NCBI GenBank assembly: GCA_027008705.1
Contig: JALVEB010000081.1
Location: 1 to 36,066 of the forward strand
Direction of reading: 5' to 3'
Length of the DNA: 36,066 bases
From: Sedimenticola sp.
Lineage (GTDB): Bacteria > Pseudomonadota > Gammaproteobacteria > Chromatiales > Chromatiaceae
The position numbers and the translations under genes were made by a program. Below, one piece after another: positions 1 to 36,066 of this stretch (position 1 is the stretch's first letter; each line of letters starts with the position of its first letter). A model generated the notes under the pieces. The model was not told where the DNA came from. It did no database searches and was given only the letters and a program-made list of their open reading frames with translations.

Positions 1-846
1 TCGCTGGACATCCATAATCCACGCCACCGCGAGATTTGCGCCCATCGCTTGATCGCGAAGATGCCGACCATCGCGGCGGCCTGTTACAAGCACAACGTCG
101 GCGAGCCGCTGATCTACCCGCGTAACGAACTCTCCTATGTCGGCAACTATCTGCGCATGATGTTCGCCACGCCGTGCGAGGATTACGAGCCGAATCCGGT
201 GGCCGAGAAGGCGTTGAACCTGCTGTTCCTGCTGCATGCCGACCATGAGCAGAACGCCAGCACCTCGACGGTCCGTCTGGCCGGCAGCTCGGGGGCGAAT
301 CCGTTCGCCTGCATCGCCGCCGGCATCACCTCGCTGTGGGGGCCGGCCCACGGTGGCGCGAACGAGGCGGTGATCGATATGCTCGAGGAGATCGGCGATG
401 TATCGAACATAGAGAAATACATCGCGCGGGCGAAGGACAAGAACGATCCGTTCCGCCTGATGGGCTTCGGTCACCGTGTCTACAAGAACTATGATCCACG
501 CGCAAAGATCATCCGCTCGGTGTGTCACGAGGTGCTGGAGAAGCTCGCCGATCCGGACAACCCGAGGTTCGAATTGGCTTTGCGCCTCGAGGAGATCGCG
601 CTGCAAGACGACTATTTCGTGCAGCGTAAGCTTTACCCGAACGTCGATTTCTACTCCGGCATCATCTACCAGGCCCTGGGCATCCCGAAGAATATGTTCA
701 CGGTGATGTTCGCGATCGCGCGCACCGCCGGTTGGATCGCTCACTGGACCGAGATGATCAGCGATCCGAATCAGCGCATCGGGCGTCCGCGTCAGCTCTA
801 TACCGGCGCCACCCAGCGCGATTACGTGCCGATCTCGGAGCGCTGA
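1..846 (+). CDS. gltA: Citrate synthase, C-terminal part (5' end outside window)
   Basis: Frame is open from base 1 ([31 protein letters not shown]...); contains [11 protein letters not shown] and [16 protein letters not shown], typical of type II citrate synthase. Confidence 0.95.
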
Positions 847-861
847 AGCGTCTCGCATCCC

Positions 862-1557
862 CTATTTGTCGTCATGGAGTGTCAGTCGCCCCTGCCGCTC
901 CTCGCGTGATGCTCCGCTGTCGCGGGATCCGTCGCGCGCGTCGTCCGCCAGCATCGCCTCGAGCCTCTTGCGGCCGATTCTTGGCCATGGCCTGCGGCTG
1001 TGTTTGTCCACCGGCATTCCCTTACGCTGGCGCCTTTCATCGATGATGATCAACTCGATCGCCTGACCGCCCGCAAGGAAGCGAAAGCTCGGAGCGGCGT
1101 GGCGACTGCGGTCGGCGAAGTGCAACAGATGTTCCCCCTCGCGAAACTGGATGCCTTGTTCGATCAAAGCGATCATTACCAGCTCGGCGGTGTCGGCATG
1201 CAGCAGCAGTTCCACCGGCATATGGCGTAACGCGATGCCGTTGGCCAGCCAGCCGGTGAGGCGTGGACGGAAAGCCTCGAGCGAGCGCATCGCGGTCAGC
1301 GCGGTGCGGCGCAGCGTTTCCAGTTGAAGCGCGTTTTCCGACGGCGGTCGTCCGGGCCGGGCGCGCAGGGCGCGTCCGATCTCATCGTCGTCCGGCCAGT
1401 GCCGGCGGTCGTTCTCGCCGAGGCGGGCGGCTGCCTTGCGCCGCGCGCGTTCGATATCTCCGCGATCGGTGTAGCCGTTTTCGGCGATCAGGCGCGCGGC
1501 CTCGCTTGCAAGGCGGGATTTTCGGTCGCTCGCTGGGGTATTGTTGGCGCGGCTCAT
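862..1557 (-). CDS. Conserved hypothetical protein, possibly nucleotidyltransferase-like
   Basis: 231 aa ORF starting 3 bp after the mrcA stop on the same strand; N-terminal RLASEAARLIAENGYTDRGDIERARRKAAARLG; no confident family assignment by eye. Confidence 0.7.
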   Translation of the reverse strand: MSRANNTPASDRKSRLASEAARLIAENGYTDRGDIERARRKAAARLGENDRRHWPDDDEIGRALRARPGRPPSENALQLETLRRTALTAMRSLEAFRPRLTGWLANGIALRHMPVELLLHADTAELVMIALIEQGIQFREGEHLLHFADRSRHAAPSFRFLAGGQAIELIIIDERRQRKGMPVDKHSRRPWPRIGRKRLEAMLADDARDGSRDSGASREERQGRLTLHDDK

Positions 1558-1560
1558 GGT

Positions 1561-3948
1561 TCAGAAGATGTCGTCGGCATCGTCCGGTGTGACGAGGGCT
1601 TCCGCAGAGGCCTCCGTGCCCCCGTTGTCCGGGCCGTGAGCGGATGCGCGGCCCGGGGCGTTGCCCGGACGGAAGTATTCAAGGATCGCGTTCTTCTGCC
1701 CGTGACGCGCGCGCTCGCCGGTTTTCGGGTCGATGGCGACGCGCGCGAGAGTGTCGGGCGGCGTTGGTGGTCGGTCCGGGATGGTTTTCAGCGCGGTGCG
1801 CATGAACTCGATCCAGGCGGGCAGCGCGGCACGCCCGCCGACCTCGCCGCGTCCCATCGGACGTGGGTTGTCGAAACCGACCCAGGCGATCGCGACGATC
1901 GACTGGTTGTAGCCGTTGAACCAAGCGTCGACCTGATCGTTGGTGGTGCCCGTCTTGCCCGCCAGATCCCTGCGTTGCAACACCCGCGCCTTGGTCGCGG
2001 TGCCACGTTTGATTACGTCTTGCATCATGCTGTACATCAGGAAACGGTTTTCCGGACTGATGACGCGCGGCGCGGGATTGGCTGCGACGGCGTCCGTGGT
2101 GGGCGCGGTCGCCGGTTGGGCGCGCTCGATCTCGCCTTCGCCTTCCTTGCGGATGCGCGCGATCAGATAGGGTTGGACGAGGTAGCCGCCGTTGGCGAAC
2201 ACCGCGTAGCCGCGCGCCATCTGCAACGGCGTGATCGCGCCGCTGCCGAGCGCCAGCGACAGGTTGTGTGGCAGCTCGGCGGGGTCGAAGCCGAACTTCG
2301 CGATATGACGCAACGCGTTTTCTATGCCCATGCGGCGCAGGATGCGGATCGACACCAGATTGCGTGATTTGGTCAAGGCCCAGCGCAGCCGGGTGGGGCC
2401 GAAGAAGCGGCCACTGTAGTTCTGGGGGCGCCATTCGGTTTCCAGGCTGGCGTCGTCGAGCACGATCGGCGCGTCATTGATGATGGTGGCCGGGGTGAAG
2501 CCGTTTTCCAGCGCCGCGGAATAGACATAGGCCTTGAAACCCGAGCCGGGCTGGCGCTTGGCCTGGCTTGCGCGGTTGAATTTGCTGAGGTTGTAATCGT
2601 AGCCGCCCACCAGCGCGAGGATGGCGCCATCCCTTGGGTCGAGCGAGACGAAAGCCCCTTCCACTTGCGGGATCTGCGCGAGTCGCCAGTAAGATCGACC
2701 TTTCTTGTCGTGTTCCTCGCGGATGCGCACCAAATCGCCGACACGAAGGATGTCATGCGCCGAGCGGGGCGCTGGCCCAAGGCGGTCTGCGGAAAGGTGG
2801 CGCGCGGCCCATTTCAATCCTTTCCATGGAATCTCCCGCTCGTGGCCGTCGCGCCCGAGCACGCGCGCGGATCGTTTCTTCACCGCGATCACCACGGCGG
2901 GGTCCAGGTCGCCGATGCGCAGGGTGCCCGCGAGACGTTGTTGCAATACCTTGCGGTCATCGCTGTCGATATGGTTCTCGGGCCCGCGCCAGCCATGGCG
3001 TTTGTCGTAGGCGTCGAGTGCGTTGCGCAGCGCCTTGCGCGCGGCCAGTTGAAGCGGCGCGCGCAGCGTGGTGTCGACGATATAGCCATCGGAATAGATG
3101 GCCTCGCCAAAACGTTCGAGCAGTCGGGCGCGGACCTGTTCGGCCACATAGGGCGCTTCGATGTCGGTCTTGGTGCGGTGCAGGCGGGCGCTCAGCGGCG
3201 CCTTGTCGGCCGCGGCGAAGCGTCGGTCGTCGAGGAAGCCAAGCTCGTGCATGCGGCTCAGCACATAATGGCGACGTGCGAGCGCGCGCTTCGGGTTGAT
3301 GAGCGGATTGAAACGCGATGGGGCTTTCGGCAAGCCGGCGATCATCGCGGTTTCGGCAAGACTCAGGTCCTTGAGGTCCTTGCCGTAGTATGTCCTTGCG
3401 GCGGCGGCGACACCGTAGGCGCGGTTGCCGAGGTAGATCTTGTTCAGGTAGAGCGCGAGGATCTCCTGCTTCGACAGTTCGTGCTCGATCTTCAGTGCCA
3501 ACAGGATCTCGTTGAGCTTGCGCGTAAAGGTTTTTTTGCGCGTCAGGAAGAAATTGCGCGCCACCTGCATCGTGATCGTACTGCCCCCCTGGCGGCGCTT
3601 GCCCGTCATCGCGTATTGGATCGCGGCGCGCAACAGGCCTTGATAATCCACGCCCGGATGCTCGAAGAAGCGGGCGTCCTCGGCGGCGAGAAAGGCCTCG
3701 ACCATGGTTTTCGGGATCTGATCGAAGGCTACCGGGATGCGTTTTTTCTCGCCGAATTCAGCGATCAGCTTGTGATCGGCGGTATAGATGCGCAACGGCA
3801 CCTGAAAGCGCACATGACGCAGGCTGTCGACGTCCGGCAGGCGCGGAGTCTGGTAGCGATACAGGCCATACAGCAGGGCCGCGCCGGCGGCGATGGCGAT
3901 CAACGCGATGAGGAGCGCGTACTTGAGAGTTTTGTTGAGCCACTTCAT
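1561..3948 (-). CDS. mrcA: Penicillin-binding protein 1A (bifunctional transglycosylase/transpeptidase)
   Basis: GT51 motifs EDARFFEHPGVD and RQGGSTITMQVARNFFL; transpeptidase region with SRNLVSIRILRRMG and KTGTTND; start set at MKWLNKTLKYALLIALIAIAAG. Confidence 0.95.
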   Translation of the reverse strand: MKWLNKTLKYALLIALIAIAAGAALLYGLYRYQTPRLPDVDSLRHVRFQVPLRIYTADHKLIAEFGEKKRIPVAFDQIPKTMVEAFLAAEDARFFEHPGVDYQGLLRAAIQYAMTGKRRQGGSTITMQVARNFFLTRKKTFTRKLNEILLALKIEHELSKQEILALYLNKIYLGNRAYGVAAAARTYYGKDLKDLSLAETAMIAGLPKAPSRFNPLINPKRALARRHYVLSRMHELGFLDDRRFAAADKAPLSARLHRTKTDIEAPYVAEQVRARLLERFGEAIYSDGYIVDTTLRAPLQLAARKALRNALDAYDKRHGWRGPENHIDSDDRKVLQQRLAGTLRIGDLDPAVVIAVKKRSARVLGRDGHEREIPWKGLKWAARHLSADRLGPAPRSAHDILRVGDLVRIREEHDKKGRSYWRLAQIPQVEGAFVSLDPRDGAILALVGGYDYNLSKFNRASQAKRQPGSGFKAYVYSAALENGFTPATIINDAPIVLDDASLETEWRPQNYSGRFFGPTRLRWALTKSRNLVSIRILRRMGIENALRHIAKFGFDPAELPHNLSLALGSGAITPLQMARGYAVFANGGYLVQPYLIARIRKEGEGEIERAQPATAPTTDAVAANPAPRVISPENRFLMYSMMQDVIKRGTATKARVLQRRDLAGKTGTTNDQVDAWFNGYNQSIVAIAWVGFDNPRPMGRGEVGGRAALPAWIEFMRTALKTIPDRPPTPPDTLARVAIDPKTGERARHGQKNAILEYFRPGNAPGRASAHGPDNGGTEASAEALVTPDDADDIF

Positions 3949-4167
3949 GGACTGGTTCACAGTATCCGGGTCGTAACATGCAAGAAGATCGGCGTGCGCC
4001 TTACACTGCTTCTGGTGAAGCATTTCGGCGGAAGGCCGGGATCGGTGGTATGGGCGGGACGGGCGCTATTGTCCCTTTTCGGAGGCCATATCTCAACCCG
4101 GCGGGATCCGGTTTATCCGGTTCCAGCCGCTTGCCGGAGCCGGGCGCGGCCCTCGTCGAGAAAGGGC

Positions 4168-4195
4168 TTCACATTGATTCGCCGGATACTATATA
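4168..4195 (+). promoter_or_regulatory. Candidate sigma70-like promoter for the pil operon
   Basis: TTCACA (4168-4173), 16 bp spacer, TATATA (4190-4195), upstream of the pilM ATG at 4260. Confidence 0.4.
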
Positions 4196-4196
4196 G

Positions 4197-5332
<1,136 letters not shown>

Positions 5333-5333
<1 letters not shown>

Positions 5334-5908
5334 TGGCGAATATCAACCTGTTGCCATGGCGCGAAACCCTGCGTCGTCGCAAGACCCAGGAGTTTCTCGC
5401 GCTTCTCCTCGGCGCCGTGTTGTTGACTCTGGCCTTGCTGTTCGGTTGGCATATGTTGGTCGAGAAACAGATCGAACGGCAGAAACGCCGCAACAGCCTG
5501 CTGAAGCAAGAGATCGCGCTGGTCGACAGCCGGATCAGCGAGATCAAGGATCTGGAAAAGACCAAGAATCAGCTGCTCGCGCGGATGGAGATCATCCAGC
5601 AGTTGCAGGTGAGCCGGCCGGAGATCGTGCACCTGTTCGACGAGCTGGTCTCGACCCTGCCCGACGGCGTGGTGCTGACCAGCGTCAAGCAGGCGGGCCG
5701 CACCCTGACGGTGACGGGACGGGCGCAGTCCAACGCGCGGGTATCCGCTTTCATGCGCAACATCGAAGCATCCCAATGGCTGAGCAATCCGCGTTTGCAG
5801 ATCATTGAGAACAAAACCAAGGATCCGACCGCCGAATACAACAATTTCGTCCTGGTCATGCAACAGAAGAAAGCAAACGCTGATAATGCCGACGGAGATA
5901 CGGAATGA
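5333..5908 (+). CDS. pilN: Type IV pilus assembly protein PilN
   Basis: MANINLLPWRETLRRRKTQEFLALL; overlaps pilM stop and pilO start. Confidence 0.95.
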
Positions 5909-6522
5909 ACCTGGATGAGCTGAACGAACTGGATTTCAGCGAGATCGGCGTCTGGCCATGGCCGGTCAAGGTGGCCTTGATCCTGCTATTGAGCATCATC
6001 GTCGGTGTGGCGTGGTATTTCCTTGACACCAAGGAGCAATACGTCAACCTCGATCGAGTGGAAAAGAAAGAGCTGGACCTGCGCAAGGAGTTCGAATCCA
6101 AGCAGGCCAAGGCGGTCAATCTGGAGAAGTACAAGCAGCAGCTCGACGAGATGCGCGAATCCTTCGGCGCGATGCTGCGTCAGTTGCCGGACAAGACCGA
6201 GGTGGCCGATCTGCTCGTGGACGTGTCTCAGATGGGATTGGCGTCCGGACTGGAATTCGAGCTCTTCCAGCCGCAGGGCGAGGTTCCCAAGGAGTTCTAT
6301 GCCGAGTTGCCGATCAAGCTGCGCGTGGTCGGCAGTTATCATGAGTTCGGCAACTTCGTCAGCGGGCTGGCGGGTCTGCCGCGCATCGTGACGATCCATG
6401 ATATCCACATCGTCCCGAAGAAGGAATCGCGCAAGCCGGCCGGCAAGGACAGTGAAGGCAAGACGCAGTTGATCATGGAGGCGACAGCGAAAACGTATCG
6501 CTACCTGGACGAGGAAGGCTGA
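5905..6522 (+). CDS. pilO: Type IV pilus assembly protein PilO
   Basis: Single TM near the N-terminus plus coiled coil, YHEFGNFVSGLAGLPRIVTIHDI; position in operon. Confidence 0.95.
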   Translation: MNLDELNELDFSEIGVWPWPVKVALILLLSIIVGVAWYFLDTKEQYVNLDRVEKKELDLRKEFESKQAKAVNLEKYKQQLDEMRESFGAMLRQLPDKTEVADLLVDVSQMGLASGLEFELFQPQGEVPKEFYAELPIKLRVVGSYHEFGNFVSGLAGLPRIVTIHDIHIVPKKESRKPAGKDSEGKTQLIMEATAKTYRYLDEEG

Positions 6523-7082
6523 TGGAAGACCGAGCAATCATAGCCGAAGCTGTAAACCGGTTCACAGGTTTTTCCCTGCTGTTGCTGGCGCTGTTTCTTG
6601 TCGGCTGTTCACAAGATAATATGCGAGATCTGCGCGCCTACATCGATGAGGTCAAGCACCGGCCGGCGCCCCCGATCGACCCGATTCCGTCGATCAAGCA
6701 GGTGGACACCTACCTGTATCGCGACGATGGCCGCCGCAATCCCTTCGAAATCGTGGAGACCACGCAGAGCGAGAAGGTGTTGCCAAGCAATAACGGCATT
6801 CACCCGGACCCACTCCGTCGCAAGGAAGAACTGGAACAGTTCTCATTGGACACCTTGCGCATGGTCGGCACGCTGGACAAAGACGGCGTCACCTGGGCGC
6901 TGGTGCAGGCGAAGAGCGGAAAGATCTACCGCGTGCGCCCCGGCAATTACATGGGCAGGAACAACGGCCGTATCCGGCGTATAACGGATGACCGGATCGA
7001 GTTGACCGAGATCGTGCCGGATCAGCGTGGCGGCTATGTCGAACGTTCGGCAATGGTCAGTCTTGGCGAACCATCCACCTGA
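6522..7082 (+). CDS. pilP: Type IV pilus lipoprotein PilP
   Basis: Lipobox LFLVGC; RRNPFEIV, ELEQFSLDTLRMVGTL; position in operon. Confidence 0.95.
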   Translation: MEDRAIIAEAVNRFTGFSLLLLALFLVGCSQDNMRDLRAYIDEVKHRPAPPIDPIPSIKQVDTYLYRDDGRRNPFEIVETTQSEKVLPSNNGIHPDPLRRKEELEQFSLDTLRMVGTLDKDGVTWALVQAKSGKIYRVRPGNYMGRNNGRIRRITDDRIELTEIVPDQRGGYVERSAMVSLGEPST

Positions 7083-7161
7083 GATGGATCGCGGTCGGGT
7101 AAAGAGGGGCGCGGGCAGGTTTCTGGTTGAATCTAAATTGAGACAAAGACAGCGGGATCAC

Positions 7162-9282
7162 ATGAACAGACTACTCATCGCAGGGACACTAATCATCGGC
7201 TTGTGCGCATCGTTGGCGGCGAGCGCGGTCACGGTGCTGAAAGATATTCGTTATTCGGCCCTGCCGGGCGACAAGGTCGAGTTGGTGCTGAAGGCCGACG
7301 GCCCGATCGTCGATCCGGTCAGCTTCACGACCGACAACCCCGCGCGTATCGCGATCGACCTGAATGGGGTGAAGCTCGGCTTGAAGAAGAAAAGCCGCAA
7401 GGTCGGCATCGGCTTGGTTTCGAGCGTCGCGGCGGTACAGGCGGGGGAGCGCACCCGTGTCGTGATCAGTCTGGTGAATTCGGCGCCCTATACCCTGGTG
7501 TCCGATGGAAACGAACTGCGGGTGACCGTAGGGGCCAGTGGCAAGGGGTCGGCGTCGATCGTCGCGAGCACGCCGAAAGGCAAGCGGGGCGGTGCCTCGG
7601 GCTCGGCGAGACATGAGGTCGAGAACATCGATTTCAATCGTGGCCCATCGGGCGAGGGGCGGGTCGTCGTGCGCCTCGACAGCGGCGATGTGGTCAGCGA
7701 TCTGCGCGAGGAAGGCGGCAAGGTCGTGCTCGAACTGCTCAACACCGCCTTGCCGCCGAAGCTGGCCAACAAGCTGGACGTCACCGATTTCGCCACGCCG
7801 GTACAGGATATCGTGTTGCGGCAGAAGGGCAAGAACACGCGGATCGTCATCGAAGCAAAAGGAGATTACGAGCATCTCGCCTATCAGACCGACAACGAGT
7901 ACACCGTCGAATTCCGGCCGTTGACGAAGGCCGAGAAAACCCGTTTGCAGAAAGAGCGCCTGACCTATTCGGGTGACCGCTTGTCGCTGAATTTCCAGGA
8001 TATCCCGGTTCGCTCGGTGCTCCAGTTGCTGGCCGATTTCACCGGCTTGAACATGGTGGTCAGCGATTCTGTGAATGGAACGATTACCTTGCGTTTGAAA
8101 AACGTGCCTTGGGATCAGGCGTTGGACATCATCCTGAAGACCAAGGGGCTGTCGATGCGGCGCAATGACAACGTCATCCTGATCGCGCCGACCGAGGAAA
8201 TCGCCGCGCGCGAGCAGTTGGAACTGGAAGCGCAAAAGCAGATCGAGGAGCTCGCGCCATTGCATTCCGATCTGATTCAGGTCAACTACGGCAAGGCGAG
8301 CAAGTTCGCCGAGTTGCTGAAGGCCTCGGAGAACCAACTGCTGTCGCCTCGTGGCAGCGTGACCGTCGATGAACGCACCAATACCCTGTTGCTGCGGGAT
8401 ACCGCGAGCCAGCTCGAGAACATTCGCAAGCTCATCAAGCGCCTGGATATTCCGGTCCGCCAGGTCATGATCGAATCGCGCATCGTCATCGCGAACGACG
8501 ATTTCGCTCGTGACATCGGCGTACGTTTTGGTTTCAAGTCGAACACCAAGGTCGGGGGCGACAACGAGGCGATGATCGCCGGCGGTCTGCCGGGACACAT
8601 CAGCGATTTTGGTGTCGATGCCGGTCAGTTCATGGGTGTCCATACCGGTATCGAGAATCCGGCAGGGTCGGGTAACGAGGCGCTGCTGGTCAACCTGCCC
8701 CAGACTCTTAGTTCCACTCGCGGCGGCGCGGTCAACCTGCTGCTCGGCAAGGTGGGCAGCTACCTGCTGAACCTGGAGCTGTCCGCGATGCAGCAGGAAG
8801 GCAAGGGCGAGATCGTCTCCAGCCCGCGGGTCATCACCGCGGACCAGCACAAAGCGGTTATCAAGCAGGGTCTCGAGATCCCCTATCAGCAAGCCTCGTC
8901 ATCGGGCGCCACCACGGTGGCGTTCAAGGAGGCTGTGCTGAAGCTGGAGGTCACGCCGCATATCACGCCGGACGATCGCATCAAGATGGATCTGGTGGTG
9001 CGCAAGGACAGCCCGGACTTCTCGCGTGCAGTGCTTGGCGTGCCGCCGGTGAACACCCGTTCGGTAGAAACCGCGGTACTGGTAGAGAACGGCGAGACCG
9101 TGGTCCTGGGCGGGGTGTTCGAGCGCAATCGCACAAAGAATGTCGAGCGCGTTCCCTTCTTCGGCGAGCTGCCTTTCGTCGGCGCGGCGTTCCGCCAGAC
9201 CCAGAAGAAGGATGAGAATTCGGAGTTGTTGCTGTTCGTAACGCCGAAGATCATCAAGAACGGGCTTTCCGTCGTGCGTTGA
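7162..9282 (+). CDS. pilQ: Type IV pilus secretin PilQ
   Basis: AMIN domain at N-terminus, LNFQDIPVRSVLQLLADFTGLNMVVSD, secretin C-terminus with VPFFGELPFVGAAFR; start at MNRLLIAGTLIIGLCASLAASA. Confidence 0.95.
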   Translation: MNRLLIAGTLIIGLCASLAASAVTVLKDIRYSALPGDKVELVLKADGPIVDPVSFTTDNPARIAIDLNGVKLGLKKKSRKVGIGLVSSVAAVQAGERTRVVISLVNSAPYTLVSDGNELRVTVGASGKGSASIVASTPKGKRGGASGSARHEVENIDFNRGPSGEGRVVVRLDSGDVVSDLREEGGKVVLELLNTALPPKLANKLDVTDFATPVQDIVLRQKGKNTRIVIEAKGDYEHLAYQTDNEYTVEFRPLTKAEKTRLQKERLTYSGDRLSLNFQDIPVRSVLQLLADFTGLNMVVSDSVNGTITLRLKNVPWDQALDIILKTKGLSMRRNDNVILIAPTEEIAAREQLELEAQKQIEELAPLHSDLIQVNYGKASKFAELLKASENQLLSPRGSVTVDERTNTLLLRDTASQLENIRKLIKRLDIPVRQVMIESRIVIANDDFARDIGVRFGFKSNTKVGGDNEAMIAGGLPGHISDFGVDAGQFMGVHTGIENPAGSGNEALLVNLPQTLSSTRGGAVNLLLGKVGSYLLNLELSAMQQEGKGEIVSSPRVITADQHKAVIKQGLEIPYQQASSSGATTVAFKEAVLKLEVTPHITPDDRIKMDLVVRKDSPDFSRAVLGVPPVNTRSVETAVLVENGETVVLGGVFERNRTKNVERVPFFGELPFVGAAFRQTQKKDENSELLLFVTPKIIKNGLSVVR

Positions 9283-9309
9283 TGACACGGAAGCCGGATC
9301 GGCCCGGGA

Positions 9310-9335
9310 GGGAGGCTTCGGCCTCCCTTTCTTTT
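9310..9335 (+). terminator. Candidate Rho-independent terminator between pilQ and aroK
   Basis: GGGAGGC-TTCG-GCCTCCC stem-loop (9310-9327) followed by T-rich CTTTCTTTTC. Confidence 0.75.
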
Positions 9336-9383
9336 CGCTTTGGCACTGCTCTGTCTACCCGAAACCGCCATCGGGCTGGTATC

Positions 9384-9941
9384 ATGCCCCCCATGATCGC
9401 GAGCAACAAAGTTTTCCTGGTCGGGCCAATGGGCGCCGGCAAGACGACGATCGGGCGTCAGCTTGCTCAATCGTTGCGTCTTTCCTTCCTCGATAGCGAT
9501 CATGAATTGCAGCGTCGCACCGGGGTCGATATCCCGACCATCTTCGAGTTCGAAGGCGAGGCGGGATTCCGCCTGCGCGAGAAGAATCTCATCGATGAAC
9601 TGACGCAACGTAAGCGAATCGTTCTGGCGACCGGAGGCGGTTCTGTGCTCGATCGCGAAAGCCGTCAGCGGCTCGCCGCGCGGGGTACGGTGGTATACCT
9701 GCATTGCTCGCCCCAGCAGCAGTATGAACGGACCATGAAGGACAAGAACCGTCCCCTGTTGCAACTCGAGGACCCGCTGGCGCGACTGCAAGCGTTGATG
9801 GAGGAACGTGAGCCGCTTTACCGCGAGATCGCGGATATCATCGTGTCCACGGAAAACCGTCCGATGCAATCGGTGGCCCGGGATATCGTTTCTCGCTTGA
9901 CTCCGCGTTCAGGCGGCGCCAGCGGCTCCAACAACCCGTAA
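9384..9941 (+). CDS. aroK: Shikimate kinase
   Basis: [18 protein letters not shown] Walker [37 protein letters not shown]; followed by aroB. Confidence 0.95.
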
Positions 9942-9988
9942 AGCAAGGGTCGAGGAATTCGACCGGAAAAAGGCGGATCGATTGCGCT

Positions 9989-11086
9989 ATGTCTGATCTT
10001 CAACGCACCCTTCGCGTAGACCTCGGGGAACGCAGCTACCCCATCCATATCGGCACCGGCCTGCTCGATTCAGCGGCTCTGTTCGAGCAGGCGATTGGAT
10101 CGCGCCAGGTCATGGTGGTCACCAATGAGACCGTGGCGCCTCTTTACCTGAGGCGTCTGCTCGACACCCTGCGGACCTTCGACACCCACCATGTGATTCT
10201 GCCCGATGGCGAGGAATTCAAGCAGCTCGAGGTATTGAATCAGGTCTTCACCGCCCTGTTGGAGCGGCATTTCGATCGGGGCTGCGCATTGGTGGCGCTG
10301 GGCGGAGGCGTGATCGGCGATATGACCGGCTTTGCCGCGGCCAGTTACCAACGGGGCGTCGACTTCGTGCAGGTGCCGACCACCTTGCTCTCGCAGGTCG
10401 ATTCCTCGGTGGGTGGCAAGACCGGTGTCAATCATGCGCTGGGCAAGAACATGATCGGCGCCTTCCACCAGCCGCGCGGCGTGATCATCGATGTCACCAC
10501 GCTCGACACCCTCGCGGATCGCCAGCTGTCGGCCGGCTTGGCCGAGGTGATCAAGTATGGTCTGATCGACGATCCGGAATTCTTCGCCTGGCTGGAAGAT
10601 CACATCGAGGATCTGCGTCGCCGCGATACCCGGGCCCTGGTGCATGCGATCGAGCGCTCGTGCGCCGACAAGGCGCGCGTGGTCGCCGCCGACGAGCGTG
10701 AAGCCGGGCGGCGCGCATTGCTGAATCTCGGACATACCTTTGGCCACGCGATCGAAACCGGCATGGGATACGGGGTGTGGTTGCATGGCGAAGCCGTCGG
10801 CGCGGGGATGTGCATGGCCGCCGAGCTGTCCTCGCGGCTGGGGCTGATTGGCCCGGACCTGGTGGCGCGTATTCGTGACCTGGTCGCGCGCGCCGGCTTG
10901 CCGGTCGACGCGCCGGAAAACCTCGATTCCGGGCATTTCCTGGAGCTGATGGCGGTGGACAAAAAGGTGCGGGACGGCAAGCTGCGGCTGGTGCTGCTGA
11001 AAGGCGTCGGCGAGGCCTTCCTGTGCTCGGATTTCGATCGGGCCGCGCTCGAAGCGGTGTTGAAGCAGCGTGCCGAACGAACGTGA
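9989..11086 (+). CDS. aroB: 3-dehydroquinate synthase
   Basis: [56 protein letters not shown]. Confidence 0.97.
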
Positions 11087-12762
11087 GCGATCGAATTCCC
11101 TCGATTGAAAGCCTGGCTGGCAACGGTGAGATGCAGGGTGATCTGTTCCTGACCCGGGAGATCCTGCAACGCATCGAGCTGGTGAGGCACCTGCTTGAAA
11201 ACACCCTGATCGTACCCTTGTTGGTCGGTCCGGAGGGGGCCGGGAAATCGACCCTGATCGATTATCTCGACGAGCACGCGCCAAGTCACTGGTTGGCGCT
11301 GGATCTGGACGCGGCGCGGATCGGAGAGAAAGAACCCCTGATCGCGCTGCTCGGCGAACAGCTCGGACTCGGGAATGGTGTCGACTCGGAAGAGGCGCTG
11401 GCGCAGCGGCTGGACGGCATCGTTCGGCAGGCGCGCATGCCGGTGGTGCTGGTGGACAATGCGCATTGCTTGCGGGAAGAGTCGTTGGCGCTGTTGTTGC
11501 GCCTTGCCGACCGGAAAGCTGGCGGGCACGCCTTGTTGAAGATCGTGCTGTTCTCCGAGGATGACTTGGCTGATCTGCTGAACCTGCCGTCTTTCTCCGG
11601 GCTTGCGGACACTCGTTTCCAGCGCATGGAGATGCCCCGGTTCTCGTTCGGCCAGGCCCAAGCCTTTGTGCGGGCGCGCTACTCCGACAGCGGACAGAGG
11701 GTCCCAGCCGGTTTGAGCTTCGAAAAACTCTATGCGGTTTCCGGCGGTTGGCCCGGGGAGATGATTCAGCGTGCCGACACCTTCCTGAAACTGAGCGACC
11801 AGCCGGGTGTCGTGCGAAGTCCGCCAAGCCGGCGGCGTTGGCCGTGGCTGCTGGGCGGCGCGCTGGCCGTGCTGCTTGGGACGTTGTTGTGGTTTCAGGA
11901 CGAACTCAATGAGTTCGTCACCGCGGACTCATCGATGCCGCCGCGGGCGGGGCGGGAGGAGCGTCCGCGGGAGCGGTTGGATAACGGCCATGAAACCGCC
12001 TTGCCGCGTGAACCGGCGTCCGTGCCGACGCCGCTCGAAGCCAAGGCGGATCGGATCGTGGAAATCCCGGTTGCAGAGGAATCCGCGACCGGGTCGGGAG
12101 AAGCCTCCCCGGCCATCGAGGAGCCACCGGCGGGTACGGATGCCCCGGCATCGTCCCATGAGGAACCGGCGGAACCGCCCCGTGATATCGTCGACCTCCT
12201 GCTCGCGGAGGATCCGGGCGATAAGCCAGCCGAGGCCGAGTCACCGTCTCCCATCCTTGAGCCGTTGCAGCCTCCCTTGACCGAAGGCTCTTCCGAGCCA
12301 AAAGCGACAGGCCGCAAGGAGCCGTCCCGGCACATGTCCTCTGTCGAACCGGCCAATCAGCACAGGCCGGCCGATTCACGCGGGCGGGCTGAATCGCGAT
12401 CGGAGCCGATTTCGAAACCGGCGCACAAGCCCACGCGCAAAGTGGTGCCGAAGCCGGAACGGAAGCCTGCGTCGAAGCCGAAAGCGCGGCGTTGGCTCGA
12501 CAGCGCGCCACCGGGCTATTACACCTTGCAGTTGATGGGCGCCTCGCGCCGCCCGGATATCCACCGTCTGGCGTTGCGCTTCGGCCTGGATCCCTCACGC
12601 TTGCACATCGTGCGTACTGAGCGCAAGGGACGTCCATGGTATGTGGTCGTCCGTGGCCTGTATCGGAACAGCCCGGCGGCGCGCAAGGCCTTGCGCGAGC
12701 TGCCGGCGGCTCTGCGCAAACAAGGGGTCTGGCCGCGTCGCGTCGACGGACTGAAACACTGA
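11083..12762 (+). CDS. damX: DamX-like protein: AAA/ExeA-type ATPase domain, TM segment, disordered linker, C-terminal SPOR domain
   Basis: GTG start overlapping the aroB stop (GTGA); Walker [37 protein letters not shown]-terminal [24 protein letters not shown]...[20 protein letters not shown]. Confidence 0.88.
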
Positions 12763-12888
12763 GCCGGCCTCTTGATCCCGGCGGTCGTGGCGGCCCGGTG
12801 GAGAATCCGGTTATCATTGCAGTGGGAATGGTCGAATTCTGATATTCGCCATAGCTACTCGGCTGACCGCTGAAATGATTTTGACGGA

Positions 12889-12930
12889 CAAGGCACAGGC
12901 CCGATCAAGCACAGCGGATCGGGCAGCGGC
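12889..12930 (+). repeat. Short dispersed repeat (family 2) with GCCCGATC/GATCGGGC hairpin
   Basis: ACAAGGCACAGGCCCGATCAAGCACAGCGGATCGGGCAGCG; related copy at about 35858-35902. Confidence 0.6.
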
Positions 12931-13036
12931 GCGGTTTCGCGGTGCCGCCGTGGCCGGTTCCGTAGTACTTAGAACCGGCCAACGGAGGTGTTTGGGAAAG
13001 TAAGCATGATGGCCCTGTTTTCAGCGGTTGGCTGAG

Positions 13037-13199
13037 TATGCTCGTCGCCGCTGAATTTTCGGATTGTCGGGGTCGTTCCTCGCGCCCGTGGGCCAGGCGC
13101 GGAAACGAGTCATGGCCCATTCCATGGCGGCTTTCCGCAACGACGCCCCGGGTGCGAGAGGCGGTTTCAGTCGCCGAAAATTCATGGGCGAAGAGTATA
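13037..13199 (+). repeat. Nested-palindrome repeat, copy A (full length)
   Basis: Left end TATGCTCGTCGCCGCTGAATTTTCGG (13037-13062), right end CCGAAAATTCATGGGCGAAGAGTATA (13174-13199); interior shared with copies B, D and E. Confidence 0.85.
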
Positions 13200-13219
13200 T
13201 TTTCAATAGGGAGAGAAGC

Positions 13220-13474
13220 ATGCCTGTCTGGACTTTGATCGTTTGGTTATTGATTGGTGTCGGCGCCGGAATGTTGGCCCGTCGTTTCATGGGCGGACAG
13301 TCGCCCGGCGGGCTGCTCGGCGATTTGGTTCTGGGGATTCTCGGCGCGGTACTCGGCGGCTACCTGTTGGCCTTGTCGGGCGTGGGTGGCAATGGTGGCA
13401 TCATCGGCAGTTTCATCGTCGCGGTGCTCGGCGCGATGCTGTTGCTGTGGATTGTGCGCAAGCTGAAGGGCTGA
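13220..13474 (+). CDS. GlsB/YeaQ/YmgE-type small membrane protein
   Basis: 84 aa MPVWTLIVWLLIGVGAGMLARRFMGG...GGLLGDLVLGILGAVLGGYL; RBS GGGAGAG just upstream. Confidence 0.85.
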   Translation: MPVWTLIVWLLIGVGAGMLARRFMGGQSPGGLLGDLVLGILGAVLGGYLLALSGVGGNGGIIGSFIVAVLGAMLLLWIVRKLKG

Positions 13475-13486
13475 TGGAGGTTCGCC

Positions 13487-14134
13487 ATGGTCGATGAAAC
13501 CCAAGACCCGGAAGAAAAAGGCCTCTTCGAACGCCTCTCGGAGATTCTCAGCCAACCCTTGCCGGGTACGCGGGAGAAGGTCGAGCTGCCGAAGGGTGCG
13601 GAGGTCACCGCGGCGCAGGTGGAGGATGACGACAGCCTGTTCGACCGCATCCGCGACGTGCTCGCGCAACCGGCGGACGCAGCGGAGGTAGAGCCGGCTC
13701 CAGTCCCCGCTCCGATACCCAAGGCCGCCCCCACTTCCGAATCGCCGTCCGCGGCGGACGAGCCGGAAGACGCCGGGATGCCCGAGTGGTACCGTTTCGA
13801 GTTGAGCCGTTTCGAGCAATATCAGGCGCAAGAGCGACGCAAGCTGGCCGAGCGCCAGCGTCAGGAGCTGGCGGCCTTTCAGCGTTACCAGCAGACCCAG
13901 TTGAGCAATTTCAGCAACCACCAACTGGCGGAATTGAACGCTTTTCACCGCCATCAGAGTGCGCGCCTGGAGGCATGGAAGCAGATGCGCAACGGTGGTC
14001 AGCCGCCCGGCGCCGTGTTGCCGCCGGGTTGGCCGCCGGGGATGCCGCCTCCTCCGGGTTGGCGGCCGGGCATGCCGTTGCCGCCGCAACCACCGCGGGG
14101 ATGGATGCCGCCCGGCCCGTGGCGTCGCAGCTGA
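13487..14134 (+). CDS. Hypothetical protein with charged/Gln-rich central helix and proline-rich C-terminus
   Basis: 215 aa; RFEQYQAQERRKLAERQRQELAAFQRYQQTQLSNFSNHQLAEL then PPGWPPGMPPPPGWRPGMPLPPQPP; 12 bp after the previous CDS. Confidence 0.8.
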   Translation: MVDETQDPEEKGLFERLSEILSQPLPGTREKVELPKGAEVTAAQVEDDDSLFDRIRDVLAQPADAAEVEPAPVPAPIPKAAPTSESPSAADEPEDAGMPEWYRFELSRFEQYQAQERRKLAERQRQELAAFQRYQQTQLSNFSNHQLAELNAFHRHQSARLEAWKQMRNGGQPPGAVLPPGWPPGMPPPPGWRPGMPLPPQPPRGWMPPGPWRRS

Positions 14135-14146
14135 CGCCGCCAGCGC

Positions 14147-15424
14147 ATGAAGTGGCCGATACCCTGGCGTCGGAATCGCGCGGTGGCGCGGCGCGCGGAA
14201 GATTTGTCCGCGCTCGCGCCGCCCAGGCGCGAGCCGTCATTGCGGCACCGACTGGCCACGCCGGTGGTCTGGGCTCTGGGGTTTTCCTTGCTGTTTTTCA
14301 TCGGCGGTTATTTCGGACGCAGCCTTTACGACAGCATCCTGGCCCGGATCGATCTGCACAAAAGCGTGCATGACGACGACAGCCAGGTCGGACTGAAGGT
14401 CGAGTCGCGCGCGCCGCGACGCATCGCCATGCTCGAGGTCGATGTGGGTGGCCGGAAGCGTCGCGTCGCGGTCGATTCCTCGGACCTGAGCGCCTTCGTG
14501 AGCGAGCATCTCGATCGCCTCGAGGCGCAGCGGCTGGCGAGCCTCACGCGCGTCGACGAGGCGCTGGAGCGCGCTGTATCGCCGGTATTCGATGATATGG
14601 AACAACGCATCCAGCGCTATGCCGACTGGTATTTCGCGTGGCTCACGACCTACCGCATCATGGGGGTTGCGCTTCAGAGCGCGGCCGCCTACCTGGCAAA
14701 GCCGGTCAGCGCGCTGAGCCTGCGTGAATCGGTCGAGCTCGAGGTGCGGAAATACCTTGCCGATCATTACAACCGCTTGGTGTTGCGGCCCGAGATCAAT
14801 GATGCGCGCTTGCGTTCCGCGTTCGACCAAGTGGTCGAGCGCGCACACGGTGATTTTCTGCGCGCCATGGCGCGGGTCGACCGTGGCTTCCAGGCCTTCG
14901 CGCTGCGCCACGATCAGCCGCTCGCAAAACCGCCGGAGAGCACCATGCGGCTCGACTGGGCCACCCAGTTCAACAAGCTCGGCCGTCTCACGGCCTACGA
15001 GAAGGGCGACATGGGCGCGGCGGCCGGCGCGCTGGTGGTCGGATCCGGAGCCCTGGTCGGCGCCAAGATCGGCGCGCAGGCGCTGGCCGCCGGCGGCAAG
15101 GGCTTGATGGCAAAACTGGCTTCGCCGTTCGTTGCCAAGGGCGCGAGCGCGGCGGCGGCGGCTGGCGCGGGCGGCGCCGCCGGCGTCATCGGCGGTCCGC
15201 TCGGGGCCTTGCTTGGGGCGGGCATGGGCCTGGGGGTCGATGCCGCGGTCAATGAAGGGGTCGAACTGGTGCAACGCGATGATTTCATCGCCGACACCCG
15301 GGATGCCCTGCATGCGATGCGCGAAGACTGGCTGACGCGCATGCGTCGGGCGCTGCATCATGCGATCGATACCTGGTATGACGATGGCGAGCAGCTACTC
15401 GCGGCCTACGACGCGCGGCGTTGA
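14147..15424 (+). CDS. Hypothetical membrane protein with Gly/Ala-rich hydrophobic C-terminal region
   Basis: 425 aa; TM VVWALGFSLLFFIGGYFG near the N-terminus; GAAAGALVVGSGALVGAKIG...GAGGAAGVIGGPLGALLGAGMGLGVDAAV near the C-terminus; 12 bp after the previous CDS. Confidence 0.8.
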   Translation: MKWPIPWRRNRAVARRAEDLSALAPPRREPSLRHRLATPVVWALGFSLLFFIGGYFGRSLYDSILARIDLHKSVHDDDSQVGLKVESRAPRRIAMLEVDVGGRKRRVAVDSSDLSAFVSEHLDRLEAQRLASLTRVDEALERAVSPVFDDMEQRIQRYADWYFAWLTTYRIMGVALQSAAAYLAKPVSALSLRESVELEVRKYLADHYNRLVLRPEINDARLRSAFDQVVERAHGDFLRAMARVDRGFQAFALRHDQPLAKPPESTMRLDWATQFNKLGRLTAYEKGDMGAAAGALVVGSGALVGAKIGAQALAAGGKGLMAKLASPFVAKGASAAAAAGAGGAAGVIGGPLGALLGAGMGLGVDAAVNEGVELVQRDDFIADTRDALHAMREDWLTRMRRALHHAIDTWYDDGEQLLAAYDARR

Positions 15425-15434
15425 GCCGGAGGCG

Positions 15435-16775
15435 TCAACCGCTATAGAACATATCGCGGTACATGCCTTCCCCCCACGCCAGTCCGGCCTGGGCGATGCG
15501 CGTGCTCCATTGCTCCACCATATGGGTGCGATCAAAGGCAAAGGTCTTCTGCTGCTTGTCGTAGCGGTAGAAGGCGATGATGCTCATCGCTTCCAGCGGG
15601 TCGATATGCACTCCCGAGAAGCACATCGTCTGCGGGCTGCGCCAGGGGATCTCTCGCCCTTCGGCGTGCGCGGCGATCACTTCGGCGACATAACGGGCTT
15701 CTGAGTTTGCGGTATTGCCGCTCTTCGAGAACGGCTGCGAGCGCGCGTCGCCGCACAGGTAAAGGTGTTCGTCGCCGATCAAGTGGTATTTGAACGGGTC
15801 GATGCGCGCCTCTTTCTGCGGTGTGTTCAGGTCGGCCAGCTCCAGGCGCTCGAGCAGGCGCGAGGCGCGTACCGGCGGGTAGATCGCGGCATCGTCGAAG
15901 GCATATTCGTCGAAATCGGTGGCGATCACGCGTCGCGTCGGGTCGACCGAGGTGATGCCGACGCTGGTTTCATACTGGATGATGTCGGGATAGAAGGTCT
16001 TGAAGGCGCGTAGAAAACCGTCGCGCTTGATGCGCACGTCCGGATTCATGTCGAGCAGCAACACCTTGGCGCGGACGCCGCGCTTGCGGAAGATGGCCGC
16101 CGCCATGCAGGCGCGCTCGTAGGGCGCCGCCATGCAGCGGTAGTTGCCGGCCGGCACGGTGAGCAGAAAGGTGCCGCCGCGAAAGCTCTGGAGCTTGTTT
16201 TTGATCGTCAGCAGTTCCGAGGCCCCGGTGAAGCCGGCGGGGTAGTGGGTGCGTAGCGCGTACTCATCGCCAGGGTCCTCGACGCCGAGGCGGGCGTAGT
16301 CATAGTCGATCCCGGGGGCCATTGCCAGGTAGTCGTAGTCGATATAGCCCTGTTCCGTGTGCAGCCGGCGTCGCGTTCGATCGAGGTCGATCACGGTGGC
16401 GTTGAAGAACAGGTAGCCGTTGTTGCGCGCCGCGTCGAGGTAGCTGTGCGTGAGAAATTCCAGGGGGATCTGCTGGGCCATCCACAGGTTGCTCAGCGGG
16501 CAGGAGACGAATACCGCATGGCGGTCGATCAGTACCACGTCGAAGGCTGGATGAAAGCGCTTCAGGTACTTGGCCAGCGTCAGTCCGGCCCAACCGCCGC
16601 CGACCACCACCACGCGCGCTCCCCGTGCCTTCGGCAACGGCGCGCGCAGCGAGCTCAGCTGGTTGATGAACGGCGTTGCCGGAGAATCCGCTCCCCGCGC
16701 GAGACCGGTGGCGAGCAGCAGTCCGCCGGCGCAGCCCGCCTTCAGCAAATCACGGCGCTTGAAGCCTTGTTTCAT
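15435..16775 (-). CDS. FCSD/FccB-like FAD-dependent pyridine nucleotide-disulfide oxidoreductase, Tat-exported
   Basis: Tat-type signal FKRRDLLKAG; VVVVGGGWAGLTLAKYLKRFHP; VSCPLSNLW (candidate FAD-linking Cys); YRCMAAPYERA; LYLCGDARSQPFSKSGNTANSEA. Confidence 0.85.
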   Translation of the reverse strand: MKQGFKRRDLLKAGCAGGLLLATGLARGADSPATPFINQLSSLRAPLPKARGARVVVVGGGWAGLTLAKYLKRFHPAFDVVLIDRHAVFVSCPLSNLWMAQQIPLEFLTHSYLDAARNNGYLFFNATVIDLDRTRRRLHTEQGYIDYDYLAMAPGIDYDYARLGVEDPGDEYALRTHYPAGFTGASELLTIKNKLQSFRGGTFLLTVPAGNYRCMAAPYERACMAAAIFRKRGVRAKVLLLDMNPDVRIKRDGFLRAFKTFYPDIIQYETSVGITSVDPTRRVIATDFDEYAFDDAAIYPPVRASRLLERLELADLNTPQKEARIDPFKYHLIGDEHLYLCGDARSQPFSKSGNTANSEARYVAEVIAAHAEGREIPWRSPQTMCFSGVHIDPLEAMSIIAFYRYDKQQKTFAFDRTHMVEQWSTRIAQAGLAWGEGMYRDMFYSG

Positions 16776-16791
16776 GTCGAGGTCCTGTCGT

Positions 16792-17475
16792 TCAACGGAA
16801 ATCCGGGTTGCGCCAGTCGGCCGACGGCGCGAGATCGGTGGCGGGTACCGGCAGGCGCGAGACATAGTTCAGGATGTGTCGCAGCCGGGTGTCGTCGAGG
16901 GTTTTCACAATGGTCTCCATGGCCGGGTCGACACGGCGCAGCACGCGCCGGATCAGCCCGATCTGCCGCACCATGTAGGCATAGTGCTGGCCTTGCAGAC
17001 GCGGATAGTAGTGACGATTGTCGCCTTCCCCGCGCAGTCCGTGGCAGGCGGCGCATCGCGAGACATAGAGCCGTTCCCCCTCGGCGTATTCCGGCGTGCC
17101 GGGCGCCCAGGGCCCTTGGTCGTGGTCGGGCGTCATCGGCAGGGTGGCGATATAGGCGACGACGTCGGCCAGGGATTGATAGCCGCCGATGGTGCGCTCC
17201 TGCACGAAGGGAAACATCAAGGGGTTGGAGCGCTTGCCGCTGCGGATGTTGAGCAATTGCCGTATCAGGACGTTGCGATGCTGGCCGGCGAGTTGGGGAT
17301 AGGTGCCGTCTTTGTTGCCCCAGCCCTCGGGCAGGTGACAGGCCGCGCAGATGGCATAGATCTCGCGCCCGTTGGCGAGATCGGGCTCGAAGCTCAAGGT
17401 GATCTGGATGGGGGCGGCCGATGCCGGCGGTGCGCCGAGGAGCACGCTCAGCGCGGCCGCGATGAAATATCGCAT
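16792..17475 (-). CDS. Diheme c-type cytochrome
   Basis: Signal peptide MRYFIAAALSVLLGAPPASAA; two CAACH haem motifs; ends 16 bp before the FCSD-like start. Confidence 0.9.
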   Translation of the reverse strand: MRYFIAAALSVLLGAPPASAAPIQITLSFEPDLANGREIYAICAACHLPEGWGNKDGTYPQLAGQHRNVLIRQLLNIRSGKRSNPLMFPFVQERTIGGYQSLADVVAYIATLPMTPDHDQGPWAPGTPEYAEGERLYVSRCAACHGLRGEGDNRHYYPRLQGQHYAYMVRQIGLIRRVLRRVDPAMETIVKTLDDTRLRHILNYVSRLPVPATDLAPSADWRNPDFR

Positions 17476-17488
17476 GCGCCGTTCTCCC

Positions 17489-17776
17489 TCAATCGTGCGC
17501 GATGGGCGTGTCGCTGAAGAGGTAGTCTCTCAATTCCTTGTCGAATGCCGGGTCGCGGCGACGGATCCATTCCAGCACCATCGCGGCGTGTTCCTTTTCC
17601 TCGTCCCGGTTGTGGGCGAGAATCGCGCGCAGCTCGTCGTCCCGGCAGGCGTCGACGCGCTGGTTATACCAGTCCACCGCCTCCAGCTCTTCCATCAGCG
17701 AGGTGATGGCGCGGTGCATGTCGCGGGTTTCATCGCTGAGTTCCGCCAGGGGTTCGTGATAGCCTTCGTTCGACAT
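17489..17776 (-). CDS. Encapsulated-ferritin-like (EncFtn family) protein
   Basis: 95 aa; HEPLAELSDETRDMHRAITSLMEELEAVDWYNQRVDA...ILAHNRDEEKEHAAMVLEWIRRRDPAFDKELRDYLF matches recalled EncFtn pattern including the EE..WY and E..H residues. Confidence 0.85.
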   Translation of the reverse strand: MSNEGYHEPLAELSDETRDMHRAITSLMEELEAVDWYNQRVDACRDDELRAILAHNRDEEKEHAAMVLEWIRRRDPAFDKELRDYLFSDTPIAHD

Positions 17777-17843
17777 GGTGTTCGTCTCCATTGTCGGGCG
17801 GGTAGGATGGCCGCCGCGCGGTCGGGGCGCGGCGGTCGCGGTT

Positions 17844-18557
17844 TCAGCTATACAGCTTCGGCGCGCCGAGATGCTCGTGGATGGCATTCACGGTGGCCGG
17901 TTCGATGCCCAGGCCCTGCGCCAGCTGATGCAAGTACTGCGCCTCGGGGTTGCTGTCCAGATCGATCGCCATCAGCGAGACAGTGTAGACCTGTTCCGCC
18001 ATGCCGGGCGGGATTTCGCGCACGAAGGCGTCCACGTCCAGCGGCGCGGCCAACTCGCGTTGCACGAAATCGATCTCTTCCTGGCTGACATCACCGAGCT
18101 TGGCGATGATCTTCTGTTGTTCTTCGCTGTCTACCTCGCCGTCCGACTTGGCCGCGTTGATCATCGCCCGCACCAGGATCAGGGCCTGCTCCTCGGCTTG
18201 ATGAGGTTCGATGGGGTTGAAATCGGCGCGATCCGGAACCTGTCCGCCGCCTGCGGCCTGGTTCCCGCCGAATTGTTTCATCGCCATCCCAAGCAGATCG
18301 CCCAGGCCGCCACCCGCGCCGGACGCGCCGCCACCGCCGAGCAGGCCGCCGAGCAGATCGCCGATGCCGCCAGCACCCGGGCCACCCTGCATCTGGCGGC
18401 TCGCGCCGCCGAGCAGATCGCCCAGGCCGCCGCCCGAGGACTGGCCGCCGCCCATCACCGCGCCGAGCAAGGAGCCCAGGATGTTGGAACCGGAGCCGCG
18501 CGACATCGCGCCACTGCTGAGCAGGCTGCCAAGGATCTTCATCGCGTCGATTGCCAT
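17844..18557 (-). CDS. DUF533 (YebE/TerB-like) protein with Gly-rich N-terminal repeats
   Basis: Repeated GLGDLLGG/GIGDLLGG/GLGDLLGM; C-terminal LILVRAMINAAKSDGEVDSEEQQKIIAKLGDVSQEE. Confidence 0.85.
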   Translation of the reverse strand: MAIDAMKILGSLLSSGAMSRGSGSNILGSLLGAVMGGGQSSGGGLGDLLGGASRQMQGGPGAGGIGDLLGGLLGGGGASGAGGGLGDLLGMAMKQFGGNQAAGGGQVPDRADFNPIEPHQAEEQALILVRAMINAAKSDGEVDSEEQQKIIAKLGDVSQEEIDFVQRELAAPLDVDAFVREIPPGMAEQVYTVSLMAIDLDSNPEAQYLHQLAQGLGIEPATVNAIHEHLGAPKLYS

Positions 18558-18680
18558 GGTGTCTTTCTCTCCTTCAAATCAATATCGTAATCAAATCAAT
18601 AGTCAAAAGGTTTTCAGAGCGCTTATCGTGGCTCTGTCGCTGACGGTACTACAGTGCGCGGCGGCGTGCATCCCTTTGTC

Positions 18681-18863
18681 ATGCTCGTCGTCCATGAATT
18701 TTCGGCTGCCGGTGGCACTCTTCACATCCTTGGGCAGGGCGCGGAACGCATCCGCCGCCTGTCGAGCCTGGAGGATCGTCCGTCCGGCCCGTCATCTTGC
18801 CGTCCTCTCTGCGAAGGCATGGACCGATCGCGCCGGGTTGGCGGCTCATCGGGCTTGGGAGTA
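18681..18863 (+). repeat. Nested-palindrome repeat, degenerate copy B'
   Basis: Left end ATGCTCGTCGTCCATGAATTTTCGG (18681-18705); interior diverged with TGGGCAGGGCGCGGAACGCA; putative right end near GGAGTA at 18859-18863. Confidence 0.45.
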
Positions 18864-18866
18864 ATC

Positions 18867-19033
18867 TATACTCGTCGCCCATGACTTTTCGGATTTTCGA
18901 GACCGTTCCTCGCGCCCGTGGGCCAGGCGCGGAAGCGAGTCATAGCCCATTCCATGGCGAGTTTCCGCAACAACGCCCACGGGTGCGAGGGGCGGTCGCA
19001 GTGGCCGAAGGCTCATGGACGATGACCAGTATA
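18867..19033 (+). repeat. Nested-palindrome repeat, copy B (full length)
   Basis: TATACTCGTCGCCCATGACTTTTCGG...CCTCGCGCCCGTGGGCC...GCCCACGGGTGCGAGG...GGCCGAAGGCTCATGGACGATGACCAGTATA. Confidence 0.85.
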
Positions 19034-19079
19034 ACGATCAGCGAACCCTTCCACTCATCCCAAGCCGGATACTGATTCC

Positions 19080-19859
19080 ATGCCCCCCCGAAACCGGAAG
19101 AACCAGATCATCCACCGCTGCCAGCAGCCGACCCGCTGCAAGGATTGCGAGGTGCGACGCCGCGCCTTGTTTCGTGGTGTCGCCGAGGAGCAGTTGAACT
19201 GGATGCAGGAATACCGCCATGCACAGTTCGAGGTGCCAGCGCGATACGAGCTGTTCAGCGAGGGAGAACCCGCGGATTATGTCTATACCTTGCACGATGG
19301 TTGGGCGATCATTTACAAAACTGTTTCCAACGGGAAGCGCCAGATCATGCGTTTTGCCCTTTCCGGGGATTTTCTCGGTTTCCAGGCCGATCTGTCGGCG
19401 CCGATGGGTTACGGCATTACCACTCTGACCTCGTGCCGGGTATGCGCTTTTCCACGCGCGCGCATGGAGGACATGCTGGCAGCCAACGCCCGCGTCGCGA
19501 TGCGCCTGGCCGAGATGAACGCCCGCTACATGGCGATCTGCCAGACTCATCTGCTGTGTACCGGACGCAAGCCGGCCCGCGAGCGCCTCGCCTACCTGTT
19601 CCTGGAGCTCTACCATCGCCTGCGTCAGCTCAATCCGGCCATCGGCGAGGAAGAGGGGGTGGAATTCCCGCTGGCCCAGGAAGAGATCGGCGACGCCATC
19701 GGCCTGACCAACGTCCACGTCAGCCGCACCTTGCAGGAATTGAAACAGGATGGCTTGGTGCGGATCGCCGGAAAACGTCTGTATATCCTCGATCCGGAAC
19801 GCTTGCAGGCTCTCGCCGAGTTCGATCCGAGCGTAGTGGCTGAGAATGGCTATCTCTGA
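19080..19859 (+). CDS. Crp/Fnr-family transcriptional regulator with clustered N-terminal cysteines
   Basis: CRCQQPTRCKDC-like N-terminal region (RCQQPTRCKDCEVRRR), cNMP-binding fold (YELFSEGEPADYVYTLHDGWA), HTH EEIGDAIGLTNVHVSRTLQELKQDGLV. Confidence 0.9.
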   Translation: MPPRNRKNQIIHRCQQPTRCKDCEVRRRALFRGVAEEQLNWMQEYRHAQFEVPARYELFSEGEPADYVYTLHDGWAIIYKTVSNGKRQIMRFALSGDFLGFQADLSAPMGYGITTLTSCRVCAFPRARMEDMLAANARVAMRLAEMNARYMAICQTHLLCTGRKPARERLAYLFLELYHRLRQLNPAIGEEEGVEFPLAQEEIGDAIGLTNVHVSRTLQELKQDGLVRIAGKRLYILDPERLQALAEFDPSVVAENGYL

Positions 19860-20550
19860 CGACCATCGTTTCGAGCCGATCGGCGTATTGCATTCGCCGT
19901 TTCGGGACAAATTCGGGATTCCGCGCCAGGCCGGTCTGGCCCCGGTCGAGACGCGCCTGGAGTTGTTTTCTCCCTACAACCGGCCGGAAGCGCTTGCCGG
20001 GCTCGAATCCTTCTCGCATGTATGGCTGCAATTCGTTTTTCACCGCATCCCACGAAACGCCTGGAAACCTTCGGTTCGTCCTCCCAGGCTTGGTGGCAAC
20101 CAGCGTGTCGGCGTATTCGCCAGCCGCTCCCCGTTTCGCCCGAACCGGCTGGGGCTCTCCTTGGTGCGTTTGTTGTCCCTCGATGAAAGCGGCGCCGGCC
20201 TGCGCCTGCTCGGCGCCGATCTGCTCGACGGCACGCCGGTGCTGGATATCAAGCCCTATCTGCCGTGGGCCGAGGCTCCGCCCGATGCCGAGGCGGGCTG
20301 GGCCGGCGCGCCGCCCCGGCGCCTGGCGGTGCGCTTCTCGCCGCGCGCCGAGGCCGCGCTGGCGGCGCGCGCGGGCAAGATTACACCAGAACTGCTGAGC
20401 GATCTGTTATCTCTCGATCCGCGCCCGGCCTACCATCAGGTCTCATCGCGTGAATACGGCATGCGCTTCGGCGATCTCGAGATCAAGTGGCGGGTCGATG
20501 AGCGGGGCGTATGGGTCAGCGCCGTGGATTCCACCACTGACTCGCACTGA
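19846..20550 (+). CDS. tsaA: TsaA/TrmO-type tRNA N6-methyltransferase
   Basis: FEPIGVLHSPFRDKFGIPRQAGLAP, GVFASRSPFRPNRLGLS, DLLDGTPVLDIKPYLPWAEA. Confidence 0.93.
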   Translation: MAISDDHRFEPIGVLHSPFRDKFGIPRQAGLAPVETRLELFSPYNRPEALAGLESFSHVWLQFVFHRIPRNAWKPSVRPPRLGGNQRVGVFASRSPFRPNRLGLSLVRLLSLDESGAGLRLLGADLLDGTPVLDIKPYLPWAEAPPDAEAGWAGAPPRRLAVRFSPRAEAALAARAGKITPELLSDLLSLDPRPAYHQVSSREYGMRFGDLEIKWRVDERGVWVSAVDSTTDSH

Positions 20551-21010
20551 GCGCGGCGAGGAACAGGAAGCCGGCCAAGGTCCAGCCCGGGATGCTGATG
20601 CCGAGGAAGGTCCACAATACGTCGGCGCAGTCACCGCTGCCCTTCAGCAGCAGGGGGATGGCATCGAGCAGCGGGAAATTTTCCATGATGTAGTCGTAGC
20701 CTGGCCCGCAGTCGGGGATCTGGTCCGGCGGCAGGTATTGCAGCCACAAGTGCCGGATCGAGATCGCCGCGCCGCCGGCGGCAACGAGGAAACCCAGCAC
20801 GGCATAGACACGGGTGCCGATCGGCCCAGGGTTGTGTAGCACCGCGAGCAGAAACACCGCCGCGACCGCGAACATCGCCATGCGTTGCAGAATGCATAGC
20901 GGGCATGGCTCCAGATGCAGATGCAGCTGAAAATAGCCGATGGCGAAGCCGATCATGCCGAGCGCGGCGAGCAGGCCGGTCAGAAAGACTTGGCGAGGGG
21001 TAAGGGACAT
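20516..21010 (-). CDS. dsbB: Disulfide bond formation protein DsbB
   Basis: EPCPLCILQRMAM (CxxC) and second Cys pair IPDCGPG...GSGDCADVLW; four hydrophobic segments. Confidence 0.93.
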   Translation of the reverse strand: MSLTPRQVFLTGLLAALGMIGFAIGYFQLHLHLEPCPLCILQRMAMFAVAAVFLLAVLHNPGPIGTRVYAVLGFLVAAGGAAISIRHLWLQYLPPDQIPDCGPGYDYIMENFPLLDAIPLLLKGSGDCADVLWTFLGISIPGWTLAGFLFLAALSASQWWNPRR

Positions 21011-21043
21011 CCTGAACTCCGTTTGTAATAAAACCGGGAGGCG

Positions 21044-21146
21044 TATACTCGTCGCCCATGGGGTTTCGGTTTTTCGAGGTCGTTCCTCGCGCCCACGGGT
21101 GCGAGGGGCGGCCGCAGTGGCCGAAAATTCATGGGCGGCGAGTATA
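21044..21146 (+). repeat. Nested-palindrome repeat, copy C (internally deleted, 103 bp)
   Basis: TATACTCGTCGCCCATGGGGTTTCGG...TTCCTCGCGCCCACGGGTGCGAGG...CCGAAAATTCATGGGCGGCGAGTATA; about 60 bp interior missing relative to B. Confidence 0.85.
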
Positions 21147-21148
21147 TT

Positions 21149-22621
21149 CTACCCCTCCCGTTCTTGATCGCGCAGGCTGCCCAATGTTTTGGCGCGTTGC
21201 TCGTCGATGCCGGACATCAATCGGTAGGCCAGGTAATACTTGAAGATATTGGCGACGTAGCGCACCGTTTCACGGCCCGTGATCAGGCCGGCGGCGACCT
21301 CCACATGGCCGAACCAGCGGTTCGGGTCCAGCCCCATGCGCCGCGCCAGTTGCCGCATCTTGCGCAGCTTGGCCGGCCCGGCATTGTAGGCGGCCAGCGC
21401 CAGCGCAAAGCGGTCTTCGGCGCGGATTGCCGGCTCGGCGAGGTAATGGTCGCGCAGCCAGGCCAGGTATTTCGCGCCGGCATGGATATTGTTTTCCACT
21501 TTGTGGATATCCGCGATGCCGACCGCTTTCCCACGCGCCGTGCTCGGCAGCAACTGCATGATGCCGATTGCGCCGCGCGGACTTTTCCGTGATTGGTTCA
21601 ACCCGGATTCCTGGAATCCCTGCGCGGCCAGCGCGAGGGCGTCGAATCCATAGCGCTTCCCATACTTGCGGAACAGACCGATCAGGTGTTCGAATCGTTT
21701 CCGCGCCTGCTCCGAGGTAGGATTGCGCAGACGCCTCGTATTGCCGTAGTACTGGCGGAACAGCAGGTTGCCCAGCATCGTCCCCTTCCGCGTCAGACGA
21801 ACATGCTCCTGGAGACTGGCGAGCAGCTTCGGGTTGTTTTTCCGGATCGCCCAGGCGACCGGAGTGGCCTTGCGCAGCGTAAGCTTCGGATACAGCTTCA
21901 GATGCCGCAGCACGCCGGCCCACAGTCCGGCCTTGAAGTCGTCGACCACGGTGTAGTCGATGACGCCGTTGTTCGCCAGTTCGAGCAGGTCTTCCGACAG
22001 CAGGTGCTGGTCGGCAACATGGATGATGACCGGTGGTTTTCCGCGCGTGGCAAGATCCCGGTTGAGTCTTTCGAGGCTGTCGAGATAACTGCCTCCGCGC
22101 AGGACCCATACGGTTTTTCCGCTGAGGTCCTCCAGCGTCTTCAAAGCGGGCGCCTTGGCGCCGGCGACAACGATCTCGGCCACCCGCAGCCCGGTTCCGC
22201 GCGCGAAGGAGACCTGACGTTCCCGTTCCGGGGTGATCGTCAGCAGCGCCGCGGCGACATCGCCCTTGCCGGCGACGAGATCGGGCAACAGGCGATCGAA
22301 CGGCACGGGCACATAGACGATGCGGATACGTTCCGATTCCTTGCGGGCACCTTTGTTCAGACGCTTCTCCCATTCCTGAAGCAGCGCGGCCTGGAAACCA
22401 CCGAGTCCTTTTCGGTCGAAGAAGAAATCGGTCTTGCTGTAGGTGACCAATGCGCGGATGAAGCCGCGCTTGCGCATCTCGGGCAGATCGCCGCGGAAGG
22501 TCTCGGAGATCCGTTTCTCGACGGCTTTGCCGGTGTCTTTCGTCCCCGGGGCGGCTCCGGCCGCGGCGATTGCAAGCGCGCCGATGGTAAACAGACCCGG
22601 CAGTACGTTACGGAGCTTCAT
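21149..22621 (-). CDS. mltF: MltF-like membrane-bound lytic murein transglycosylase (SBP-like domain plus SLT domain)
   Basis: N-terminal SBP_bac_3-like region (LVAGKGDVAAALLTITPERERQVSFA) and SLT motif FQESGLNQSRKSPRGAIGIMQLLPSTA. Confidence 0.9.
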   Translation of the reverse strand: MKLRNVLPGLFTIGALAIAAAGAAPGTKDTGKAVEKRISETFRGDLPEMRKRGFIRALVTYSKTDFFFDRKGLGGFQAALLQEWEKRLNKGARKESERIRIVYVPVPFDRLLPDLVAGKGDVAAALLTITPERERQVSFARGTGLRVAEIVVAGAKAPALKTLEDLSGKTVWVLRGGSYLDSLERLNRDLATRGKPPVIIHVADQHLLSEDLLELANNGVIDYTVVDDFKAGLWAGVLRHLKLYPKLTLRKATPVAWAIRKNNPKLLASLQEHVRLTRKGTMLGNLLFRQYYGNTRRLRNPTSEQARKRFEHLIGLFRKYGKRYGFDALALAAQGFQESGLNQSRKSPRGAIGIMQLLPSTARGKAVGIADIHKVENNIHAGAKYLAWLRDHYLAEPAIRAEDRFALALAAYNAGPAKLRKMRQLARRMGLDPNRWFGHVEVAAGLITGRETVRYVANIFKYYLAYRLMSGIDEQRAKTLGSLRDQEREG

Positions 22622-22737
22622 TATTGGTATGCTACCCTGATTTTTTTATCGGTTGGACTTGGACGAGTATATACCCATCATCAATGAACCAGAGGGCAGC
22701 CAGCGTGTGGGAGCGTCATGTCGCTACGGGATGAACC

Positions 22738-23544
22738 ATGAGTGCGGGTCGGCGATTGCTGCGCTCGCTTCTGTTGGCGTTGCATTTGGTGGCGGGGCTG
22801 GTGCTGGTCGGTTGGCGGTTGGTGGTATCTCGGGGTGGCTTTCACACAGCCGCCTTTCGCGATACTGTCCGACAATGGCATCGCCGCGTTTGCCGTATCC
22901 TCGGGATACGGGTTCTTGTGCATGGGGATCCTCCGCCGCCCCCGGTGCTGGTGGTTTCCAATCATGTCTCATGGCTCGACATCCCGGTATTGGCCTCGGT
23001 TCTGAATCCTCTCTTCCTTTCGAAGGCCGAGGTGCGTCGCTGGCCGCTGATCGGCTGGCTGGCCATGGGGGCGGGGACGCTGTTCATCGAACGCGGTCGT
23101 CCGGGGCAGGCCGATCGCGCGGTCCGGGCGCTGGCCGACGCATTGCGCGAGGGACGTGAGGTGTTGTTCTTTCCGGAAGGGACGACGAGCGACGGCAGTC
23201 GCGTACGGCGATTCCATCCACGTCTGTTTCAGGCCGCGATCGATGCCGGCGCGCCGCTTCAACCGGTGGCGTTGTGCTACCGTGCCGCTGTCGGCGTCGA
23301 CAAACGCCTGGCCTTTACCGGGGACAATAGCGCGCTGCGCGTACTGTGGGAGGTGTTGGGCCGGCGGGAGAGCCGCGTGGAGTTGTACTTGTTGGCGCCG
23401 ATCACAGCGGGAGGAACACGGGATGCCCTGGCGAAACAGGCTCGCGCCGGGATCGCGGAGGTGGTGGAGCGCTGCAATGCCGCCAGGGATGGATCGCGTG
23501 GGACGGAGACCAGGGGGGCATCCCACGGTACTCGTCGCTCATGA
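22738..23544 (+). CDS. plsC: 1-acyl-sn-glycerol-3-phosphate acyltransferase (PlsC family)
   Basis: VSNHVSWLDIPVL (NHxxxxD), EGREVLFFPEGTTSDG; C-terminus runs into repeat copy D. Confidence 0.92.
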   Translation: MSAGRRLLRSLLLALHLVAGLVLVGWRLVVSRGGFHTAAFRDTVRQWHRRVCRILGIRVLVHGDPPPPPVLVVSNHVSWLDIPVLASVLNPLFLSKAEVRRWPLIGWLAMGAGTLFIERGRPGQADRAVRALADALREGREVLFFPEGTTSDGSRVRRFHPRLFQAAIDAGAPLQPVALCYRAAVGVDKRLAFTGDNSALRVLWEVLGRRESRVELYLLAPITAGGTRDALAKQARAGIAEVVERCNAARDGSRGTETRGASHGTRRS

Positions 23545-23690
23545 ATCTTCGGCAAAAGCGCCCGCCCCTCGCACCCGTGGGCGTCGTTGCGGAAACTCGC
23601 CCTGGAATGGGCTATGACTCGCGTCCGCGCCTGGCCCACGGGCGCGAGGAAGAGTCTCGAAAATCCGAAAATTCATGGGCGACGAGTATA
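23529..23690 (-). repeat. Nested-palindrome repeat, copy D (full length, reverse orientation)
   Basis: TACTCGTCGCTCATGAATCTTCGG...GCACCCGTGGGCGTCGTTGCGGAAACTCGCC...GCGCCTGGCCCACGGGCGCGAGG...CCGAAAATTCATGGGCGACGAGTATA. Confidence 0.88.
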
Positions 23691-23745
23691 AACTCACATT
23701 GTTGCCTTGGTCTGAGGCACTTCAGCGGTGATCCGGGTGGTTACT

Positions 23746-24069
23746 TTATTTCTTGATCAGCAGGTCCTCGATCTTTCCACCCTGGTCGATGTATTCTTGT
23801 ATCCACTTGGGTCGCTTTCCCCTGCCTGACCAGGTTTGTGTCCGGTCGTTCGGGTTACGGTACTTTGGCGAAACCTGAGAGCGCCGCGAGATCTTCTCGC
23901 CAATGAGTTCGCTAAAGGTGAAGCCGGATTTCTCGGCCAGCTCCTTCATTTGTTTCAGCAGGGCGGCTTTTTCTTCTTCGATTTTTTTCTTGATCGTCCG
24001 TGCGATTTCCGTCTCCAGTTCACGGAGTTCCTTGACGCTGAGTTTGGAGATGTCGAATTTCTTGCTCAT
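23746..24069 (-). CDS. H-NS family nucleoid-associated protein
   Basis: 107 aa; coiled-coil N-terminus and C-terminal PKYRNPNDRTQTWSGRGKRPKWIQEYIDQGGKIEDLLI typical of the H-NS DNA-binding domain. Confidence 0.93.
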   Translation of the reverse strand: MSKKFDISKLSVKELRELETEIARTIKKKIEEEKAALLKQMKELAEKSGFTFSELIGEKISRRSQVSPKYRNPNDRTQTWSGRGKRPKWIQEYIDQGGKIEDLLIKK

Positions 24070-24260
24070 TACAGGGTTGCCTCTTTGGTCAGTAGGTTAT
24101 GCCGGGATAGCTTGTTGGATATTCATCGGCTTGTCCTGAAAAATCCATGATGCCGGCTGTCAGATCCGTGGCGCCGCCATGGATTCCATCAAAAAACTTG
24201 CTGTTGGTCATGGCCGTTGGCTGAATCGGCGAAGATGGATCGTCGTTCTTCCCATCCGTT

Positions 24261-24296
24261 ATGGACGCGTTGCTCACCCGTATGGGCGAGCGTCCA
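24261..24296. other. Stem-loop between the H-NS start and the AT-rich upstream region
   Basis: ATGGACGCGTTGCTCACCC-GTAT-GGGCGAGCGTCCAT: TGGACG/CGTCCA and GCTCACCC/GGGCGAGC arms. Confidence 0.5.
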
Positions 24297-24388
24297 TGGT
24301 CTTGATTACGAGCGAATGGGACTATCGATGACGCCCGGACAATCAACGGGCAAGCCATGGTTCGATCACGAGCTGGTTAATCATTAAG

Positions 24389-24426
24389 TATATTCATCGT
24401 CTTGATTTTAGACGACGACATATATT
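24389..24426. repeat. Candidate mini-copy of the nested-palindrome repeat (ends only)
   Basis: TATATTCATCGTCTTGATTTTAGACGACGACATATATT; left 14 bp match the repeat end at 10/14 with four transition differences. Confidence 0.35.
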
Positions 24427-24636
24427 CTACATTCGGTTCGATATTGTCAATAGTTCGTCCCGATATCGAATCGAAGAATGAGAGGTTAAGGAGGACCGTC
24501 ATGCCACGATACGGCTTCGGAGGGCTGTCGATCGTGTGACTTGTTCATTCGGGTTGATCAAGGTTAATTCTATATTGATCGGTCGGCGTATAATTGAGTA
24601 ATTCCCGATCTTTTTGCGTCATTTGGAACACATGCT

Positions 24637-25200
24637 ATGAAAAAAACGTTATTGTTGCTTGGATTGTGTCTTTCCCTGGGTGGCTCGTTCGCCCAGGACA
24701 GCGAGCCGCTCGTCGCGGCAAGTCGGGCGGCGGTCAAGGTTTATGCCACCCGGTTGAAAGGCGAGTTGGTAAAGGCGATGAAATCGGGTGGCCCGCTGCA
24801 GGCGATCGAGGTGTGTCATGGAAAGGCGCCGATGATCGCGCGCGAGGTTTCGTTGGAGAAGGGACTGCGCATCGGCCGTACCTCGTTGAAGACACGAAAC
24901 CCCGGGAATGCGCCCGATGCATGGGAGCGAAAGGTGCTTGTTTCCTTCGAGGAGCGCAAGGCGCGCGGTGAGTCGCCGAGCAAAATGGAGTACTCGGAGC
25001 TGGTCGAACGGAATGGTCAGCGGGAGTTCCGTTATATGAAAGCGATACCGACCGGAGCGGTGTGTCTGAACTGTCACGGCGCCGACATCGCACCAGCGGT
25101 GGCGGCAAAACTCGATGCACTCTACCCCCAGGATCAGGCGCGGGGTTTCAAGATGGGCGATATTCGCGGTGCGTTCACAATCCGTCAATCGAAGGAATGA
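24637..25200 (+). CDS. DUF3365 (Tll0287-like) haem-binding protein, exported
   Basis: Signal peptide MKKTLLLLGLCLSLGGSFAQ; single CLNCH haem c motif; ALYPQDQARGFKMGDIRGAFTI C-terminus. Confidence 0.85.
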   Translation: MKKTLLLLGLCLSLGGSFAQDSEPLVAASRAAVKVYATRLKGELVKAMKSGGPLQAIEVCHGKAPMIAREVSLEKGLRIGRTSLKTRNPGNAPDAWERKVLVSFEERKARGESPSKMEYSELVERNGQREFRYMKAIPTGAVCLNCHGADIAPAVAAKLDALYPQDQARGFKMGDIRGAFTIRQSKE

Positions 25201-25264
25201 GGCCTTTCTGATTTAACCCGGAAATTTCATGAATTCATGTGATGATCGCGCAGTGGATTGTTTT

Positions 25265-25329
25265 CACAAGAAATTTTCTGAAGGCGCCCCGTATCAGGGA
25301 TTACGGGAAACAGAAGAAAATTTCTTGTG
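25265..25329. repeat. Nested inverted repeat downstream of the DUF3365 gene
   Basis: CACAAGAAATTTTCT (25265-25279) and perfect reverse complement AGAAAATTTCTTGTG (25315-25329), with inner CCCGTA/TACGGG stem. Confidence 0.7.
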
Positions 25330-25354
25330 GGAACAAGAAGCCAGCGAGGGCGCG

Positions 25355-25514
25355 TGTAATCCATGAATTTTCGGCCACTGCGACCGCGCCCCTCGCACCC
25401 GTGGGCGTCGTTGTGGAAACCCGCCATGGAATGGGCTATGACTCGTTTCCGCGCCTGGCCCACGGGCGCGAGGAACGGTCCCGAAAATCCGAAAATTCAG
25501 GGGCGACGAGTATA
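25355..25514 (-). repeat. Nested-palindrome repeat, copy E (near full length, reverse orientation, left end eroded)
   Basis: CCATGAATTTTCGGCCACTGCGACCGCGCCCCTCGCACCCGTGGGCG...GCGCCTGGCCCACGGGCGCGAGGAACGG...CCGAAAATTCAGGGGCGACGAGTATA. Confidence 0.87.
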
Positions 25515-25551
25515 CTCAGCGGTGATCTGAGCAGTTACCTTCCACTTCGAG

Positions 25552-25845
25552 TTACTCTCCGGCTTCTTCCAACCAGCCTGTAAGGGCCTCGACGACTTGT
25601 TTGGCCTGCGCCGGGCTGGAGATGTTGAACTTGGATTTTTGGTTGTATTCCCCGTCACGTTTCTGGTAACGGCGAATGGTATATTTGTCCTTGCTGTATT
25701 CTTCCTTGGCGCGGTTCCATTCCTGGTAGCGGTAGATCACCGTTGTCCACGCGCCCTTGGAAAGGATTTTCTTGTCCAGTTCCTTGACGATGTCGATGCC
25801 GTCTTCCGTGTAGTTGATGCTGAGTTCGTCTGGAGTCGAAGCCAT
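25552..25845 (-). CDS. Small conserved-looking hypothetical protein (97 aa)
   Basis: Acidic/Lys-rich, KDKYTIRRYQKRDGEYNQKSKFNISSPAQAKQVVEALTGWLEE; same strand as, and 26 bp after, the ankyrin gene. Confidence 0.75.
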   Translation of the reverse strand: MASTPDELSINYTEDGIDIVKELDKKILSKGAWTTVIYRYQEWNRAKEEYSKDKYTIRRYQKRDGEYNQKSKFNISSPAQAKQVVEALTGWLEEAGE

Positions 25846-25871
25846 ATTGGTAATCTCTCTGGGTGGATAAC

Positions 25872-26507
25872 TTATTTTGCGCCGTTCGCCTTCAACAACT
25901 GGGCGATTCGTTCCGCGCCCAGGCGATTGGCCGCGGTCAACGGGCGGGTTCCGTCGCGGCCGGGCTGATTGACATCGGCGCCATGCAGGATGAGCTGTTT
26001 GACCAGCGCGGGGCGTTCCTGTTCGATCGCCAACAACAGCGGTGTTTTTCCGTTGGCGTCGACGACATCGAAACGGGCGCCGTGGCGCGCGAGCAAGCGA
26101 TAGACATCGCGGTCGGATACCCCGGCGTTGACCATTTCGAACAGCAATCGATCCCCTTCGAAGGGCGCGCCGACGGCGATCAGTCGTTCCGCGATGCGCA
26201 TGCGGCGGTTCTTCAGTGCGGTTTCGAGTACCGATTCCCCGCTAAGATTGGTTTTGCGAGGGTCCGCGCCAGCCTCGATCAGCAGCTGGACGATCGCCGG
26301 GTCGCCGTTGCGAACCGCCAAGTGTAATGGGGTATCACCGTTCGGAAACAACTGATTGACCTTGGTGTGCCAGAACAGGTGCCGCTTGATTTGTTCGATA
26401 TCGCCATTCGCCACCGCCGGGTAGAAGCCGGTTGTCGGCGGTTGTGGCTTGGAGCAGGCGCCAATCGCCAACATCATCATGGCTAACAGCGGGAGCAGGG
26501 GGTTCAA
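25872..26507 (-). CDS. Ankyrin-repeat lipoprotein
   Basis: Lipobox-like LAIGAC; repeats NGDTPLHLAVRNGDPAIVQLLIEAGADP, SGESVLETALKNRRMRIAERLIAVGAP, NGKTPLLLAIEQERPALVKQLILHGADV. Confidence 0.9.
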   Translation of the reverse strand: MNPLLPLLAMMMLAIGACSKPQPPTTGFYPAVANGDIEQIKRHLFWHTKVNQLFPNGDTPLHLAVRNGDPAIVQLLIEAGADPRKTNLSGESVLETALKNRRMRIAERLIAVGAPFEGDRLLFEMVNAGVSDRDVYRLLARHGARFDVVDANGKTPLLLAIEQERPALVKQLILHGADVNQPGRDGTRPLTAANRLGAERIAQLLKANGAK

Positions 26508-26654
26508 GTGATTCTCCAGTCGACACCGGCAAAGGCGTGGCCGGGTCGCATTCCTCTGGTCTGTCAGGGTTTCTGGTTGGATGCGCCGAGACTATAGCAC
26601 AGGCCATTGGAATTGCGGCATCGAGGATGTCGCCATCCCAGGGCTCGTCAGCCA

Positions 26655-26692
26655 TACTCATCGCCCTCGAAAAACCATGGGCGGCGAGTATA
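26655..26692. repeat. Mini-copy F of the nested-palindrome repeat (ends only)
   Basis: TACTCATCGCCCTCGAAAAACCATGGGCGGCGAGTATA. Confidence 0.65.
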
Positions 26693-26729
26693 TTTCATCC
26701 GGAATGCCATCACATGGTTCTCGGCGGTT

Positions 26730-27977
26730 TTATCGTTTGCCGAAGAACCAGGTCAGGTCGATCGAGGCCAGCCATTGCTGGTTGGTATCGCCCCGGAATA
26801 CCGTGGGCACCTGGCCGCCGAAGGCGTTGCCCGGCCCGTCGTGGTAGTCGTATCGCAGCTCCGGGCGGATGCGCAGGTTCTTTAGCGGCCACCAAGAGAG
26901 GTTGGCGGTGATCGCATAGTAGTTCCCACCCGGCAGCAAGGCGTGGGCGCCGTCATCGTCGCGCAGCCATTCCAGGCGGAGCGCAAACTGGATACCGGGG
27001 CGGAAGCGGTCGTAATAGTTCAGATTGACGCCATACCATTCGCTGTCTTCGGTAATCAGGAAACCGGGCGGATTGTGCGCGTCGGCAACCACGTCGCCGC
27101 CCTCCTGGAAGCCGGCCACGGCATTCAGCGTCCAGCGCCGGGTGGGGCTGAGGCGATGGCTGATGGTGAGCGAATGCATGCGCCGCAACAGCTTGTCGCC
27201 ACGGCTGCTGATGGCGTTGAACGGGCGTGTCTGGTCGCTGACGCCATCCTCGGATTGTTCGTTGCCGATGATGTTCTCGAAATCCACCCAGGTACGGAAA
27301 TCGGGCGAGCGCCAGCGCAGATCGAAGAGCAGGGTTTTGTCGTGGTTGTTGTCTTGCAGGTTGTTCCAGCCCTGCACCAGGCCGAGACCGAGCGACCACA
27401 GGCCACGACGCTTCGCCACCGGCAGCTTCATCGCGCCGAGTATGCCGACGTGTTTCGAGGGACCGTACAGAAAGGCGTAGGAGTGGGTGTAAAAGGCGGT
27501 TGGGGGGTCGACCGGGGCGCCGATCTCGTGGCCGATCTCGGTGAACCAGCTCCCGGCGATCAGCGAGAAACCGCCGCCCCAGGGCTCGTAGAGGCGCAGA
27601 AACCACTGCTGCGCCAGCCAGAGTTCTTCCTTTCCTTCGTTGATCGACAGCTCATCGTCGAGTCCGAAGGTAATCGCCGCATCCCGGCCATAGCGCAGAT
27701 CGATCTCGAAGCCCCAGTCGGGCCGCTCGGGACGCGGGCCGGGAAAGGGGCCGATACGCGGCTGGATGTCGGCCCGGGTCTTCTTTTCGGCGATCAGATC
27801 GATGCGGTTCAGGTTGAAGCCTTCATCGAAGTTCAGGAATCCGCTGGGGAAGACGTTGGCGGAGTCGTTGTCATTGGCGATCAGGCCAAGCTGGAGACGC
27901 CCGTGCAAGAGAATGTCACCGGCGTGAGCAAGGCCGGACAGCGCGAGCAGGGCGAATGGCAGATATTTCTTGAGCAT
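26730..27977 (-). CDS. Outer-membrane beta-barrel protein, porin-like (OmpL/BBP2-like)
   Basis: Signal peptide MLKKYLPFALLALSGLAHAG; alternating beta-barrel pattern; C-terminal WLASIDLTWFFGKR. Confidence 0.75.
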   Translation of the reverse strand: MLKKYLPFALLALSGLAHAGDILLHGRLQLGLIANDNDSANVFPSGFLNFDEGFNLNRIDLIAEKKTRADIQPRIGPFPGPRPERPDWGFEIDLRYGRDAAITFGLDDELSINEGKEELWLAQQWFLRLYEPWGGGFSLIAGSWFTEIGHEIGAPVDPPTAFYTHSYAFLYGPSKHVGILGAMKLPVAKRRGLWSLGLGLVQGWNNLQDNNHDKTLLFDLRWRSPDFRTWVDFENIIGNEQSEDGVSDQTRPFNAISSRGDKLLRRMHSLTISHRLSPTRRWTLNAVAGFQEGGDVVADAHNPPGFLITEDSEWYGVNLNYYDRFRPGIQFALRLEWLRDDDGAHALLPGGNYYAITANLSWWPLKNLRIRPELRYDYHDGPGNAFGGQVPTVFRGDTNQQWLASIDLTWFFGKR

Positions 27978-28085
27978 GGTGTTGGCGGTTGATTTGAGCG
28001 GAAGCAGGCGCGGATTGAAACAAAGAGGGCAAGGCGCGGCATTGATTTGGGGCAATCGGGGCGGGGGCGATTTCCCGGTATTGGT

Positions 28086-28847
28086 TCAGGTCATTACCGT
28101 CCACTCCAGACGAAACGCGTCGAGCGGATCGATTCCTTCCCGCAGGCGGATGCGGTAGGCCAGTTCCAGCCAGTGCGCGCTGATGACCTGGCGCGGGCTG
28201 CCTTCAGTCAGCGCCACGCCTTGTTTGAGCAGCAGCAGGCGGTCGCAGTAGTGGGCGGCCAAGCGCAGGTCGTGCAGTACCACGATCGCCGCCCGCCCGG
28301 CCTGGCAATGGTTGCGCAGCAGGGTCATTACTTCCAGTTGATGCGCGAGGTCGAGCGCGGCGGTCGGTTCGTCGGCGAGTAGTAGCTCGGGTTTGCCGTT
28401 CAATGCCCGCGCCAGCAACACGCGCGCCTTCTCGCCGCCGGAGAGCTGGTCGTAGTTACGGTCGGCGAGGCCCTCGAGGCCGGTTTCGCGCAGGGTTTCG
28501 CGGGTGGCCTGCCGTGTGGCCGCTTCCGCTTCATGCCAGGCGAGGCGGCCGAGGGCGACGATGCGCGCGACGCTCAATGGCCAGTGTACCGGGCCGTTCT
28601 GCGCCAGCCAGGCGATGCGGCGGGCGCGTTGCCGGGGTGACAGCGCGGCCAGTTCGTGGCCGTCGAGCAGGATCTCTCCGCGCGCTGGTTGAATGCCGGC
28701 GAGCGCGCGCAGCAGGGTGCTTTTGCCAGCGCCGTTCGGGCCGATCACGCCGAGCATTTGTCCAGCCTCCAGGCGCAGGTCGAGTTCGCGCAGGATCTCC
28801 TGGCCGCCGATCTGGACACCCAGGCGCAATGCCTCCAGCCGTTTCAT
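28086..28847 (-). CDS. btuD: Vitamin B12 ABC transporter ATP-binding protein
   Basis: GVIGPNGAGKSTLLRALAG Walker A, LSGGEKARVLLARAL signature, LLLADEPTAALD; linked to btuC, btuF and btuB. Confidence 0.88.
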   Translation of the reverse strand: MKRLEALRLGVQIGGQEILRELDLRLEAGQMLGVIGPNGAGKSTLLRALAGIQPARGEILLDGHELAALSPRQRARRIAWLAQNGPVHWPLSVARIVALGRLAWHEAEAATRQATRETLRETGLEGLADRNYDQLSGGEKARVLLARALNGKPELLLADEPTAALDLAHQLEVMTLLRNHCQAGRAAIVVLHDLRLAAHYCDRLLLLKQGVALTEGSPRQVISAHWLELAYRIRLREGIDPLDAFRLEWTVMT

Positions 28848-29824
28848 GCGGGGCTCCGTTGACGCAGGATCAGCCACAGGAAGAACGGCGCGCCGAGCAG
28901 CGCGGTGATCACGCCGACCTGGATCGAGGCGCCAGTGGCGCGTTGCAGCAGGCGCACGCCGATGTCGGCGGCAAGCAGCAATGCGGCGCCACCGAGCGCC
29001 GAGAGGCCGAGCAGGCGCCCCGGGCGATGGGCCGCCAACGGGCGCAGCAGGTGCGGCGTGACCAGGCCGACGAAGCCGATCGCGCCGGTGACCGCAACCA
29101 CTGAGCCCATCGCCAGCGCGATGCCGGCAAACAGTTGGGCGCGCGTGCGCATGAGATCGACGCCGAGGCTGGCGGCGGTTTCCTCGCCCAGGGTCAGGGC
29201 ATCGAGGGCGCGGCGCGTGCGCATCAGCAGCAGGCCGCCGGTCAGCGCGCCGGGCAGCATCAGCCAGAGATCGTCGCTGCCGTGGTTGGCGACCGAGCCA
29301 AGCAGCCAGACGACGATCTCCTGTACCGCGTAGGGGCTGGGCGCGAGGCTCAGCAGCAGCGAGATCGAGGCGGTCAGCAGGGCGTTGATCGCGACCCCGG
29401 CGAGGATCAAGGTCAAGGTGTCGCCATCGCGCCCGGCGATGCGGTAGACCGTCCAGGTCGCAACCAGGGCGCCGGCGATGCCGGCCAGGGGCACGCCGAG
29501 CCCGCTGCCAAACCCGAAGTAGAGCGCGATCACCGCGCCGAAGGCGGCGCCGCCGGAGGTGCCGATCAGCCCGGGGCTGGCCAACGGGTTGTGGAGAAAG
29601 CCTTGCAGCGCCGCGCCGCAGAGGCCGAGCACCGCGCCGGCGAGCAGCGCGATCAGGGTGCGCGGCAGGCGTACCTCAGTGAGCACGATGGCGATTGCCG
29701 AGGGGATATCGTGGAGGCGGTCGAGCAGGGCCTGGAACACCGGGATCGGGTTGCTGCCGATGAACAGCGAGAACAGGCCCAGGGCTGCGGTCACAAGCCC
29801 CAGAATCAGCGTTGCGTGTTTCAC
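28844..29824 (-). CDS. btuC: Vitamin B12 ABC transporter permease
   Basis: FecCD-type permease: RLPRTLIALLAGAVLGLCGAALQGFLHNPLASPGLIGTSGGAAFGAV; GTG start overlapping the btuF stop. Confidence 0.9.
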   Translation of the reverse strand: MKHATLILGLVTAALGLFSLFIGSNPIPVFQALLDRLHDIPSAIAIVLTEVRLPRTLIALLAGAVLGLCGAALQGFLHNPLASPGLIGTSGGAAFGAVIALYFGFGSGLGVPLAGIAGALVATWTVYRIAGRDGDTLTLILAGVAINALLTASISLLLSLAPSPYAVQEIVVWLLGSVANHGSDDLWLMLPGALTGGLLLMRTRRALDALTLGEETAASLGVDLMRTRAQLFAGIALAMGSVVAVTGAIGFVGLVTPHLLRPLAAHRPGRLLGLSALGGAALLLAADIGVRLLQRATGASIQVGVITALLGAPFFLWLILRQRSPA

Positions 29825-30642
29825 GGGTGGGCCTGTTGCAAGGCGGTGATGGCGTCGGCGATCATCGGTCCGCCACACAGCCAGTAGCGGTAGGGCAGCT
29901 CGATCATCGGCCGTCCGCCGGTCGCCGCGCGCAGCGCCGGGTGGCGCAGGCGGCGTTGCGCCAATGAGTCGGTACCGGGGGCGTAGGGCGAGGTGAAGAA
30001 CTGCTCGGGATGCGCCAGCAGCAGGGTTTCGAGGTCGATCGGGCGGTAGCCGCGCAGGCCGATGCGCGCGGCCAGATTGTCCCAACCGGCGCGCTTCAGG
30101 GCCTCGTCCTGCAAGGTGCCGGCGCCCGCGGTGTAGCCGTTGGGTTGGTAGAAGAGCGCGCGCGGATGGCGTTTGAAGCGCTTTTGGGCGAGGCGTTTCA
30201 GGTGTGCGTCCAGGCGTTGGATCAGCGCCTCACCCCGCGCCGGATGGCCCAGCCAGTTGGCGACGCGGCGGATGTTGGCGCGGATCGTGGCGATATCGTG
30301 GGCGAGTGGCAGGGCTTCGAGGTGATAGCCGAGCGCGCGCAGCGCGCGCCGCAGCGCGCTGTCGGTATAGGCGCCGGTCAACACCAGGTCGGGTTGCATC
30401 GCGATCAGCTCTTCCAGATCGGCGTGGTTGGCAGGGTAGGCGCGCGCGCGCTCAGCCAGTGCCGAGGCATTGGGATCCCGCGCAAGGTAGCTCAACGAGA
30501 CGATCTGCCCGGGTTCGCCGAGCAGCAGCAGCAACTGATCGGAGCAGAGGTTGATCGACACCACGCGCCGCGGCGGCGTTTCCGCCGCGGCGGACAGCGT
30601 CAGCGCCAGCAGCAACGCGGGCAGGCGGCGCGTGGGGGGCAT
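29821..30642 (-). CDS. btuF: Cobalamin-binding periplasmic protein
   Basis: Signal peptide; RRVVSINLCSDQLLLLLGEPGQIVSLSYLARDP; SBP class III fold; gene context. Confidence 0.88.
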   Translation of the reverse strand: MPPTRRLPALLLALTLSAAAETPPRRVVSINLCSDQLLLLLGEPGQIVSLSYLARDPNASALAERARAYPANHADLEELIAMQPDLVLTGAYTDSALRRALRALGYHLEALPLAHDIATIRANIRRVANWLGHPARGEALIQRLDAHLKRLAQKRFKRHPRALFYQPNGYTAGAGTLQDEALKRAGWDNLAARIGLRGYRPIDLETLLLAHPEQFFTSPYAPGTDSLAQRRLRHPALRAATGGRPMIELPYRYWLCGGPMIADAITALQQAHP

Positions 30643-30644
30643 GC

Positions 30645-32459
30645 TCAGCGCCGGGGGCGGTAGTCCACCGAGATGAACAGCTCGGTGCCCGCCTGGTTGA
30701 AGTTCGCGCTGCTGTGGTATTCCTTATCGAAGAGGTTGCCGATGCGCATTCGCGCGGTCCATGCCGGGGCGAAATGCCAAGCCGCGCGCAGGTCGAGCAG
30801 GCCATAACCGGCGTTGCGTGTGGTGTTCGCCGGGTCGTCCCAGCTTTCGCTGCGCGCGGTCAAGGTGGCGCCGAGCTCGAAGGCGCCGAGCGCGCGGTCG
30901 AGATCGATGCGCAGGCTGCGTTTCGGGCGCCGCGGCAGGATCTTGCCGCTGCGTTCGTCGCTCGGGTCGAGCAGGGTCAGTGCGCCCGCGTAGCGCCAGC
31001 CGCCGAGTTGGCCGTGCAGGCTGGCTTCGAGACCGTCGATGCGCGCGCGACCGATGTTGACTGGATGGAAGACGAAGTTGCCGGTGTCGATCCACTGGAT
31101 CAGGTCATCGATATCGGTGCGGTAGGCGCTGATGCGCCAGTCGCCGAAGCCGGCATGACCGTCGATGCCGATCTCGAAGCTCTCGGAGGTTTCCGGGTCG
31201 AGGTCGGGGTTGCCGTTGGAGCCGAACGGGCTGACGAAGTAGAGATCGTTGAAGCTTGGTGCCTTGAACGCGGTGCCGTAGCTCGCGGTCAGACGAAGGC
31301 CGTTGGGCAGCGTGTAGCCGGCGGCGAGGCTGCCGGTGGTGTGGCCGCCGAAGGCTTCGTTGTCGTCGTAACGCAGGCCCAGGCTCAGATCGAGCGCCCC
31401 CCAGGCGGTTTGGTACTGGGCGAAGACGCCGGTGTCGTCGCGCTGGTCGACGGCATAATCGGTGGTGCCGTCGACCTGGTCGCGCTCGAAATCGACGCCG
31501 GCGGTGAGCAGGCCGTTCCCGCCGAGTTCGATGTCGTTCTGCCAGCTGGCCAGCCAGCGCTTGGTCTTGAACACCGAGTCGCCGTGGCCGTTGCGGTTGT
31601 TGAATTGCTCGTCGCGGTTCTCGCCGAGCGACAGCTGCATGTCCCAGCGCGCGTTCAGGGGCAGGCTCAGGTTGGCGCCAAGCACCTGTTGCTTGAAATC
31701 GGCGTCGTAGGTTTCATCGACATCCCCGAAGCCGTCGTACTCGTTGTTGCCACTGGCCTGCATCGCTTGCAGGCGCAGCTCGGCATCGTTGGCGAAGCGG
31801 TGCCGCAGGCTGCCGGAGAACGAGCGGTTGTCGTAACCGTCGGCATCCACATTGGCGTTAGTGGTGGCATCGAAGCCATCGGTGCGGGTATAGCCCAGGC
31901 GCGCACTGTAGCTCGTGCGCGCGTTGCCGCCGGCCAGGCCGATGTCGCCGTCGAAGGTGTCGTAACTGCCATAGCCGGCATGGGCATCCCAATGCAGGCC
32001 CGGGCGGCCCTCGCGGGTGAAGATCTGGATCACGCCACCGATTGCGTCGGAACCATAGAGCTGGGCGCGCGGGCCGCGCACGATCTCGATGCGCTCGATC
32101 TGGCTCAGCGGCAGGTTCTCCCAGACCGGCGTGCCGAGGGTTGCCGAGCCGACGCGCTGGCCGTCGATCAGCAGCAACACATGGCCGCTGTTGGTGCCGC
32201 GCAGGAACAGACTGGTGGCCTTGCCGGGGCCGCCGCTGTTGCTGATTGCGATGCCGGCGCGCGCGCGCAGCAGATCGGGCACGTCTTGCGCCTGGCTGGT
32301 ATCGATGTCATCACGGGTGATGACGCTGACTGAGGCCAGCGTCTGATCGGCGGTGCGCGCGACGCGGCTGGCGGTGACGTTGATGGTGTCGAGCGGCTCG
32401 GCGCCAGCGGGCGCGGTCGCCAGCAGGCTCGCGGCGAGCAGGGTAAGGGGTGTTCTCAT
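30645..32459 (-). CDS. btuB: TonB-dependent vitamin B12 receptor BtuB
   Basis: DTINVTASRVARTADQTLASVSVITRDDID plug domain; VRGPRAQLYGSDAIGGVI; start at MRTPLTLLAASLLATAPAGAE downstream of the riboswitch. Confidence 0.93.
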   Translation of the reverse strand: MRTPLTLLAASLLATAPAGAEPLDTINVTASRVARTADQTLASVSVITRDDIDTSQAQDVPDLLRARAGIAISNSGGPGKATSLFLRGTNSGHVLLLIDGQRVGSATLGTPVWENLPLSQIERIEIVRGPRAQLYGSDAIGGVIQIFTREGRPGLHWDAHAGYGSYDTFDGDIGLAGGNARTSYSARLGYTRTDGFDATTNANVDADGYDNRSFSGSLRHRFANDAELRLQAMQASGNNEYDGFGDVDETYDADFKQQVLGANLSLPLNARWDMQLSLGENRDEQFNNRNGHGDSVFKTKRWLASWQNDIELGGNGLLTAGVDFERDQVDGTTDYAVDQRDDTGVFAQYQTAWGALDLSLGLRYDDNEAFGGHTTGSLAAGYTLPNGLRLTASYGTAFKAPSFNDLYFVSPFGSNGNPDLDPETSESFEIGIDGHAGFGDWRISAYRTDIDDLIQWIDTGNFVFHPVNIGRARIDGLEASLHGQLGGWRYAGALTLLDPSDERSGKILPRRPKRSLRIDLDRALGAFELGATLTARSESWDDPANTTRNAGYGLLDLRAAWHFAPAWTARMRIGNLFDKEYHSSANFNQAGTELFISVDYRPRR

Positions 32460-32575
32460 GGTGATGCCTCTGTAGCTGGATGGAGAAAGCCGCCGGCATG
32501 GCGGCCTGGCTGCGTCAGGCAAACGGTAGGACCGCCCCGCCGGCATCCTCCGTGCGGCGGGTGAGTGACGCGAAT

Positions 32576-32737
32576 CCGGCAGGTCTCCTGGCTTGCGTTT
32601 CAATGTGCCGCGTCGCCTTCCCGAAGCTGGGCTTCAGTGGCCGATGGACGCGTACTCCACGCTTACAGTTGCGGGGACAGCCCGGGATTTGCACCCGGTT
32701 CCCTTTTCACCATCTGGGATGGCACCGGATCGGTGCG
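32576..32737 (-). ncRNA. Cobalamin riboswitch upstream of btuB
   Basis: Minus strand reads GGTGCCATCCCAGATGGTGAAAAGGGAACCGGGTGCAAATCCCGGGCTGTCCCCGCAACTGTAAGCG...GGGAAGGCG...AAGCCAGGAGACCTGCC, the canonical cobalamin riboswitch core. Confidence 0.95.
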
Positions 32738-32741
32738 CGGT

Positions 32742-32769
32742 ATTCTATGGAATTGCCGCTTCGAATCAA
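32742..32769 (-). promoter_or_regulatory. Candidate sigma70-like promoter for riboswitch-btuB
   Basis: Minus strand TTGATT (32764-32769), 16 bp spacer, TAGAAT (32742-32747), immediately upstream of the riboswitch. Confidence 0.6.
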
Positions 32770-32864
32770 GCGCTTGTCGCGATCGCGGCAAGGCCGTACA
32801 CTGCGCCGGGTGATTTCCAAGTAAATTGCTCAAGATTTTCCGGGTTACAATAACGAGGCTTCCC

Positions 32865-33683
32865 GTGAGCGATAGCGCCAATGTCCTCCGTCCGGAGGAA
32901 TACTTCATAGAAGACGAACCTTATTACGAGCCGGTTGGTGATGAGATCGCGGTGTTCGAGGCCGCGTACCGCAACCATCTGCCGGTGTTGCTGAAGGGCC
33001 CCACCGGCTGTGGCAAGACGCGCTTCATGGAACACATGGCGTGGCGCTTGAAGCGGCCGTTGATCACGGTTTCCTGTCACGACGATCTGACCGCGTCGGA
33101 CCTGGTCGGTCGCTTCCTGGTGAAGGGCGGCGAGACGCGCTGGGTAGACGGCCCGCTGGCGCGCGCGGTGCGCGCCGGCGGGATCTGTTACCTCGACGAG
33201 ATCGTCGAGGCACGCAAGGACACCACGGTGGTAATCCATCCGCTGGCCGACGACCGCCGTGTGCTGCCGATGGAGAAGCTCGGCGAACTGCTCGAGGCCG
33301 GCCCCGGTTTCTGTCTGGCGATCTCCTATAATCCGGGATACCAGAGCGTGCTGAAGGATCTGAAGCAGAGCACCCGGCAGCGTTTCGTCGCGTTGGAGTT
33401 CGACTACCCCGAGGCCGGTCTGGAGCAGCGCATCGTCGAGAAGGAGAGCGGTATCGACAGCGAACTGGCGCGCAAGCTGGTGCAGTTCGCGCGCATGACG
33501 CGCAACCTGAAGGGCAGCGGACTCGACGAGGGCGCCTCGACCCGCCTGCTGGTGCACGCCGCGAAGCTGATCGCCGACGATATCGACCCGGTCACCGCCA
33601 GCCATGTGGCCGTCGCCCAGGCGCTGACCGATGATGCCGACATGCTCGCGGCGGTCGACGAGCTGTCTTCGTCGCTGTTCTGA
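32865..33683 (+). CDS. cbbQ: CbbQ/NirQ/NorQ-type MoxR AAA+ ATPase
   Basis: [94 protein letters not shown] start. Confidence 0.9.
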
Positions 33684-35812
33684 TGGGCGGTGGGGCGGAC
33701 GATTTCGCCACCGTCCAGGCGCTGCTGGACGAGTGGCTGGAGACCGAGTTCACCTTCCGCGATACCGCCGGCCTGACCCGCCAATTGCTCGCCCAGTCGC
33801 CACGCGACCGCCAGTTCGTGCTGACCTGGGTGCAACGCGTCGCCAGCACCAATCTGGCGCTCGCCCACCGCTTCGCCGAGCTCTCGGACCAGACTCTGGA
33901 GAGCATGGAGCGCGAGGTCATCGAGGCTTGGATCCAGCACGCCATGGATCAGTACGACCGTTCCGGACTGGCCGCCGCGATGCGGGTCGTCGACGAGGTC
34001 GACGACTTCGTGCGCCATAGCTTCGAACGCGCCTCGGGGTCGATCCTCGAAGAGCAGAGCGCGGTGCTCGCCGGGTTTCTGCGCGGCTTGTCCGGGCGCG
34101 TGTTGCAGATTGCCGAGGCCGAGGGCGCCGACCCCTGGACCGACAGCGAAACCCTGTATCTGCCCGGCATCGTCGCGCGCCTGCCCGAGCGCAAGGACAA
34201 CTTCCTGTTGCACAAGGCGATGGTCGCGCACCTGTGGGCGCAGACCCGCTTTGGCACCTTCCGCGTGGACCTCGACGCCGAGCTGGCGCGTTTCGCCGAC
34301 CGCGAGCGCGCGTTGCGCCTTTTTCATCTGCTCGAAACCCTGCGCCTTGATGCCTGTATCGAGCGCGAGCTGCCCGGCCTGGCGCGCGAGATGGGCCGGC
34401 TGCGCGAGCAGCTCGACGATGTGGCCGCCCATGCCGGACTGCGTGAGCTCGCCGCGCCACTGCGCGAACCGGGCGCCGGCGTTGAAGGCACCCTGCGTCA
34501 GCTGCGCGACCACTTTGATCAGCTGGAACCGTCGTCGCTGTGCTACCAGGGGCGGATCGATCCGGAAGCGGTGCGTGAATGCATGGCGCGTCGCATCGAG
34601 CGCGAGAAAGCGGTGCTTCGGGTAAAGCTCGCCGAGCTTGCCGACGAGTTGAAAGAGAGCGGCAAACTGGCTCCGGACGCGCCGCCGATCTTCGATCTGG
34701 AGCGCAAAGCTTCTGATGAGGCCCTCGACGAGTCTCTCGAGTTCGAGTTGTCGATCGACCAGGAGGCGTTGCGTCCACCCGAATTCCTGAGCAAACTGAT
34801 GACCTCGATCGTTCTCGATTTCGGCGAGATCCCGGAGGAATACCTGACCGCCGCCGGCCCCGGCGAGTACGACCTGAGTCGTTTCGATGAAGACGAGCTG
34901 GACCCGGACGAGGTCTGGAGCGGCGCCTATCACGAAGAGGGTGCCTTCCTCTATCCGGAGTGGGATTTCGCCCGCCAGTGCCATCGCAAGAACTGGTGCG
35001 TGCTGCGGGAGTTGGAGGTCGCCCCCCGCTATGACGATTTCCCTGTCGACACCCTGCGCAAATACGCGCGCCTGATCAAATCCCTGCATCGCACCTTCGA
35101 GGCCCTGCGCGGCGAGGACAAGCTGCTGAAGAAACAGCCGCACGGCGACGATATCGACATCGATGCCCTGGTCGAGGCCTGGGGCGACCTGCATTCCGGG
35201 CATGAGATGTCCGATCGCCTGTTCACCCGCATGCACAAGGAAGAGCGCAATATCGCGGTGATGTTCATGGTCGACATGTCCGGCTCGACACGCGGCTGGA
35301 TCAACGACGCCGAGCGGGAATCCCTGATCCTGCTCGCCGAATCGCTCGAGATCCTCGGCGACCGCTATGCCATCTATGGTTTCTCCGGCACCACCCGCAA
35401 ACGCTGCGAGGCGTATCGCGTAAAGGCCTTCGACGAACCCTATGACGATCTGGTCAAGGCCCGGATCAGCGGCATCGAGGCCCGGGACTACACCCGCATG
35501 GGCGTCGCCATCCGCCATCTCAGCGGCCTGCTCAACGAGGTCGACGCGCGCATCAAGCTGCTCGTCACCCTGTCCGACGGCAAGCCGGAAGACTATGATG
35601 GCTATTACCGGGGCGAATACGGCATCGAAGATACCCGCCAGGCACTGTTCGAGGCGAGGCGTGACGGAGTTCACCCTTTTTGCATCACGATCGATGAAAC
35701 CGCGAAGGAGTACCTGCCCCACCTCTATGGCGCGGCAAACTATGTGGTCATTGATGACGTAAAAAAACTGCCATTGAAAGTTTCCGATATCTATCGCAAA
35801 CTGACAAGTTGA
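33683..35812 (+). CDS. cbbO: CbbO/NorD-type von Willebrand factor A domain protein
   Basis: C-terminal MIDAS motif VDMSGSTRGW; overlaps the cbbQ stop; long helical N-terminal region typical of CbbO. Confidence 0.9.
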   Translation: MGGGADDFATVQALLDEWLETEFTFRDTAGLTRQLLAQSPRDRQFVLTWVQRVASTNLALAHRFAELSDQTLESMEREVIEAWIQHAMDQYDRSGLAAAMRVVDEVDDFVRHSFERASGSILEEQSAVLAGFLRGLSGRVLQIAEAEGADPWTDSETLYLPGIVARLPERKDNFLLHKAMVAHLWAQTRFGTFRVDLDAELARFADRERALRLFHLLETLRLDACIERELPGLAREMGRLREQLDDVAAHAGLRELAAPLREPGAGVEGTLRQLRDHFDQLEPSSLCYQGRIDPEAVRECMARRIEREKAVLRVKLAELADELKESGKLAPDAPPIFDLERKASDEALDESLEFELSIDQEALRPPEFLSKLMTSIVLDFGEIPEEYLTAAGPGEYDLSRFDEDELDPDEVWSGAYHEEGAFLYPEWDFARQCHRKNWCVLRELEVAPRYDDFPVDTLRKYARLIKSLHRTFEALRGEDKLLKKQPHGDDIDIDALVEAWGDLHSGHEMSDRLFTRMHKEERNIAVMFMVDMSGSTRGWINDAERESLILLAESLEILGDRYAIYGFSGTTRKRCEAYRVKAFDEPYDDLVKARISGIEARDYTRMGVAIRHLSGLLNEVDARIKLLVTLSDGKPEDYDGYYRGEYGIEDTRQALFEARRDGVHPFCITIDETAKEYLPHLYGAANYVVIDDVKKLPLKVSDIYRKLTS

Positions 35813-35857
35813 CGGTGGTGGCATATTCAGAATAACCGCTTACATGCCATTGGCATG

Positions 35858-35902
35858 ACAAGGCGTAGGCTCGATCAAGCGCAGCGGATCGGGCGACAGC
35901 GC
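35858..35902 (+). repeat. Short dispersed repeat (family 2), second copy
   Basis: ACAAGGCGTAGGCTCGATCAAGCGCAGCGGATCGGGCGACAGCG, closely matching 12889-12930. Confidence 0.6.
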
Positions 35903-36066
35903 CAAGCTTTTGAAATCAGGAAACGTCAAGCGAAATGAAGCGCGATCACCTGGGTGACGAGTATGTGACACCGCTGGTCGATCGTTCGCTCCGGCGACTC
36001 CCGCCGGGTGTGCATCGATCGCGGAGATTCAGGGTGGATCGAAAAGCGATATAAGGAATCAAGACA

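Follow-up and report, generated by a model that had tools for sequence, protein, structure and literature searches.

What is the palindromic repeat that recurs between the genes of this stretch of Sedimenticola DNA, and by what means did it spread? Contig 81 of a draft genome of 2.9 Mb forms the window (the whole stretch analysed, 36,066 nucleotides), and in it a sequence-only reading had described a dispersed family of nested palindromes. A profile made from the copies listed in that reading, and later a covariance model, found seven places of this family (family A) in the window, given here with two neighbouring repeats that lie outside the element and with the cobalamin riboswitch, the window's only match in Rfam:

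12885 to 13008, minus strand: family C copy, a third dispersed family, adjoining the first family A copy
13037 to 13199, plus strand: full-length family A copy (160-bp element), TA flank on either side, 114.8 bits
18681 to 18747, plus strand: partial family A copy, recognisable at its left end only, 36.9 bits
18867 to 19033, plus strand: full-length family A copy with a degenerate right terminal repeat, 126 bits
21044 to 21146, plus strand: internally deleted family A copy of 103 nt (against 164), 85.7 bits
23529 to 23690, minus strand: full-length family A copy, opposite orientation, 120 bits
25213 to 25372, plus strand: family B copy (CTAACCCGGAAATTTCATG...), a second dispersed palindromic family, touching a family A copy
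25355 to 25514, minus strand: family A copy without its left terminal repeat, fused to the family B repeat, 95.7 bits
26653 to 26692, minus strand: 40-nt family A micro-copy, a palindrome of two terminal repeats nearly back to back, 18.7 bits
32561 to 32744, minus strand: cobalamin riboswitch, 143.9 bits (Rfam)

The element and its copies

The family A unit is 160 bp long (TACTCGTCGCCCATG...CATGGGCGACGAGTA) and lies between duplicated TA dinucleotides, with terminal and inner inverted repeats of 24-26 bp that occur in both orientations. The five copies first described (starting at 13037, 18867, 21044, 23529 and 25355) are real, lie in both orientations and have these repeats in common, although the one at 21044 is an internal deletion and the one at 25355 has lost its left terminal repeat where it abuts the family B repeat. 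The degenerate copy proposed at 18681-18863 is recognisable over its first 67 nt but not over the remainder, and the mini-copies also proposed include a genuine one, the 40-nt palindrome at the right end.

The 24-nt end has 272 matches genome-wide at up to 3 mismatches, against 0 for the reversed pattern, and the profile has 0 matches in reversed sequence, so that chance is excluded. In the 1.715 Mb read, a sample that covers 227 of the 272 end matches and is biased toward copy-bearing contigs, 154 copies score 30 bits or more and 91 of these are near full length; the modal end-to-end length is 160 bp, the exact length in 53 end pairs, and family A makes up 1.2% of the DNA. Scaling up from 46 stretches with less bias gives about 150 copies per genome and scaling by end matches about 185; these estimates put the genome at roughly 150-200 copies, which bears out the "dozens or more" that had been predicted. 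Most copies are not young, the median identity to the consensus being 92.7% (at least 95% in 24 of 75 copies), and internal deletions of many different lengths that retain both ends are recurrent.

Avoidance of gene interiors, claimed from the window, holds on a larger scale: with genes called by a simple codon-based gene finder over 1.18 Mb, all 64 full copies have their midpoint between genes, where 8.7 would be expected. The further claim that a copy lies in most intergenic gaps between 12.8 and 26.7 kb is roughly right, as by the gene calls used here 6 of the 9 gaps longer than 100 bp do, the micro-copy included. Copies are spread at similar density over convergent (17 over 17 kb), divergent (20 over 28 kb) and tandem gaps (51 over 82 kb), with no marked preference, and show no clear bias in orientation relative to tandem genes (19 sense, 32 antisense), which together argue against a dedicated terminator or promoter role. 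Insertion of the element lengthens the DNA by 162 bp (54 codons exactly), and the consensus is open in two of its six frames (for example in the copy at 18867-19033); the terminal repeat has an ATG facing outward and a TGA facing inward, and the end of the element is overlapped over 12-17 bp by some predicted genes.

Several other repeats were seen beside family A. Family C is a dispersed repeat of roughly 235 nt with ends CCAGGGCAATCGCGCTT..., for which 121 copies in 1.7 Mb score 30 bits or more (among them window 12885-13008, window 35848-35902, L205:6679-6868 and L160:91-280); a CRISPR array with the repeat CGGTTCATCCCCACGGGCGTGGGGAACGC lies at L205:8554-10296. Family B, with CTAACCCGG ends, has 22 copies in 1.7 Mb, and hybrids occur that combine an A end with a B interior or a B end, apparently via a shared CATGAATTTTC (family B or hybrid units lie at window 25213-25372, L214:4246, L057:5189-5353 and L078:5424). 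Seventeen exact 13-nt A ends, against about 0.1 for shuffled 13-mers, lie outside the copies recognised by the profile (L041:6429, L042:16491, L055:2167, L156:4932 and others), several of them lying tail to tail against full copies and separated from these by a single TA; some belong to short deleted copies, and simple insertion does not explain the others.

Insertion at TA and the search for a transposase

Conservation of family A starts and stops abruptly at TATA. Orthologous intergenic regions in the relatives G001 (the closest one that has copies) and G002 are mostly too diverged for clean empty sites, and nested insertions were used instead. The copy at L160:286-449 sits inside a family C copy, and its flanks, joined with a single TA, are 98.8% identical to intact family C, a direct demonstration of the TA target duplication. 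Further empty sites, paralogous or orthologous, are consistent with TA (L056:16230, L049:13877, L212:2758 and window 21044), the last being empty in the two nearest relatives, including G001, in a way that fits the duplication. At least one copy occupies the same site in this genome and in G001 (L060:1224 and L112:7771), and the genome of G002, which belongs to the same genus and is 99% complete, has no match to the end. Separately, L112/L173 of G001 and L060:1202-2559 of this genome share 96% identity along 1.36 kb, where most other matched places show about 75%, which reflects either recent exchange or bin contamination.

The element is short, has terminal inverted repeats, duplicates TA at its target and contains no protein gene, features expected of a TA-type bacterial MITE. 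Given its exact ends, the TA duplication, the intergenic spread and the internal deletions that keep both ends, it is very probably a bacterial MITE, a non-autonomous transposable element, that inserts at TA. MITEs of this type usually have an autonomous relative with matching ends, although for ERIC, too, none is known.

Such an element would depend on a transposase acting in trans, probably lost or encoded elsewhere. Between no pair of element ends in the 1.7 Mb read (227 of 272 end matches) is there a transposase. Long intervals between ends (250-3900 bp) were considered as an autonomous element, and the five that were read hold ordinary genes only; the genome's single intact IS630-type transposase was considered as the mobiliser, and its own ends are unrelated to those of the element; and 30 IS630-type loci from relatives include no matching end pair. 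Since no matching transposase or IS630 ends were found, it is the TA duplication by itself that would point to a DDE transposase that targets TA and is of the IS630/Tc1-mariner type. This enzyme would recognise the ends TATACYCGTCRC and would have spread the element to its present copy number, with copies that landed in genes being purged.

Two known systems offer comparisons. The RUP element of Streptococcus pneumoniae, for which IS630-Spn1 is the proposed mobiliser (PMC2229807), is likewise TA-targeted and non-autonomous and has terminal repeats, although in this case the IS630 with matching ends is what was not found, either in the genome's intact copy or at the relatives' loci. The Correia or NEMIS elements of Neisseria resemble family A in their 24-bp terminal repeats, TA and long hairpin, whereas their terminal sequence is probably different; the IHF-site consensus, a feature of the long Correia form, is absent from all 75 family A copies searched. 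Their forms of about 155 and 107 bp (PMC2229807) parallel the 160 and ~100 bp forms found here, although internal deletions in family A vary widely in length.

An end shared with ERIC

ERIC sequences have been used for decades in bacterial typing, and we know of no transposase or mode of movement described for them. The outer ten bases of family A, TATACTCGTC, are identical to one end of the enterobacterial ERIC elements: four ERIC copies from enterobacteria whose right end is intact all close with GACGAGTATA, which is identical to the A end, and the element has the TATACYC / TATACYCGTC terminus of ERIC. Published ERIC units start tatacccgtc in E. coli and tatactcgtc in S. enterica (PMC2759123 Table 1a), and a TA duplication has been reported for them (PMC2759123). 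Family A is like ERIC (IRU, RU-1) in having TATACYCGTC at one end, TA ends with TA duplication, a single long hairpin, intergenic placement, high copy number and open frames through the unit; it differs in its unrelated body, in its length (160 bp against 127 bp), in a host outside the Enterobacterales and in its long paired terminal arms, where ERIC has 7 contiguous pairs (PMC2229807). The element thus resembles ERIC, probably works in a similar way and shares its end, without itself being called ERIC. The sequence-only reading did not recognise a named family, and no exact match to one was found: Rfam gave no match at gathering score, E. coli genomes no match to the element, phages and plasmids no copy, and no viral contig carries the exact end. 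What that reading missed is that the ends are those of ERIC.

One way to explain the shared end is that family A belongs to the true ERIC lineage, as a diverged relative whose body is also homologous. The ten identical terminal bases, the hairpin, the intergenic placement and the reported TA duplication of ERIC would all fit, and the superfamily covariance model described below aligns three ERIC copies along the whole length of the model, weakly (14.6-16.6 bits, E 0.017-0.059). The family B hairpin of the window, however, also reaches 16.6 bits, the local score between the bodies of family A and ERIC (16) is not above that of shuffled sequence (median 15), and the lengths disagree, so that we regard such descent as unlikely.

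We give no greater weight to the opposite explanation, in which an independent TA-type MITE matches the ERIC end by coincidence. Only about eight bases (TACTCGTC) are informative, and several TA-type MITE families are comparable, ERIC having been picked because it came to mind; yet an identity of eight bases has a chance of about 3e-5 over the two ERIC ends (our own estimate, other families uncounted), and homologues in the genomes G405 and G339 show C and T variants at the very position that varies likewise in published ERIC.

A fold conserved across families

The consensus folds as one near-perfect nested hairpin (-118 kcal/mol) made up of an outer stem of 26 bp, an inner stem of 23 bp and a stem-loop at the centre. 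Covariation is weak among the copies of this genome and its nearest relatives (20 double-changed cells against 9.8 shuffled), and RNAalifold recovered only part of the fold from the family A copies. Inverted TATACYCGTC ends 140-170 bp apart occur in only 4 of 369 gammaproteobacterial genomes, with 0 in the control: this genome, G405 (13 copies), G339 (3) and G481 (1), the G481 unit fitting M17 and L109 in coordinates and letters. With a relaxed end pattern single matches are at about chance level (the control has single matches in 5 genomes), and only multi-copy genomes or matches at model coordinates were kept.

Units from G405 and G339 measure 161-164 bp, with a sequence known except for 1-4 central bases, and retain TATACYCGTCRC, the TTTT/AAAA step and the central stem (TAATAG/CTATTG, against TCATAG/CTATGG in family A). 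With the ends removed, the interior of family A aligns with that of G405 above shuffling (z 4.85) and weakly with that of G339 (z 1.0-2.0 for matching and up to 3.1 for opposite orientations), which connects to family A via G405 (G339-G405 z 4.5-6.3). In an alignment of ten sequences both sides are changed in 30 of 56 pairs, and there are 99 double-changed cells against 38.8 shuffled, counts that are not of independent events, the ten sequences forming about four related groups; columns such as 14/153 and 17/150 have three or four standard pair types, which need several events. Covariation is 0.505 against 0.212 shuffled (0 of 500) and at most 0.200 with slid partners, the last comparison being biased toward the structure, which was derived from this same alignment. 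The compensatory changes in the arms that had been predicted are therefore weak in family A and become strong once homologues from other families are included. On sequence comparison, homologues in other families of Gammaproteobacteria keep the ends and the central stem while their arms carry compensating changes, for which selection on a folded intermediate, selection on RNA and homogenisation of the arms during replication may each be the cause.

A covariance model built from the ten sequences finds, at E ≤1e-4, only family A copies in 586 kb that also hold other palindromic families. At E ≤1e-6 it has a match in 59 of the 369 genomes; full-length matches of at least 60 bits occur in about 31 (a hand count, most known from score and position) and of at least 100 bits in 13 genomes of 11 families (also counted by hand), and unrelated hairpins may account for matches confined to model positions ~23-141. 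Elements with TATACYCRTC-like ends, and other repeats too, contain a recurring module like GACGCCGTGAATACGTCC..TGTAGGCT (G458:C1:229250-229411, L242, L177), which suggests interchangeable bodies.

The very stable fold and the strong cross-lineage covariation with its nearly invariant central stem could also be read as those of a hairpin that functions primarily in RNA or DNA, as an mRNA stabiliser, RNase III site or terminator under host selection, with mobility secondary. The needs of transposition can also maintain palindromy, however, and the gap and orientation counts given above, the lack of a consistent T-run after the hairpin and the absence of the element from the 99% complete genome of the same genus make this improbable. 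Effects on mRNA processing have been reported for ERIC and Correia, and by analogy a transcribed family A element would fold into a hairpin of high stability and could act similarly. A REP or BIME-type repeat moved by a RAYT (Y1 HUH) transposase via single-stranded hairpins, which are RAYT substrates, would also be palindromic, intergenic and in high copy number, but is very hard to reconcile with a 160-bp unit, far longer than REP, and with the TA duplication, as Y1 transposition leaves none.

Returning to a TA-inserting element of the MITE kind, its ends would be the same recognition site as those of ERIC, and ERIC and family A would form branches of a single group in which the ends are shared and the bodies differ. 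We tentatively propose, as a possibility short of our expectation, that a class-wide group of TA-inserting hairpins shares the end TATACYCGTCRC and includes ERIC among its branches, and that in its main branch the 160-bp fold as a whole is conserved more than the sequence. If this is true, the folded single strand or cruciform would itself be needed for transposition or by the host, and the strong covariation at fixed length makes the question of whether fold or sequence is the substrate a testable one. An ERIC-ended relative with TA duplications, some 150-200 copies and a wide host range would also offer a route to the transposase, via genomes with young, near-identical copies.
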